The position numbers were made by a program, and so were the translations under genes. The notes beneath the pieces are model-generated. The model saw only the letters and a program-made list of their open reading frames with translations. It made no database searches and had not been told where the DNA came from. 64,000 nt of DNA from Muribaculum intestinale (GTDB lineage Bacteria > Bacteroidota > Bacteroidia > Bacteroidales > Muribaculaceae): assembly GCF_002201515.1 (NCBI RefSeq), contig NZ_CP021421.1:1798001-1862000 (forward strand), in the 5' to 3' direction. Position 1 is the stretch's first letter; every line of letters begins with the position of its first letter. Shown here piece after piece: positions 1 through 64,000 of this stretch.

Positions 1-330
1 CTTGATAATCATGTTGACGTGGTGGAGATTGGTGAAAATCACCTTCCAGTCGTAGCCGTTCTCGTTATCGAGGCGCTGGGTGTGGGCTCTCGACACACCG
101 CCACGCGAACCGGGCTGCAGGGCGTCGCCACGGTCCTCGCCATAGGTGACACGGTCGATTAATGAACGGAAATTGCTGTACGTGCCTGTGAGGTATCCCT
201 CCACGTCGCTTGAACTTTGCCAGTAGTTGGCATTGGAGATATCAGATATCGGATCTATTTCCAGCTGACTCTCACATGCGCTCAGTGACAGGGCGAGTGC
301 TCCGAGGTATATAAATCTTTTTAAGTTCAT
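1..330 (-). CDS. SusD/RagB-like surface lipoprotein, N-terminal part only
   Basis: The first 110 residues of a SusD-family glycan-binding lipoprotein; the rest lies beyond the window start. The protein opens MNLKRFIYLGALALSLSAC, a signal peptide ending in the lipobox LSAC, so the mature protein should be lipidated on that cysteine. The following ISNANYWQSSSDVEGYLTGT stretch is typical of SusD N-termini, where NYW and helix-rich TPR-like segments start. It lies 13 bases after the SusC-like gene in the same direction, the normal SusC-SusD order. By family knowledge it caps the SusC barrel and presents ligand. Given the lyase, sialidase and transporter upstream, the ligand is probably a sialic acid or sialylated glycan (inference); the Bacteroides counterpart would be NanU. 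Confidence 0.87.
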   Translation of the reverse strand, partial: MNLKRFIYLGALALSLSACESQLEIDPISDISNANYWQSSSDVEGYLTGTYSNFRSLIDRVTYGEDRGDALQPGSRGGVSRAHTQRLDNENGYDWKVIFTNLHHVNMIIK

Positions 331-343
331 ATTCGTGGTATTT

Positions 344-3300
344 TTATTTCAGGGTGAAGTTAAGAGTGAACAGGAAAGAGCGCGGACGCGGATATTGCCC
401 GAGGTCGGCCCCGATGATTTCAGGAGTCAGGCCTTCGTAGGCGGTGATGTATCCGAGATTGTACACCGCGGCTGTCAGAGTAACATTGTCGAGGTGGTTG
501 CGCTGCAGGAACTTGTTGCGGAGCATATAGGTGAGAGATACCTCGCGGAAGGCCAGATAGTCGCCCTTGGAGATGTAGAGCGAGTTGGAAGTTCCCTCGT
601 TGCTGCCGTATGTGCTTGTGAATCCGAGCGGACAGTTGGCGCCGTTGGCTCCGCGCACATGATTGCGCTTGCCGTCGCCCAGGTCGGCATTACAGTCGTA
701 GCGCGGTATTGTGGCGATGTCGCCCTGCTTGTGCCATGTGGCCGATGTGGCTGTCTCGTGTAACGTGGCATAGTTGTGGCGCAGGTTGCCGTTGGCCTGT
801 GCACGGAATCGGTTGTCAATCACGTTGCCGCCTGAGAAATCGGTCATGACGCGCAGAGTGAAGTTCTTGTAGCGGAAAGTGTTGTTGAACGAGCCCATAT
901 GGTCGGGGTTTATGTATCCGCAGAGATACATGTCGTACCGGTCGATGATACCGTTCTTGTCGAAGTCGTGCCAGATGGCGTCGCCTCCAACCTTGCCCTG
1001 GCCGAGGCGGGTGGCATGCACAATATTGTCGTAGGGAGCGCCTGCGGCTTCCTCGTCGGTGGCATATACGCCGTCCATCTTGAATGCGAACTGTGCGCCG
1101 AAGCGTTCGCCCTCGGCGAGACCGCCTACCTCTATATACTTGCCGAGCTTCTCATCGAAGATGACACCGCCGTTGATACGGTTGCGCGGGACGCCGTTGT
1201 TGGGGAGCTTGCCCACAATGGTGCGGAAGAATGCGAATCCGGCGTCGATGTCCCAGGTGAAGTCGCGGGTCTGGATGGCGGTGGCGCTGATGGATGTCTC
1301 GAGGCCCTTGGTGATGAGCGAGCCGTAGTTGGACTTGATTGAGGAGAAACCGGTCTCCGACCAGAGCTTTTCGTCGATAAGACGGTTGGATGTCTCCTTA
1401 CGGTATACGTCGAAGGTAAGAGAGATGCGGTTGTTGAAGAGACCGAGGTCGAAGCCGAGGTCGGCCGATGTGGTCTCCTCCCAGAGGAGGTCGCTGTTGG
1501 CGAGCACGGTGTTGAGCAGACCGGCCTCGCCGCCGTAGTTGTTGCCTGCGGCATACTTGCCCTGGGTGTTGGCGAGCGAGAGGTTGTCGTTGCCGGCCTT
1601 ACCCCAGCTGCCGCGAATCTTGAAGTTGTTGACTACCGGAGTGAGCTTTTCGAAGAAAGCCTCGCGGTGCACGTTCCAGCCGGCCGAGATGCCGGGGAAG
1701 GTACCGTATTTGTGGTTTTCGGCGAAGTGCGACGAACCGTCGTAGCGGATGCTGAGCGAGAGGAGGTACTTCATGTCGTAGTTGTAGTTGATACGTCCGA
1801 AGTACGACGACATCTTCTTGTAGGACTGTACGGTCGAGGTATTGGAGAGATTGAGCTCGCCTACGCCGTTGATGGTCTCGATTTTGTCGGATGTTCCGTT
1901 CATACCCTGAAGGGTGGAGTCGAAGGCGTCGGTGTAGGTATGTGTGTAGCCTACCATGAAGTCGAAGTTGTTCTTGTTCCAGAGGATCTTCTTGTAGTTG
2001 GCTACGATTTCATACTGGTAGTTTTTGTTCATGTCGCGCTCACTCTTGGCAATGCGTGATTTCTGCACCTCGTTGGCGCGTTCGAACTGATGGTTTTTTG
2101 TGTTGTCGAGGCGAAAGGAGAACTGCGGGCGAATGTGAAGGTCGGCTATAGGCTCCCAGTCGAGCTGGGCCATGAGGTTTGTGCGGTCGACGGCGTTGTA
2201 TTTCGACTGGTAATACACCTCATGGAGTCGGGTGCGGAACGATGCTGTGTTTTCGCCCGGAGCCGGGCGTCCGTCCTCGTAGTACTGGCGTGTGGTGGGA
2301 GGCATGAGCGAGGCGCGGGCCATAACGTTGTTTTCGTTGAGGCCGACAAACTTACGCGAGATGTAGTTGACCGACGAGCGCACGGTAACGTTGTTCATCA
2401 CCTTGTACGATCCGTTGGCGGTGAAGCTCCAGCGGTCGTAGTCGTTCCCTATGACTATGCCGTCCTGCTTCAGATATCCGAGGCTCATATAATATGTGCC
2501 GCGGTCGTTGCCTCCCGAGAAGTTGATGTTGAAGTCGTGGTTGATGGGGTTGCGCATGAGATTGTCCTGAAAGTCCTCGTTTTTAAAGAGGAGCATCTTG
2601 CCCGGGGTTGCCGGGTCTTCCATGGTCTCCCAGCCGCGGTTGGTCAGCAGGTTCTCTACATATCCCTGGCCATATCTGGTAATCCAGTCATCGAGAAACG
2701 CGCAGTTGACATAGCTGTCGATAACATTGTTGGTGCTCATGCCGAATGATCCGTTGAGATACTTGTCGGGATTGTAGGCCCTCGTGGCGGCTTCTCGTGT
2801 AATCGAAAGATACTCGCGTGCATCGCTGATAGGTATGCGTTTCGGCTGATGGTCAATCGACAGGCCATAGCTTACAGAGATGCGTCCTGCACCCTTTTTG
2901 CCCTGTTTTGTGGTAATCATCACGATACCGTTGGCCGCTTTCGCACCATATATAGCTGTCGAGGCTGCGTCTTTCAGCACCTCGACCGATTCGATATCGG
3001 CATAGTTGAGGTCGGTGATTGTGCGTATCACACCGTCGATTATGTATAGTGGAGCGTCGGAACCGGGAGTGGTTGTAGTGCCGCCACGTATGGTGACCGC
3101 CGGACTGACACCGGGACGTCCCGATGAGAAATTGACCTGCATGCCTGGTACTTTTCCCTGAAGCATCGACATGACATTGTTGCTCGGCATTACAGCCATA
3201 TCCTCGGCCTTGACTTTGGTGATGGCGCTTGTTACTGTGGCTCTCGACTGAGTGCCGTAGCCGATTACTACCACATCATCGAGATTTACGGCATTGTTGT

Positions 3301-3643
3301 CGAGGGTGATGTCAATCTTCTGCCGGCCGTTGACAGGAATCTCCCGTGTAGTCATGCCTACATAGGTCACGACGATTGTGCCATTGGCGGGAGCTGAGAT
3401 TGAAAATTTTCCATCGATGTCGGTCATAACTCCGTCGGAATGACCTTTCACACGTACTGTGGCTCCGATGAGCGGCTCGTTTGATGAATCGCTCACTTGC
3501 CCTTTTACCGTTATCACGGCCTGCGTCGCTGTCTTGTCGGCGGGTGACGCGTAGCTCTCGGCGGGCTGCATGGCCATACCTAAGGCCAGCAATACCGTCG
3601 CATAGCGGTATACTTTTCTAAAATTACAAAATTGATTCAACAT
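344..3643 (-). CDS. SusC/RagA-like TonB-dependent outer-membrane receptor
   Basis: A 1099-residue TonB-linked importer of the SusC class. Residues 1-32 form a signal peptide, 43-118 a carboxypeptidase-regulatory-like (CarboxypepD_reg) domain, and LDDVVVIGYG at 121-130 is the usual TonB-box-like segment. The plug carries the SusC signature around LYIIDGVI, then IESVEVLKDAASTAIYG; the rest is a 22-strand-type barrel ending in LFTLNFTLK. It should transport oligosaccharide or free sugar through the outer membrane with the downstream SusD partner. It lies 32 bases after the MFS transporter in a run that includes sialidase and neuraminate lyase, so uptake of sialic acid or sialoglycan is the likely job (inference; equivalent to NanO of Bacteroides/Tannerella). 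Receptor specificity cannot be read from the sequence. Confidence 0.93.
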   Translation of the reverse strand: MLNQFCNFRKVYRYATVLLALGMAMQPAESYASPADKTATQAVITVKGQVSDSSNEPLIGATVRVKGHSDGVMTDIDGKFSISAPANGTIVVTYVGMTTREIPVNGRQKIDITLDNNAVNLDDVVVIGYGTQSRATVTSAITKVKAEDMAVMPSNNVMSMLQGKVPGMQVNFSSGRPGVSPAVTIRGGTTTTPGSDAPLYIIDGVIRTITDLNYADIESVEVLKDAASTAIYGAKAANGIVMITTKQGKKGAGRISVSYGLSIDHQPKRIPISDAREYLSITREAATRAYNPDKYLNGSFGMSTNNVIDSYVNCAFLDDWITRYGQGYVENLLTNRGWETMEDPATPGKMLLFKNEDFQDNLMRNPINHDFNINFSGGNDRGTYYMSLGYLKQDGIVIGNDYDRWSFTANGSYKVMNNVTVRSSVNYISRKFVGLNENNVMARASLMPPTTRQYYEDGRPAPGENTASFRTRLHEVYYQSKYNAVDRTNLMAQLDWEPIADLHIRPQFSFRLDNTKNHQFERANEVQKSRIAKSERDMNKNYQYEIVANYKKILWNKNNFDFMVGYTHTYTDAFDSTLQGMNGTSDKIETINGVGELNLSNTSTVQSYKKMSSYFGRINYNYDMKYLLSLSIRYDGSSHFAENHKYGTFPGISAGWNVHREAFFEKLTPVVNNFKIRGSWGKAGNDNLSLANTQGKYAAGNNYGGEAGLLNTVLANSDLLWEETTSADLGFDLGLFNNRISLTFDVYRKETSNRLIDEKLWSETGFSSIKSNYGSLITKGLETSISATAIQTRDFTWDIDAGFAFFRTIVGKLPNNGVPRNRINGGVIFDEKLGKYIEVGGLAEGERFGAQFAFKMDGVYATDEEAAGAPYDNIVHATRLGQGKVGGDAIWHDFDKNGIIDRYDMYLCGYINPDHMGSFNNTFRYKNFTLRVMTDFSGGNVIDNRFRAQANGNLRHNYATLHETATSATWHKQGDIATIPRYDCNADLGDGKRNHVRGANGANCPLGFTSTYGSNEGTSNSLYISKGDYLAFREVSLTYMLRNKFLQRNHLDNVTLTAAVYNLGYITAYEGLTPEIIGADLGQYPRPRSFLFTLNFTLK

Positions 3644-3675
3644 AGATTGGTGTTATTGGTGATATAAATTCAGGT

Positions 3676-4971
3676 TCATGCATGCTGTCTGCATCCGCTA
3701 CTGTCTGCTGTCGATGATGAGGCATCGCTGTCGCTCATGTCGACTGTAGTCGGGCGCAGGCAGGTAAGTATTACTATTATTGTGAATGTGACGAGTATTG
3801 ACAGCATGGCGAAATCGCGGCCGAGATTGCCGGTGTCCATAGAGCGGCCAAGCAGGTCGGTGACGGCGGCGCCTGCAAACACGCTGCACATGTTCATTAT
3901 ACCGTAGGCCGTGGCCCGGCTGCGCGACGATACAAACTGGCACACGATAGGCATGTTGTTGGCGTCGAAGAATCCGAATCCTACTCCGAACAGCACTGCT
4001 CCGGCGACAACGGGGAGCAAAGTGTGGCCGTAGCCGATACAGAGAAGAGCGGGAATCATCAGCGACAGGCCTATGGCGGCTGTGTAGATGCGACCGCGCA
4101 CATTGCGCATCACCCAGCGGTCGGATATAAATCCACCGAGCAATACTCCGGCAAACGAGGATACGGCAATTGAAATCGTGGCGATTGGTCCGGCGACCTC
4201 CATATCGATGCCGAGGCTTGAGGCGAAGAGCGAGGGGAGCCAGTTTTTAGTGGCCCATCCGGGTACCGACGGCACGCAGAAATAGAAGAGAATCACCCAG
4301 AAGGATACGTTGGCAAGCAGCATTGCCATACCCTTGAATACGGGGAGTCGTTTCTTTTCCTCGGTCTTCACGGCGCCGATATGGCGCGGTGTGTCGTAGA
4401 GCAGGAACATAAGCACCACACTGTAGGCGATACCGATGAGGCCGAAGCTGTGGAATGTGCCGTGCCATCCGTACATAACAGCCAGAGTGGCGCCGAAGCC
4501 GCCCATGGCCTGACCGAAGTAGATGCCGGTCATATTGATGCCTATGGCCAGCGAGCGAGTGCGCTCACGGTGGTAGTCGGCTATGAGTGACAATGCAGCC
4601 GGCATATACAGAGCCTCGCTCACTCCCATGATGCCACGCAATATGTACAGCTGGCTGAACGATGTGGCATATCCCATCATGAATGTGACAAACGACCATA
4701 CGAACAGTGCCGACACAATTACCCACTTGCGGCTGATGCGGTCGCCGATGATTCCGGAGAATGGGCTCATTATGCCGTACACCCAAAGGAACACGGCCAT
4801 CAGACGTCCGAAGTTGGCCGCAGACTCGAGTTCGGAGATATCAATCATGATTGACTCGCGCATAGTGGATAGCATCTGGCGGTCCATGTAGTTGAGCATC
4901 CCTACAATCCATAGCAATGCTACAACTATCCAGGCATATGTGCGGGTGTTTCTGTTGATTAATGATGCCAT
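3676..4971 (-). CDS. nanT: MFS transporter, probable sialic acid importer (NanT-like)
   Basis: A 431-residue major facilitator with about 12 hydrophobic segments. After the first helix it has LNYMDRQMLST, the pattern seen in the anion:cation symporter group, and loop 2-3 has GDRISRKW, the conserved MFS signature. Other features are ERTRSLAIGINMTG in the first half and SDRWVMR in the second half. It starts six bases after the sialidase stop, so the two genes are almost certainly cotranscribed. The role proposed is proton-coupled uptake of free N-acetylneuraminate over the inner membrane after SusC/D and sialidase action. That substrate is inferred from the neighbours; the family also includes hexuronate and tartrate carriers. 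The protein ends in a short Ser/Asp-rich tail. Confidence 0.75.
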   Translation of the reverse strand: MASLINRNTRTYAWIVVALLWIVGMLNYMDRQMLSTMRESIMIDISELESAANFGRLMAVFLWVYGIMSPFSGIIGDRISRKWVIVSALFVWSFVTFMMGYATSFSQLYILRGIMGVSEALYMPAALSLIADYHRERTRSLAIGINMTGIYFGQAMGGFGATLAVMYGWHGTFHSFGLIGIAYSVVLMFLLYDTPRHIGAVKTEEKKRLPVFKGMAMLLANVSFWVILFYFCVPSVPGWATKNWLPSLFASSLGIDMEVAGPIATISIAVSSFAGVLLGGFISDRWVMRNVRGRIYTAAIGLSLMIPALLCIGYGHTLLPVVAGAVLFGVGFGFFDANNMPIVCQFVSSRSRATAYGIMNMCSVFAGAAVTDLLGRSMDTGNLGRDFAMLSILVTFTIIVILTCLRPTTVDMSDSDASSSTADSSGCRQHA

Positions 4972-4977
4972 TGTGGT

Positions 4978-6618
4978 TTATTTCTGTTTGAGGATTTCAT
5001 TTAATTCGATTCTTACGAACACCATGTCGGCCAGACCGCTTTCGTAGAGTATTCCGATTGCATCCGGATTTATGGCTGTGATGCTTGAGTATCCCATGCC
5101 CTGTGTCTCGTCAAACATGATGCTGTTGGCTTCGGGCCAGGTGGCGCCGTCGTCGAGGCTTGCCCTGAGAGTGAGATTGCGACGCAGTTTGTGGTGGACA
5201 GGGTTGGCAAACAGCAGCACTGATGCCTTGGAGCTGTCGGGAGCGATGTATTCGTGGCGGTATAGGCTTGCCATGCATGTCGGCTCGGTCAGCACCTTGC
5301 GCGAGGTAGGATGCTCGGTCCATGTGCGGCCAAAATCGGTGGTTGTGCACACGCGGCGTCCGTTGGGGCTGAGGTGCCCTCGGTTGCGGTTGTCGCGCAT
5401 GTTGAGCATTATCGAGCCGTCGGACAGCTCTGCGGCATTGCACTCAGTCACATCGTCGTAGGCCGGATTGCCGGTGGTCCATGTGCGTCCGTGGTCGGTG
5501 CTGTATGTTATATTGCTGAATGGGATGCCCTTGCTGTCCCGTCCCTGGGTGGGGAATACGAGCGTGCCGTCGGAGAGTGTGATACCCTGGCCGGGCGCAG
5601 GGGCAAACAGCCACCATTCGGGGCGCTTTGTGTGGGCTGTTATGTTGTCGGGAAAACTCCAGGTTACTCCTCCGTCATCACTGTGGGTAATCAGGAACTG
5701 GCATGTACTGCGAATGTCTGTACCGGGCTGAGAGCCGCGACCTTTCCATTGGTGTATCCAATAGTCGGATGTGCTGTCGAGCCCTTCAATCCACTTGCCG
5801 TCGGCGTCGAGCATCCCGTGCATCCACAGTCCGGCTACAAATATGCGGCCCGTATTGCGGTCGACCAGTATGCATGCGTCGCTTACGCCGTTGTGCTTTT
5901 CCGCGAGTCCGCCCCATGTACCCATATCAAGTACGGGCTGCATCGGAGTCCAGGTCGACCCTCCGTCGAGGCTTCTCTGCAGAGCGATGTCGATGTTTCC
6001 CTGGAGGTCGCGCGCGGAATCATATCGAGCGTCGTAGATGGCGAGAAGTGTGCCGTCGGGGGCTGTTGCGATGCCGGGTATGCGGCATGACGCGACTCCA
6101 TCGCGTCCGGCAGTATGCAGGGCTACTCCTGTGCGCAGTAGAGGAGATGTGTGACTGCGGAAACGCAGGGTGCCTCTGTCAGTGTCGATGCGGGCGCATT
6201 TCAAAGATATGCGGTGGGTAAGGTCGATGGAATCGCGCAGCGTCACTCCGAGCCACATGTAAGTGGTGTCGGCAGAGAGAGGTGCATTGAGCACGAGCTT
6301 CACTTTTGCCTGTCCGTCGGTCGTGGCGCTGCCGATACAATGTACTCGGTCGAAGGAGGTGGAATCGGCCGAGACATACAGTCCTATGGACCGTATATCG
6401 GTAGGGTCGGTACTTTCGCCGAAATCCAGCGTCATCCCTTTCAGAATAGTGGCATTTCCGTCGGCGATAGCTGTCATCCGTAAGGCCGGCGAGTGGGTTA
6501 GTCGCGAGAGTACCGGTACTGCCGGATGCCGGAATTCTATTCGAGGACTTCCTGCCATGGCTGACAGACATGCTGCGGCATATAGCGAGGCTATGGCGAA
6601 TTTTAAGGATGCATTCAT
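4978..6618 (-). CDS. nanH: Secreted exo-alpha-sialidase, GH33
   Basis: A 546-residue sialidase that removes terminal sialic acid from glycans. Residues 1-22 form a signal peptide. Residues about 25-155 match the N-terminal domain found in Bacteroides sialidases. The catalytic six-bladed propeller starts near 165 with RIP at 179-181. Five Asp boxes are visible: SLDGGSTW (216), SDDGGVTW (313), STDHGRTW (373), TTDFGRTW (426) and SLDDGATW (487). Candidate active-site residues are Arg179, Asp196, Glu392 (TECNAAEL), Arg408 (NMRDNRNRG) and Tyr510 (GMGYSSIT). There is no lipobox cysteine, so it is probably periplasmic or secreted. The gene lies between neuraminate lyase and the MFS transporter in one direction, which fits a release-import-degrade operon. 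Confidence 0.95.
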   Translation of the reverse strand: MNASLKFAIASLYAAACLSAMAGSPRIEFRHPAVPVLSRLTHSPALRMTAIADGNATILKGMTLDFGESTDPTDIRSIGLYVSADSTSFDRVHCIGSATTDGQAKVKLVLNAPLSADTTYMWLGVTLRDSIDLTHRISLKCARIDTDRGTLRFRSHTSPLLRTGVALHTAGRDGVASCRIPGIATAPDGTLLAIYDARYDSARDLQGNIDIALQRSLDGGSTWTPMQPVLDMGTWGGLAEKHNGVSDACILVDRNTGRIFVAGLWMHGMLDADGKWIEGLDSTSDYWIHQWKGRGSQPGTDIRSTCQFLITHSDDGGVTWSFPDNITAHTKRPEWWLFAPAPGQGITLSDGTLVFPTQGRDSKGIPFSNITYSTDHGRTWTTGNPAYDDVTECNAAELSDGSIMLNMRDNRNRGHLSPNGRRVCTTTDFGRTWTEHPTSRKVLTEPTCMASLYRHEYIAPDSSKASVLLFANPVHHKLRRNLTLRASLDDGATWPEANSIMFDETQGMGYSSITAINPDAIGILYESGLADMVFVRIELNEILKQK

Positions 6619-6665
6619 GGTGGTTATGACGGGAGAGTTGATGGTCGGTGTGATAATGTCGTGTG

Positions 6666-6700
6666 GCTTTTTGTACTTTTATGTTAAAAATACAAAAAGC
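6666..6700. promoter_or_regulatory. 35-base near-perfect palindrome upstream of the sialidase gene
   Basis: Arms GCTTTTTGTA and TACAAAAAGC (10 bases each) enclose a second pair TTTTA/TAAAA around a TGT loop, with only one mismatched position between the two pairs. It ends 47 bases before the sialidase ATG. The symmetry and position suggest an operator for the downstream four- or five-gene unit, but a hairpin in the transcript is equally possible. It shares no obvious half-site with the palindrome at the regulator gene. No good TAnnTTTG element was found beside it. Confidence 0.45.
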
Positions 6701-6753
6701 AATTAGCTGCTGTTTCGGATTCTATATATCTTTGTTGATTCATACATAGATTG

Positions 6754-6816
6754 AAGAGAGGATATTGACAGCTTTCCCGACTGTTCCCTAACGAGGAAAC
6801 TCCGATAGCCTCTCTT
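6754..6816 (-). terminator. Hairpin directly after the lyase stop, possible partial terminator
   Basis: Outer arms AAGAGAGG (6754-6761) and CCTCTCTT (6809-6816) enclose a second small stem around GTTTCC/GGGAAC. It begins next to the neuraminate lyase stop codon. The bases after the stem on the minus strand are only weakly T-rich, so it may reduce rather than stop transcription into the sialidase-transporter part of the operon. Confidence 0.4.
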
Positions 6817-6817
6817 T

Positions 6818-7729
6818 TTATTTTTTCACGAATCCGAGTGCATCAAGATCGGCTTCAAGAGCTGCATATTCCTCCTGAGCAAGAGGCGAGAGTGGCGGTC
6901 GGCATTCTCCGCATTTTATGCCTATGAGGTTCATGATTGCTTTGCCGCCGCGTACTCCACCGCCGTAGCGTATGATAACCTCGACTGTCTTTATTGATTT
7001 CTTCTGAAGTTCGCGGGCTGTTGTCAGGTCGCCGTCCTCCATTGCCCGGAATATGCCGTCGTATATTTCAGGGATGTAGTTGTATGTGCTGCCCACACCG
7101 GCTTTCGCACCCATGGACAGACCGGCAATCAGTATCTCGTCGTATCCATGCAGCACTTCGAAAGCGCCTCCGTCGAGGTCGATACACATTTCCATTTCCA
7201 TAAGATTGTTGTGGGTAAACTTTGTTCCCGCCAGATTTGGAATAATCTTTCGCCCTTCGGCAAGAATTCTGTCGACGGGTAGGTTTACTCCGGTGATTGA
7301 TGGCATGTTGTAATAGTAGAACGGCAGTTCGGGCGCAGCGTCGGCGATTGGTGCGAAGAAGCCAATCAGGTCGTTTACAGTGGCCGGCTTGAAAAAAGAC
7401 GGTGCGATGCATCCTATCCCGTATGCTCCGATTGATGCTGCATGTGCGGCAATCTCAATCGAGTCGCGCTGGCAGTTGCTTCCGGCATGGCATATTACCT
7501 TGAACCGTCCGGCAGCGGCGGTAATCCAGCATTCGAGTATCTTCTTGCGTTCTTCGACGGTGAGGGATGAGAATTCTCCGGTAGTGCCGTTGACAAATAC
7601 ACCATCGATAGCTGTTGATGCTATATAATCGGCGTAGGGCTTTATCTCGGCATAATTTATATCCCCGGTTTCAGTCATTGGGGTGAATGTGGCGGCTATC
7701 ATGCCGCGCAGACGTGGGAAATTTGGCAT
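6818..7729 (-). CDS. nanA: N-acetylneuraminate lyase
   Basis: A 303-residue class I aldolase of the DapA/NanA family that splits N-acetylneuraminate to N-acetylmannosamine and pyruvate in the cytoplasm. It has the carboxylate-binding motif GTTGE at 48-52, the catalytic tyrosine in YYYNMPS (Tyr140), and the Schiff-base lysine in GTKFTHNN (Lys170). The YNMP and GTK contexts fit NanA rather than dihydrodipicolinate synthase, and the sialidase beside it supports this. Length is normal for the family. It follows the GntR regulator after 153 bases without a clear promoter of its own, so read-through from the regulator promoter is likely. The next steps (epimerase, kinase) are not in the window. Confidence 0.94.
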   Translation of the reverse strand: MPNFPRLRGMIAATFTPMTETGDINYAEIKPYADYIASTAIDGVFVNGTTGEFSSLTVEERKKILECWITAAAGRFKVICHAGSNCQRDSIEIAAHAASIGAYGIGCIAPSFFKPATVNDLIGFFAPIADAAPELPFYYYNMPSITGVNLPVDRILAEGRKIIPNLAGTKFTHNNLMEMEMCIDLDGGAFEVLHGYDEILIAGLSMGAKAGVGSTYNYIPEIYDGIFRAMEDGDLTTARELQKKSIKTVEVIIRYGGGVRGGKAIMNLIGIKCGECRPPLSPLAQEEYAALEADLDALGFVKK

Positions 7730-7882
7730 GTGATGATATTGATTAGGGTTATTATAGAGCGTATTATGGGTCCGGACGGCATATAGTGTCCCCTGTCGCC
7801 CGTCGTTATATATCGTTTATCGGCTGAATATCAGTCGGATGTAGTGGACGGGACGTTGCGGGAGAAAACTCCGCTACGGTGT

Positions 7883-8608
7883 TTATTCTTTAGAGTTGAA
7901 GGAGTGTTCGCGCATAAATATGCGGTAGAGCTCGAAGTGGCGCTCTATTGCGTTGCGATATCCTTCTTTGTCGCCTGATTTGAGATATGAAAGCAGGTCG
8001 GCATGGGATGCGGTAGCACCCTCGGCCTGGAGACGCTGGTTGATTTGCGACAGTTCCTGACGGAATTGTTTCTTTATATATGTGAGTACAGGGTGGATGA
8101 TATCCTGGAACTCGGCTATGGTCTTGTTGCCGGTAATCTCATAGAGTTTCGCATGGAATGACGATTCGCTCGACACGGCATACTCATTGTTTTCGATGAC
8201 CTTGCCTATGCGCACTATCTCTTCCAGTTCCTTTATATCTTCAGGCTTTATCTTGTCGAATATATCGGCCGATATGCCTATTTCCAGAGCGATACGGAAT
8301 TCGAGCAGATCGAGCACTGTATCCTCGCTGAGAAAGCGCGGGTCAATCACACGCTTCATGCCTCCGAGTATTGTGGGCTCTGCGAGAATCATCCCTTTTC
8401 GAGGACGAGAGTGTATCATCCCGAACATTTTCAGCCGGCTGAGACATTCGCGTAGCACACTTCGGGCTACTCCGAGCTCCTCGGCCAAAGTGTTTTCGTT
8501 GGGAATAGGATCGCCAATCGACAAGTTGCTGCACTTGAAGTGGGAGAGCAGGCATTCCTCGACCTGGTCGACAAGCGATGCGCCTGATGGCTGGAGTGAC
8601 AGTGCCAT
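7883..8608 (-). CDS. FadR-subfamily GntR regulator, probable sialic acid operon regulator (NanR-like)
   Basis: A 241-residue transcription factor. Residues about 10-75 form the winged helix-turn-helix (NENTLAEELGVARSVLRECL, then RPRKGM in the wing). Residues about 95-230 form the all-helical FCD ligand domain, with three histidines in FHAKL, HADLL and ERHFE at positions typical of its metal/ligand site. It is the first gene of the sialic acid locus, so it probably senses sialic acid or ManNAc (inference, by analogy with NanR of other bacteria, also FadR type). Its own promoter carries a palindrome of the FadR-like form (TTGT, three bases, ACAA) over the start region, pointing to autorepression. 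Confidence 0.9.
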   Translation of the reverse strand: MALSLQPSGASLVDQVEECLLSHFKCSNLSIGDPIPNENTLAEELGVARSVLRECLSRLKMFGMIHSRPRKGMILAEPTILGGMKRVIDPRFLSEDTVLDLLEFRIALEIGISADIFDKIKPEDIKELEEIVRIGKVIENNEYAVSSESSFHAKLYEITGNKTIAEFQDIIHPVLTYIKKQFRQELSQINQRLQAEGATASHADLLSYLKSGDKEGYRNAIERHFELYRIFMREHSFNSKE

Positions 8609-8634
8609 ATTGTTGAGTGTTTTTTAGGGTTGAG

Positions 8635-8676
8635 CTAAATCGATTTAGTAGGATTTATCTGATTTGTCTGACAAAT
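8635..8676. promoter_or_regulatory. Two palindromes in the regulator leader, candidate operators
   Basis: ATTTGTCTGACAAAT (8662-8676) is a perfect 15-base palindrome with centre T8669, and contains TTGT-N3-ACAA, the general form bound by FadR-type GntR proteins. It overlaps the expected transcription start of the regulator gene. A second perfect palindrome, CTAAATCGATTTAG (8635-8648), lies 13 bases further down the leader. Binding there would block transcription. I did not see either repeated elsewhere in the operon. Confidence 0.6.
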
Positions 8677-8686
8677 AAATCTGTCG

Positions 8687-8717
8687 CAAAGTTAGTTCTT
8701 AATTTCTTTCTTGCAAA
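8687..8717 (-). promoter_or_regulatory. Promoter of the sialic acid regulator gene
   Basis: On the minus strand the -33 box TTTG (8714-8717) is followed after 19 bases by TAACTTTG (8687-8694), an exact match to the Bacteroidetes primary sigma consensus. The start should fall near 8680, inside or beside the candidate operator. Confidence 0.8.
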
Positions 8718-8823
8718 TTATTTAACCAAAAAATAAGTATGAAGGTGGGATTTTAACACTTTGGGTTGGTAATAAGGTTAAATTTATTGTATGATATTGC
8801 TAAAATGAGGCTTATGATGAAAA

Positions 8824-8859
8824 GACAGGGTTCAAGGCGCGCAAGCCTTGAACCCTGTC
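8824..8859 (-). terminator. Fumarase gene terminator
   Basis: A perfect 15-base stem (GACAGGGTTCAAGGC and its complement) around a six-base loop, 72 bases after the fumarase stop. On the minus strand it is followed by TTTTCATC. It separates the fumarase transcript from the sialic acid locus. With the regulator promoter and palindromes it accounts for most of the 322-base gap 8609-8930. Confidence 0.85.
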
Positions 8860-8930
8860 GATATGGTATAGGATATTACCAATGTGTGTCCGGATATGGA
8901 TACACATTAATATATATAGGAAGAAATCGG

Positions 8931-10580
8931 TTATTTTGCGATGGGGCAGCCTGAACAGCGGTTGGCAATTTCGGTGAAGAAGTCGTTGCCCTTGTCGTCA
9001 ACGAGGATAAATGCGGGGAAGTCCTCTACCTCGATTTTCCAGATTGCCTCCATGCCGAGTTCGGGATATTCGAGGCATTCTACTTTCTTGATGCTGTTGT
9101 AGGCCAGAATTGCAGCTGGACCGCCGATAGAGCCGAGGTAGAATCCGCCATGCTTGTGGCATGCGTCGGTCACCTGCTTTGAGCGGTTGCCTTTGGCAAT
9201 CATTACCATCGAACCACCGGCAGCCTGGAACTGGTCGACATAGCTGTCCATACGTCCGGCGGTAGTGGGGCCGAACGAGCCGGATGCCATGCCCTCCGGA
9301 GTCTTGGCGGGGCCTGCATAGTAGATGGGGTGATTTTTCAGATAGTCGGGCATAGGCTCGCCGGCGTCGAGGCGCTCTTTGATTTTAGCGTGGGCTATGT
9401 CGCGGCCTACGATGATGGTGCCGTTGAGCGACAGACGTGTCGATACGGGATACTTTGTGAGTTCGGCCAGAATTTCAGGCATGGGACGGTTGAGGTCGAT
9501 TTTCACAGCGTTGCCTTCGCCCTGATTGCGCATTTCTTCCGGAATAAGTTCACCGGGGTTGGTGTCGAGTTTCTCAATCCAAAGGCCGTCCTTGTTGATT
9601 TTAGCCTTTACGTTGCGGTCGGCCGAGCAGCTTACACCCAGACCTACGGGGCATGATGCTCCATGGCGGGGGAGACGGATGACACGGATGTCATGGGCGA
9701 AATATTTGCCTCCGAACTGAGCGCCGAGGCCTATTTTGTGGGCTTCGTCGAGCAGAGTCTTTTCGAGTTCCACGTCGCGGAAAGCGCGGCCGTATTCGTT
9801 GCCTGTAGTGGGGAGGTTGTCGTAGTATTTTACCGATGCCTTCTTTACGGTGGCAAGATTCATTTCAGCCGATGTGCCGCCGATGACGAACGCGATATGG
9901 TAGGGGGGACATGCGGCTGTGCCGAGCGACTTCATCTTCTCTACGAGGAATGGCACGAGCTTCTGGGGATTGAGCAGCGCTTTTGTCTCCTGGTAGAGGT
10001 AGGTCTTGTTGGCAGAGCCTCCGCCCTTGGCCACGAAGAGGAAATTGTATTCGTTGCCGTCGACAGCGTAGAGGTCGATCTGTGCGGGAAGGTTGCATCC
10101 GGTGTTTACCTCGTCGTACATGTTAAGCGGAGCGTTCTGCGAGTAGCGCAGGTTGCATCCTGTGTATGTGTCATATACACCGTGGGATATCTGCTCTTCG
10201 TCGCCTCCGCCGGTGTATACGTTCTGGCCTTTCTTGCCGATGCATATTGCCGTACCGGTGTCCTGGCAGAAGGGGAGCTGTCCTTTAGCCGCGATTTCAG
10301 CGTTGCGCAGCATTGTGAGAGCCACAAACTTATCGTTCTCGCTGGCTTCTGGGTCGGTAAGGATTTTGGCTACCATCTGGTTGTGCTCGCGACGGAGCAT
10401 GAACGAATTGTCGTGTGTTGCCTGACGGGCAAGCACGCGGAGCGCCTCGGGGTCTACCACGAGCATCTCGCGGTCGCCCCATTTCTCAACCTTCACATAG
10501 TCGGATGTGAGGTGATAGTACTCGGTTTTGTCGGGCGACATAGGGAATGGCGCCTGATATACAAAAGGTTTTACGGGCAT
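8931..10580 (-). CDS. fumA: Class I (iron-sulfur) fumarate hydratase
   Basis: A 549-residue, oxygen-sensitive fumarase that interconverts fumarate and malate in the cytoplasm. The N-terminal part has the family stretch [18 protein letters not shown] and [28 protein letters not shown] follows, so the three [4Fe-4S] cysteines are present. The C-terminal part has [16 protein letters not shown] and GSIGGPAA, typical of the beta-type swivelling domain. The start is set at ATG 10580 ([11 protein letters not shown]), the usual family N-terminus; a longer reading to 10619 would need a TTG start. In Bacteroidales this enzyme serves the reductive branch to succinate. It is a single-gene unit with its own terminator. 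Confidence 0.95.
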
Positions 10581-10707
10581 AATTATACGGTTATGGTTGT
10601 TTGTCTGCGAAATTAGCAAAAAATGTCTAAATTTGCATTTCCCAAGCCATGTAAATCATGTAAATATTGTTAAGCTATTGTAATAGCAACTGAAAATTCA
10701 CTCACAC

Positions 10708-12444
10708 ATGAAGCGCGAGACACTCCTGCCGCCATATGCCGAGTCACTATGGCTGCGCCATTCAACACTCATAGTCATCCTTGAAGCCGCCATTCTGCTT
10801 CTGCCATTTCTGGGAATGGCCCTTTTCCATTCGAAAGGCGAGCCACGCGAGGCGATAGTAGCAGTCTCCATGCTTCAGACCGGCGACTGGATACTCCCTG
10901 TGAGCAACGGTGATGTAATCCCCTACAAGCCGCCGCTGCTGGCGTGGTGCATAGCGCTTCTCGCAAAGCTGTTGGGCGGCGAGGTCACAGAGTATATATC
11001 GCGTATGCCGTCGGCTCTCGCGCTTATAGCTCTCACAGTGTGGACATTCCGCTTTTATGTCGACAATGGAGCGCAACGCGGGCGTGCCATGGCTTGCGCC
11101 ACGATACTGCTCACATCGTTTGAGGTGTACCGTGCAGGTATGGCCTGCCGTGTGGACATGCTCCTTACGTTCTTCATGGTGGGTGCGCTGTTCACTTTAT
11201 ATAATTACTGGAAGCGAGGTATGCACGGATTTCCTGTGGCACCTGTGCTGATGATGTCGGGAGCCATGCTTTCGAAAGGGCCTGTCGGGGTGTTGCTCCC
11301 GTGTGCCGTGGCCGGACTGTTCATGCTGGTCAGGGGAGTATATTTCTGGAGAGTCTTTTCAAAACTTCTCGGTATTGCCATTGCATCGTGTGTTATTCCG
11401 ATGATATGGTATGTCGGAGCCTATGCACGTGGCGGAGAGGAATTCCTCCGTCTTGCGCTTGAGGAGAATTTCGGACGCCTTACGGGAACAATGAGCTATG
11501 CCTCCCATGAGAATCCGGTGTGGTATAATTTCCAGACCGTACTGCTGGGAATGCTTCCTTACACTCTGCTCGTTCTGTTCAGTATGCTTTCTCTGCACCG
11601 CATCAAGGTGTGGACCCGCATACATGTATATGTGCAGGGCTGGTGGAGACGTTTCCGTGCGCTGGAGCCTGCCGAGTGCTTTACGATAGTATGTTTTGTG
11701 GTTATATTTGTGTTCTACTGCATACCCAAGAGCAAGCGCAGTGTGTATCTCCTGCCCGTATATCCTTTTCTGGCATGGTGGGTGGCTGGCTACGGGTGGC
11801 ATCTTGTAAAGGCCGGCAGCCGGGCCATCTCGGCTTTTATGTGGACTATCTGTCTGACGGCGATTACCGCTTATGTAGCCTATGTGGTGGTGCAGTGCGG
11901 ATGGTTTCCCTACAGTCTGCTCCACGGTCGCCACGCTCTTGAGCAGGCCATGATGGTGACATCGCTATACAACAGCGGCGGAGTGGCACAATGGGTGTGC
12001 GTGTCGCTGTCGACCGTAATGGCAGCCGTGACCTTGCTTCTGTGGCGCGGACCTAAGAAACTCTCGTTCCCGGCTACTCTGACCACTATATGGCTCCTCT
12101 ATATAGCTTTCGGCGGCACATATCAGCCCGGAATCATAAATGCCAAAAGCGACAGGGCGATTGCTGAAGCCGCAGCCAAAGTGCAGCCTGAGGGGCCGAT
12201 ATATGCACATGTTTCGACCGACATGCTCCGATTCTTCACCGCCGACTTCTATACAGCTGACCGTGTGAGGCCGTTTGAGCTTGACAATCCCGAGGCGGGG
12301 GTGATGCTTATCGGGGTGGAGGATGGCCGCAAATGGCTGCCTGAGCATGCCGACAGATATGAGTTTCAGTTGCTGAAGCATTTCAGGCAGCGCAGTTGCG
12401 ACGTGCGCCAGGAAGTGCTGTTGCTGCGTTTCCAGGCAAAATAA
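10708..12444 (+). CDS. PMT/ArnT-like membrane glycosyltransferase
   Basis: A 578-residue polytopic protein of the GT39/ArnT type. The N-terminal 400 residues have 10-12 hydrophobic segments. The first periplasmic loop begins with FHSKGEPREAI, where these enzymes carry the acidic catalytic pair, and IPYKPPLLAW follows at the usual spacing. GMACRVDMLLTFFMVGALF is another family-like segment. Such enzymes use polyprenyl-phosphate sugars to modify lipid A or other envelope molecules on the outer face of the inner membrane. The exact sugar and acceptor are unknown. The C-terminal 150 residues form a soluble domain. A TAAATTTG element at 10628-10635 may be its promoter, but no well-spaced -33 box is seen. 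Confidence 0.82.
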   Translation: MKRETLLPPYAESLWLRHSTLIVILEAAILLLPFLGMALFHSKGEPREAIVAVSMLQTGDWILPVSNGDVIPYKPPLLAWCIALLAKLLGGEVTEYISRMPSALALIALTVWTFRFYVDNGAQRGRAMACATILLTSFEVYRAGMACRVDMLLTFFMVGALFTLYNYWKRGMHGFPVAPVLMMSGAMLSKGPVGVLLPCAVAGLFMLVRGVYFWRVFSKLLGIAIASCVIPMIWYVGAYARGGEEFLRLALEENFGRLTGTMSYASHENPVWYNFQTVLLGMLPYTLLVLFSMLSLHRIKVWTRIHVYVQGWWRRFRALEPAECFTIVCFVVIFVFYCIPKSKRSVYLLPVYPFLAWWVAGYGWHLVKAGSRAISAFMWTICLTAITAYVAYVVVQCGWFPYSLLHGRHALEQAMMVTSLYNSGGVAQWVCVSLSTVMAAVTLLLWRGPKKLSFPATLTTIWLLYIAFGGTYQPGIINAKSDRAIAEAAAKVQPEGPIYAHVSTDMLRFFTADFYTADRVRPFELDNPEAGVMLIGVEDGRKWLPEHADRYEFQLLKHFRQRSCDVRQEVLLLRFQAK

Positions 12445-12458
12445 TTTTATGAAAACAG

Positions 12459-12489
12459 TTTGCCAAGATACGGGATTGACGTAATTTTG
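12459..12489 (+). promoter_or_regulatory. Promoter of the YitT-family gene
   Basis: TTTG (12459-12462), 19 bases, then TAATTTTG (12482-12489): an exact Bacteroidetes-type promoter that begins just after the glycosyltransferase stop. The expected leader is about 35 bases. Confidence 0.8.
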
Positions 12490-12529
12490 CAGGTCAAATT
12501 TATTCAAGAAATCAATCAATAAAAAAGTC

Positions 12530-13543
12530 ATGTTATCGCGTGAGAAATTATGGATGTCTTATAAAGACTACGTGATAATCGTATTAGGTCTGGCCTGTTA
12601 TGCTTTCGGCTTCTCGGCATTTGTGTTGCCTGAAAAGATTGTAATCGGCGGTCTGGTAGGAGTAGGCTCTTTGGTATATTTCCTTGGCGGAATACCTGTG
12701 GCCATTACCTCGTATGTGCTCAACCTTCTGCTTCTTGCCATGGCATACAGGGTAGTAGGCAAGCAGTTTGTATTGCGTACGGTGTTCAGCGCTACGGTGC
12801 TCAATGGTCTGATAGGTATATTGCAGCCACTGTTTCCCGAGCCGCTGATAGCCCAGCAGACATTCATGAACATTATCATAGGCGGTGCTCTTTGCGGAGT
12901 CGGAGTCGGTCTGGTGTTCTCCCATAACGGAAGTACCGGCGGCACGGATATCGTGGCCGCCATGGTGTCGAAACACAATGACGTGTCGATAGGGCGTATG
13001 ATGATATATTGCGATTTCCTTATCATATCGTCATCGTTTCTGGTGTTCCATCAGATTGACAAGGTGGTGTATGGCCTTATCGTGACATTTCTCGCGTCGT
13101 ACATGGCCGATCTTGTCATTAACTCCAATCGCCAGACCGTGCAGTTTATCATCATATCGAAACATTGGCGCGAGATTGCCGACGCTATCAACAATAATGC
13201 CCACCGCGGCTGTACTGTGCTCGACGGCATGGGCTGGTACAGCAAGGAGGCCGTGAAGGTGCTCCTCGTGATGTGTCGTAAGTATGAGTCGGGAAATATA
13301 TTTCGTATCGCGCGCTCTATCGACCACAACGCTTTCATCACCCAGGCCAATGTCAACGGTGTCTATGGCGAGGGATTTGATGCTGTGAAGATGCGTATAA
13401 AGAGTACTCGCTCCGGCATGGCAAAGGAAATATTGCCGCCTACTCCAGAGCCCGGCACTGTCGCTGAAGTTGAGAGACAGGGAGATATAACTTCGGCAAG
13501 TGTGAAAAAAAGTGAAGAGGGGACACTCAATTCCAAATTTTAG
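12530..13543 (+). CDS. YitT family membrane protein (DUF161/DUF2179)
   Basis: A 337-residue protein with five or six membrane helices in the first 200 residues, including GGLVGVGSLVYFLGGIP and GVGVGLVFSHNGSTGGTDIV, both typical of YitT proteins. A soluble C-terminal domain (about 215-300, with HRGCTVLDGMGWYS and VLLVMCRKYE) matches DUF2179, which resembles small ligand-binding ACT-like folds. The family is widespread and sits in the inner membrane; substrate and function are not established. The last 35 residues are polar and charged. It has its own promoter, and the next gene's -7 element starts directly after its stop. Confidence 0.88.
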   Translation: MLSREKLWMSYKDYVIIVLGLACYAFGFSAFVLPEKIVIGGLVGVGSLVYFLGGIPVAITSYVLNLLLLAMAYRVVGKQFVLRTVFSATVLNGLIGILQPLFPEPLIAQQTFMNIIIGGALCGVGVGLVFSHNGSTGGTDIVAAMVSKHNDVSIGRMMIYCDFLIISSSFLVFHQIDKVVYGLIVTFLASYMADLVINSNRQTVQFIIISKHWREIADAINNNAHRGCTVLDGMGWYSKEAVKVLLVMCRKYESGNIFRIARSIDHNAFITQANVNGVYGEGFDAVKMRIKSTRSGMAKEILPPTPEPGTVAEVERQGDITSASVKKSEEGTLNSKF

Positions 13544-13544
13544 T

Positions 13545-13552
13545 TATCTTTG
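13545..13552 (+). promoter_or_regulatory. Promoter -7 element for serine palmitoyltransferase
   Basis: TATCTTTG matches TAnnTTTG and begins one base after the upstream stop codon. No clear TTTG is present at the -33 spacing. A leader of roughly 105 bases would follow. Confidence 0.55.
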
Positions 13553-13665
13553 CAGCCTGCAAAATTCAGAGCGGCTGAGCAGTGCTGTATCCGCCTGTGT
13601 GCCTGATTTTAAACCTAATGAATATTCTGACGTAGCAGAACAGATATAATTCACCGTAACGAAAT

Positions 13666-14853
13666 ATGAAGCTCCTACAATCCAAGCTGGCCAAATATAC
13701 AGAGCCGCAGAAAGCAAAAGCCCTCGGGGTATACCCTTATTTCCGTGCCATCGAATCAGAGCAGGATCCTGAAGTCATCATGGATGGCAAGAAGGTACTG
13801 ATGTTCGGCAGCAATTGCTACAGCGGTCTTGTAAATCATCCCAAGGTAAAGGAGGCTGCGATAGAGGCCATCAGAAAATATGGTACCGGATGTGCCGGTT
13901 CGCCCTTCCTCAACGGTACGCTTGATCTCCACAAGAAACTCGAACAGCGTATCGCCGAATATATAGGCAAGGAGGATGTAATGATATACTCTACCGGATT
14001 TGAGGTAAATCTGGGTGTCGTGTCAACTCTTACAGGTCGTGAGGACTATGTGATTTTTGACGAGCAGGATCATGCGTCGATTATCGACGGACGGCGCCTG
14101 TCGTACTCCCATGCTTTGAAGTACAAGCACAACGACATGCAGTCGCTCGAGCAGCAGCTCAAGAAGTGTGACCCCGACAAGGTGAAACTGATTGTCAGCG
14201 ACAGTGTGTTCTCTATGGAGGGCGATGTGGCCAACATCCCCGAAATGGTGAAGCTGGCTAAGCAGTACAACGCAAGCGTGATGATTGACGAGGCCCACGG
14301 TATCGGAGTGTTCGGCAAGGGTGGACGCGGTGTGGTAGACCACTACGGTCTTACCGACGATGTCGATCTCATCATGGGCACATTCTCCAAGTCGTTTGCG
14401 TCGCTTGGCGGATTTATCGCTACCGACAAGGAGATAACCAACTTCCTGCGCCACCACTCGCGTTCATATATCTTCACCGCGAGCATCACTCCCGCATCGA
14501 CAGCTGCCGCATTGGCTGCCATCGACCTTATGGAGCAGGAACCCGAACGTCAGGAAAACCTCTGGAAACTTACCCACTATGCTCTCGACGGTTTCCGCAA
14601 TATGGGCATTGAGATTGGTAATACTTCTACTCCGATTATCCCTCTGTTCGTACGCGACAACTATAAGACATTCACAATCACCCGCGACCTTCTTGAAGAG
14701 GGCATCTTTGTAAACCCTGTGGTTTCTCCCGCCGTGGCTCCCCACGACACTCTCATCCGCTTCTCGCTGATGGCCACACACACAATGGAGCAGGTGACTA
14801 CCGCTCTCGAGAAGATTCAGAAGGTATTCCGCGCCAACGGCATCATCGACTAA
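13666..14853 (+). CDS. spt: Serine palmitoyltransferase
   Basis: A 395-residue PLP enzyme of the alpha-oxoamine synthase family. It condenses L-serine with a long acyl thioester to 3-ketosphinganine, the first step of sphingolipid synthesis, in the cytoplasm. Visible residues are His136 (DEQDHASI), Asp208 and His211 (IDEAHGIG), and the PLP lysine Lys242 in GTFSKSFASLGG. The relatives glycine C-acetyltransferase and AONS share these residues. Length, N-terminus and the MFGSNCYSGLVNHP stretch fit the Bacteroides sphingolipid enzyme, and Bacteroidales are known to make sphingolipids. It is a single-gene unit with its own promoter and a strong terminator. Confidence 0.88.
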   Translation: MKLLQSKLAKYTEPQKAKALGVYPYFRAIESEQDPEVIMDGKKVLMFGSNCYSGLVNHPKVKEAAIEAIRKYGTGCAGSPFLNGTLDLHKKLEQRIAEYIGKEDVMIYSTGFEVNLGVVSTLTGREDYVIFDEQDHASIIDGRRLSYSHALKYKHNDMQSLEQQLKKCDPDKVKLIVSDSVFSMEGDVANIPEMVKLAKQYNASVMIDEAHGIGVFGKGGRGVVDHYGLTDDVDLIMGTFSKSFASLGGFIATDKEITNFLRHHSRSYIFTASITPASTAAALAAIDLMEQEPERQENLWKLTHYALDGFRNMGIEIGNTSTPIIPLFVRDNYKTFTITRDLLEEGIFVNPVVSPAVAPHDTLIRFSLMATHTMEQVTTALEKIQKVFRANGIID

Positions 14854-14891
14854 ACCGTCCCTGTGGATAAGTAATATCAACCGTAACATAA

Positions 14892-14930
14892 ACAAGCGCC
14901 GTATCGTTTTCATGACGATACGGCGCTTGT
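14892..14930. terminator. Bidirectional terminator between spt and the export operon
   Basis: A perfect 16-base stem (ACAAGCGCCGTATCGT, 14892-14907, and its complement, 14915-14930) with a seven-base loop. It lies 38 bases after the spt stop and 35 bases from the end of the converging permease gene, so it can serve both. Confidence 0.85.
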
Positions 14931-14965
14931 GTTTCAATTATCATGTGGGTATGTGGACGTTGAAA

Positions 14966-16189
14966 TCATGGCACTGAGGGGAGCCGGAAATGACGGCGGT
15001 CGTAGCTGCGGGCCCAGCGCTCGGTAAAGCATGCGATGATGAAGTAGGAGGCTGTCAGTACCCAAAGCATGCCATACTGGGTCGACATGTCTGCAAGAGT
15101 GGCTCCATTGGCATTTATGCCGACAAATCCCTCGACACCCCATGTAGCAGGGATGAATCCGGAAATTATGCTCCACAGCGGGTTCATGGCAGTGCGCGGC
15201 CATGTGAGTCCCGACAGGAACAGGAATAATACGGAGGTAAACACAAATACCGGGAAGCAGCTTTCACGCTCTGATATCATCACTGAGAGAACCTGCCCGA
15301 GGAATATCGATGCCAGCAGCATCGGGGCCATGAAAAGCAGGTAGTCGGCAGTGGCGCCGATGTGGGGCAGGCTGAACATCACAGGTATGTAGTGCAGGAT
15401 ATATACGGTAAGAGGCATGTAGATGGTAAATACCGCAAGTGCCCTACCGAGGATTGAGGCCGACAAGGGCCCTTCGATTTCCTGCGGGTCAATGCCACCG
15501 TTTATTCGGCGTCGCTCACGCGACCCTCCTGCAAGCATCATTACGCCGAGCACGGCACTCTGCTGCAGGATGAGCACTACGAGTCCGACCATAATGAATG
15601 ATGCAAATCCCTGTGTGGGGTCGCCGAGGAAGAACGATTGTGTGTCGACTCCTTTCACGGATTCCTGTGGTGCGGTGACAAATGCTGCCGGAGTACGGTC
15701 AAGGGCCTCTGTGCGTATGTCGGCACCGAGCTGCAGTTGCAGGTCGGTCATCGCAAAGAGTATGCTGCGGTATCTCAGCAGCAGGCTCATGTCGGTGTAA
15801 AGGGGTAATACCGTCTGCTCGCTGCGTCCGATTTTGCGGGCATAGTCCTCCGGGATAACCAGTATTGAGTAAACCTTACGCTCTTTGGCCCAGTCCCTGG
15901 CTTCTTGAAGCGACGACGCATAGCCGGCCACACCTATATACTGCGTGGCGTCAATCATGCGTACGAGTTCGCGTGACTCGGCAGTGCGGCTGTTGTCGAC
16001 AACGGCCATAGGCAGGTCGGTGACGACTTCCGGATTGTAGATAAGCGTGTAGGTGACCGGATAGAGCAGTGGCAGAGCTATGAAAAACAGCATTACCCCT
16101 TTGTCGCTCCATATGAGCCTGTAGCCGTTGAGGAGCGAGCGGTAAAGTGTCGTCCACCATTGTCTGATATGTGAAAATATGCGTGGCAT
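14966..16189 (-). CDS. ABC-2 type permease, YhgE/DrrB-like (second of a pair)
   Basis: A 407-residue inner-membrane protein with one N-terminal helix (MLFFIALPLLYPVTYTLIY), a large periplasmic region of about 140 residues starting LPMAVVDNSRTAESRELVR, then five C-terminal helices. This is the ABC-2/Pip-like plan found in YbhR- and YhiI-associated exporters. It is the last gene of the unit TolC-HlyD-permease-permease, with seven bases to its partner. No ATP-binding subunit is in the operon, and neither permease carries a Walker A motif, so either an ATPase is encoded elsewhere or the pair works without one. Substrate unknown; drugs, lipids or cell-wall intermediates are possible by family. Confidence 0.85.
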   Translation of the reverse strand: MPRIFSHIRQWWTTLYRSLLNGYRLIWSDKGVMLFFIALPLLYPVTYTLIYNPEVVTDLPMAVVDNSRTAESRELVRMIDATQYIGVAGYASSLQEARDWAKERKVYSILVIPEDYARKIGRSEQTVLPLYTDMSLLLRYRSILFAMTDLQLQLGADIRTEALDRTPAAFVTAPQESVKGVDTQSFFLGDPTQGFASFIMVGLVVLILQQSAVLGVMMLAGGSRERRRINGGIDPQEIEGPLSASILGRALAVFTIYMPLTVYILHYIPVMFSLPHIGATADYLLFMAPMLLASIFLGQVLSVMISERESCFPVFVFTSVLFLFLSGLTWPRTAMNPLWSIISGFIPATWGVEGFVGINANGATLADMSTQYGMLWVLTASYFIIACFTERWARSYDRRHFRLPSVP

Positions 16190-16196
16190 GTATGTA

Positions 16197-17348
16197 TCAG
16201 GGTATGTATACTGGATGATATGCGTAGCGTTTCAGCTTCCACAGCATTGTAAACGGCAGCGCGAGGAATACAATGAGGCCCACAAACTCCCAGCGGCAGT
16301 AGTATAGCTCATAGCCGTTGAGCGCGGTGTTGATATATATAAGAAAATAGTAGCGGATAGGCAGTATATAGGAGAATATGCCTACGCCTCCATACATCTG
16401 CTCGACGGGAAATGAGAAGCCGGCTATCGAGAACGACAGTATGCCGATAAGTGAGAGTATCGACAGCGCGAACCTCAGATTGGGAATTATCGAGCATATG
16501 GTAAGCGCGAAGGCCTGGCTTGCCGCGATAAACAGCAGCATGGCTGTTACCATTCCGAGTGTGCTCCCGTTGAGGGGGAAATGGCTGAATCCGTAGAGCA
16601 TGCCGAGCATGGCCATGCCTACGGTGGCGAATATCAGATATTGCGGAATAAGTTTGCCGAAGCAGGCTTTTACTATAGAGCCGCCGGCATCCTGTATCCA
16701 GCGTATCGAGCTTCCGCGTTTGATTTCCTGAAGGAATGAGAAGGCTGTAATCTGAAAGATTATGAGTTGCAGGGCACAGGGGATAAACGAGTTGCTGAGA
16801 TATATCGAGTAGTTGGTCCAGGGGTTGCCATAGGGATGTACCTGAGTTACCACCGGCTGTATCATGTTGCGTATCATGCCTTCGTCGACTCCGGCACTTA
16901 CCAGCGATGTCACCATTATGCCGCCTGTAGTAGTTACGGCAGTCTGTTTGAACGATTTGAACGACAGGGAGCCGGGCACATAATATGCAAGATTGACATA
17001 GTAGGTGATGGTGGTCTCTTTTCCGCTTACGGCATCGCGCTCAAAGTTGGACGGAATCATGAAGAACCCGTATATCTTGCCTTTGCGCAGCAGTTCCATG
17101 GCGTCGTGGTATGTCTCCGGAGAGTAGACCACGTCGACAAGTTCGTTGGCGGCGAGATTGCGTGCGGTGCGACGTGAGGTTGTGGTATGGTCGAGGTCGA
17201 CGATGGCGGTAGGGAGCTGCAACGGCAGTCCTTCTCTCATCAGGTCGATCAGAAACCACGCCGTAACCATCGGCACCACTACCATTACAATCAGGTAGAT
17301 AGGCCTGCTTACCAGTTGGCGGAATCCGTCGATAATGGCTTTGCGCAT
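16197..17348 (-). CDS. ABC-2 type permease, YhgE/DrrB-like (first of a pair)
   Basis: A 383-residue paralogue of the following gene with the same plan: N-terminal helix (IYLIVMVVVPMVTAWFLI), periplasmic domain beginning LQLPTAIVDLDHTTTSRR, then about five helices from residue 190 on. Two related permeases suggest a heterodimeric inner-membrane channel. The 'aivDldhT' segment is shared with YbhS/YhiH permeases. It starts 75 bases after the membrane-fusion gene. No nucleotide-binding domain is fused to it. Confidence 0.85.
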   Translation of the reverse strand: MRKAIIDGFRQLVSRPIYLIVMVVVPMVTAWFLIDLMREGLPLQLPTAIVDLDHTTTSRRTARNLAANELVDVVYSPETYHDAMELLRKGKIYGFFMIPSNFERDAVSGKETTITYYVNLAYYVPGSLSFKSFKQTAVTTTGGIMVTSLVSAGVDEGMIRNMIQPVVTQVHPYGNPWTNYSIYLSNSFIPCALQLIIFQITAFSFLQEIKRGSSIRWIQDAGGSIVKACFGKLIPQYLIFATVGMAMLGMLYGFSHFPLNGSTLGMVTAMLLFIAASQAFALTICSIIPNLRFALSILSLIGILSFSIAGFSFPVEQMYGGVGIFSYILPIRYYFLIYINTALNGYELYYCRWEFVGLIVFLALPFTMLWKLKRYAYHPVYIP

Positions 17349-17423
17349 AGCTTATTGTTTATTTGTCGGAGATTGATTAGAGGCGAAATGGTTGATGATG
17401 CCGGTGAGCATTCCCGGCAGTTA

Positions 17424-18443
17424 TCAATTGGGTTTGTGCCAGATGACGGTCATTCCGGGGCGGAGGTCGTCGACCGGTTCGTTAGGACGTACTTTCACCT
17501 GAAATGTGCGGGAGTCCCACTCGCCGGTGGCTTTTGTCGCACGCCATGCCGCGTAGTCGCCCATGTCGCGCACATAGTATACCGTGCCCTTTACTTTCTT
17601 TTCAAGAGATGGTATCTCAAGCTCGATTTCAGTGCCCATGGTCAGCTTGCCGAGCAATTGTTCGCGCACGTTGAAAGTGACCCATTTGTCCTGAATCTTA
17701 AGCAGGCTCATGATGGGTGTGCCGAGCGACACCAGCTCGCTTTCGTGGGGATAGATTACGTCGATTTCACCGTCGTAGGGAGCCGTCAGGTACTGGTCCT
17801 GCAAAAGGGCCTGTACTTCCATCACTCCTCCGGCTGCAGCATCGACCATAGCCTGTGAGCTCTCCTTGTCCTGCTTCTGTGCACCCTCCTTGGCCATCTG
17901 GTACTGGCTTCGGGCTGCGCTTTCGCCGGCTTTTGCCGCCTCAAATGCAGCTTTGGCTTCGTCGCGGCGCTGCTCGCTTACTACATCCTGCTTGTAGAGA
18001 TTCTCCATGCGGTTGTAGGTCTTTTCTGATATATTTCGTGCGGCGAGAGCCTGTTGCCATAGGTCGTAGGCGCTCTGTATGATTTGTGAGCGTGTGCCGG
18101 CGTCAATCTTGCGGTTCTGGGCTGCTGCGGCATTTTTTACAGCCTCGGCCTGATACATCTTTGCATCGGCGAGTGAGCTGTGGATATGCACGAGTGTGTC
18201 GCCGGCTTTTACTTTCTGTCCCTCTTCCACGTATATTTCCATTACGCGTCCGGGCAGTTTGCCTGATATGCGGATTGATGTGGCCTCGGCCTGTCCTTCA
18301 AGTACATCGGACGAGGGCTTCAGAAACAGGAATCCGATTAGGGCCACCAGTGCGGTGACGATGACCACTATGACGAGTGATCCTACGAGCTTGTTGTCGC
18401 GCTCCTGTTTGACCGGTGTCGGTGTTGAATCGTTGGTTGCCAT
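17424..18443 (-). CDS. HlyD/EmrA-like membrane fusion protein
   Basis: A 339-residue periplasmic adaptor. A cytoplasmic N-terminus of about 17 residues precedes one membrane helix (LVGSLVIVVIVTALVALIGF). A split biotinyl-lipoyl domain follows: first half ISGKLPGRVMEIYVEEGQKV, second half YLTAPYDGEIDVIYPHESE. They are separated by a long alpha-helical, Ala/Gln-rich hairpin of about 120 residues. A beta-barrel with WVTFNVREQ ends the protein. The start is set at ATG 18443 (MATNDSTP), since an upstream in-frame reading to 18545 would overlap the tolC gene and has no family support. It links the two permeases to the outer-membrane channel encoded just upstream (25-base gap). Confidence 0.92.
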   Translation of the reverse strand: MATNDSTPTPVKQERDNKLVGSLVIVVIVTALVALIGFLFLKPSSDVLEGQAEATSIRISGKLPGRVMEIYVEEGQKVKAGDTLVHIHSSLADAKMYQAEAVKNAAAAQNRKIDAGTRSQIIQSAYDLWQQALAARNISEKTYNRMENLYKQDVVSEQRRDEAKAAFEAAKAGESAARSQYQMAKEGAQKQDKESSQAMVDAAAGGVMEVQALLQDQYLTAPYDGEIDVIYPHESELVSLGTPIMSLLKIQDKWVTFNVREQLLGKLTMGTEIELEIPSLEKKVKGTVYYVRDMGDYAAWRATKATGEWDSRTFQVKVRPNEPVDDLRPGMTVIWHKPN

Positions 18444-18468
18444 ATGAGTATATGCGATGAAGTGATTA

Positions 18469-19959
18469 TTATTCGTGGGTATATTCGAGAGTTCCGAGCA
18501 CCTTTGACAAGTATACACGGCAGAGGCATACGTCGATTTCTGCATCGATATTCTCGGAGTTGGCTTTCAGCCATGCTGTCTGGGCCTCCATGACGTTGTC
18601 GGTGGTCTGTACGCCGGCCTTGAATCCGAGTTGTGCCTGGCGCAGGTTTTCATCGGCCTGACGCAGGTTGGCGCGTGTCATGTCGTAGGTCTTCATGGCT
18701 TCGCGAGCCTTGTAGGCCGCCTGGCTTACCTGGAGGTCGACCATCTCTTTGGCGTCTTCGAGTCGCAGGCGCATGATGTTGGCCTGAGTGCGCGCGGCGC
18801 GGTATTTGTTGTAGTTCCCGCCCCAGTGCCACAGCGGTATGCGTATCACGCCTCCGATGTGCCATGAGCCTCCGAATTTTTTCTCGAAGCCGTCGTTCAT
18901 GTTGGGATTGCTTACCGTATATGAGCCGATGAGGGCTGCCGTAGGTAGCATCGACGACATGGCTATCTTGCTTTGCTGGTCGGCTATTTTTATTCCGAGT
19001 TCCAATGCGTGCAGGTCTTGTCGGCGTGAATACACATCCGGCATATTGTATGTAGTGGCTACAGGGGCGTCGTCGGTGTGAGGCGCATATTCGTCTTTCA
19101 GCGCCATTTGGGTGTTGACCGGGAGTCCGCATATCTGGGCGAGCGCCATTCTGGAGAGCGACAGACCGTTTTCGACCTTTACGAGATCTACGTTGGCTGC
19201 ATTGAGTTTGACGTCGACAGTCAGGAGGTCGGAACGTGTAGCTACCCCCTGGTCAATCATGGCCTGCACATTGCGGTGCAGAGTATCAAGTAGGGCTACG
19301 TAGCTCACGGCGAGTTTCTTCTTCGCATTGAGCGACACTACCTGCCAATAGGCGGCGTCGACGGCATATATAATGTCTTGTGCGCCGTTTTCATGCATCG
19401 ATTTGGCCAGTTCCTCGGCATATCCGGTAATCTTGTTCATGGCTACAATCTTGCCACCCATGAATATCGGCTGCGTAAGGGTTACGGCTCCAAAAAATAC
19501 ATTATGCATGTCGAAGCTCATCGCCGACTTAGGCAGATATGCCACTTGTTTGGGCACCGGCTTTCCGTCGACTACAAGCGGCAGACCTGTGGCCGGATTT
19601 GTCACCAGGTCGAATGTGTATCCCTGTCCGTCGAAGTTCATTATCGGCAGATGCTGGTCGGCTCCGAGTATGTTTATGTCATTAGAGTTGTAGACATATC
19701 CTCCTGCGAAATCAATCTGGGGGAGATATGCGGCAAATGCCTCTTTTTTCTGGTAGCCTGCAGCGCGTATCTGCTCTGCCTGGATGCGCAGCTGCTTGTT
19801 GTTGGCCATGGCCATGGCGCGGCAGGAATCGAGCGACACGGTTTCGCCGCCGATTTCAGGCATCTGAGCCTGCATTGTGGCGGACGACGCGATTAGAGCC
19901 AGTGATACAGCCGCTTTTAGTCCGCGGTAGAAGTGGATGTGAGGAAGTGTCGGTCTCAT
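18469..19959 (-). CDS. TolC-family outer-membrane efflux channel
   Basis: A 496-residue outer-membrane factor with a signal peptide (cleavage near ATMQAQ, residue 32) and two OEP repeats (about 45-240 and 260-480). The first has LDSCRAMAMANNKQLRIQAEQ; the second has GSYTVSNPN, then long helices with AREAMKTYDMTRANLRQADE. It provides the exit duct for the HlyD/ABC-2 pair that follows in the same operon. No lipobox cysteine is seen. It is the first gene of the unit, and a TAACTTTG promoter element lies about 38 bases upstream. Confidence 0.93.
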   Translation of the reverse strand: MRPTLPHIHFYRGLKAAVSLALIASSATMQAQMPEIGGETVSLDSCRAMAMANNKQLRIQAEQIRAAGYQKKEAFAAYLPQIDFAGGYVYNSNDINILGADQHLPIMNFDGQGYTFDLVTNPATGLPLVVDGKPVPKQVAYLPKSAMSFDMHNVFFGAVTLTQPIFMGGKIVAMNKITGYAEELAKSMHENGAQDIIYAVDAAYWQVVSLNAKKKLAVSYVALLDTLHRNVQAMIDQGVATRSDLLTVDVKLNAANVDLVKVENGLSLSRMALAQICGLPVNTQMALKDEYAPHTDDAPVATTYNMPDVYSRRQDLHALELGIKIADQQSKIAMSSMLPTAALIGSYTVSNPNMNDGFEKKFGGSWHIGGVIRIPLWHWGGNYNKYRAARTQANIMRLRLEDAKEMVDLQVSQAAYKAREAMKTYDMTRANLRQADENLRQAQLGFKAGVQTTDNVMEAQTAWLKANSENIDAEIDVCLCRVYLSKVLGTLEYTHE

Positions 19960-19996
19960 AAATAATAGTTGCTTGTCTGTGTCCGAATACTCGGCG

Positions 19997-20004
19997 CAAA
20001 GTTA
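19997..20004 (-). promoter_or_regulatory. Promoter -7 element of the export operon
   Basis: TAACTTTG on the minus strand, matching TAnnTTTG exactly. The nearest TTTG upstream is at a 14-base spacing, shorter than the usual 19-21, so only the -7 box is well supported. Confidence 0.55.
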
Positions 20005-20130
20005 ATGCAATAAGGTAACAAATGTATAATCCCAAAAGTTGATAATTTGCGACGAATGGAGTAAAATGTGGTCAGTTTTCCCGATATGAAAATTTGAATC
20101 TTTTCCATGTGGTGATGAACCATGTCATTT

Positions 20131-20138
20131 TACGTTTG
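20131..20138 (+). promoter_or_regulatory. Possible promoter -7 element for the small outer-membrane protein
   Basis: TACGTTTG fits TAnnTTTG, 41 bases before the ATG at 20180. No clear TTTG is seen at the -33 spacing. Confidence 0.4.
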
Positions 20139-20179
20139 TTAATACGATGACAGAAATTTTTAAAAATATAATAAAAGTT

Positions 20180-20695
20180 ATGAAAAAGATTATTATTGCT
20201 CTAATGATGATTGTCGGTATTGTATCCGGTGCACAAGCCCAGACCGAACTTACCGTAAGTTATGGTGCATATACCCAGATGGATGCAATGGACTGTCATG
20301 ACGGAGGACCGTCGGTCAATAATGCATGGGGTGCTCTCAATGCCGGACTTAACTTCCATGTGGCTCCCGGATTCTGGCTCGGTCCGAGCTATACATTCTC
20401 AAGCACATCGCGCAAGCATTATGATGAGAATAAGTTCTACTATCATGCCATTATGCTCAATCTGCGGTATAATTATTACCGCAACTCGATTGTGACATTG
20501 TATGCAAAGGGTGCCCTCGGTTCGGTAATCATGCATGAGACATGGCCCGATGACAGCAAGAATAAAGCATACTGCGCATTCCAGATCAATCCTCTCTGCG
20601 CTCAGGTAGGGCTGAGCCGTTCGGTGGCAATGTTCGGCGAGCTCGGCTTCGGCGCCCAGGGCCTTATACAGTTAGGCTTCAAGATTGGCCTCTGA
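20180..20695 (+). CDS. Small outer-membrane beta-barrel-type protein
   Basis: A 171-residue exported protein. It starts MKKIIIALMMIVGIVSGAQAQ, a clear signal peptide, so ATG 20180 is chosen over an in-frame ATG 33 bases upstream that would add a polar extension. The mature part alternates short beta-like strands rich in Tyr, Phe and Gly (FWLGPSYTFSS, MLNLRYNYYRNSIVTLYAKG, VAMFGELGFGAQGLIQLGF), like an eight-stranded outer-membrane barrel of the OmpW/opacity kind. Four cysteines are present (DAMDCHD, KAYCAF, NPLCAQ and an earlier one in the signal region is absent), so disulfides are possible. Specific function unknown. It is monocistronic and followed by a strong terminator. Confidence 0.75.
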   Translation: MKKIIIALMMIVGIVSGAQAQTELTVSYGAYTQMDAMDCHDGGPSVNNAWGALNAGLNFHVAPGFWLGPSYTFSSTSRKHYDENKFYYHAIMLNLRYNYYRNSIVTLYAKGALGSVIMHETWPDDSKNKAYCAFQINPLCAQVGLSRSVAMFGELGFGAQGLIQLGFKIGL

Positions 20696-20803
20696 TTTTT
20701 ACTATTCGGGAAATTTTATCGCTTTACATATAACTGAATAATCATGCGCTGCATCGCTTCAACGTGGTGTGGCGCATATTGTTATCTATCATTAAACAAG
20801 CTC

Positions 20804-20862
20804 TTAATAATAATCCGAGGCTGCGCCGTAGGTTTAACGGCGCAGCCTCGGATTATTATTAA
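20804..20862. terminator. Very long bidirectional terminator hairpin
   Basis: A perfect 26-base stem (20804-20829 with 20837-20862) around a seven-base AGGTTTA loop; the core is GGCTGCGCCGT. It lies between the outer-membrane protein gene (+) and the converging alpha-2-macroglobulin gene (-), 12 bases from the latter's stop. The A/T-rich ends of the stem give U-tracts in both directions. Confidence 0.85.
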
Positions 20863-20874
20863 TATTGGTTTATA

Positions 20875-23800
20875 TTAGGGATTGATGCGGAGGAGAGTTC
20901 CGGAGGAGTGGGCGGTAATGGCTGGAGCGTACTGGCTCTGTATTGTAGCGAAGCCTGAGGCGAAAGTGCCGGCGTTGTTGACATTGAGCAGGTAGCTTAA
21001 GCGGTAGGTACCTTTGGGCATGTGGCTTATGAATATGTTGGTAGCGGCGTCGCGGTTCTCGCGGTAGAAGCAGAGCCCTTCGGCCCATATCGGAGCTGGC
21101 ATTTGGTCAATAGGCTCAAGACAGGCGGCACGATTGTCGACTATAGCCACATAGTCGATGTCGCGTGCAGCGGTAATAATCAGATTGACCTGTACTACAT
21201 CGCCGGTGCGTAACGAGTCGGCGTTGACCCATTTCTCTCCGTCGGGTGTAGCCACGCGTTTGTATATCGCTTTCTCAATCGAGAGGTCGGAGCACGATGC
21301 AGCTTTGACGTCGGCCATATCGCCTGTATACCGGCTTATGACGGCTCCCCACGATGGGCCGGGCTGAGACTTGCCGATAGAGAGAGTTTTTCCGGATGGC
21401 TTCAGGGCGGATATGTCGGTGCGTATCTCACCGAGCATACTCTCGATATTGTCGGGTGTCACGGTATTTTTGCCTATAGTGATGGTTACGGGCGATGCCG
21501 GGCGTGTCCATGTGGTGCCGGTGCGCAGTATCGATGCAATCGTCTGTGACGTTACTACCGAAGTACCCCAGTCGGTAGCTTCTTTCTGTATAATCAGCCA
21601 CTGGCGTATGCGGTCTATGTCGGGCGATAAGGGGTCGACTGCGGCAAAAGCGTCAAGGATAATTGCTGTAGAGCCTATGCGTCCCATCGACCACCATGAC
21701 TGCGAGTCGAGCGACGGCCACCACATGCCTCTTTCAGGAGATGTGACAGCAAACTCGCGTAGCGACGCCACGGCCAGACGTGCGGCATCTGTCTGTCCCT
21801 GTGCTTTGAATATCAGGGCGGCGATTGCCTTGGCACCGGCATTCATGTCACGCCACGATTTCAGAAGCGACGCCACAGTACGTGATGTAAGTGCCACGCA
21901 TTCTCCCGGACGCTCTGTGTCGGGGTACATCGAGCGTATGTATACATATGTTTCGTCGGTGGAATCGCGATGCTTGCGTGCGTATTCGGCAACACTCTTG
22001 TCCATATAAGCGAGGCTTTTTGCAATTATCGCATCGAGATTTTTATCGGCCGGAAGCCATCCGAGCTGTTTGAGGCGACCGAATACGAGCAGTGCGTTTT
22101 CAGTAGCCCATAGAGATGACTGCCTGAAAAGGGGAGTCCATGCCAGACCTCCGTCGTCACATTGTAGTTTTTTTAGCAGAGCAATCGACGAAGCATAAGT
22201 GGCGCGTATTTCCTGCGGGTCGAATAGCAGGGCAAGGCGCTCCATGCGCTCGGTCTGTGAGCGTGCGTCCATTACCCACGGGGTGGCGTTGAGCAGCACA
22301 ATCTTAAGATCTGAATTGCGCTCAAGCATTGATGTAAGCGTAGAGTCAGAGCGGTCGGAACGACTCCATTCGCGCAGCACCTCGGCGATTGCCGGCTGTT
22401 CGCGCAGTATACCTTCGGCCACGGCCGCAGAGAATATGGCGGCGGAGGCCGACAGAGCGTCGCGCGACTCAGATGAGCGGATGCCGGGCAGAGCCGTGGC
22501 CACATACCAGGCGGGATTCTCGCAGAACTGTAGGGTCACGCGTGCGTCCTTGCCCATCTTCGGGAGTTTTACGGCATAGCTGAGTGTATCGGCCGGAATA
22601 TAGAACGGTGTCGACTCGACTACCGGCTGCGAGGCTGCAAGCACAGGCAGTATTGTCTGCTCACCGTCGGCATAGCGTCCTGTGGATGCCTTCACACGGT
22701 ATCCGAGCATAATGGCGTCGGCAGGTGCATCGACAGTAGTGGATATGGTAGACGAGCCTCTTGGAGCTACATCGGTGGTGTAATCGCCGGAGTGGAGCAC
22801 TGTGCCGGATGCCGGATCAAATATCTCGACATGCACAACCACGGTGGCCGTGCTGTCGGCATTGTTCATCACAGTAGCGCGCACTTCGGCTTTGTCGCCG
22901 TTGCGCAGGAACCTTGGCAGATTGGGCTGTACCATTATCGGGCGCGAGGCAATTATCTCGCGCGTGGTGCTTCCGGCAATCATGTCGGTATTGTATGCGA
23001 TGGCCTTGAGCGCCCAGGTGGCATTGGCGTCGGGTGCGGTAAATTCCACTTGCAGTGAACCGTCGGCACCGGTGGTGAGCATGGGAGCGAACAAGGCGAG
23101 CGGAGTCTCTGCGTCTCGGTAAGCAAACTCTTCGTTGTCATTACGTGGGGCGCCTGCATTTTCTATATCGGCACCATCCTTGTCTGCTGCCATCTCTTCG
23201 GAGTGTAGCATTACTGCACCTCCGGTGTCAGAGGCGCTGAAATTTGCCTCACGCTCTACATGGTCTTCAGATGTACCCTTGGCTGCTGACAGTGCCATTG
23301 TAGGCATTACCTCTTCAAGGACTTCGTCGGTACAGGATACCGAGTTGACGGTCCGTGCGCCATACATCGCTTTTCTGAGCATCCTCACTGAGCCGTAACC
23401 TACGAGTGGACGTCCCCATGTGATGTAGTCAAGCGACGGCATCGACGGGCAGGTGAACTGTTTTATAGGTACTGTGCGCGAGTTGTCATACCATCCGAGG
23501 CCATTGTTGATGTTGAGCGAGGCTATCGGATAGGGTGAGCGCTGAGGATAGAATGCAAAGCGCTGAGGAGTGATGGCATCAAGCGCATTGTTGTAGATAT
23601 CGAGCATGAGGGCAGCTTGTCCAGATGCAGAGTTCTTGTCTCCGGTGACGCGGAATGTCCATCGTTCGGTTTCGCCCGGTGCTATACGGTCGCGGAAACT
23701 CTCGACAGCTATATCGAGCGCTTTAACTACATTATCGCGTGTATAGTCGACCTGTAGATTTTCGTATCGGTAGCCGAGCGCACAGGCCATGCTGAGTGTT

Positions 23801-26619
23801 GCTGTCGGGCAGTCGGCGGGTAGATTGCGGGTGAAGCGGTGCATTCCCGGGCCGACGTTGAGCCATCCTTTGTCGATGATGCGTTCACCCGATGACAGCA
23901 CGTATACAATCCATGTCTCGGGAGCGGTGGTTGCATACAGCTGGTCGATACCGGCTCCGACGGGTACCGTAGCAGTCGACGAGGGTATCCACAGCAGAGC
24001 GTCGGGGTCAGGTGATGCACTGTCGGTAGGACGATATATCACGACATCATTGATTGTCACGTCATCGGCCAGTGTGGTGTCGGCGGTTGCCACTTTCAGA
24101 GTGTATACTCCACTTTTTATTACAGATAGGTCGATTACCGGGCTTGCCGACTCGAATTTGCCGCCGGCGGCCACTGTCGAATCCTTGCGCAGGAACTTAT
24201 AAGAGATGGTCGCGTTGTGCTTCACCCCGTTGACTGTGGTAAGCTCGAGGTTGAGCTTCATGGGCTTGGCTGCATCCACATTGTTGTCGGGGAGAGTAGC
24301 GCGGAGTATAAGCTGCTTGCCAAGAGAGAATGCTGTGGCGGCAGTGCGGTTTTCGCCGGATGCGGAGGTCACGGTGATATCGGCTGTGAATATACCTTTG
24401 TCGACAGGCGAGCCGGCCAGCAGCGCGTCGGTACATATGATTGAGAAGCGCCCTACGGCATCAGTAGTGTCGGCGAGTGAGGCAAACGATACGGGGGTGT
24501 TCCACCACGCACGGCCTCCTGCAGAGAGGTTGACTGCAACCGATGCATCTGCCACCGGGAATCCGGAGTATGTGACAGCACGTCCTTTTATCGTCACATC
24601 GCCTCGGACAGGGATATCACGTTCGACATCGGTCACTTCCACGAAATATGTCGGCAACTTATAATCGGCAACTTTGAAATAGATGTTGCTCCATCGCAGA
24701 TTCTTGTTCAGCTCCTTGTCGGTAAGGGTAAAGCGTATGGCGAAGTCGCCGGTAAGCCCGTCCATGGGGATTGCAAAGCGGCCGGATACACGTCCGAACG
24801 GATCGGTGGTCACTACAGCGGTGTCGACCGGCTGCATGTTGGCGTCATACATTACCGCGCGCAGTTCCTTTCCGGCAAGCGGGGCGCACGACTGGTGCAG
24901 CCACGATTGAGCCACAGCCGCCCACTCTACGGTGTCGCCCGGATGATAGAGTGCGAGCGAGGTAAAAGGCTGTACGGAGTAGGCGCGCGATGGCTCACGG
25001 TAATAGTTGTTCATACCGACTGACTCGGCAAACCTGTCGTCGCCTTTGCGTGCAAAGACAATTCGGGCCTTCGGATTCATTCGGGCCATGCCGTCGGCGT
25101 CGGTAGTACGTGTGTCAACAAGGGTGAAGGTACGGCGGTTCTCATATCCTTGCAGGGTGACGCCCTCAACCGGGCGCCCTGTGGAGGGATTTACTACAAA
25201 AGGCCACGCCTCATCTTTGAACGAAAGCGAGCCGAGTCGCAGACCGGAGCAGTGTACATAGGTATAGTTGCCAGTCTCGATGGTCTGGCCGGGGAACACT
25301 GCGGCTACTATATAGGTGCCTGGACGGTCAATAACCACCTTGCGCACTATTGACGAGCGGAAGGGCGCTACCGAGTCGACGGTGACACGGATACTCTTTG
25401 CCAGGCGCAGTTGAGCGATGTTTTTCTTTGTCACCTCGTAGCCCCAGCTCCATTCGCCCCATTTGTATGGCGCTTCATATACATTGACCGTAAAATCACG
25501 TGCGTTTCTTACGCTTAGATTGAGCTGCAGCGAGTCGCCAGGAGTCACGGTGGACGGGTACCGTACGGTGACAACCGGTTGCTTGAGGCGCTCGACATTG
25601 CGAGTGAGCCAGTTGCTGCGGAAATATCCGGGATGAGCGGCGGTCTGCTCTTTGCATGCGGCGATATATCGGTTGATTGTGGTAATCGGAGCTTCCTGGC
25701 CGCTGACCATGTCATAGGCTTTGATTAGTATCTCGGCGGCGTAGGGTGATGCCTTGTGGGAACTCCATAGCGAGTAGAGTGCGTCGAACATACGTGAGCG
25801 CACACTCTCCATATCTTCTCCACGGGAGAATAAATGTCTGTTGACAAACTCCAGTCGGCTGAGGTCGGCTGCAATCAGAGCACCGGGTGTGTGGCGGGCA
25901 TGTCCGATCCATGTTGAGTATATGTCGAGAATGCGCTGTGCCATAGGTTTTGGCACGGTTATGCGCATCGTCAAGAAATCTCCCCAGGGGCATAGCAGAC
26001 GCATGGGGAGCATGTCGGTCTCTCCCAGGTTGGGTAGCAAATCTGTAGCCTGCATTGCCACGAAGTCGAGCACTGTAGGGTACATTCCGGCTATACGGCT
26101 GTCGACAGATATCACTTTGGAGTATCGGGCCGCAGGAGTGGCTGCAAGAGCGTCAGGTCGGGCGACGGCGCTGTCGATGAGGGCCGTTATGGTGTCGCGC
26201 CACTGGGTGCCATTCCAGAGCTTGTAGTCGGTCGACGGCTCGGCCGGCTGTTCGCGCCGATCGTAGGTCCAACGGTCATGCCGGTATAATGAATAGTATA
26301 TTTTTGCTGTGAGTAGGTCGACAAGAGCTTTGTCGGATGGTGACGACAGCAATTTCTCCGCTTTGCGGCAGTTGCCGAGCACTACCGATGCGCTGTCGGC
26401 GTCGATGTCGGTAAGGGATACCGACAGGTTCATAAGTGCTCGTAGAGCCAGAGGCCCGTTGTCGGTGGCAAGAGCCTTGTCGAACATTTCCTTGGCATTG
26501 GCCGATACTTTGGCGGGAAATGCGAAGTCGGGTTTTGCATACGGATCGGATGGCTTCGCGGCCAAAGCAGCGAAAACGGAGGCCATTACGGTCAGGAGTA
26601 TTGATATACGGCGTAGCAT
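20875..26619 (-). CDS. Alpha-2-macroglobulin-like giant periplasmic protein, thioester-less
   Basis: About 1914 residues with a signal peptide (MLRRISILLTVMASVFAALA). The start is set at ATG 26619 because the 15 residues upstream would spoil the signal peptide. The order is an alpha-helical N-terminal part, macroglobulin (MG) domains including an MG2-like segment (YHPGDTVEWAAVAQSW), an acidic bait-like stretch near HSEEMAADKDGADIE, the A2M signature around FTAPDANATWALKAI, and a helical terpenoid-cyclase-like domain. The CxEQ thioester motif expected at the start of that last domain is not seen: the equivalent region reads LPGIRSSESRDALSA. Bacteroidetes have many such proteins; roles in protease trapping or envelope defence are proposed but unproven. 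There is no lipobox. Confidence 0.85.
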   Translation of the reverse strand: MLRRISILLTVMASVFAALAAKPSDPYAKPDFAFPAKVSANAKEMFDKALATDNGPLALRALMNLSVSLTDIDADSASVVLGNCRKAEKLLSSPSDKALVDLLTAKIYYSLYRHDRWTYDRREQPAEPSTDYKLWNGTQWRDTITALIDSAVARPDALAATPAARYSKVISVDSRIAGMYPTVLDFVAMQATDLLPNLGETDMLPMRLLCPWGDFLTMRITVPKPMAQRILDIYSTWIGHARHTPGALIAADLSRLEFVNRHLFSRGEDMESVRSRMFDALYSLWSSHKASPYAAEILIKAYDMVSGQEAPITTINRYIAACKEQTAAHPGYFRSNWLTRNVERLKQPVVTVRYPSTVTPGDSLQLNLSVRNARDFTVNVYEAPYKWGEWSWGYEVTKKNIAQLRLAKSIRVTVDSVAPFRSSIVRKVVIDRPGTYIVAAVFPGQTIETGNYTYVHCSGLRLGSLSFKDEAWPFVVNPSTGRPVEGVTLQGYENRRTFTLVDTRTTDADGMARMNPKARIVFARKGDDRFAESVGMNNYYREPSRAYSVQPFTSLALYHPGDTVEWAAVAQSWLHQSCAPLAGKELRAVMYDANMQPVDTAVVTTDPFGRVSGRFAIPMDGLTGDFAIRFTLTDKELNKNLRWSNIYFKVADYKLPTYFVEVTDVERDIPVRGDVTIKGRAVTYSGFPVADASVAVNLSAGGRAWWNTPVSFASLADTTDAVGRFSIICTDALLAGSPVDKGIFTADITVTSASGENRTAATAFSLGKQLILRATLPDNNVDAAKPMKLNLELTTVNGVKHNATISYKFLRKDSTVAAGGKFESASPVIDLSVIKSGVYTLKVATADTTLADDVTINDVVIYRPTDSASPDPDALLWIPSSTATVPVGAGIDQLYATTAPETWIVYVLSSGERIIDKGWLNVGPGMHRFTRNLPADCPTATLSMACALGYRYENLQVDYTRDNVVKALDIAVESFRDRIAPGETERWTFRVTGDKNSASGQAALMLDIYNNALDAITPQRFAFYPQRSPYPIASLNINNGLGWYDNSRTVPIKQFTCPSMPSLDYITWGRPLVGYGSVRMLRKAMYGARTVNSVSCTDEVLEEVMPTMALSAAKGTSEDHVEREANFSASDTGGAVMLHSEEMAADKDGADIENAGAPRNDNEEFAYRDAETPLALFAPMLTTGADGSLQVEFTAPDANATWALKAIAYNTDMIAGSTTREIIASRPIMVQPNLPRFLRNGDKAEVRATVMNNADSTATVVVHVEIFDPASGTVLHSGDYTTDVAPRGSSTISTTVDAPADAIMLGYRVKASTGRYADGEQTILPVLAASQPVVESTPFYIPADTLSYAVKLPKMGKDARVTLQFCENPAWYVATALPGIRSSESRDALSASAAIFSAAVAEGILREQPAIAEVLREWSRSDRSDSTLTSMLERNSDLKIVLLNATPWVMDARSQTERMERLALLFDPQEIRATYASSIALLKKLQCDDGGLAWTPLFRQSSLWATENALLVFGRLKQLGWLPADKNLDAIIAKSLAYMDKSVAEYARKHRDSTDETYVYIRSMYPDTERPGECVALTSRTVASLLKSWRDMNAGAKAIAALIFKAQGQTDAARLAVASLREFAVTSPERGMWWPSLDSQSWWSMGRIGSTAIILDAFAAVDPLSPDIDRIRQWLIIQKEATDWGTSVVTSQTIASILRTGTTWTRPASPVTITIGKNTVTPDNIESMLGEIRTDISALKPSGKTLSIGKSQPGPSWGAVISRYTGDMADVKAASCSDLSIEKAIYKRVATPDGEKWVNADSLRTGDVVQVNLIITAARDIDYVAIVDNRAACLEPIDQMPAPIWAEGLCFYRENRDAATNIFISHMPKGTYRLSYLLNVNNAGTFASGFATIQSQYAPAITAHSSGTLLRINP

Positions 26620-26654
26620 ATATAAGAATATTGATTTGATGTCAGATAGTAGAA

Positions 26655-26712
26655 CAAGCGGCATGTGCTTAAGGGTTCATTGTTCAGTCATCCCCCTGGC
26701 ACCTGCCGCTTG
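26655..26712 (-). terminator. Hairpin between the sigma-factor operon and the macroglobulin gene
   Basis: A 14-base stem with one mismatch (26655-26668 with 26699-26712, core CAAGCGGCA/TGCCGCTTG) and a 30-base loop. On the minus strand it is followed by TTCTACTAT. It probably ends or weakens the transcript of the ECF sigma unit; the large loop lowers confidence. Confidence 0.45.
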
Positions 26713-26751
26713 CTGTGTCGATATGTATGTAGTCGGTATGGCTATACAGTG

Positions 26752-27240
26752 TCAGTCATTGCTGTGTTTCTGTTTCATCCGCGAATGCTGCTTCATCACT
26801 TCGCGAGTAAAGCGGCGCTCTGACTGTGTAAGCCGGTATATCTGTGCTGGGGTGAGTATTCCTTTGAATTTCGCATAATACTCTTTGGCAATCTGCACCT
26901 CTTTGGCACGGGTCTCGATTACGGCTTCTGTGGCTTTTTCGTATTCGAGGTCGTTGACCTGTGTCTTGCTGTGGTTTATTTTATGTTCGAGCTGCCGCGA
27001 GTCGCGCTGAGCCTTCATGATGCTCTCGCTCATGGCGTCGTAGAGCGGGAAAAACTTTTCCTGCTGTTCCTGCGACAGCCCGAGGTCTTTTATCAGAAAG
27101 TCATGTTTGTATACGCGCATCTGCTTGAACCATTCCTGACGGTTCATGCGGCTGTCGGCTTTGTCCTGAGCTGATATGCTTGTCGTAGATGCCGTTGCTA
27201 CAAGCAGTAGCAGGATGGATATGAGTCGTGAAATATACAT
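26752..27240 (-). CDS. Spy/CpxP-like periplasmic helical protein
   Basis: A 162-residue exported protein. ATG 27240 is chosen: it gives MYISRLISILLLLVATASTT, a good signal peptide, and lies eight bases after the preceding stop, whereas the open frame further upstream overlaps that gene with Arg/His-rich nonsense. The mature part is all-helical and highly charged, with LGLSQEQQEKFFPLYDAMSE and LTPAQIYRLTQSERRF, echoing the LTxxQ repeats of Spy/CpxP chaperones and metal-stress sensors. It is the third gene after an ECF sigma and an anti-sigma-like protein, so it may be a stress chaperone or a periplasmic modulator of that pair (inference). Confidence 0.75.
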   Translation of the reverse strand: MYISRLISILLLLVATASTTSISAQDKADSRMNRQEWFKQMRVYKHDFLIKDLGLSQEQQEKFFPLYDAMSESIMKAQRDSRQLEHKINHSKTQVNDLEYEKATEAVIETRAKEVQIAKEYYAKFKGILTPAQIYRLTQSERRFTREVMKQHSRMKQKHSND

Positions 27241-27248
27241 ATATATAC

Positions 27249-27656
27249 TTAATTGTATTGGTCGTCGATATGGAACGATGCCGGAGTGTATCCGTCTTCG
27301 TAGAGTTCTTCGAGGAGGTCGTACTGGTCGATGTCGGTATCGTAGTACTGGTATACCTGGTCGGAAGCGAGTACTCTGGCAATGGTGGGGTTGTCGGCCA
27401 TCCGCTTGTAGGATGTAGTTCCGGCGATGTCTCCGAACATCCACATCATCAGCCAGATGCCTCCGAACATAGCCGCCATGTAGGCATACGGGCGTATTTT
27501 CATCCACAGTGTGCGCTTTTGCGGGGATTTTTCGGCATGTTTCGCCGGCAGACGATCCATCATCGATGCCGCGAAGGTGTCGAAATATCCTTCCGGCACG
27601 GTCATGCCGTCGGTGCGCGGCAGGCGGTCTAATATGTCGTTACGTTCGCGATTCAT
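27249..27656 (-). CDS. Probable anti-sigma factor, single-pass membrane protein
   Basis: A 135-residue protein with a cytoplasmic N-terminus containing MTVPEGYFDTFAASMMDRLP, the VPEGYF-type motif often found next to ECF sigma genes in Bacteroidetes. One membrane helix follows (YAYMAAMFGGIWLMMWMF, about 74-91), then an acidic periplasmic tail (DTDIDQYDLLEELYEDGY). It lies 49 bases after the ECF sigma gene and eight before the Spy-like gene. The classical zinc-binding HxxxCxxC motif is absent. Role as membrane-bound sigma regulator is inferred from position and topology. Confidence 0.78.
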   Translation of the reverse strand: MNRERNDILDRLPRTDGMTVPEGYFDTFAASMMDRLPAKHAEKSPQKRTLWMKIRPYAYMAAMFGGIWLMMWMFGDIAGTTSYKRMADNPTIARVLASDQVYQYYDTDIDQYDLLEELYEDGYTPASFHIDDQYN

Positions 27657-27705
27657 AATCCACGGATTTTATTCTGAAGGTTTGACAGATTTGGTCGATG
27701 GTGGT

Positions 27706-28266
27706 TTAATCGCCATCGGCAAAATATTGCTCGATTTTTTTTGCGGCGTGGTGGTATGATGCTTTAAGGGCGCCTACCGATGTGCCGAGAATTTCCGACA
27801 TCTGCTCGTATTTCATCTCGTCGAAGTAGCGCATGTTGAATACGAGGCGTTGCTTCTCGGGCAGAGATGCTATGGCTTTGCGCAGACGCAGAGCCAGCTC
27901 GTCGCCGTCGATATTTGTGTCGGCCTCGATGAGGTTGACCAGATGCGACTCCTCGTCGTCAAGCGATATGTGCAGGCGTTTACGCTCCCTGGCAAGAAAC
28001 GTAATGCTCTCGTTGATTGCTATTTTATGAAGCCAAGTCGAGAGCTTGGCATCGCCTCGGAAGTTCTCGATATTGTCCCAGGCTTTCAGGAAAGTATTTT
28101 GGAGCAGGTCGTTGGCGTCCTCATGGTTTTCGACCATGCGTCGTATCTGCCAGTACAGGGGCTGCTGGTAGAGGGCAATCACCTCGCCGAATGCGGCACG
28201 GCATTGTGCCGGGTCGCGCAATCGGGCTATAAGGGTAGGGTCGTCCATTCGGGTATCGTCAGCCAT
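27706..28266 (-). CDS. ECF-type sigma-70 factor (RpoE-like)
   Basis: A 186-residue sigma factor. Region 2 (about 20-90) has NHEDANDLLQNTFLKAWDNI and FRGDAKLSTWLHKIAINESI, the core-binding and -10 recognition parts. Region 4 (about 128-180) has LPEKQRLVFNMRYFDEMKYE and a helix-turn-helix SEILGTSVGALKASYHHA. Region 3 is missing, as expected for the ECF class. It is the first gene of a three-gene unit with a membrane anti-sigma-like protein and a Spy-like periplasmic protein, suggesting an envelope-stress circuit. The divergent neighbour is a ZIP metal transporter. The signal sensed is unknown. Confidence 0.95.
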   Translation of the reverse strand: MADDTRMDDPTLIARLRDPAQCRAAFGEVIALYQQPLYWQIRRMVENHEDANDLLQNTFLKAWDNIENFRGDAKLSTWLHKIAINESITFLARERKRLHISLDDEESHLVNLIEADTNIDGDELALRLRKAIASLPEKQRLVFNMRYFDEMKYEQMSEILGTSVGALKASYHHAAKKIEQYFADGD

Positions 28267-28384
28267 AAGTATAATTTTCTGCGAAAATACGTATTCTTTT
28301 CGTAAATTGCGGATGCAAAATTGTTAAAGTGTTAAAAAACGGAATCCCGTTCCGGGTGTTAATATATTTATAATTGAATAAGCG

Positions 28385-29185
28385 ATGATGACTTTCGACA
28401 ATATATTTATTGCGCTGCTGCTTACGCTTATTGCAGGCATGGCTACGGCTATAGGCGCTCTTATGGCATTCTTTACAAAGAAAGGCAACAACCATCATCT
28501 GTCCGGTGCTCTGGGATTGTCGGCGGGTGTTATGGTCTATGTGTCGTTTATGGAACTTGTGCCCGATGCGGTCGAGAGCATGGAGGGTATAGTGGCCGAC
28601 CCCAAGCTGGCTATGCTGTATGTGCTGTTGAGTTTCTTCGGAGGCATGGCTCTTATAGCTCTTATCGACTGGCTTGTGCCGGAGGATGAGAATCCTCATG
28701 AGGTACACCACTCCCCGGGTACCCCACTCGATGGAAGCCGACTGAAGCGTACGGGCATGATGCTCGCTCTGACTATCGGGATACACAATTTTCCCGAAGG
28801 TGTGGCTACATTCGTGTCCGGACTCGAGGGTGCCGACATTGCTCTGCCTATCGTAGTCGCTGTGGCTATCCACAATATCCCCGAGGGTATAGCTGTGAGT
28901 GTGCCGATACTTCAGGCCACAGGCAACCGTCGCAAGGCCTTCTGGTATAGCGCGTTGTCGGGACTCGCCGAGCCGGTCGGCGCACTGTTCGCATTGCTTT
29001 TCCTTATGCCTATATGGACTCCTGCAGTCAATTCGGTATGCCTTGCGGCTGTGGCCGGCATCATGGTGTATATAGCTTTTGACGAGCTGCTTCCCAACTC
29101 CGAGGCCTACGGCCACCACCACTGGGCCATAGGCGGAGTTATAGCCGGCATGGCGATAATGGCTTTCGGGCTGCTACTGTTCTGA
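28385..29185 (+). CDS. zupT: ZIP family metal transporter (ZupT)
   Basis: A 266-residue inner-membrane protein with eight hydrophobic segments. The metal-site motifs are complete: HNFPEG in helix 4 and HNIPEG in helix 5. A His-containing loop between helices 3 and 4 (HEVHHSPG) and YGHHHWAIGG near the end add further metal ligands. By family it imports zinc and other divalent ions such as iron or manganese. It is divergent from the ECF sigma gene across 118 bases, so the two may share regulation, but no operator was recognised. Confidence 0.93.
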   Translation: MMTFDNIFIALLLTLIAGMATAIGALMAFFTKKGNNHHLSGALGLSAGVMVYVSFMELVPDAVESMEGIVADPKLAMLYVLLSFFGGMALIALIDWLVPEDENPHEVHHSPGTPLDGSRLKRTGMMLALTIGIHNFPEGVATFVSGLEGADIALPIVVAVAIHNIPEGIAVSVPILQATGNRRKAFWYSALSGLAEPVGALFALLFLMPIWTPAVNSVCLAAVAGIMVYIAFDELLPNSEAYGHHHWAIGGVIAGMAIMAFGLLLF

Positions 29186-29341
29186 CATGGGCTACCCAAC
29201 GGACATCTATGGCGATGTGGGTAGGTGAGTGATAGGTAGAGTTTGTTTAGAAGTTCTCGCGTCGGTTGGGCCGTGTTTTGGGGATTGTGATTTCAAATTT
29301 TCATATTCGAGTTAAATTTATTAAAGATTATTTGGAAAATA

Positions 29342-29373
29342 TTTGGATATGGCAAATTTATATATTATATTTG
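29342..29373 (+). promoter_or_regulatory. Promoter of the orphan lipoprotein gene
   Basis: TTTG (29342-29345), 20 bases, TATATTTG (29366-29373): a full consensus match. It predicts a leader of about 70 bases before the ATG at 29451. The 265-base gap 29186-29450 shows nothing else I could identify. Confidence 0.78.
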
Positions 29374-29450
29374 TGAAAGTTAATAACCAATACATTTCCT
29401 GCCATGAAATGCAGTATTCCTTTCCTCATTCATATTAAATAATAAGATAT

Positions 29451-30041
29451 ATGAGAATTGTTAAGTTGTCATTGCTGATAGCAATATGTTTGTTATGTAT
29501 GACGGCATGTCGGTTTCATGTGCTTGATGGCCCTGTTATCCCTTGGAAAATTGAAAATAGATCAGAGATTAGGATAACTATGATAACCGGTTATGGAGGT
29601 GAAGATTACTTTGTTCCATCTGACTTTGTATCGCAAGCAATAATTACCATGCCTCCTATGACCCGTCATCAAGCGTATAGAAACAATGCGCATGACCTAG
29701 ATACAGAACTGAAGTTGCATAGCAATATTGAGTTTCATTTCTTGTTGGAAGATAGATCGGAGATCAATTCGATTGACATTTCAACTGTAAAGAAATCTAT
29801 GGCGTATTTTAGGTTAAATAAGCAGTGGATGAATGACCATAACTGGACAATAATTTTTCCGGATGACTGTACTGTGAATCCTGACTTGTGGAAGATTTGC
29901 GATCTTGATGCGTTTGTGGAGAAGTACGGGCCGCTCAAAGCTAAGGGCTGGGATGAAGTGTGGCAGAAGTGGGAGGAAAACAAGCGCACCGGCGAGGTTG
30001 AGACGGAGATGGCTGAATTTCCTCCGCTTTATTGCGAATAG
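29451..30041 (+). CDS. Hypothetical lipoprotein
   Basis: A 196-residue protein that I do not recognise. It begins MRIVKLSLLIAICLLCMTAC, a signal peptide with lipobox MTAC, so it should be lipid-anchored. The mature part mixes strands and helices; WKIENRSEIRITMITG early on resembles the opening of a small beta-sandwich, and many Trp residues lie in the C-terminal 70 positions (KQWMNDHNWT, KGWDEVWQKWEENK). The gene is visibly more A/T-rich than both neighbours, which may point to later acquisition. It has its own promoter and a 76-base gap to the receptor gene that follows. No function is proposed. Confidence 0.72.
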   Translation: MRIVKLSLLIAICLLCMTACRFHVLDGPVIPWKIENRSEIRITMITGYGGEDYFVPSDFVSQAIITMPPMTRHQAYRNNAHDLDTELKLHSNIEFHFLLEDRSEINSIDISTVKKSMAYFRLNKQWMNDHNWTIIFPDDCTVNPDLWKICDLDAFVEKYGPLKAKGWDEVWQKWEENKRTGEVETEMAEFPPLYCE

Positions 30042-30081
30042 CGGACACAACATATGGCGTGTGGTATCACAATAAATGGGG

Positions 30082-30113
30082 ATTGCCGGAGCGCACCGCT
30101 GTGTGTAACTTTG
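30082..30113 (+). promoter_or_regulatory. Promoter of the TonB-dependent receptor gene, almost touching its ATG
   Basis: ATTG (30082-30085), 20 bases, TAACTTTG (30106-30113). The ATG at 30118 begins only five bases after the -7 box, so the transcript would start at or just before the start codon. Confidence 0.6.
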
Positions 30114-30117
30114 CGGC

Positions 30118-32493
30118 ATGAAGAGTTGGAAATCCATGTCGCGGGGCTTCGGGGCTGCCGCGCTGATTTGTGTGGCGGCACGCTCCGCCACAGTTATGGG
30201 CGCCGGAGTGCCCTCGGCCCATCCTGTAGCCTCGGCAGAACCGTTGGCCTCGTCGGCCGAGTGGGCCGACAGCACTGTGACTCTCGGCGAGGTCGGGGTG
30301 ACAGCAATCAAGTCGACTACCGGGCTCAACCGTCTGCCGCTGGTGGCCACGGTAGTGGGCGAACGTGAGGTGGAACGTCTCAATATCACTACTATCAAGG
30401 ATATGAGCGAGGTGGCCCCAAACTTCTATATCCCCGACTATGGGTCGAGGATGACCTCATCGGTATATATACGAGGCATCGGGGCGCGCATCGACCAGCC
30501 TGTGGTAGGGCTCAATGTCGACAATGTGCCGTATCTCAACAAGGACAATTTTGATTTCGACCTAAGCGATGTGGAGCGTATCGAGCTGCTGCGAGGCCCT
30601 CAGTCGACGCTCTACGGACGCAATACCATGGGTGGCCTGATTAATATCTACACGCTGTCGCCACTGAAGGTGCAGGGGCTTCGGACTGTGCTGGAGTATG
30701 GGAGCCGCAACAGCCTGCGTGCAGGGGTGTCGTACTACGGGCGCATCAATTCCGGTCTTGGCATGGCAGTGAGCGGCAACTACAGCCATACCGACGGATT
30801 TTACCGCAATCAGTACAACGGTCAGAAATGCGACGGTGAGAACCAGGGCTCGCTGAGGTGGAAGACCGTGTGGCACCTGTCGCCCGAACTGAGGGTAGAG
30901 AATACGGCTTCGTTTCAGATATTGAGGCAGGGAGGATACCCCTATGCTTCCTATGCCATAGGCGAGACTACCGGTAAGATATTTGAGCAGGACGGGGTGG
31001 CTCCGTACCTGACGGGTAGCGTGAACTACAATGACACCTGTTTCTACCGGCGCACGGCGATTGCCGACGGCCTTACCGTGGAATGGCGTCCGGGTAGGGT
31101 GACGCTGTCGAGCATCACTTCTGTGCAGTATCTCGCCGACAATATGACCCTCGACCAGGACTTTCTGCCGCTCGACTTTTTCACGCTGACACAGCGCCGG
31201 CATGAGTGGGCCGTAACCCAGGATTTTGTAGCCAAGGGCACCGTCGGGAGCCACTACAGCTGGCTGGCCGGTCTGTTCGGATTTCACCGACACACCTCGA
31301 TGTGGGCTCCGGTGACATTCAAGGCCGACGGCATCCGAGGGCTAATCACATCGAATATACCGCTACAGTCGGAGTGGCATGGCGACAGCTTTGTGCTCCA
31401 CAGCGACTTCTCCAATCCGGTCGACGGTGGCGCCATATATCACCAGGGGTCGTGGCAGCAGGGGCGATGGACTTTCACGCTCGGGTTGCGTCTTGATGTG
31501 GAGCATACGGCACTCACCTACAACAGCCGCTGTGCCACCGGCGTGACTGTCAATGTGCCGATGGGGCCGCTGGGGACACGTCCGGTGAGCCGCGATGTAT
31601 CTATCGATGACCACGGCCATCTGTCGAAGACCTACGTAGAGTTTCTTCCGAAGATTGCCGCCACATATTCGTTTGGTTCCCGCGGCGAGAGCAATGTATA
31701 TGCCTCAATATCGCGCGGATATAAATCGGGCGGATACAATACGCAGATGTTCAGCGACATACTCAAGGACCGTCTCTACGGAGAGATTATCCCTGCGCAG
31801 ATGCAGGAGATGCTCGGCATGACGGCCGAGAGCTACACGGTGGAGGAGGTGGCTTCGTATCGCCCTGAGCAGAGCTGGAACTATGAGGCGGGAGCCCATC
31901 TGTCGCTTCTCGGCGGAAACCTTACGGCCGAGGGGGCGCTCTTCTTCATACAGTGTCGCGACCAGCAGCTTACCGTCTTTCCGGAAGGGAGCGATACCGG
32001 CCGACGGATGACCAACGCCGGACGTACCCGCAGCTACGGCGGCGAGCTGTCGCTGCGCTGGCGCACACCTGTCGATGGGCTTAGCCTCAGCGGCTCGTAC
32101 GGATATACCAATGCCTGCTTCCGCAGCTATCGCTCCGGCAACGAGGATTTCCGGGGGAAGCAGATACCGTATGCTCCTCGCAACACACTCTTTGTCGGCG
32201 CCGATTATCGTATCGGAACAGGCGGCAAGGTGTTAAATAATGTTATATTTGATGTAAACTGCCGAGGAATCGGGCGTATAATGTGGGATGACCAGAATGC
32301 TGTAGAACAGCCGTTTTATGCACTGTTGGGAGCGTCTGTCACATTTGAGGGACCGCGGTACTCGCTCTCGTTATGGGGGGAGAATCTTACTTGTACACAA
32401 TATGACACGTTTTATTTCGTTTCTATAGGAAACTCCTTTGTACAGCGAGGAAAACCGTGCAGCCTCGGGGCTACATTGCGAATGAAATTCTGA
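30118..32493 (+). CDS. TonB-dependent receptor, non-SusC type
   Basis: A 791-residue outer-membrane receptor. After a signal peptide (about 1-29) the plug has LGEVGVTAIKS as a TonB-box-like segment, then IRGIGARIDQPVVGLNVDNVP and VERIELLRGPQSTLYGRNTM, both classic plug motifs. The barrel ends in LGATLRMKF with the usual terminal Phe. There is no CarboxypepD_reg or STN extension, so it is more like siderophore, haem or vitamin receptors than SusC. A lipoprotein gene follows after 14 bases. Substrate unknown. A second in-frame ATG at 30136 (MSRGFGAAALICVAA) would also give a signal peptide and would fit the late transcription start better. Confidence 0.9.
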   Translation: MKSWKSMSRGFGAAALICVAARSATVMGAGVPSAHPVASAEPLASSAEWADSTVTLGEVGVTAIKSTTGLNRLPLVATVVGEREVERLNITTIKDMSEVAPNFYIPDYGSRMTSSVYIRGIGARIDQPVVGLNVDNVPYLNKDNFDFDLSDVERIELLRGPQSTLYGRNTMGGLINIYTLSPLKVQGLRTVLEYGSRNSLRAGVSYYGRINSGLGMAVSGNYSHTDGFYRNQYNGQKCDGENQGSLRWKTVWHLSPELRVENTASFQILRQGGYPYASYAIGETTGKIFEQDGVAPYLTGSVNYNDTCFYRRTAIADGLTVEWRPGRVTLSSITSVQYLADNMTLDQDFLPLDFFTLTQRRHEWAVTQDFVAKGTVGSHYSWLAGLFGFHRHTSMWAPVTFKADGIRGLITSNIPLQSEWHGDSFVLHSDFSNPVDGGAIYHQGSWQQGRWTFTLGLRLDVEHTALTYNSRCATGVTVNVPMGPLGTRPVSRDVSIDDHGHLSKTYVEFLPKIAATYSFGSRGESNVYASISRGYKSGGYNTQMFSDILKDRLYGEIIPAQMQEMLGMTAESYTVEEVASYRPEQSWNYEAGAHLSLLGGNLTAEGALFFIQCRDQQLTVFPEGSDTGRRMTNAGRTRSYGGELSLRWRTPVDGLSLSGSYGYTNACFRSYRSGNEDFRGKQIPYAPRNTLFVGADYRIGTGGKVLNNVIFDVNCRGIGRIMWDDQNAVEQPFYALLGASVTFEGPRYSLSLWGENLTCTQYDTFYFVSIGNSFVQRGKPCSLGATLRMKF

Positions 32494-32507
32494 AACCGAA
32501 CATTATT

Positions 32508-33434
32508 ATGAATTTGACAAAAACTCTATTTATCGGGGCTCTTGCCATAGTCGCTCTTTCATCATGCAACAGCAGTGAAGAACCAAGTTATGTGCAGACT
32601 ATACCCCGAACAATGCTTGTGACCACGGTCAACAATTCGACCTCACAGATGCATACCACACTCACATCGGCCAATGTAGGGCTCGACCTGTATAACAACA
32701 CTACGGCCACATTCTCTATTTCCAACGTGCGTATGCCCAACGACGTGATGAAGGGGATAGGTGCCGGTCCGATGAAATATACAGCCAACTCCATAAGCTA
32801 CACATTTGTGCCGCAGGCCACCACTACCTTCACCGGTGTGAGCGATCCGTCGACATTCCAGTTCTATATGGGTGGCGTGAATCTTATAAATTCCCGCCTT
32901 GACATAGTCGAAGACGATGTGACCGTGCTCGGATACAGCCACAGCATGTATCTGTTTACTTCGGCTGCAATAACCGGTGGCACTACCCCCGTCACTACCG
33001 TGGATGCGAAGAAGAATGTGATACAGGTGCTCATCCAGAACGGAGATGCCGACAGCCAGTACAAGGCCACAATCTACTGGATGAACCCTGAGTTTGACAA
33101 CAGCGTGAAGATTGACGAGAACACAACTCTCGGCATCGACAAACTGGTTCCTGCCATCGACCCCTCGGCAGGTACTCTCACCATCTCAGGAGGAGCTGAT
33201 GCTCCTATTGTACCCAAGCGCGTGGAGTGGGGCTCGTCGACTCTTACAACCGAGATGACCGAGTACAAGATAAGTAATGTCGTGCTTACTGTAAATGATT
33301 TTGCTAATAACGTCGGACGCCTGTCCTTCGACTTCGAATATACACCGAAGGCTGCTGAAGGAGACGAGCAGGTGCCGGTGACTACCACATATCACTTCAG
33401 TGGAGTGCTTCGCGAGACTCCGGCCAATATGTAG
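32508..33434 (+). CDS. Lipoprotein paired with the TonB-dependent receptor
   Basis: A 308-residue lipoprotein that I cannot assign to a named family. ATG 32508 gives MNLTKTLFIGALAIVALSSC with lipobox LSSC; the open frame upstream overlaps the receptor gene. The mature part is rich in Thr, Ser and Asn and in predicted beta strands, with two similar-looking halves (TATFSISNVRMPNDVMKGIG and TEMTEYKISNVVLTVNDFAN), so it may hold two beta-sandwich domains. It lies 14 bases after the receptor and ends in a terminator, so the two form one transcript. A role as surface partner or substrate-binding lid for the receptor is inferred from this arrangement. Confidence 0.72.
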   Translation: MNLTKTLFIGALAIVALSSCNSSEEPSYVQTIPRTMLVTTVNNSTSQMHTTLTSANVGLDLYNNTTATFSISNVRMPNDVMKGIGAGPMKYTANSISYTFVPQATTTFTGVSDPSTFQFYMGGVNLINSRLDIVEDDVTVLGYSHSMYLFTSAAITGGTTPVTTVDAKKNVIQVLIQNGDADSQYKATIYWMNPEFDNSVKIDENTTLGIDKLVPAIDPSAGTLTISGGADAPIVPKRVEWGSSTLTTEMTEYKISNVVLTVNDFANNVGRLSFDFEYTPKAAEGDEQVPVTTTYHFSGVLRETPANM

Positions 33435-33461
33435 CCGACTCACTGATGGGAATATATAAGC

Positions 33462-33496
33462 CGCGCCCGGCCTGGATTGCTTCCAGACCGGGCGCG
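33462..33496. terminator. Terminator after the receptor-lipoprotein pair
   Basis: Arms CGCGCCCGG-C-CTGGA and TCCAG-A-CCGGGCGCG, one mismatch, five-base loop. It is followed by ATTATTAAAT. It lies between converging genes (the MFS gene ends at 33544) and may serve both. Confidence 0.8.
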
Positions 33497-33543
33497 ATTA
33501 TTAAATATGGTGTCTCTGACAGCGGGACGGCATGTCGGCAGTG

Positions 33544-34764
33544 TCAATCGTCCTCCTCGTCGTATATCTGGCGCTCAAGGAAGAAGCGTTTTGTAAACAG
33601 GAAGAACAGAGCCGTACCCGCTCCCTGCATTATAGCTGTAGACCAGAATGCGGCGCTGTAGCCCGCGTACTCTACCAGCATTCCGCCGGCAAGGATGCCT
33701 ATGCCCATGCCGCAGTCCCACGCAGTGAGTATCGAGGAGTTGGCTGTGCCGCGTTGGTCGTGTCGCGCCACTTTCACAAACATGGTCAGCATGGCCGGAT
33801 ACATGTGTCCGTTGCCAAGGCCTATCAGGATGGCCGACAGAAAGTAGGCCCATGGTTGCTCGACAGCTGCAAATAGGATGTATCCGGCAAGCGATAATGT
33901 CACCCCTTCGGCGCAATTGGCTGTAAGTTTGCCCAGGCGGAGAGCTTTTGCCCCCTGCAGGCGTGATGCAAACAGTCCGAATGAAAGTAGCATGAAGAAT
34001 ATGCCGGTGCCATTGGTCATCTCCAGCTGCTCCTTGCCGTATATGGCCACGTAGTTGCTCATCACCCCCCAGCACATGCCGAACATGGCGATGTTGACGG
34101 CCATGAGCCATGCACGTGTGAGAAAGAATCTGTCAAGGCTCATCTTCGGCTTGTTGCGCATTACATGGCGATAGGGTAGCTTTATGCGTGACACGGAGTA
34201 AAATCCAATCAAGGCCAGCACAAAGGCTATCCAGAAGAGCATTTCGAAATTGTCGGTGGCGGAGTAAATGTAGATTCCGACAGTAGGGGCAAACGCCATG
34301 GCCAGATTGTTGCTGAGTCCGTAGTATCCTATCCCCTCGTTGCGTCTCTCCGAGGGGAGTACATCCATGGCAACGGTGCTGTTGGCCACGGTGACGGCTC
34401 CGAATGGCAGTCCGTGGAGGGTACGCACTATTGCGAACATCAGCATCGTGCCCGCGCCGATATATCCCCAAAAGAGTATAAAAAAGAAGAAGAAACATAT
34501 CACCAGCACCTTCTTGCGGTTGAAAGTGTCGACGATGAATCCGCTGAACGGACGTATAAGGAGTGCAGCGATGACGTATCCCGACAGTACTATGCCGATG
34601 AGGTCTTTGTCGGCGTTGAACTGCGCGTCGAGGTATATGGGCAGCAGTGGCGTCAGCAGATAGAATGAGAAGAAAAGCAGGAAGTTTCCCGCCATGGCCC
34701 GCATGTAGTTGGCGTTCCATAGCTGGGTGTCCGCGTCGTTGTCAGTGCGTATGCCTGTGGTCAT
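33544..34764 (-). CDS. MFS transporter, drug/sugar efflux type
   Basis: A 406-residue major facilitator with 12 hydrophobic segments and a short acidic C-terminus (YDEEDD). Loop 2-3 has RPFSGFIVDTFNRKKVL, a variant of the DRxGRR signature, and helix 5 has the GYYGLSNNLAMAFAPTVG stretch seen in the AraJ/YfcJ/NepI-like efflux groups. It is a single-gene unit. Its substrate cannot be told from sequence; sugar, nucleoside or drug efflux are all possible. A consensus promoter lies 50 bases upstream. Confidence 0.82.
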   Translation of the reverse strand: MTTGIRTDNDADTQLWNANYMRAMAGNFLLFFSFYLLTPLLPIYLDAQFNADKDLIGIVLSGYVIAALLIRPFSGFIVDTFNRKKVLVICFFFFFILFWGYIGAGTMLMFAIVRTLHGLPFGAVTVANSTVAMDVLPSERRNEGIGYYGLSNNLAMAFAPTVGIYIYSATDNFEMLFWIAFVLALIGFYSVSRIKLPYRHVMRNKPKMSLDRFFLTRAWLMAVNIAMFGMCWGVMSNYVAIYGKEQLEMTNGTGIFFMLLSFGLFASRLQGAKALRLGKLTANCAEGVTLSLAGYILFAAVEQPWAYFLSAILIGLGNGHMYPAMLTMFVKVARHDQRGTANSSILTAWDCGMGIGILAGGMLVEYAGYSAAFWSTAIMQGAGTALFFLFTKRFFLERQIYDEEDD

Positions 34765-34814
34765 AGGTCTTTATATTAATTAATGTGTGAAGGTGGAGTT
34801 GTCGAAACGGCGTG

Positions 34815-34846
34815 CAAAGTTAATAAGCACATCTCTTTCTATCAAT
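34815..34846 (-). promoter_or_regulatory. Promoter of the MFS gene
   Basis: On the minus strand ATTG (34843-34846), 20 bases, TAACTTTG (34815-34822). The -33 box differs from TTTG at its first base. Confidence 0.65.
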
Positions 34847-34989
34847 TTTTTTGTGTCACCCCTGAGACAATGGATGTCAGGATATATACTGTAACAAAAT
34901 TGTAATTAACTAAGTATTAACAGAATGGCTTAAATAGTGTGAAAGAGGGGTAAAACTGACCAATTATTCCGACAAAATCAATGTTTTGC

Positions 34990-35051
34990 GCACAAATCGG
35001 CTGTTTGTGCATAAAAAAGTTTTAGTAATTCGATTAAAATTACTTACTTTG
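34990..35051 (+). promoter_or_regulatory. Palindrome and promoter region upstream of acpP-fabF
   Basis: GCACAAA (34990-34996) and TTTGTGC (35004-35010) form a perfect inverted repeat with a seven-base spacer. It ends 33 bases before TTACTTTG (35044-35051), a one-mismatch -7 box for acpP. The repeat thus overlaps or adjoins the -33 region, where a regulator of fatty acid synthesis could bind. A transcript hairpin is less likely because it lies upstream of the start. The rest of the 329-base gap 34765-35093 holds the MFS promoter and A/T-rich sequence without other recognised signals. Confidence 0.45.
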
Positions 35052-35093
35052 CACTGCAAAATCGCAAATCATTAATAATTAAAATTTATAACT

Positions 35094-35330
35094 ATGTCTG
35101 AAATTGCATCTCGAGTAAAGGCTATCATCGCCGACAAGCTCAATGTTGATGAAACCGAAGTAACCGAAAACGCAGAGTTCACCAAGGACCTCGGCGCAGA
35201 CAGCCTCGACACCGTAGAGCTCATCATGGAGTTTGAGAAGGAGTTTGGTATTTCTATTCCCGATGACAAGGCCGAAGGCATCACCACTGTAAAGGACGCT
35301 ATCGACTTTATCGAAGAGGCTAAGAAGTAA
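35094..35330 (+). CDS. acpP: Acyl carrier protein
   Basis: A 78-residue acidic four-helix protein. The phosphopantetheine attachment motif [17 protein letters not shown] is intact, with Ser37 as the modified residue. It carries growing acyl chains in type II fatty acid synthesis and is found in the cytoplasm. The gene lies 48 bases before fabF in the same direction, the normal partner. Length and sequence are standard for Bacteroidales AcpP. Confidence 0.98.
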
Positions 35331-35378
35331 TTCAGCCTTCCGCTCCCAACAAAACAGACTCAAATCTAACCTCACTAA

Positions 35379-36644
35379 ATGGAATTAAAGAGAGTTGTCG
35401 TAACAGGACTCGGAACCCTCAATCCGCTTGGCAATGACGTGGACACCACGTGGAAGAATGCCGTTGACGGAGTGAGTGGAGCCGGCCCTATTACACATTT
35501 TGACGCCTCTAAGTTCAAGACACAGTTTGCCTGCGAGGTTAAGGACTTCAATACCAACGATCACTTCGATCGTAAGAAAGCCCGTCAGCTCGACCTCTAC
35601 GCACAGTATGCGATAGTAGCGGCCAAGCAGGCAATCGATGACGCGGCCCTCAACAGCGAGGGGCTCGACAAGAACCGCGTCGGTGTAATCGTGGCAGCCG
35701 GCATCGGCGGTCTGCATACCTTTGAAGAGGAAGCAGGCTACTTTGCCCTCCACGGTGAAGAGCAGGGGCCAAAATACAATCCTTTCTTCATCCCCAAGAT
35801 GATTGCCGACATCGCGAGCGGCCATATCTCCATGGAGTATGGCTACCACGGTCCCAACTATGGCGTGGTATCGGCTTGCGCCACATCGACCAACGCAATC
35901 ATCGACGCGTTCAACCTTATCCGTCTTGGAAAGGCTGACGCGATTGTCACCGGCGGTGCCGAGGCTGCCATCTATCCTGCCGGGGTAGGTGGTTTCAACT
36001 CGATGCACGCCCTTTCTACACGCAACGACAGCCCTGCTACCGCATCTCGTCCGTTCAGCGCATCGCGCGACGGATTCGTGATGGGCGAAGGCTCGGCAGT
36101 GCTCATTCTCGAAGAGCTTGAGCATGCAAAGGCTCGTGGCGCCAAGATTTACGCCGAAATAGTAGGCGGGGGAATGTCGGCCGACGCATACCACCTCACA
36201 GCTACCCATCCCGAAGGCCTGGGTGCAAAGCTCGTGATGGAGAATGCGCTCGAGGACGCAGAGATGAAGCCCGAGGATATTGACTATATCAACGTGCACG
36301 GCACGTCGACTCCCGTAGGCGACAAGTCGGAGGTGAAAGCAATCAAAGAGGTGTTTGGCGATCATGCCTACAAACTCAATATAAGCTCCACCAAGTCTAT
36401 GACCGGCCACCTTCTCGGTGCAACCGGTGCGCTTGAGGCTCTGTTCTGCATCAAGGCGGTACAGGATGACATCGTTCCTCCTACCATTAACCATGCCGAC
36501 GATGACCTCGACGAGGAGATTGATTATAATCTCAACTTTACTTTCAACAAGGCTCAGAAGCGCACAGTCAACGCTGCTCTGTCGAATACATTCGGCTTCG
36601 GCGGTCACAACGCTTCTCTGATTGTGAAGAAGTACGCTGAGTAA
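35379..36644 (+). CDS. fabF: 3-oxoacyl-[ACP] synthase II
   Basis: A 421-residue condensing enzyme that elongates acyl-ACP with malonyl-ACP in fatty acid synthesis. The Cys-His-His triad is visible: Cys167 in VVSACATSTNAI, histidine in NVHGTSTPVGDKSE, and histidine in TKSMTGHLLGATGA. The C-terminal GFGGHNASL loop is also typical. It follows acpP in one transcript and ends in a terminator. In many Bacteroidetes fabF is followed by the ribonuclease III gene (established from other genomes, as I recall); here the terminator and then ispD follow instead. Confidence 0.97.
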   Translation: MELKRVVVTGLGTLNPLGNDVDTTWKNAVDGVSGAGPITHFDASKFKTQFACEVKDFNTNDHFDRKKARQLDLYAQYAIVAAKQAIDDAALNSEGLDKNRVGVIVAAGIGGLHTFEEEAGYFALHGEEQGPKYNPFFIPKMIADIASGHISMEYGYHGPNYGVVSACATSTNAIIDAFNLIRLGKADAIVTGGAEAAIYPAGVGGFNSMHALSTRNDSPATASRPFSASRDGFVMGEGSAVLILEELEHAKARGAKIYAEIVGGGMSADAYHLTATHPEGLGAKLVMENALEDAEMKPEDIDYINVHGTSTPVGDKSEVKAIKEVFGDHAYKLNISSTKSMTGHLLGATGALEALFCIKAVQDDIVPPTINHADDDLDEEIDYNLNFTFNKAQKRTVNAALSNTFGFGGHNASLIVKKYAE

Positions 36645-36695
36645 TGCATGACGCGCGGCGCCACGGTGCCGCCTTTCATGACGATATAACTTACG

Positions 36696-36724
36696 CAGAG
36701 GCGAGGCCGCAGGCTTCGCCTCTG
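36696..36724 (+). terminator. Terminator of acpP-fabF
   Basis: A 13-base stem CAGAGGCGAGGCC / GGCTTCGCCTCTG with one G-U pair and a three-base loop, 51 bases after the fabF stop. The T-tract is short (TTGCGTTGC), so termination may be partial. Confidence 0.65.
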
Positions 36725-36768
36725 TTGCGTTGCGACTATGCCGATTTATGATGCGACATAGCAGGGCG

Positions 36769-36800
36769 ATTGCTCTTGTCGCATAAGTTTTGTATATTTG
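36769..36800 (+). promoter_or_regulatory. Promoter of ispD-recG
   Basis: ATTG (36769-36772), 20 bases, TATATTTG (36793-36800). The expected start near 36807 excludes the in-frame ATG at 36770 and supports the ispD start at 36827. Confidence 0.7.
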
Positions 36801-36826
36801 CTCCATTCTCTAATTATGATAATGAC

Positions 36827-37528
36827 ATGTCATCATTGCCTTATACATTTAATATAATAGTGGCGGCCGGCAGTGGCTTGCGTTTCGGTGCCGACCTGCC
36901 CAAGCAGTTCTGTATGCTGGACGGTCGACCGGTGCTGTTCCATACGATAGAGGCATTCCGCAAGGCTTTGCCCGACGGTGAGATACTCCTTGTGCTGAGC
37001 GAAAGCCATGTGGACATGTGGCGCGATTTGTGCTACCGGTTTGACTTTGTGTCGCCGGATATAGTGTGTGGAGGTTCGAGTCGATGGGAGTCGGTAAGAA
37101 ACGCGGTGATGACTTTACATGTAGAGAATCCGGAGAGCGTGATTACCGTACACGACGGCGCCCGCCCTCTTGTAAGCTCCTCGGTGATACATGATGCGGT
37201 GATGGCTGCCTGCATGCCTGGAGTCGATGGCGCGGTGCCGGCGATAGCGATTACCGACTCTGTGAGGATGCTTGATGATGACGGTTCGTCGATGCCTCTT
37301 GCCCGTCAACGGCTGCGTGCCGTACAGACTCCGCAGGCTTTTCCTGCCGGACTGCTGAAAGAAGCATATGGATTACCGTTCTCTCCGGATTTTACCGATG
37401 ATGCTTCGGTGATGGCTGCGTACGGACATGAGAATATCATTCTTACCGAAGGCTCGGCCGAGAATATCAAGATTACGCATCGTGGTGATCTCGCTCTTGC
37501 GGAATTCATACTTGATGGTCGGCGTTGA
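36827..37528 (+). CDS. ispD: 2-C-methyl-D-erythritol 4-phosphate cytidylyltransferase
   Basis: A 233-residue cytoplasmic enzyme of the non-mevalonate isoprenoid pathway that makes CDP-methylerythritol. The N-terminal nucleotide-binding loop AAGSGLRFGADLPKQF is the family signature (GxGxRxxxxxPKQ). SRWESVRNAV and VHDGARPLVS follow, then TDSVR and QTPQAF, all typical of IspD. The start at ATG 36827 is chosen because the longer frame begins upstream of the predicted transcription start. It is followed after 55 bases by recG in the same direction. Confidence 0.95.
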   Translation: MSSLPYTFNIIVAAGSGLRFGADLPKQFCMLDGRPVLFHTIEAFRKALPDGEILLVLSESHVDMWRDLCYRFDFVSPDIVCGGSSRWESVRNAVMTLHVENPESVITVHDGARPLVSSSVIHDAVMAACMPGVDGAVPAIAITDSVRMLDDDGSSMPLARQRLRAVQTPQAFPAGLLKEAYGLPFSPDFTDDASVMAAYGHENIILTEGSAENIKITHRGDLALAEFILDGRR

Positions 37529-37583
37529 CAATCGGACAAACGGATTCTCCGAATAGAGGCTGACTCACCCTTACTATTTACGG

Positions 37584-39674
37584 ATGGACAGACTGCGCAA
37601 CAGCAATGTGATGTATCTCCGGGGCATTGGCCCTAAACGTGCCGAGTTGCTCGACAAGCAACTCGGCATACGCAGTTATCGTGATCTGTTGTACCATTTT
37701 CCTACGCGTTATCTCGACCGCTCATCGGTATATCGGGTTGCCGACTTCGAGGGCGATATGCCCATGGTGCAGGTCAGGGGGCGGTTTGTTACGATGACCG
37801 AGCAGGGCGAGGGCGCCAAGCGACGACTTGTCGGGCTCTTTTCCGACGGGTCGCAGATGATGGAGGTGGTGTGGTTTCGCCGTATAAAACAGATTAAGGA
37901 GGCATATCATGTCAATACTGAGTATATACTGTTCGGAAAACCGGAGTCGTTCAATGGCCGCTGGTCGATGGTGCATCCGGAGATTGACACGCCACAGTCT
38001 CTAACGGCGGCCCAGGGATTGCGGGGAGTATATCCGCTTACCGAGAAACTGTCGGCCCAGGGGATAGGCTCACGGCAGATATTCGGATGGGTGCAAGCGG
38101 TGTTGGCGGCTACTCCTTCAATACGGGAGACTTTACCTCAGCCACTTGTGGCGCGTCTCGGACTGCCTGATTTGCGCCAGGCTCTGCATGACATTCACAA
38201 TCCTTCGTCGAACGAGCGGCTGCAGGCAGCACGTCTGAGACTGAAGTTTGAGGAATTGTTCTATCTGCAGCTCGACATTCTGCGCTACAGCCGTAGGCGC
38301 AGTGTGTCGGTTGGGGGATTCCGGTTCAGCAGGGTAGGTGATTATTTCAATCGTTTCTACTTCGAGCAGCTTCCATTTCCCCTTACGGGAGCACAGAAGC
38401 GAGTGATAAAAGAGATACGGAGCGATATGGGCAGCGGGCGGCAGATGAATCGTCTGCTCCAGGGCGACGTAGGGAGCGGGAAGACGCTTGTAGCGCTACT
38501 GACGATGCTTATTGCGCTTGACAATGGGTATCAGGCATGCCTCATGGCTCCGACCGAGATATTGGCGACGCAGCATTACGATACTGTAAGCCGCCTTGTG
38601 GCTCCCCTCGGGATAAATGTGCGCCTGCTTACCGGTTCGACCCGAAAAAAAGAGCGTGATATCACTCATGCCCAGCTTCTTGACGGCAGTCTGCATATTC
38701 TTATAGGTACGCATGCGGTGATTGAGGATAACGTGCAGTTTCGCAATCTGGGGTTTGTAGTTATCGACGAGCAGCACCGTTTCGGAGTGGCGCAGCGTGC
38801 GCGTCTGTGGAAAAAAAACAGTGTTCCGCCTCATGTCCTTGTGATGACAGCAACGCCTATTCCTCGTACGCTCGCCATGACGGTGTACGGCGACCTCAGT
38901 GTGTCGGTTATCGACGAACTGCCCCCCGGACGTAAACCGGTGACAACACTTCTGCGCTATGACGACAATAGGGAGCAGGTGTTCAGGTCGGTTGGCCGCG
39001 AGCTTGCGGCCGGACGTCAGGTGTATGTGGTGTATCCCCTTATACAGGAGAATGAAAAACTCGACCTGCAGTGTCTTGAAGAGGGGTATGACAGTATCTG
39101 CGAGACATTTCCGAACTATAAAGTGAGTTTTGTGCATGGCCGGATGAAACCTGCAACCAAGGATTATCAGATGCAGCAGTTTGCGTCGGGAGAGGCGCGC
39201 ATCCTTGTGGCTACTACTGTTATCGAGGTAGGAGTCAATGTGCCTAATGCATCAGTAATGATTATAGAGAATGCCGAACGCTTCGGGCTTTCTCAGCTCC
39301 ACCAGCTTAGAGGGCGCGTAGGGCGTGGTGCGGCCCAGAGCTTCTGTATCCTGATGTCGAAGCGTAAGATTGCAGCCGACACAAGAAGACGTCTTGAGGT
39401 AATGACCTCGACAACCGATGGATTTGTTATTGCCGAAGCAGATATGAAGATGCGCGGCCCCGGAGATATCGAGGGCACCATGCAGAGTGGTATTGCATTT
39501 GACCTTAAGATTGCCGACCTTGCCCGTGACGGGCAGATTGTAGAACTTGCCAGGCGCGAAGCGGAAGCGATGCTTGACGAGGATCCGTCGTTGTCGATGC
39601 CGGAGCATGTGGTTGCTGCGCGCGAGCTGTCGATACAGACATCGCGTGCGGTGGACTGGTCGCGAATAAGTTGA
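37584..39674 (+). CDS. recG: ATP-dependent DNA helicase RecG
   Basis: A 696-residue helicase that regresses stalled replication forks and migrates branched DNA. The N-terminal part has an HhH-like opening (LRGIGPKRAELLDKQLGI) and an OB-fold wedge domain (about 60-150). Motor motifs are Walker A GDVGSGKTLVAL, Walker B VIDEQHRFGV (the DEQH form typical of RecG), TATPIPRTLAMT, and in the second half TTVIEVGVNVPNA and QLRGRVGRG. The length is normal. It shares a transcript with ispD. No terminator is seen before the insertion element that begins 78 bases after its stop. Confidence 0.97.
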   Translation: MDRLRNSNVMYLRGIGPKRAELLDKQLGIRSYRDLLYHFPTRYLDRSSVYRVADFEGDMPMVQVRGRFVTMTEQGEGAKRRLVGLFSDGSQMMEVVWFRRIKQIKEAYHVNTEYILFGKPESFNGRWSMVHPEIDTPQSLTAAQGLRGVYPLTEKLSAQGIGSRQIFGWVQAVLAATPSIRETLPQPLVARLGLPDLRQALHDIHNPSSNERLQAARLRLKFEELFYLQLDILRYSRRRSVSVGGFRFSRVGDYFNRFYFEQLPFPLTGAQKRVIKEIRSDMGSGRQMNRLLQGDVGSGKTLVALLTMLIALDNGYQACLMAPTEILATQHYDTVSRLVAPLGINVRLLTGSTRKKERDITHAQLLDGSLHILIGTHAVIEDNVQFRNLGFVVIDEQHRFGVAQRARLWKKNSVPPHVLVMTATPIPRTLAMTVYGDLSVSVIDELPPGRKPVTTLLRYDDNREQVFRSVGRELAAGRQVYVVYPLIQENEKLDLQCLEEGYDSICETFPNYKVSFVHGRMKPATKDYQMQQFASGEARILVATTVIEVGVNVPNASVMIIENAERFGLSQLHQLRGRVGRGAAQSFCILMSKRKIAADTRRRLEVMTSTTDGFVIAEADMKMRGPGDIEGTMQSGIAFDLKIADLARDGQIVELARREAEAMLDEDPSLSMPEHVVAARELSIQTSRAVDWSRIS

Positions 39675-39752
39675 TATGGCAGGCGGTGATTGTGAAATGT
39701 TTTTTAACTATTGTTTAAATTGGGGTAACACTTCCGTTGAAGTCTTGGTTTA

Positions 39753-40620
39753 GAGATTGTCTAAATTTTATTGATTAAAAATTTTATGGCAGCGAAATCA
39801 ATTATTTCTTCCGCTGATTCATTCAGTATCTCATAGTTCCGGGCGAGTCTGCGGCAAGAGTCAAGCCATGCGAAAGTCCTCTCAACCACCCATCTGAGCG
39901 GCTTTGGCAGGAATCCCTTAACTCCATTGGGGGTATTGGATACCTCAAGCTCGATGCCGAAGTCTTTTTCAATGTCTTTGTCCACGTCTCCCCGATACCC
40001 TCGGTCGGACAATACCTTGCGCAGGTCTTCCCATACATCATCCGCCAGTCCGCATAGATCATGAGCCATTTTTGAATCGTGAATACCAGCGTTACAGACT
40101 TTCCTCGCAAGGATGAAGCCATTGCGGTCGGTGATGATATTCCTTTTGACACCCTTGACTTTTTTGTTGCCGTCATATCCGTTATCTCCCTGTCTGCTAC
40201 CCCATCTGACACTTTGGGCATCCATCGCGCCAACACTCGGACTTGATGCCTGGCCGCGTTTGCGACGTATCTTTCTGACGAGTTTCTCAAGGAAATGCTC
40301 GACACGACCCTCTTGTCTCCATTTATGGTAGTAATAATAGACACTTTTCCACGCGGGATAGTCGTGAGGCAACCTTCGCCATTGACAACCGCTGGCCAAT
40401 AGGTAGAGGATAGCTTCAAAAACTGATTGTAGTGAATATTTTCTCTTGCGTCTATCATTTTCAAGGAATTCTTTGTTTATATAAGACCACTGACCCTCGG
40501 TCAGATGTGTCTGATAGAGATTGATTTCGTGCATAATATTAGCCTTTTCTCTTTCAACACTCTGATTGAGGGTTTGTTATGCCTAATAACATTATTTCGC
40601 ACTAATTTTTAGACAATCTC
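39753..40620. mobile_element. Complete IS5-family insertion sequence
   Basis: An 868-base element with 13-base perfect terminal inverted repeats (GAGATTGTCTAAA at 39753-39765 and its complement at 40608-40620). It is flanked on both sides by TTA (39750-39752 and 40621-40623), a three-base TNA-type target duplication as made by the ISL2/IS427 groups of IS5. One transposase gene fills it. Perfect ends, intact gene and intact duplication point to a recent insertion. It sits between recG and the ndk promoter and does not break a gene. Confidence 0.93.
39761..40534 (-). CDS. IS5-family transposase
   Basis: A 257-residue DDE transposase with an N-terminal DNA-binding region of the DUF4096 kind (LTEGQWSYI, SVFEAILYLLASGCQWRRLP) and an RNase H-like catalytic part. 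Likely catalytic residues are Asp105 (GAMDAQSVRWG), Asp177 (VLSDRGYRGD) and Glu218 (WVVERTFAWLDSCRRL), the last in the Y/R-x-E context of IS5. The frame is uninterrupted, so no frameshift is needed, unlike two-frame members of the group. The gene almost fills the element; its stop codon lies just inside the left end. Confidence 0.95.
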   Translation of the reverse strand: MHEINLYQTHLTEGQWSYINKEFLENDRRKRKYSLQSVFEAILYLLASGCQWRRLPHDYPAWKSVYYYYHKWRQEGRVEHFLEKLVRKIRRKRGQASSPSVGAMDAQSVRWGSRQGDNGYDGNKKVKGVKRNIITDRNGFILARKVCNAGIHDSKMAHDLCGLADDVWEDLRKVLSDRGYRGDVDKDIEKDFGIELEVSNTPNGVKGFLPKPLRWVVERTFAWLDSCRRLARNYEILNESAEEIIDFAAIKFLINKI

Positions 40621-40750
40621 TTAAAACATGCTGTAAAACATATTTTTATAAGTCGTTGGTCTGTTGGGCTTTGCGGTGTGTTTTTGGATGTGATTGTGCT
40701 TTTTCACACTTTTTAGCCTGTCATTTTATCACTAAACGGGGAGAAAGTGT

Positions 40751-40758
40751 TATATTTG
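40751..40758 (+). promoter_or_regulatory. Promoter -7 element of ndk
   Basis: TATATTTG, an exact TAnnTTTG match 37 bases before the ndk ATG. No TTTG at the -33 spacing. The insertion sequence ends about 130 bases upstream and leaves this element intact. Confidence 0.6.
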
Positions 40759-40795
40759 GGAAACGGACAATAGAAATGTTAAAAAACTAACACTC

Positions 40796-41260
40796 ATGGA
40801 GCAGACCTTAGTAATACTGAAACCTGCGGCAGTTCACCGCCATATAATGGGCGAAGTTATATCTCGCTTTGAAAAGAAGGGTCTATACATCACCGGAATG
40901 AAGATGATGCAGCTTGACGAGACTATCTTGCGTGAGCATTATGCCCACTTGGTAGACCGTCCTTTCTTTCCATGGATACTGGAATCAATGATGGCGGCTC
41001 CGGTAGTCGTGATGTGTGTGGAAGGCAAGGATGCCGTTGAGGTGGTGCGACTGATGGTCGGAGCTACCAACGGACGTAAGGCTCTACCCGGAACTATCCG
41101 TGGCGATTTCTCCATGAGCGGTCAGGAAAATATAGTTCATGCTTCCGACAGTATCGAGAACGCGCAGATTGAACTGGCGCGATTCTTCAAAAAAGAAGAA
41201 ATACTCTCTTACGTGCCGTCGGATCTGAGATTCTATTATGCTCCGGACGAATCGATGTAA
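40796..41260 (+). CDS. ndk: Nucleoside diphosphate kinase
   Basis: A 154-residue cytoplasmic enzyme that balances nucleoside triphosphate pools by phosphate transfer through a histidine. The phospho-histidine is His115 in NIVHASDS (usual NxxHGSD; here Ala replaces Gly). The N-terminal TLVILKPAAVHRHIMGEV and PGTIRGDF are standard, with PAAV in place of the more common PDAV. Length is normal. The M23 peptidase gene starts 22 bases after its stop in the same direction, so they are probably cotranscribed. Confidence 0.96.
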   Translation: MEQTLVILKPAAVHRHIMGEVISRFEKKGLYITGMKMMQLDETILREHYAHLVDRPFFPWILESMMAAPVVVMCVEGKDAVEVVRLMVGATNGRKALPGTIRGDFSMSGQENIVHASDSIENAQIELARFFKKEEILSYVPSDLRFYYAPDESM

Positions 41261-41282
41261 CGACAAAAACGAATAAAATAAA

Positions 41283-42221
41283 ATGCAGTTCAATATAGTA
41301 AAAATCTCAGCCTCATTACTTTTAGGATTAGCAGCAATATTTCCGGCTACGGCGCAGGACTTGCGTCGCCCGGCCCAGCATAACGCCAACCACGAGGATC
41401 TCCTTGCAATGCAGAAGACAATATCTTCTGAAATAAAACTTCAGGAGACTCTCGATTATATGGATGGCATTTTCAAGGAGGAAGAAGCTCCGGAAAACGA
41501 CCTTTATGAGACCTACAAGAACGACCGTACGGTCAATCCGTTCCGCAACAGCGAAGTGCCGGAAACCGCCACTATCGATGTCAGCGAGTTCTGTATGCCT
41601 ACTATGGGATATGTTACGTCGCCATATGGCTATCGTCCGCGTTTCCGCCGCATGCATAAGGGGATTGACCTTAAGGTGCAGATTGGTGATACAATTCGTG
41701 CCGCGTTCTCCGGCTATGTACGTCTTACAAACTTCGAACGTCGTGGTTATGGCAACTATGTGATTCTGAGTCATAATGACGGATTTGAAACGATATATGG
41801 TCACCTGTCGAAATTCCTTGTGAAATCCGGACAGTATGTAAAGGCCGGAACTCCTATTGCGCTTGGCGGCAATACCGGACGTTCGACCGGTCCGCATTTG
41901 CACTTTGAAACGCGCTTTATGGGATATGCAATCAATCCCGCGGCTATATTCGACTTTGAGAACAAGACCACGCATACCGATACTTATACGTTCAATAAGT
42001 CGACTTTCAAGAATGCCCGCGACTATTCACCGAAGAGTCGCTCTACGAAATCGCTTGCCTCCGGCAAGAGCACAAAGTCGAAAGGCGGAACTTATACTGT
42101 GAGAAAGGGTGACAATCTCGGCAAAATAGCACGTGCTCACGGGACTACAGTAGCCGCTATTAAGAGAGCCAACGGGCTCAAAAGCGATAATCTGTCGATA
42201 GGACAGCGCTTGAAGCTCTAA
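41283..42221 (+). CDS. M23 peptidoglycan endopeptidase with C-terminal LysM domain
   Basis: A 312-residue exported protein. The signal peptide ends near FPATAQ (residue 25). The LytM/M23 domain (about 108-215) keeps the zinc ligands: His125 and Asp129 in HKGIDLK, and the HLH motif at 205-207; SPYGYRPR and [12 protein letters not shown] are also typical. After a Ser/Lys-rich linker a single LysM domain (about 270-312, [17 protein letters not shown]) should bind peptidoglycan. All catalytic residues being present, it is likely an active cell-wall hydrolase acting in the periplasm, perhaps in growth or division. It ends in a strong terminator. Confidence 0.93.
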
Positions 42222-42267
42222 TATTCAGGAGCTTATCGCTACTGGGCGATAGAATTCTTATAAATAT

Positions 42268-42317
42268 ACAGGGGGAAGATATTTTTAGCGTAAGCAGTAT
42301 CTTCCCCTGTTTTTTTA
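42268..42317 (+). terminator. Terminator of ndk and the M23 peptidase gene
   Basis: Arms ACAGGGGGAAGATA (42268-42281) and TATCTTCCCCTGT (42298-42310) with one bulged G and a 16-base loop. They are followed by eight T residues, the strongest T-tract type seen in the window. Confidence 0.9.
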
Positions 42318-42341
42318 TTGAAACGATTTTATTTTTATTTA

Positions 42342-44039
42342 ATGATGAAACGAATTATTATTGCCGTCGGTATGCTGTTTTTTGCCGTATCGCATCTGTG
42401 GAGTGCATCGCGCGGTCCGATAGTGGCCAACCCTATTAATCTGAATTATAAATTCGGTCTGACAGAGGGAGATGGTAAGCCATGGCGTGAAGCAGCTGAC
42501 CCGGTCATAGAAATGTGGGGTGACGATTATTATCTGTTTGCGTCGAAGTCGAGCGGATATTGGCGCTCTCACAATCTTGCCGACTGGGAGTATATAGCAG
42601 CTCCGTCAATAGAGACTATCAATGAGTATGCTCCGACTGTGTGTGCGATTGATGGTTATCTTTATTATATGGCTTCGGATGTAAACCGGATATTCCGCAC
42701 AGCGACTCCCGCTGACGGGACTTCATGGAGCGAAGTTGAATGTCGGTTTAAAATCGGACAGCATGACCCGTGTCTGTGGCAGGATGATGACAAGAGAGTA
42801 TACCTCTATTGGGGATGTCATGACAAGGATCCTATCTGTGGAGTGGAGGTTGATGTTGCAAACGGTTTTTCTCCAGTCGGCACACCTGTGGTGCTGATTG
42901 ATCATAATATTGACAGTTACGGATGGGAGGTGCCGGGAGAAAACAATGATGAAACATTTCATAACGGGTGGAACGAAGGCCCGGCTATGATAAAGCATGA
43001 CGGGAAGTATTATCTCCAGTATGCGGCGCCAGGCACTCAATTCCGTACATACGGAGATGGAATATATGTAGGCGACTCACCCCTCGGGCCATTTCAGGCA
43101 ATGGAAGGTAATCCGTTCTCGTTTAAGCCTGGTGGATTTATCGGTGGTGCCGGTCATGGGCATACGTTCCGCGACCGCTACGGCAATTTATGGCATGTGG
43201 CAACGATGAAGATTTCCGAACGGCATATGTTTGAGCGGCGTCTTGCGCTTTTCCCCGTGGAGTTTGACGGGAAATCGCAGACAATGCGTGCCTATACGGA
43301 ATGGATCGACTATCCGTTTGTCATTCCTCAGCAGAGGTTCAGTCCGTCAAGAAAATCGTTTTTGTGTGGTTATCGGCAACTTGCCTCAAAGGCTGTGGCT
43401 AAGGCTTCGTCGTCAACTTCCGGTCATGACGCCTCATATGGAGCCGATGATATTGTAGAAACATGGTGGGCTGCCGAGTCGGGCCGGAAAGGGGAATGGC
43501 TTGAACTTGATCTTGGACGTCAGTGCCGTATTGAGGCTGTCCAGCCTAATTTTGCCGACGACGGCGTCCCTCTGATGCGGCCTGCTGCATCGCCTATGGT
43601 ATATGCGTACCATATCGAGGGGTCGGATGACGGGATAACCTGGACTACATTTGTTGACCGCAGCGGGAATACTGAGGATGATATGCCTCACGAACTTATC
43701 ATGCTTGACAAGCCTGTGAAGGCCAGGTATGTGCGCATTGTAAATGACCGTGACATAGAGGGCCGGTTCTCACTGTTTGATTTGCGGTTGTTCGGCAGTG
43801 ACGGCAAGAAAGTACTTGACCGTAAAGTGAAGCATACCGTGTTGAGAAATCCTGACGACAGGCGCCGCATTACGGTCAGATGGGATGCTGTTCCGCATGC
43901 TGAACGCTATATCGTGCGTTGGGGCATAGTCGGCAGCGGGGTGTTGAATAATTCGGCTGAGGTCGCGTCAGACACCGAACTGGAAGCCGGATGGTACAAT
44001 CGCGATTCCGATTACGACTTCGAAGTAAGAGCTTATTGA
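42342..44039 (+). CDS. GH43-family glycoside hydrolase with F5/8C (CBM32-like) domain
   Basis: A 565-residue secreted enzyme. ATG 42342 gives a signal peptide (MMKRIIIAVGMLFFAVSHLW); the frame further upstream would start at a TTG inside the T-tract. The five-bladed propeller (about 25-330) has candidate catalytic residues Asp in AADPVIEMWGDDYYLF, Asp in GQHDPCLWQDDDKRVYLYW and Glu in NEGPAMIKHDGKYYL. A discoidin-like domain follows (about 350-480, GEWLELDLGRQCRIEAVQPN, KARYVRIVND), then a short fibronectin-III-like segment. GH43 enzymes mostly act on arabinose-, xylose- or galactose-containing glycans; the substrate cannot be fixed here. It stands alone, without SusC/D neighbours. Confidence 0.85.
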   Translation: MMKRIIIAVGMLFFAVSHLWSASRGPIVANPINLNYKFGLTEGDGKPWREAADPVIEMWGDDYYLFASKSSGYWRSHNLADWEYIAAPSIETINEYAPTVCAIDGYLYYMASDVNRIFRTATPADGTSWSEVECRFKIGQHDPCLWQDDDKRVYLYWGCHDKDPICGVEVDVANGFSPVGTPVVLIDHNIDSYGWEVPGENNDETFHNGWNEGPAMIKHDGKYYLQYAAPGTQFRTYGDGIYVGDSPLGPFQAMEGNPFSFKPGGFIGGAGHGHTFRDRYGNLWHVATMKISERHMFERRLALFPVEFDGKSQTMRAYTEWIDYPFVIPQQRFSPSRKSFLCGYRQLASKAVAKASSSTSGHDASYGADDIVETWWAAESGRKGEWLELDLGRQCRIEAVQPNFADDGVPLMRPAASPMVYAYHIEGSDDGITWTTFVDRSGNTEDDMPHELIMLDKPVKARYVRIVNDRDIEGRFSLFDLRLFGSDGKKVLDRKVKHTVLRNPDDRRRITVRWDAVPHAERYIVRWGIVGSGVLNNSAEVASDTELEAGWYNRDSDYDFEVRAY

Positions 44040-44044
44040 CAACA

Positions 44045-44073
44045 GGCACGGGCAGCATTGAATTGTCCGTGCC
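44045..44073 (+). terminator. Terminator of the GH43 gene
   Basis: Arms GGCACGGGCA and TGTCCGTGCC (one G-U pair), nine-base loop, followed by AATTTTGTTT; it starts six bases after the stop codon. Confidence 0.75.
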
Positions 44074-44112
44074 AATTTTGTTTAAAGAAGATGGATGAGC
44101 GTGGAAATTTAT

Positions 44113-44120
44113 TAACTTTG
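44113..44120 (+). promoter_or_regulatory. Promoter -7 element of gpmI
   Basis: TAACTTTG, exact TAnnTTTG match, 35 bases before the ATG. No good -33 box at the usual spacing. Confidence 0.6.
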
Positions 44121-44155
44121 CATTCAGAAAAGTACAATCATAAAATAAATCAGAA

Positions 44156-45670
44156 ATGGCAAAGAAAGCACTTCTTATGATACTCGACGGATGGGGCATC
44201 GGCAACCATTCGAAGGGTGACGTGATATTCAACACACCTACGCCCTATTGGGACTATCTTGTAAGCACATATCCTCATTCACAGCTTCAGGCATCGGGAG
44301 AGAATGTAGGTCTGCCCGACGGGCAGATGGGCAACTCGGAGGTCGGCCATCTTAATATCGGTGCAGGACGCGTGGTATATCAGGACCTTGTGAAAATCAA
44401 CAAGGCATGCAAGGACGGCTCGATACTTAAGAATCCAGAAATAGTAAACGCATTCGGCTATGCACGCGACAACAGAAAGGCCATACACTTCATGGGCCTG
44501 ACTTCAAATGGCGGTGTACACTCTTCGCTTGACCATCTTTTTGCTTTGTGCGACATAGCCAAGGAGTATGGCTTGGAGAAAGTATATATCCACTGCTTTA
44601 TGGATGGCCGTGACACAGACCCCCGTAGCGGAAAGGGATTTATCGAGGAACTTGAAGCCCATTGCGCCAAATCGACCGGAAAGATTGCCTCGATTATCGG
44701 TCGCTATTATGCCATGGACCGCGACAAGCGCTGGGAGCGTGTCAAGGAGGCTTATGACCTGCTTGTAAACGGTGTGGGCAAAAAGAGCTCTGATATGGTA
44801 AAAGCCATGCAGGAGTCGTATGAAGCCGATGTCACCGACGAGTTTGTTAAGCCGATTGTAAACGAGACTGTCGACGGGACAATCAAAGATGGCGATGCTG
44901 TAATCTTCTTCAACTATCGCAATGACCGTGCCAAGGAGCTGACAACCGTACTTACTCAGCATGATATGCCTGAGGCCGGAATGCACACAATTCCCAATCT
45001 GCAATATTATTGCATGACTCCATATGATGCATCGTTTACAGGTGTGCATATTCTTTTCGACAAAGAGAATGTGACCAACACTCTGGGCGAGTATCTTTCA
45101 TCGCTTGACAAGAAGCAGCTCCATATCGCTGAGACAGAGAAGTATGCCCATGTGACATTCTTCTTCAATGGAGGTCGTGAGGCCCCCTACGAGGGTGAGG
45201 AGCGCATACTTGTGGCATCGCCCAAGGTAGCCACTTACGACCTCAAGCCTGAAATGAGCGCCTATGAGGTGAAGGACAAACTTGTGGATGCAATCAAGAG
45301 CCGTGAATATGACTTTATAGTTGTCAACTATGCTAACGGCGACATGGTGGGCCATACCGGTGTGTATGAGGCTATAGAGAAAGCCGTAAAGGCGGTCGAC
45401 GAGTGTGTCAAGGACACCGTTGAAGCTGCAAAGGCTGCCGATTATGAGGTCATCATTATTGCTGATCATGGTAATGCAGACAATGCAATCAATGCTGACG
45501 GCACTCCTAATACTGCACATTCGCTCAACCCTGTGCCCTGTATCTATGTGACAGAGCGCAAGGATGCACATGTGGAGGATGGTCGTCTGGCGGATGTGGC
45601 GCCCACTATCCTAAAGATTATGGGTATAGCTCAGCCTTCGGAAATGACCGGCCATGCTTTGATTGGCTGA
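44156..45670 (+). CDS. gpmI: 2,3-bisphosphoglycerate-independent phosphoglycerate mutase
   Basis: A 504-residue manganese-dependent enzyme of glycolysis that interconverts 3- and 2-phosphoglycerate. The alkaline-phosphatase-like metal site is complete: Asp11 in [10 protein letters not shown], the phospho-serine Ser61 in [16 protein letters not shown], and [12 protein letters not shown] and TAHSLNPVP near the end. The inserted transferase domain (about 80-310) has [22 protein letters not shown] and GRYYAMDRD. Length is normal. It is a single-gene unit with its own promoter and terminator. Confidence 0.97.
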
Positions 45671-45685
45671 TTATAAAATTGTTAT

Positions 45686-45736
45686 AAAGATAAATCCTCC
45701 CATTTACAGCTATTGTAGAGGGGAGGATTTGTCTTT
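45686..45736 (+). terminator. Terminator of gpmI
   Basis: A 16-base stem with one G-U pair (45686-45701 with 45721-45736, core AATCCTCCC/GGGAGGATT) and a 19-base loop, starting 15 bases after the stop. Confidence 0.75.
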
Positions 45737-45884
45737 ATGGCAATATTCTTGAGGATATAATCGGGCGATATGGCATAAGTTGCCGTTGGAAGTCGGTTTG
45801 CTGGCAAATTGCTGGATTGAACTGCATATTTTTGTTTTGTACTATAAAATATTGTTAAAAGTATAGCAATTTGTATGAGAATAT

Positions 45885-45915
45885 TTTGTGGGATATCATT
45901 AAATGCTTAAATTTG
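45885..45915 (+). promoter_or_regulatory. Promoter of a candidate small RNA
   Basis: TTTG (45885-45888), 19 bases, TAAATTTG (45908-45915): an exact consensus promoter with no protein gene behind it. The expected start is near 45921. Confidence 0.72.
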
Positions 45916-45920
45916 CATCG

Positions 45921-45987
45921 TGTTTTTCATGGTATTAGATTTAAGGTTAACTAAGATTGATTGTCGGGATGACAATCAATTTTTTTT
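45921..45987 (+). ncRNA. Candidate small RNA of about 67 nt
   Basis: Between a consensus promoter and a strong intrinsic terminator lies a unit of about 67 bases with no credible reading frame. The terminator is ATTGATTGTC / GACAATCAAT (45956-45965, 45971-45980), a perfect ten-base stem with GGGAT loop, followed by seven more T residues; weaker pairs can extend the stem by three. The 35 bases before the hairpin are A/T-rich and could be a single-stranded pairing region. An ATG at about 45930 opens a 24-codon frame that runs through the terminator and is unlikely to be used. Function is unknown. The next gene on either side is gpmI (with its own terminator) and the radical SAM gene. Confidence 0.55.
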
Positions 45988-46258
45988 ATACCTTTATGTC
46001 TGATTTGATGATGCGTTATTTTATGGCATCATATATGTGCTCCGACGGCAGATATTTTTGATCGGAATATTTTTATGAGAGTTAGTTATTTTGCATCGAT
46101 ATCCATATGTGCATTAACAGATAGACACATATGTAAATCTGGTGACATGGATGTGTAATTATGCACGGCTTGATATGGGTGTTGCCTGTATCAGATATAT
46201 TATTGCCTTTTTTGCTTGTAATAAATCTATTTCGGGGCATTCTCTCACAAATTTTTGC
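45988..46258. other. A/T-rich intergenic stretch with one hairpin
   Basis: Nothing gene-like is supported here. One inverted repeat is visible, CATATGTG (46104-46111) and CACATATG (46126-46133), with a 14-base spacer and no T-tract. Short frames of 66-74 codons on both strands have no recognisable composition or start signals. Confidence 0.4.
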
Positions 46259-46266
46259 TATCTTTG
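46259..46266 (+). promoter_or_regulatory. Promoter -7 element of the structured leader / radical SAM gene
   Basis: TATCTTTG, exact TAnnTTTG match. The -33 region is poor. The expected start is near 46272, about 400 bases before the radical SAM ATG. Confidence 0.55.
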
Positions 46267-46271
46267 TGTAG

Positions 46272-46671
46272 TCGGCAGGGAGAAATCTGTTGACTGCAAG
46301 AGGCATTTAGCTTGGTTCTTTATTCTGAAATCGCCAATTTAAGAATTAATCGAAGAACAGGAAGTGAGGAATGCCCCTTTGCTGTGTTCGTATATGTTTG
46401 TGAGCACCCGGTAACGGATGCTCTAACGCCATACACGAGAACGGCGTGGGGTACGTGTATTTTCTCCAATCCTTTCGATTAGCGTGTTTGGCGATACGTA
46501 GAATAAGAGGATTCGGGCAAAATCGGGCTCCGCGCCTTTTGTATATTATCTTAACCGCTGAACCGGGTGGAGCTCATAGGCATGATTACTGCATATGAGA
46601 TTATCGTTGTTGGCAATGTTTCACCTGGATGTCGCAGGTTTGGGTTTGGGAACCGAATTCAGGTATGAGCC
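46272..46671 (+). ncRNA. Long structured leader or independent RNA upstream of the radical SAM gene
   Basis: About 400 bases without a credible reading frame but with many complementary segments. (a) GTCGGCAG/CTGTTGAC (46271-46278, 46287-46294), eight pairs, eight-base loop. (b) A long-range closing stem TTAATCGAA...AGGA (46346-46362) with TCCT...TTCGATTAG (46470-46482). (c) Inside it, GAGCA/TGCTC around CCCGGTAACGGA, and ACGCC/GGCGT. (d) GGGCTCCGC with GTGGAGCTC (about 46525-46533, 46567-46575). (e) ACCTG/CAGGT (46624-46640) near the gene start. Base composition changes sharply from the A/T-rich stretch upstream to mixed composition here, as in functional RNAs. I compared it with tmRNA, RNase P, SRP RNA, cobalamin, TPP and SAM riboswitch cores from memory and found no convincing match. 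Confidence 0.5.
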
Positions 46672-47700
46672 ATGAACATATACCGGATATTGCATTTGGT
46701 AGCGTCAAGGAGAATTCCGGCATCTGTGAAACTTCTTGGTTTATGTATGATGCATCTTGTCGGACGGCGCACTATCGGAATATTCATGGATCCTGTTCTT
46801 TCGTGTAATCTACGTTGTAGAATGTGTTATTTCAGTGATGCTGAAAAACGGAAGTCGATGCATGGCATGATAACAGGAAGCCGCCTTGATGCAGTAGCAC
46901 GTGCGCTGTATCCACGTGCGTTGAAACTACAGATAGGATGTGGCGCCGAACCTACATTATATCGAAATCTTGCCGGGATTGTAAGGCAGGGACATGCTTA
47001 CGGTATCCCCTACATATCGCTAACTACCAACGGTCAGTTGATTGCCTCCGGCTATGTGTCGCTTATAGATCTGGTGAGGGCCGGTCTGAATGAAATAACC
47101 GTCTCGGTACATGGTACGAGTCGGAAAATTTATGAAGAAATGATGCTGGGGGCCACATTTGATCGTCTGTCAGGGCTGATTGATTGCTTGATTGACGTTA
47201 AGAGTGAATTCCCGGGCTTTAAAATACGGATTAACTACACTGTGAATTCAATGAATATGTATGATTTGCAGGGTGATTGTTTCTGGACGCTATGGAAAGG
47301 GCTTGAACTTGATATAGTGCAGCTACGTCCTGTGCAGGATATGGGGCGCACGGATTGGAATGATTTTGATATGGTATCTCTGAAAGAGAACTATGACAGC
47401 ACTATCGGCAATATAATCAGAGGATGCAAGGAGCGTGGGATTACATGTATAGCTCCTGGCAGAGAACAGCTTGATGAGGTGGCTACATTGCAGGATGGTG
47501 TGTCATCGGTGATTGAGGACATTACGTACTGTTATGTGAGTCCGGAGGAATGTTATAAGAGTGATTTCAATCCCGATAATGATACATATGAGAGCTATCA
47601 TAGACGAAATGCTACTGCAATAAAGTTGCTTAAGTCGGTATGGAGTCGAAAGGAACGTATGCGTAATGCAAGCAAAAAACTGAATTATGATTTGAAGTGA
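46672..47700 (+). CDS. Radical SAM protein of unknown substrate
   Basis: A 342-residue enzyme with the canonical cluster motif CNLRCRMCYF (Cys45, Cys49, Cys52) that binds the [4Fe-4S] cluster and S-adenosylmethionine. After it come a GGE-like segment replaced by QIGCGAEPTLYR, ISLTTNGQLI and EITVSVHGTSRKIYEEMM, all usual in the SAM barrel of MoaA/SPASM-type proteins. The C-terminal region has only two close cysteines (YCYVSPEECY), so a full SPASM domain is missing. A basic, hydrophobic N-terminus of about 35 residues may contact the membrane. It follows a 400-base structured leader and has no operon partner, so the target peptide or molecule is unknown. Confidence 0.88.
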   Translation: MNIYRILHLVASRRIPASVKLLGLCMMHLVGRRTIGIFMDPVLSCNLRCRMCYFSDAEKRKSMHGMITGSRLDAVARALYPRALKLQIGCGAEPTLYRNLAGIVRQGHAYGIPYISLTTNGQLIASGYVSLIDLVRAGLNEITVSVHGTSRKIYEEMMLGATFDRLSGLIDCLIDVKSEFPGFKIRINYTVNSMNMYDLQGDCFWTLWKGLELDIVQLRPVQDMGRTDWNDFDMVSLKENYDSTIGNIIRGCKERGITCIAPGREQLDEVATLQDGVSSVIEDITYCYVSPEECYKSDFNPDNDTYESYHRRNATAIKLLKSVWSRKERMRNASKKLNYDLK

Positions 47701-47728
47701 TTGTCGCGGCAGTCTTGAGAATATAATA

Positions 47729-47772
47729 AAGCCGGATGCATGCATAAATTTGTTGTGGCATGCATCCGGCTT
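47729..47772. terminator. Bidirectional terminator between the radical SAM gene and trxA
   Basis: A perfect 15-base stem AAGCCGGATGCATGC (47729-47743) with its complement (47758-47772), 14-base loop, A/T-rich on both outer sides. It lies between converging genes. Confidence 0.85.
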
Positions 47773-47785
47773 GTTATTTATGATT

Positions 47786-48100
47786 TTAAAGCATTGAGTT
47801 CAGCTTGTCGACAAGTGTCGCTTTAGACTGGGAGCCGGCCAGTCGGTCGACGAGTTTGCCATCTTTGAAAAAGAGTATTGTAGGTATTGACATGATGCGG
47901 AACTGCTGGGAGAGGTCCGATTCTTCGTCGACGTTGTATTTTCCGATGTTGGCTTTGTCGCCAAATTCAGCGGCAACTTCATCGATGATGGGAGACATGC
48001 GCACGCATGGACCACACCATGTGGCCCAGCAATCGATAAGTGTAGGACGGGATGAGGCGATGTAGTCGTTGACGTTTTCGTCGGTAAATTGTATTGCCAT
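47786..48100 (-). CDS. trxA: Thioredoxin
   Basis: A 104-residue cytoplasmic redox protein with the active site WCGPC at 28-32 in CWATWCGPCVRM and the cis-proline in SIPTILFF. It has no signal peptide. It starts 45 bases after the dnaE stop in the same direction, an arrangement common in Bacteroidales, and is followed by a shared terminator. It should reduce ribonucleotide reductase, methionine sulfoxide reductase and other disulfides. Confidence 0.96.
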   Translation of the reverse strand: MAIQFTDENVNDYIASSRPTLIDCWATWCGPCVRMSPIIDEVAAEFGDKANIGKYNVDEESDLSQQFRIMSIPTILFFKDGKLVDRLAGSQSKATLVDKLNSML

Positions 48101-48145
48101 GACTTTTTATTGTTGGTTAATGTTTGGGTTTATATTGGATATTGT

Positions 48146-51100
48146 CTATGACTGTACGATGTCGAAGTCTATAGCCATTTCTTCAAGTGTAGTGAGGGAG
48201 TGGCGCGTTACCGGCATCTTTAATGCGGTCGACAGGCGGATAGATCTGTTCAGATCATGGTCATGAATGCGCAGGTATAACGGCGTGCGGTTGTCGGTGG
48301 ATGACTTCATTATGTCGTTCAGCACTCCATGTAGATTTTCATTGATTTGCTCGGTGTCGAGATTCAGTGTGATTCCAGACACGAGTTTTCCTTTTTGCTG
48401 TTCGAGCAGTGTGATTGACGCAATCTGGAATCGGATATCGGAATTGGCAAAGCGACGGCCATAGCGTCCGCGTATTATAATAGGTGTACCCTTTATGCCG
48501 AATTTGCCATAATCAATGTAATCCTGTCCGAATAGTGCAAACTCGGCGCTTGCTGAGTAGTCTTCGATTTTAAGGATTCCGAAAGGACCCTTGCGACCCT
48601 GTTTTATCTGGTAGTCGCAGACGAGGCCGGCAAGAGTCAGTTCGCGGTCTTCTACGGGGCCTTCTTCGTTGAATTCTTTGAGTGTCTGGGAGCATCCGTA
48701 TCTTAATTCGACAAAGTAGGGGTCAAGCGGATGGCCCGAGAGGTACATGCCCACGAGGTCGCGTTCTCGGTCGAGACGTTCTATGTCATTCCAGCGCGGT
48801 GCCGATTTTATCGGTGGCCGTCCGGCAGTGTTCAGCGATTCGTCGAAATCACCGAACAGGGAATTTTCCTGACTACCTTTGGCATTCTGGTAATTCTGCC
48901 CATATCTTGCGAGAAGTTCGGCGAGAGTCTCCCCTTTGTTGTTTGCAAGGAAGAAATCCTCTCTGTTTACTTCAGGGAAGCAGTCGAACGATCCGGAAAG
49001 CGCGAGTCCTTCGAGCGTGCGTCGGTTGAGGGCGGCCTTGTCTACTCGTTCTACAAAATCGTATATCGACTGGAACTGCCCGTCTTTATTTCGTGCTCCG
49101 ATTATTGCGTTTACCACATTGGCGCCGATGCCCTTGATTGCGGCAAGACCGAATCGGATGTTGCCTTTTTTGTTTACACCGAATGCACTGAATGATTCGT
49201 TGACATCGGGGCCTTTTACGTTGATGTGCATCGATTTGCACTCATCCATAAAGTTGGTGAGCTTTGTGATGTCAGTAAGGTTACGGCTGAGCACGGCAGC
49301 CATGTACTCTGCCGGATAATTGGCCTTGAGGTATGCGGTCTGGTAGGCTACCCAGGAATAGCATGTGGCGTGGCTCTTGTTGAAGGCGTATGAAGCAAAT
49401 TTCTCCCAGTCGGCCCATATTTTTTCAAGAACATCAGGCTTGTGGCCGTTTGCCTGACCGCCTTCGAGGAATTTGCCTTTGAGATGATTCATCTTGTCGA
49501 TGAGTTTCTTTCCCATCGCTTTTCGCAGGGTGTCGCTTTCGCCTCGGGTGAAGTTGGCAAGCAGTCGGGAGAGGAGCATGACTTGCTCCTGATATACGGT
49601 CACGCCATATGTATCTTTGAGGTATTTCTCCATCACCGGTATATCGTAGACAATGGGCTGTTTGCCATGTTTTCGGTCGATGAAGTCGGGGATATAAGCC
49701 ATTGGTCCGGGACGGTAGAGGGCGTTCATGGCGATAAGGTCCTCAAATACTGATGGCTGTAGTTCGCGGAGATATTTCTGCATGCCGGGTGATTCAAACT
49801 GGAATGTTCCGGTTGTTCGTCCTTCGCAGTAGAGTTGATAGGTCTTGGAATCGTCGATAGGAATAGTGTCGATATCAATCTCTATGCCGTTGGTGAGGCG
49901 TATGTTGTTTACAGCTTCTTTTATTATCGACAGGGTCTTAAGGCCCAGGAAGTCCATTTTGATAAGTCCGGTTTCCTCGATGACGCACCCTTCGTATTGT
50001 GTGACGAGTAGTTTTGAGCCATCTTTGTCGGTAGCGGTGCTTACGGGTACCCAGTCGGTGATTGGGTCGCGTCCGATGATTACTCCACATGCATGCACAC
50101 CGGTGCCTCGTACATTGCCTTCGAGCTGTCGCGCGAATTTCAGTGTCTCACGTATCTGTGCGCTCGGGCTGTTTAGCTCGGCCTTGAATTCATCTACATA
50201 TTCATAGCAGTTTTTAAGGGTTGGTTTTAGTTCCTTACCGTTGACTTCCGGCATGTGCTTTGGAATCAGTTTGGTGAGACGGTTGCCTTCGGCCACAGGA
50301 AGCTGCTGCACACGAGCCACATCCTTAAGTGCCATTTTTGCAGCCATTGTTCCATAGGTTATGATATGAGCAACCTTGTCGGCGCCATATTTATCGGTAA
50401 CGTATTTCAACACGTCGGCTCTTCCGTCATCATCAAAGTCGATATCGATATCAGGGAGTGAGATTCGGTCGGGGTTGAGGAAGCGTTCGAAAAGGAGGTC
50501 GTATTTCAATGGGTCGAGCTGTGTGATGCCGAGGCAGTAGGCAACCGCTGAGCCGGCGGCAGAACCACGACCCGGGCCGATTGACACGCCTCTGTCGCGG
50601 CCGGCTTGTATGAAATCTTGTACGATGAGGAAGTAACCGGGGAAGCCCATGTTTTTTATTGTGTCCAGTTCGAAGTCGAGACGTTCGCACTGTTCTTTTG
50701 TGGGAGTTCCCCATCGGCGTTTTGCTCCTTCATATGTCAGATAACGCAGATAGTCGTCATTGTCGGTAAAACCGTCGGGTAGTGGGAAGTTTGGCAAGAT
50801 TGGCTTATGGTCAATGGAATATGTAGTCACTTTATCGAGAATTTCCATTGTATTCTCGATGGCTTCGGGGATGTCGGAGAATATATCGTTCATCTCCGAC
50901 TGAGATTTCAGCCATTCTTGCTTAGTATAACGCATGCGCATAGGGTCGTCGACAGCCTTGTTTGTGCTTACGCATATCAGGCGGTCATGTGCGTCGGCAT
51001 CATCTTCGTTTACGAAATGGACATCGTTGGTTGCGACAATTTTGATGTCAAATTTGCGAGCAATACGTATAAGTTCGGGGTTTACTTCCTGCTGTCGTTC

Positions 51101-51784
51101 GAATACTTCTGTGTTTGCACCGGGTAGATTAGTTTTATGGCGCTGGATTTCTATATAGTAATCGTCCCCGAATGTGTCTTTAAACCATTTTACCTGTTTT
51201 TCGGCCTCTTCGATATCTCCTGCTTGTATCAGGCGGGGTATTTCACCTCCAAGGCATGCAGAGCATACGATAAGCCCCTCGTGGTGCTCGGCAAGAGCTT
51301 TCTTGTCGGTACGCGGGTGGGAATAGAAGCCTTCGGTCCATGCCTGTGATACTATTTTTACCAGATTGTGGTAGCCGGTCTCGTTTTTTGCAAGGACTAC
51401 AAGATGTCGGCCGGTGTCTTTTTTGTCGACATGGGTATGCAGAGATTCTTTGGCTACATACATCTCGCATCCAAATATCGGCTTGAATATCTTTGAGTTA
51501 AGGGCGTTTAGCTCTTTTTGAAGGTCTTCGGTTGCATCTTGATTGTTTTGTTCCCGAGCCTGCTCAAGCGATTTTTTAACCTCTTTAATCTGGTCGTTTA
51601 CCTTACTGTTCTTCTTTTTTACATAGTTGTAAAATTCCTTTATTCCGAACATGTTGCCATGATCGGTTATTGCTATTCCGGGCATTCCATCGGAGATAGC
51701 CTTGTCAACTAATGCTGTGACTGATGCCTGTCCGTCGAGAACGGAATACTGAGTGTGTACGTGGAGATGTATGAATGGTGACAT
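48146..51784 (-). CDS. dnaE: DNA polymerase III alpha subunit
   Basis: A 1212-residue replicative polymerase. The N-terminal PHP domain begins FIHLHVHTQYSVLDG and has AITDHGNMFG; a charged coiled-coil-like insert (about 55-95, KVNDQIKEVKKSLEQAREQN) follows early on. Catalytic aspartates of the C-family palm are in LPDIDIDFDDDGR; GPGRGSAAGS and FERFLNPDRIS are also typical. Tandem helix-hairpin-helix and OB-fold (GTPIIIRGRYGRRFAN) regions make up the C-terminal third. Length is near 1150-1250, the DnaE1 size. It is the first gene of dnaE-trxA, with a TAACTTTG element 24 bases upstream. Confidence 0.97.
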   Translation of the reverse strand: MSPFIHLHVHTQYSVLDGQASVTALVDKAISDGMPGIAITDHGNMFGIKEFYNYVKKKNSKVNDQIKEVKKSLEQAREQNNQDATEDLQKELNALNSKIFKPIFGCEMYVAKESLHTHVDKKDTGRHLVVLAKNETGYHNLVKIVSQAWTEGFYSHPRTDKKALAEHHEGLIVCSACLGGEIPRLIQAGDIEEAEKQVKWFKDTFGDDYYIEIQRHKTNLPGANTEVFERQQEVNPELIRIARKFDIKIVATNDVHFVNEDDADAHDRLICVSTNKAVDDPMRMRYTKQEWLKSQSEMNDIFSDIPEAIENTMEILDKVTTYSIDHKPILPNFPLPDGFTDNDDYLRYLTYEGAKRRWGTPTKEQCERLDFELDTIKNMGFPGYFLIVQDFIQAGRDRGVSIGPGRGSAAGSAVAYCLGITQLDPLKYDLLFERFLNPDRISLPDIDIDFDDDGRADVLKYVTDKYGADKVAHIITYGTMAAKMALKDVARVQQLPVAEGNRLTKLIPKHMPEVNGKELKPTLKNCYEYVDEFKAELNSPSAQIRETLKFARQLEGNVRGTGVHACGVIIGRDPITDWVPVSTATDKDGSKLLVTQYEGCVIEETGLIKMDFLGLKTLSIIKEAVNNIRLTNGIEIDIDTIPIDDSKTYQLYCEGRTTGTFQFESPGMQKYLRELQPSVFEDLIAMNALYRPGPMAYIPDFIDRKHGKQPIVYDIPVMEKYLKDTYGVTVYQEQVMLLSRLLANFTRGESDTLRKAMGKKLIDKMNHLKGKFLEGGQANGHKPDVLEKIWADWEKFASYAFNKSHATCYSWVAYQTAYLKANYPAEYMAAVLSRNLTDITKLTNFMDECKSMHINVKGPDVNESFSAFGVNKKGNIRFGLAAIKGIGANVVNAIIGARNKDGQFQSIYDFVERVDKAALNRRTLEGLALSGSFDCFPEVNREDFFLANNKGETLAELLARYGQNYQNAKGSQENSLFGDFDESLNTAGRPPIKSAPRWNDIERLDRERDLVGMYLSGHPLDPYFVELRYGCSQTLKEFNEEGPVEDRELTLAGLVCDYQIKQGRKGPFGILKIEDYSASAEFALFGQDYIDYGKFGIKGTPIIIRGRYGRRFANSDIRFQIASITLLEQQKGKLVSGITLNLDTEQINENLHGVLNDIMKSSTDNRTPLYLRIHDHDLNRSIRLSTALKMPVTRHSLTTLEEMAIDFDIVQS

Positions 51785-51807
51785 TTATTTCTATGGAAAG
51801 TGTTCCC

Positions 51808-51815
51808 CAAAGTTA
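51808..51815 (-). promoter_or_regulatory. Promoter -7 element of dnaE-trxA
   Basis: TAACTTTG on the minus strand, exact -7 match. The sequence 19-21 bases upstream is A/T-rich but lacks TTTG. Confidence 0.5.
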
Positions 51816-52062
51816 CGATTATTTTATCAGATTGTGTTGACAGTTTCGTTAGCGTGGATAGTTAAAATTTATGCACCGCGCAAAAATGTGTACTGTTGTT
51901 TGTGGGCAAGTCGAGAGTCGTTTCTGCATCAAATTAGATACACATATATTATATAAATCAAGCCTTGTGTAAACAAAAGTTAAAATGATTTTGTTATTTA
52001 TTTGAGGGATAATAGTATAGTTTTAAAAGCATGTTTTACGACATAATTTTCTCATCGAAAAA

Positions 52063-52094
52063 TTTGGAGGTAATGTAGAAAGTGTCTAACTTTG
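52063..52094 (+). promoter_or_regulatory. rRNA operon promoter P1
   Basis: TTTG (52063-52066), 20 bases, TAACTTTG (52087-52094). It is followed by GCACTCGC at the expected start, 400 bases before 16S. Confidence 0.8.
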
Positions 52095-52201
52095 CACTCG
52101 CTTTTGAGAAACACCCCACGGGTGAACGACTCAAGGCCGTCCGGCAGAGGCCGAGGCGAGGCAGACGCCAAGAAATAAAAACAAAAATTTCTTCGAAAAA
52201 G

Positions 52202-52234
52202 TTTGGAAGTTAAGAAAGAAAGTTATTAACTTTG
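52202..52234 (+). promoter_or_regulatory. rRNA operon promoter P2
   Basis: TTTG (52202-52205), 21 bases, TAACTTTG (52227-52234). The TTTGGAAGT context echoes P1 (TTTGGAGGT), so the two promoters look like duplicates 139 bases apart. Confidence 0.82.
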
Positions 52235-52492
52235 CAACGCTTTTCGCTTCCGGCCTTCCGGGCCGCAAGGGAGCGTCTGACAAGAACATTGAAAGCATTT
52301 ACAATAGACAAGTAGTACAAGAGAAAGGGTCTGCTGCCGCAACGACGGCGGCATGACATGAAAGTCTCTTAGTCAATTTCTGAGCCAAGCGCAATAAGCG
52401 GTCGGGACATGACACTTCGGGTCGGCGATTCTTTGGTTCACAAACCGCGCAGCGGTCGTGAAAGCAATAGAAAAAACAAAGACAAAATACAT
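52235..52492 (+). other. rRNA leader
   Basis: Transcribed leader of 16S. A hairpin near 52247-52276 has the core GGCCTTCCGGGCC. Just before 16S is ACCGC-GCA-GCGGT (52444-52456), nearly repeated after 16S as ACCGC-GCAA-GCGGT (54041-54054). Being self-complementary, the two copies could form local hairpins or pair with one another across 16S as part of the processing stem. The upstream part 51816-52062 shows no gene; it is A/T-rich and may act as an UP-like region. Confidence 0.5.
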
Positions 52493-54033
<1,541 letters not shown>

Positions 54034-54227
54034 TGGAGCGACCGCGCAAGCGGTGAACTCAGTAAGGAAACGACGACCTCAACGAAGGCAAAACGTCAGC
54101 CGGACCGCAAGGTTTGGCCGGAATGACAGAGAGATGTTTCGGGTCATATCCCGGACTCTTTACTGCTTGGATATTGTTTTTACCTAATACGCATCATCCA
54201 CTCCCGAAGTCGGTGGTTGAAATGCAG

Positions 54228-54301
54228 AGTCTCTTAGCTCAGTTGGTTAGAGCGCCACACTGATAATGTGGAGGTCGGCAGTTCAACTCTGCCAGGGACT
54301 A
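54228..54301 (+). tRNA. tRNA-Ile (GAT)
   Basis: A 74-base cloverleaf in the 16S-23S spacer. The acceptor arms AGTCTCT and AGGGACT pair with one G-U. The D-arm is GCTC...GAGC, and the anticodon arm CCACA-CTGATAA-TGTGG places GAT at 54262-54264. The T-arm has GTTCAAC. The discriminator is A54301 and CCA is not encoded. It is the only tRNA in the spacer; the tRNA-Ala often found beside it is absent. Confidence 0.97.
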
Positions 54302-54450
54302 CGATAACAGGAAGGAGCACATTGACATACTGGAAGCAGTCATGATAAAAGTCATGACAGACAAATCTAAATACGAGTGACCAAATTGGCAAAGTATACT
54401 ACAATATACGGCGGGCTCATCTTATGATGAGTCAAGTCAAAAGACACCAA

Positions 54451-57351
<2,901 letters not shown>

Positions 57352-57495
57352 GGGGAGTATAATCCCCCCAAATAACAAGTGATAGTATACGACAGCAGGA
57401 GTCGTGAGTAAATGATTTGTCATTGCTTCCAGAGTGCTACCGACCTGACCCATACCGGCCGGACGATAAGTACCGGTGACAGGAGAAGATAAAAC

Positions 57496-57606
<111 letters not shown>

Positions 57607-57608
57607 AC

Positions 57609-57652
57609 GACAGAGCCTGATGATACATAATCATCGGGCTCTGTCTTTTTTT
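57609..57652 (+). terminator. rRNA operon terminator
   Basis: A 16-base stem with one G-U pair (57609-57624 with 57630-57645, core GACAGAGCC/GGCTCTGTC), five-base loop, then TTTTTTT. It is a textbook intrinsic terminator. Confidence 0.95.
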
Positions 57653-57804
57653 GTATACCCCGCTCTCATCCTACTGCTCTGTTGTTTCACATGATGTGGC
57701 ATAAGTTGTCCTTGTTGCCTTCGGAATGACTAACTGTCGGGTGTTGCACGTACTCGGCGTCCTCTGGCAATAAGAGTTTGTTTATTATTAAACAGTCTCT
57801 AAGA

Positions 57805-57848
57805 ATAATGCGCAGCAGCCAATACGGAATCTGGCTACTGCGCATTAT
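57805..57848 (-). terminator. Terminator of the recJ-recQ-TPR unit
   Basis: A 17-base stem with one mismatch (57805-57821 with 57832-57848, core AATGCGCAG/CTGCGCATT), ten-base loop. It begins 15 bases after the TPR gene stop on the minus strand. The T-tract is weak. Confidence 0.75.
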
Positions 57849-57862
57849 AAATCTTGTGGGAG

Positions 57863-58684
57863 TTATTGATGTTTTTGGTTCAAGGCACGTCGTAAATCAT
57901 CTAATGCATCATCATGCATATATCGCATTTTATTTAGATATGCTCGGTAGAGATATAATTCATTGTCGGTCGGGTTGTGTTCAAGTCCGGTTGTAATATC
58001 GGCGGAGGCATCGTTAAGTCGACCAAGCATAAGATAGCATACCGCTCTTGCTCCATAGAAGTGGGATGACGGATCTTTGGCGAGTATTTTTGTGTAAAAA
58101 GGAATCGCTTTCTCCCACTGTTCGGTTGCTGATAGATATGATGCGTTGGCGATATTGGTCTGAATACTGTCAGCAGCGATATCAATCATTGCCTGGCACT
58201 GTTGACGTGACGTTAATGTATCTCCTTGTCGGAGCGACAGCATTGCATTCATGTATCGTGCCTCTATATTTGAGGAGTCAAGGCTCGATATGGCCGCATA
58301 GTCTATATTTGCGATGCTGTCACGTCCCATAGCCAGCAGTATGTCTGCCCTATTGGAAAGAACGGTGACACTCCGGGGAGCCAGATAGTGGGCTTTGTTC
58401 AGGGAATTGAGCGCAAGGCTGTCGCGTCCGAGGTTGTACTGCACGACTCCGAGATTGGAGAGAATAAGCACATTAAGAGGATTATCCGGATTTGATGAAA
58501 GCGCCTGAAGAAGGTATTGCTCGGCTTCGTCCCAATTTTTGTCAGCTATAGCTATATCTGCCTTTCCCATAAGTTCGATATACTCTTGGGGCAGGTCTGG
58601 TGTATTAGGTGCATCGGCTATTGCCGGCGATGGTGAAAGTAGTGCTGTAACGGCTAATGCTATATATGACAGATTTTTATTCAT
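57863..58684 (-). CDS. Exported tetratricopeptide repeat protein
   Basis: A 273-residue protein with a signal peptide (MNKNLSYIALAVTALLSPSP, cleavage near AIADA) and about six TPR units from residue 35 to the end. Examples are DKNWDEAEQYLLQALSSNPD, GRDSLALNSLNKAHYLAP, EKAIPFYTKILAKDPS and DDALDDLRRAL. It should be a periplasmic scaffold for protein contacts; partner unknown. It starts 39 bases after the recQ stop with no promoter in between, so it is probably cotranscribed with the two repair genes, although its location in the periplasm gives no obvious link to them. Confidence 0.87.
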   Translation of the reverse strand: MNKNLSYIALAVTALLSPSPAIADAPNTPDLPQEYIELMGKADIAIADKNWDEAEQYLLQALSSNPDNPLNVLILSNLGVVQYNLGRDSLALNSLNKAHYLAPRSVTVLSNRADILLAMGRDSIANIDYAAISSLDSSNIEARYMNAMLSLRQGDTLTSRQQCQAMIDIAADSIQTNIANASYLSATEQWEKAIPFYTKILAKDPSSHFYGARAVCYLMLGRLNDASADITTGLEHNPTDNELYLYRAYLNKMRYMHDDALDDLRRALNQKHQ

Positions 58685-58723
58685 ATCGGCATCTTATATT
58701 TGGAAATTCGGTGGTATAGCAGC

Positions 58724-60649
58724 TTAGCGTCGGGAAAGAGAGAATATGTCCTCATTATCCATGACAACTATGCCCTTGCGCATTAGTTCGCGTAATTTCG
58801 TGACAATTTCTTCCTGGCGGAATGCTGATTCGTGGAAGAGATATTTGAGAGAGCGTGGTTTCTGAGCAATCATATACTTTAGCGACTCTTCAAGTTGCTG
58901 ATTTTCGGCTGCGCTAAGCCTGCGCATTTTCCTACGCCTGCATTCATCGCATTTGCAACATACTTCAGATGGTGTCTCGCCAAAATAACGGAGCATTACA
59001 TTTACCCGGCATTCTACAGAGGAGAATGCAAATTCTTTCATAGCGTCAACACGTACCTGCATGCGTCGGCGCTGGTCTTCATATACGCTTACCGGGATTG
59101 TTATATGTGCAGGGAGTTGCCTTGATGCTGTATAAAGTATATATGGAGTGGTCTTGCGAGGTATGTACTGCAACACATGCATGCGCGATAGCATCACGAG
59201 AGTCTCGCATACCTGTTGTTCGGTGATTTCTGCTCGCTGTGCGATTATTGCTTCGTTTATAGGTGTGAAATCGGCAAACAGTCCCGTATATGAGCGCATG
59301 AGCAGATTGAATACATTTTCGTGGACTGGAGACAGCTGTATATGGTATAAATCCTCCTTGGTAGATACAATCATTACTCTCGACTGTGTCGAGACTTCAT
59401 CCATAAACTCGATATGTCCGGCTTGTGTGAGAATATGAAGCGCGCTATGGGCCGGGCGTGTCTGAAGTGAGTATGTTTGGGCGAATTTTCCGAGATTAAA
59501 CTCGAAGATTCGGTCGAATCCTTCACCGACGGGGAGGCTCAGAAAGTTGCCGGCAAGTTCGTATACTCGCCGTATGTAATCTTTTGGGGGGAATGAATCA
59601 TCGACTGCCTTTGTAAGACGGGCTTTATCGTGAGGTGAGACAACCAATACGGCGAACGCAGGTTTGCCATCGCGTCCGGCACGTCCTGCTTCCTGATAAT
59701 ATTCTTCAAGAGAAAGCGGGCAGTCGAGGTGTACTACAACACGTACATCAGGTTTGTCGATTCCCATACCGAATGCATTGGTCGCAACTATTACGCGAGT
59801 TTCCTCATGCTTCCATTTTTCCTGTTTCTCGGCTTTCTCCTGGGCTTGCAGTCCGGCGTGGTAGTAATCTGCCGATATTCCTTTTGAAGCCAGCATATCG
59901 GCAATCTCGCGTGTGCGCTTTCGCGAACGCACATACACAATGGCGCTTCCGAATGTGCGGGAGAGTATGTTTACAAGCTGGCGTTCTTTATCATAGTCGT
60001 TGCGAACGATGTAAGATATATTTGGTCGGGAGAAACTGCGTGAGAATACGTTGCGGCTACGGAATTCCAGACGTCGCATTATATCATCGACAACTTCCGG
60101 AGTGGCCGATGCTGTAAGTGCAAGCACCGGGACTTTGGGAAAGCGTGCCCGCAGCGACGCTATTTTCAGGTATGACGGACGGAAGTCATATCCCCATTGT
60201 GATATACAGTGGGCCTCATCTACAACGATAAGGCTTATTTTCATATCATGCAGTGTCTCAAGGAAGCGCTCCGATTGAAGTTTCTCCGGAGATAGATATA
60301 GCAGTTTCGCTTTACCAAGTCGACATCGGTCCACTCCCAGTTTATGCTCTGACCGCGATAGGCCTGAGTGCAGACACACAGCCCTTATGCCTCTGGCAAG
60401 AAGGTTGTCGACCTGATCCTTCATGAGCGATATGAGCGGTGTCACCACGACGGTAATTCCATCGAGAGCCATTGCCGGAATCTGGAATGTAAGCGACTTG
60501 CCACCCCCGGTAGGGAGCAGCCCGAGAGTGTCGTTGCCTTGTAATACAGAGAGGATAATTTCTTCCTGAGCCGGACGGAAAGCATCGTATCCCCAATATT
60601 TCTTGAGTATATCGTGGATAAGAGGAGAGTTGTCGGTACAATCAGTCAT
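58724..60649 (-). CDS. recQ: ATP-dependent DNA helicase RecQ
   Basis: A 641-residue 3'-5' helicase in recombination and repair. Motor motifs: FRPAQEEII (motif 0), Walker [29 protein letters not shown] (DEAH box and aromatic loop), [21 protein letters not shown] and [11 protein letters not shown] zinc-binding RQC-type region has cysteines in [10 protein letters not shown] and EVCCKCDEC. The C-terminal HRDC domain is not evident; instead the tail is a short winged-helix-like segment. Its start codon overlaps the recJ stop by eight bases (GATGACTGA), implying translational coupling. Confidence 0.96.
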
Positions 60650-62372
60650 CGCAGATATTTATATCCTTGACATGGAGCTGAATTGAGGTCGTTGAGTTGG
60701 GATGCTTGTTTTCCTCAATGGTGTAGCAGATATCGAACGGTTTGCGCGAGTGGATGTAGTCGAAATACTCACCTTTGTTGAAGGCTATGCCGTTAAACAC
60801 TTTTCCGGATGTGTTGTCGACAAGTTCAAGTTTGACATGCTCCAAATGGCGCCCAACGAGTTTGCTTGTGCCGAAGTCCATTACACGCCGGGTACAGAAT
60901 ACCGGCTTCTGGTTTCCGGGGCCGAATGGATTGAATTTTCGAAGCAGGCTGATGAACTGCGGGGTTATCTCGGCAAATGTCAGCATCGCATCGATTTCCT
61001 GCTGTGGCTTGAGCTGAGTGGGGAGTATGTTGTCGGCCACGAATTTCTCAAATCTGCGAGTAAATTCCGGGATATTCTCTTCTTTCATGGACAGCCCTAC
61101 CGCGTAGGTGTGACCTCCGAAGTTTTCCAGCAAATCGCGACATGAATCGATGGCGCTGTATATGTCAAATCCCTGAACCGAACGTGACGAGCCTGTAGCA
61201 AGTCCATTTGAGAGCGTGAGCACAACCGAAGGCTTGTAATATAGCTCTGTGATGCGCGAAGCAACAATACCGATTATACCCTTGTGCCAGTCGGAATTGT
61301 ATATTACAATTGACTTCTTGTCTTGGAACTTGTCGGTATGTTTCTCCAGAATGGAGTTGGCTTCTTCTGTTATACGCTTATCGAGTTCCTTACGGTCCTT
61401 GTTGTACTGGTCGATGTTTTTTGCTATGTGGTATGCCTCTCCGAAGTCGCGGGCTACAAGTAATTCCACAGCTTCTCGTCCGCTCTGCATGCGGCCTGAG
61501 GCATTGATGCGCGGACCGATTTTGAATATTACATCTGATATGGTGATTTCCCGGTTGCCGAGCTGGCATATCTTTATTATGGCGCGTAGTCCTACGTTCG
61601 GGTTCGAGTTCAGACGGCGCAACCCCCAGTATGTCATGATTCGGTTCTCGTCGACCATTGGCACTATATCCGCAGCGATGCTTACCGCAACAAGGTCAAG
61701 CATGTTTTCAAGTTCGGTTGCCTGCAGTCCGTTGCTCTGTGCAAATGCCTGCATAAACTTGAAGCCTACGCCGCATCCCGAAAGATGGGGACACGGATAT
61801 GTGCTCCCTTCGAGTTTTGGATTAATAATAGCGGCTGCCGGCGGGAGCTCGTCATCCGGTACGTGATGGTCACAGATTATAAAATCGATGCCAAGAGTCT
61901 TGGCATATTTTATTTCATCGATGGCCTTTATGCCACAGTCGAGAATGATTATCAGGCGCACGCCTGATGCGGCAGCTTCGTCAATAGTACGATACGATAT
62001 GCCATATCCCTCGTCATAGCGAGTAGGGATATAGTATTCAATATTGGAGTAGTAATTTTGCAGGTACTTGTAGACGAGAGCCACGGCAGTTGTGCCGTCT
62101 ACGTCGTAGTCGCCATACACCATTATCTTCTCCTTCAACCCCATGGCTTTGTTCAGCCTGTTTACAGCCTTATCCATGTCGGGCATCAGGAACGGCGAAT
62201 GCATATCGCGAAGCGAGGGGTGGAAAAATTTTTCCGCCTCCTCGACTGTGGATATGCCACGCTGTGCCAGTAGCTCGCTAACAGGCGGGCAATCGGCGTA
62301 TTTTGACGCCAATTCCGTCTCTGATTTTTGTTTGTCGGCTGTAAGGGGTAAGTAAATCCATTTACTTATCAT
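60642..62372 (-). CDS. recJ: Single-stranded-DNA-specific exonuclease RecJ
   Basis: A 576-residue 5'-3' exonuclease of the DHH family. Metal ligands are in [16 protein letters not shown] (motif I), [11 protein letters not shown] (motif II) and [14 protein letters not shown] (motif III, DHH). The DHHA1 domain has [12 protein letters not shown] and [14 protein letters not shown], and an OB-fold C-terminal part follows. Length is normal. It acts in mismatch repair and in processing of gaps with RecQ, which is encoded directly downstream. A ~195-base leader with a short frame abutting its ATG precedes it. Confidence 0.96.
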
Positions 62373-62540
62373 TTATGTTTTTTTTATTTTTTGCATTGCA
62401 AGTGGCCGCCATATATTGATATGTGGCCGTGAGAGAGGCTGCGGAGAATGAGATGCCGTATCATCGCGCAAGAGGTTGGAGGAGAGCCGCGAAAGCATCC
62501 ATGATGTAATAAGCGCCAATATATAGGAAAAAAGCGCCAT
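62373..62540 (-). CDS. Possible small leader frame ending directly at the recJ ATG
   Basis: A frame of 55 codons (MALFSYILALITSWMLSRLS...) begins at ATG 62540 and its TAA (62375-62373) directly precedes the recJ ATG. The first 20 residues are hydrophobic enough for a membrane helix. An upstream in-frame ATG at 62576 lies before the expected transcription start. There is no family resemblance, so this may be no more than leader sequence. Confidence 0.22.
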   Translation of the reverse strand: MALFSYILALITSWMLSRLSSNLLRDDTASHSPQPLSRPHINIWRPLAMQKIKKT

Positions 62541-62563
62541 ATACCTATTTCGGGTATATAACG

Positions 62564-62571
62564 CAAATATA
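62564..62571 (-). promoter_or_regulatory. Promoter -7 element of recJ-recQ
   Basis: TATATTTG on the minus strand, exact TAnnTTTG match, about 190 bases before the recJ ATG. No TTTG at the -33 spacing. The rest of the 321-base gap (62572-62693) shows no other signal. Confidence 0.5.
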
Positions 62572-62693
62572 GCCATTTATTTTGTAATGGCTGCTATGGG
62601 TAGAGGTATTTAAGTTAATTTAGATTTTTGTACAATTGAGTGCGTAAATCGTGTCTGATGCAATTTTAACAGGATTGCCTCAACCGTGACTAA

Positions 62694-63869
62694 TTAAGAT
62701 GGCTGATCGGTACGATTCATGTGCACATCAAGCTGCGGGAACGGGAAGTTTATACCCAGAGGGGGGAGTTCCTTATAGAATCGTTCATTCATGGTGAAGA
62801 ATACTCCCCAGTAGTGCTCGGAGCGTGTCCAGGCTCTTACAGTCAGGTCAACGCTGGAGGTGTTTAGATTTCCGAGCGCGACAAATGGCGCCCGGTCTAT
62901 TTTCGGAAGCATGGCTAGAGCGTCTTTATGAAGATTTTCGATAGGCCGCTTTATTGCATTCCCGACATTCTTTTTGTCTTTCAGATGGCCCAGCCATGAT
63001 TTTGCTTGTGCTTTCTCCTCTGATTTTTCTACTTCCTGCTCGGTCTTGCTGTCAAAATCCGAGTTTTCAAGATCCTGCTCCATAAGCGATTCATCAGGAG
63101 CCTGGTCGTCAATTTCGTCAAGATATTTTTTTATCACACGCGGGTCGCTCAAGAGAATATCAAGAATCCCCTTTTTGGCAACATCATAATCGTCGCCATA
63201 TGCGATTGATACTGTCCAGTCGACACGACGGTATGGTTCCTTTGAATAGTTGTTGACCGAGCTTGTCGACAGTCCTCCGTTAGGTATTATTATTTGCTTG
63301 TTGTCGGTGGTGTTTATTATTGTGGAGAATATCTGAATCTCCTTTACTGTACCGGCATATCCTTGCGCTTCAATATAGTCACCGATTTTGTATGGCTTAA
63401 GCAGCAATATCAGCACGCCGCCTGCGAAATTCTGCAAAGTGCCGCTTAATGCAAGGCCGACAGCGACACCGGCTGAGGCAAACAGCGCGAGAAACGAACT
63501 TGTCTCCAGGCCGAGAATTCCGACTACGGTGATTACAAGTATGAAGTACAGTGCGATGTTTACAAGGCTCAATACAAATGTCGCCAGGCTCTGGTCAAGT
63601 TTGCGGCGAATAAATATCGAGGCTATTATGTGATAAATCTTGCGTATGATGAACCTGCCGATGTAGAATACAAGTACAGCTATTGCAAGATGGAATGCAA
63701 ATTCAAGAATGCTGTTGACACATCGGTTGATAATTTCATCAAATGACATACCTTCGAGCATTTTAAACTCTTTTTCGATAGACGGTATCGAGTCAGAGGC
63801 GGCTGCTTCGGCTGCTTTAGGAGCCACTGCCGACTCTGCGCCTTTTAATATTTCATCAATCTGAATCAT
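62694..63869 (-). CDS. MscS-family mechanosensitive ion channel with acidic insertion
   Basis: A 391-residue inner-membrane channel. After a polar N-terminus of about 45 residues come three hydrophobic segments (about 52-75, 96-118, 122-158). The pore helix is ASAGVAVGLALSGTLQNFAGG (132-151), the MscS TM3 signature. The beta domain has GDYIEAQGYAGTVKEIQIFS and IPNGGLSTSSVNNYS. An insertion of about 70 charged residues (248-318, rich in Glu, Asp and Lys) interrupts the usual junction between the DPRV segment and the SVDLTVRAWT strand of the C-terminal vestibule. Such channels release solutes on osmotic down-shock. The gene starts 21 bases after the preceding, window-cut gene. Confidence 0.92.
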   Translation of the reverse strand: MIQIDEILKGAESAVAPKAAEAAASDSIPSIEKEFKMLEGMSFDEIINRCVNSILEFAFHLAIAVLVFYIGRFIIRKIYHIIASIFIRRKLDQSLATFVLSLVNIALYFILVITVVGILGLETSSFLALFASAGVAVGLALSGTLQNFAGGVLILLLKPYKIGDYIEAQGYAGTVKEIQIFSTIINTTDNKQIIIPNGGLSTSSVNNYSKEPYRRVDWTVSIAYGDDYDVAKKGILDILLSDPRVIKKYLDEIDDQAPDESLMEQDLENSDFDSKTEQEVEKSEEKAQAKSWLGHLKDKKNVGNAIKRPIENLHKDALAMLPKIDRAPFVALGNLNTSSVDLTVRAWTRSEHYWGVFFTMNERFYKELPPLGINFPFPQLDVHMNRTDQPS

Positions 63870-63890
63870 AGATTATGGGTTTATGAAGCG

Positions 63891-64000
63891 TTATTGAAAA
63901 TATGGTTCTACGACGTCGTGATACCACTTCAGGTCGTCATAATGATATTTGGTCTGTAGGTTGGAGCTGCCCGGTATGAATGCCGAAACTCCACAGATAT
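63891..64000 (-). CDS. C-terminal fragment, possibly clostripain-like (C11) peptidase
   Basis: The last 36 codons of a gene that begins beyond the window. The visible end reads CGVSAFIPGSSNLQTKYHYD then DLKWYHDVVEPYFQ and stop. A 'GvSxfIP...Y..l.WY' ending is reminiscent of clostripain-related cysteine peptidases of Bacteroidales, but this is recalled resemblance only and the catalytic His/Cys are not in view. It is in the same direction as and 21 bases upstream of the MscS gene. Confidence 0.4.
   Translation of the reverse strand, partial: ICGVSAFIPGSSNLQTKYHYDDLKWYHDVVEPYFQ

Follow-up and report, generated by a model that had tools for sequence, protein, structure and literature searches.

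Attenuator leaders and terminator riboswitches are known by a promoter, a structured leader with alternative pairings, a U-run, a close gene and tandem copies, the latter being a habit known from riboswitches. The RNA described here shares these features, the alternative pairings being putative, whereas its lack of an Rfam match, its two predicted kissing hairpins with strand exchange, and the fact that its pairing sequences can differ between copies of the same genome set it apart from the known attenuators and riboswitches. The GEMM (c-di-GMP) riboswitches are one RNA class that is found before many unrelated, often exported, proteins, and the present class likewise precedes such proteins. 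However, the GEMM fold is different from and smaller than that of this leader, and a cmscan of the leader matches no Rfam family. With 6S-Flavo RNA (RF01685) it has in common that both are Bacteroidota RNAs, but the present RNA is multi-copy and located ahead of genes. The put and EAR RNAs are antitermination RNAs that modify the polymerase. To our knowledge, few leader RNA classes have been described in the Bacteroidota; a 2017 study reportedly presented a set of 224 motifs.

Fremin and Bhatt (2021, PMC8040213) report the expressed 108 bp candidate HMP2_1881 of Bacteroidetes near radical SAM domains, and also palindromic Bacteroidetes candidates near TPR, RuvA and TonB genes. Going by description and not by sequence, these candidates are shorter than our RNA and may be fragments of the same class. 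A description of the class was not found in the literature searched, which included parts of PMC2864571 and PMC7366714, and an earlier description elsewhere is possible. The main texts of PMC11109978 and PMC8632094 do not mention Bacteroid, Parabacteroides, Prevotella or Porphyromonas. The general kind, a structured leader and likely attenuator, is already known. Since neither Rfam 15 nor the searched papers contain anything that matches the class, its fold and its private pairing addresses, we rate it as a new RNA class.

The window, i.e. the whole stretch of 64,000 nucleotides of Muribaculum intestinale DNA that was analysed, had been predicted to contain a structured leader, and this was confirmed, with an RNA family that is wider than the original prediction saw. 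The structured RNA extends from 46269 to about 46582 on the + strand. The region 46265-46671 folds with -143.6 kcal/mol as compared to -117.8 +/- 5.4 kcal/mol for shuffled sequences (z -4.8, 0 of 100 shuffles). The features are the following, all on the + strand.

46259-46266, +: promoter element TATCTTTG, recognised by its sequence and by TAnnTTTG upstream in relatives
46269-46295, +: 5' hairpin before the core, local fold -12.9 kcal/mol, 10 of 11 pairs
46302-46375, +: hairpin 1, consisting of Pa, Pb and the apical HP1
46302-46307 with 46370-46375, +: Pa, 6 of 6 pairs
46315-46319 with 46354-46358, +: Pb, 5 pairs as read from the letters
46327-46340, +: apical HP1, 3 of 3 pairs, with the kissing loop UCGCCAA at 46331-46337
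46320-46326 with 46500-46506, +: P2, 7 of 7 pairs
46331-46337 (UCGCCAA) with 46488-46494 (UUGGCGA), +: predicted kissing helix, 7 of 7 pairs
46347-46353 with 46475-46481, +: P5, 7 of 7 pairs
46390-46434, +: variable tip hairpin, located between the two main hairpins, 87.1% of cells paired in the family
46443-46536, +: hairpin 2, consisting of A:B, P6 and HP2; 46443-46552 folds with -39.9 kcal/mol
46443-46451 with 46528-46536, +: A:B, 9 of 9 pairs, 97.5% of cells paired in the family
46468-46473 with 46508-46513, +: P6, 6 of 6 pairs
46482-46485 with 46496-46499, +: HP2, 4 of 4 pairs
46537-46552, +: terminator-like U-rich run directly 3' of hairpin 2, supported by the U-run counts of relatives
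46567-46573, +: C element, complementary to B (46527-46533), 7 of 7 pairs, with 8 bases between it and the start codon ATG of the small ORF
46582-46668, +: 28-codon ORF MITAYEIIVVGNVSPGCRRFGFGNRIQV, possibly the first gene behind the leader, with a short counterpart in the close relative G009
46672-47700, +: radical SAM protein of 342 amino acids, Pfam PF04055 with 44.5 bits, over the cut-off

From 5' to 3', the order of the elements is promoter, optional hairpin, Pa, Pb, P2, HP1, P5, Pb', Pa' and tip, followed by A, P6, P5', HP2, P2', P6', B, U-run, C and start codon. The primary sequence is conserved across the family in Pa, A and B, and the 5' hairpin shows changes on both sides in a five-sequence alignment. 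The long-range stem proposed originally between 46346-46362 and 46470-46482 contains P5. Since the flanks of HP1 are connected with the flanks of HP2 through P2 and P5, the hairpins would be linked by two parallel strand-exchange helices. These would lie between two four-way junctions, like in a DNA double-crossover tile.

TAnnTTTG is the consensus of the Bacteroidota promoter element, and the claimed promoter fits it. The motif is also present upstream of the RNA in most relatives, namely in 86 of 93 copies, as compared to 12 with the motif on the opposite strand and 7 with it downstream, and in 54 of 73 copies of a second set, as compared to 7 and 5, respectively. The sharp change of composition that had been claimed was found to be gradual, since the G+C content rises over 45800-46499, from 27-34% at 45800-46099 to 37-38% at 46100-46399 and 52% at 46400-46499. 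The statement that the region has no credible reading frame can apply to the RNA itself at most, because the last ~90 bases contain the possible 28-codon ORF. It ends 3 nt ahead of the radical SAM start and may encode a peptide that serves this enzyme as precursor or leader. A relative likewise carries MTIAYESIIDGGVVSPCGRG behind its leader. The radical SAM protein matched none of 22 NCBIfam models at cut-off; below threshold it resembled several NCBIfam maturases, a prokaryotic viperin model and also PADLOC viperins. Near the leader is the ORF 44156-45670, which we take to be a phosphoglycerate-mutase-like gene, and the sRNA FopS (RF04319, 80.6 bits, Rfam) is located at 45920-45989, upstream of the leader promoter.

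The view of a new structured RNA, distinct from the known riboswitches and from tmRNA, RNase P and SRP RNA, was supported. At the gathering threshold, Rfam 15 contains no family, 6S included, that matches inside the interval, and at a relaxed level the region gave three matches, the best with an E value of 0.085 and all far under the cut-offs. Relatives were scanned in three groups (4 relatives, 18 loci and 20 loci) and the RNA itself had no match; the rRNA, tRNA and FopS matches seen in the window and in these groups were all outside of it. The 6S RNA model RF00013 gave no match in the window or in the scanned loci, and 6S-Flavo was rejected because a genome-wide search of the own genome at E<=1 gave 0 matches and the locus had none either. 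Also rejected were tmRNA, RNase P and SRP RNA, for which neither ARAGORN nor Rfam gave a match.

The distribution of the RNA was analysed with sequence searches, pattern scans and covariance models. When the RNA of the window was used as query, blastn gave matches in 5 of 99 genomes. A search with another member matched 34 of 397 family genomes at E<=1e-3, where the weakest matches were short fragments. Among the first four relatives examined, only the closest (G009) has kept the radical SAM gene. A two-anchor pattern scan of named genomes gave at least 119 loci, 80 of them listed. Support by nhmmer at 19 bits or more was obtained for 86 of the loci L036-L179, and the carriers supported in this way include Bacteroides, Parabacteroides, Coprobacter, Butyricimonas, Odoribacter, Barnesiella, Prevotellaceae and others.

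Two covariance models were built, R1 from 30 Muribaculaceae-type sequences and R2 from 60 diverse sequences. The window sits in both seeds, and the scores that it obtains with these models therefore cannot count as independent evidence. R1 had 109 matches in 100 sources. Ten of these matches were taken as opposite-strand echoes and dropped, as were 7 in a later set. Counting the own genome, R1 matched 126 of 197 Muribaculaceae genomes at E<=1e-3 with a top copy number of at least 8, and R2 matched 71 of 198 Bacteroidales genomes at E<=1e-4 with a top copy number of at least 10, and 12 of 296 phylum-sampled genomes. The copy numbers are minimum values because no more than 7 or 10 candidates were scored in each genome. 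For the specificity of R2, 20 listed pattern loci with clearly non-Bacteroidota titles were used. Eighteen had no match, and the remaining two, L109 and L111, match R1 and are taken as binning errors. No R2 match was obtained for L075 (Muribaculaceae) and two Pedobacter loci. Four of 25 pattern-positive contigs of a viral collection (L163, L167, L174 and L177) were matched by R2. In L069, L104 and L149 two leader copies each were found in tandem on the same strand, and the upstream copies of L104 and L149 have the compensated kissing loop UCGGCAA/UUGCCGA. The own genome carries a second, very different copy (L253 2851-3147, G000:C1:1377350-1377646) with the kissing loops UUCUCGCA/UGCGAGAA.

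A comparison of the homologues showed covarying stems and a conserved fold, and supports a structure in which a 7-bp helix between the loops of two hairpins would form a kiss, with strand exchange through P2 and P5. When all helices were scanned on 60 sequences that had been aligned without regard to structure, pairs with changes on both sides were most numerous in P2 (8 of 9), Pb (7 of 8) and P6 (6 of 7), followed by Pb:P6' of an alternative rod fold (5 of 5), A:B (4 of 8) and Pa (3 of 6). When the two-hairpin fold was evaluated on 60 aligned sequences, 36 of 49 pairs changed on both sides (0 of 500 shuffles), including 7 of 7 counted pairs in P2 and 6 of 7 in Pb. Paired cells amounted to 91.8%, compared to 80.8% in shuffled and 39-49% in slid versions; none of the 500 shuffles reached any of the measures, and relatedness is controlled by the slid versions only. 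RNAalifold on the alignment A4 gave a weak nested structure, as is expected if the real structure is pseudoknotted.

The helices were also analysed by a swap test, in which the pairing of a strand with its own partner is ranked against its pairing with the partners of other sequences. With 93 sequences (120 anchored copies minus near-duplicates), 44 were in the top 5% for P2, 55 for P5, 40 for Pb, 32 for A:B and 11 for Pa, where 4.7 are expected. With 29 further sequences, those of a set of 73 copies that have fixed anchor words, the numbers were 24 for P2, 24 for P5, 13 for Pb and 7 for P6, where 1.5 are expected and the controls gave 0, 6 (upstream flank against B) and 0. Pa (2) and A:B (1) gave no signal in these 29 sequences. 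P5 was missed by the column scan, we think because MAFFT misaligned it, and rests on the swap tests and the paralogue set described below.

The kissing loops were tested in all 73 further copies. The standard loops UCGCCAA and UUGGCGA were present in 36 of them and 37 differed. Of these 37, 35 keep a perfect own complement of at least 7 nt in the HP2 loop region, as compared to 6.2% with swapped partners. Four of the 73 copies overlap earlier sets. When these and near-duplicates were removed, 65 copies remained, of which 37 had non-standard loops, again with 35 complements and 6.2%.

The same strands can also form a nested rod, in which Pa pairs with B, Pb with P6', Pb' with P6 and Pa' with A. 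The rod keeps 88.7% of the cells paired and has a covariation score of 0.432, compared to 0.382 for the two-hairpin fold, and its helix Pb:P6' ranks fourth in the unbiased scan, above A:B. In the swap test with 29 sequences, the rod pairs gave 17 (Pa':A), 11 (Pb':P6), 1 (Pb:P6') and 2 (Pa:B), where 1.5 are expected, and the first two signals are not clean because their search intervals overlap the tip and P5. Since the rod is possible nearly everywhere, a switch between the rod and the two-hairpin fold is plausible.

The position of the RNA relative to genes was then considered. The next gene within 400 nt was on the same strand in 74 of 79 cases in the first set and in 60 of 62 in the second, leaving 5 and 2 near genes, respectively, on the opposite strand. 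Pooled with ATG-only ORFs and a limit of 350 nt, 135 of 142 were on the same strand (binomial p 7.5e-32), and 121 of 128 when near-duplicates were removed. The upstream genes were less biased, with 56 to 28 and 46 to 22, all ORFs having been called mechanically. These results support a cis-acting 5' leader. The original prediction had offered a cis-regulatory RNA for the radical SAM gene or a free-standing RNA. The strand bias supports the leader, whereas the radical SAM target is only local. The own-genome copy in L253 precedes a BspA-type LRR protein and the relatives are found before diverse genes, which shows that the leader is not specific for radical SAM genes. A riboswitch specific for radical SAM was rejected since relatives precede many unrelated genes.

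The downstream proteins were scanned in two sets of 72 and 58, from which the near-duplicates L101, L037, L266 and L256 were left out and to which the protein of the window was added. They match 55 and 44 Pfam families. The commonest is BspA-type LRR_5 with 7 of 72 and 7 of 58, five of the 58 being paralogues of the genome G844, followed by Dynamin_N with 4 of 72 and then export, TonB and secretion-tail domains. Among the 25 commonest families of either tally no shared pathway was apparent. A type III toxin-antitoxin RNA is a repeat RNA before one toxin family, and it was rejected because no toxin family dominates among the 25 commonest of both sets. Many of the ORFs downstream of the leader are short. 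Exported proteins were in excess, with 79 of 135 compared to 162 of 764 in the control, and with 61 of 102 compared to 131 of 543 for ORFs of at least 150 amino acids, where export was called by crude rules on the sequence, near-duplicates are still present in the sets and the control includes spurious ORFs. Dynamin- or GTPase-like genes were seen behind the leader in L112 (1419-3230) and L074 (5509-6606), with weak matches to LeoA/LeoBC and to another candidate defence family.

The 3' end of the leader resembles a terminator. A GC-rich hairpin, the A:B stem, is located directly before the U-run, as in transcription attenuators. At least 5 U in 8 nt were found in 65 of 73 relatives, compared to 4 of 73 at a control site, with a mean content of 6.1 and 2.1 U per 8 nt, respectively. 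Without near-duplicates, the numbers were 58 of 65 and 3 at the control. The pairing of B with C was tested in 69 copies, i.e. the 73 without near-duplicates. In the swap test 18 of the 69 were in the top 5%, where 3.5 are expected and the search interval had been set after looking at the motif position, and a 6-nt run was present in 24 of 69, compared to 8.8% with swapped partners. With an interval too far downstream for the C element, 6 of 93 were in the top 5% (4.7 expected). The distance from B to the start was 58-60 nt in 12 of 60.

Taken together, we give slightly better than even chances to the view that the RNA belongs to a new class of cis-acting 5' leaders of the Bacteroidota and works as a transcription attenuator. 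The comparison of relatives supports the promoter motif, the fold, the U-run, the close same-strand gene and the unrelated downstream genes, whereas termination, regulation and an effector are proposals. Judged from these sequences, transcription attenuation would be the likeliest mechanism of the leader. Hairpin 1 would fold first. Hairpin 2, with its base A:B on the U-run, would then act as an intrinsic terminator and lead to a short transcript. An effector, or the kinetics of the kissing and strand-exchange fold, may set how often the polymerase reads through. In the read-through RNA, B could exchange its partner A for C, which is located shortly upstream of the start codon, possibly adding a second, translational layer. 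As C is transcribed after the U-run, B:C cannot be a classical antiterminator. The many target genes and the excess of exported and envelope proteins suggest that the class should answer a general signal and not the product of one gene. The hypervariable P2 and P5 are not required by an attenuator, and this counts against the proposal. The results in favour of the rod, the moderate support for B:C and the few near genes on the opposite strand likewise speak against it.

The variation of P2 and P5 was most evident in the genome G844, which has five leaders before LRR-type or related exported proteins. The five are near-identical from promoter to ATG save for P2 and P5, where 21 of 33 columns are variable, whereas among the ungapped columns elsewhere 22 of 268 are (Fisher p 1.3e-12). 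Despite the sequence differences, P2 and P5 are each paired with 8 of 8 in every copy, and the P2 and P5 types are combined in a shuffled fashion among the copies. Own and cross pairing of the loop regions were compared for 50 copies of 9 genomes. In the best 30 paralogue pairs, those most alike outside the loops (77-92%), the own pairing was stronger in 29. The exception is L310/L311 in G066, which cross-pair as well as self-pair. A further exception is the 5' P5 strand of L234/L236, which can pair fully with the 3' strand of L233 via G-U. Tentatively, and with somewhat less than even confidence, we suggest that the class is self-addressed, each RNA having a private P2, P5 and often private kissing loops by which its two hairpins would recognise each other in preference to the hairpins of paralogues in the same cell. 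As the spacers are almost unchanged in G844, neutral drift would by itself be a poor explanation there; recombination with unsampled donors is an alternative source of the variation.

Other explanations have to be weighed against an attenuator. The kissing core could bind a common metabolite or second messenger, as a riboswitch with a broad regulon that acts mainly on translation through B:C and perhaps by switching folds. The complex conserved fold and its second possible form, the tandem copies, the breadth of the regulon and the position of B:C next to the start codon would all suit such a riboswitch. However, the kissing loops and P2/P5 show little constraint on their sequence and the 25 commonest downstream families per tally have no pathway in common, and we regard it as unlikely. 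A free-standing, trans-acting small RNA gene that has its own promoter and terminator, ends near 46552 and merely adjoins genes is also rather improbable. It gains from the promoter motif and the U-run, which would make a complete unit with its own terminator-like end, and from same-genome copies that differ in their pairing sequences, as pairing in trans would need, but the same-strand bias (121 of 128 without near-duplicates) and the moderately supported B:C pairing, which reaches past the U-run, argue against it.

The long leader with two hairpins, the diverse genes and the conserved primary sequence in Pa, A and B are reminiscent of a polymerase-modifying antitermination RNA of the put or EAR kind, or of a protein-binding leader. 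Since the element itself ends in a U-run and many of the downstream ORFs are short, this is very unlikely. We see hardly any chance for an element that acts as DNA, such as the end of a mobile cassette or an invertible segment, whose inverted repeats merely resemble RNA stems. Its distribution is patchy, multi-copy and near-palindromic, and the 10 and 7 opposite-strand matches were only taken as echoes of the same copy. On the other hand, the covariation includes G-U pairs, the crossing helices have a conserved order, the promoter and the U-run give a polarity, the genes are biased to one side, and no recombinase was found among the 25 commonest downstream Pfam families of either tally.

The Bacteroidota are a dominant gut phylum, and the leader class is frequent in the Muribaculaceae and Bacteroidales, often before envelope or exported proteins that meet the surroundings. 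The class looks like a widespread gene-control device of the Bacteroidota. If the private addresses are true, the leaders would be insulated switches for families of surface or exported proteins, such as the BspA-LRR paralogues, and selection or recombination would have changed the address more quickly than other parts of the RNA. With such addresses, it can be tested how structured RNAs that are paralogues within one cell are kept from folding with each other.
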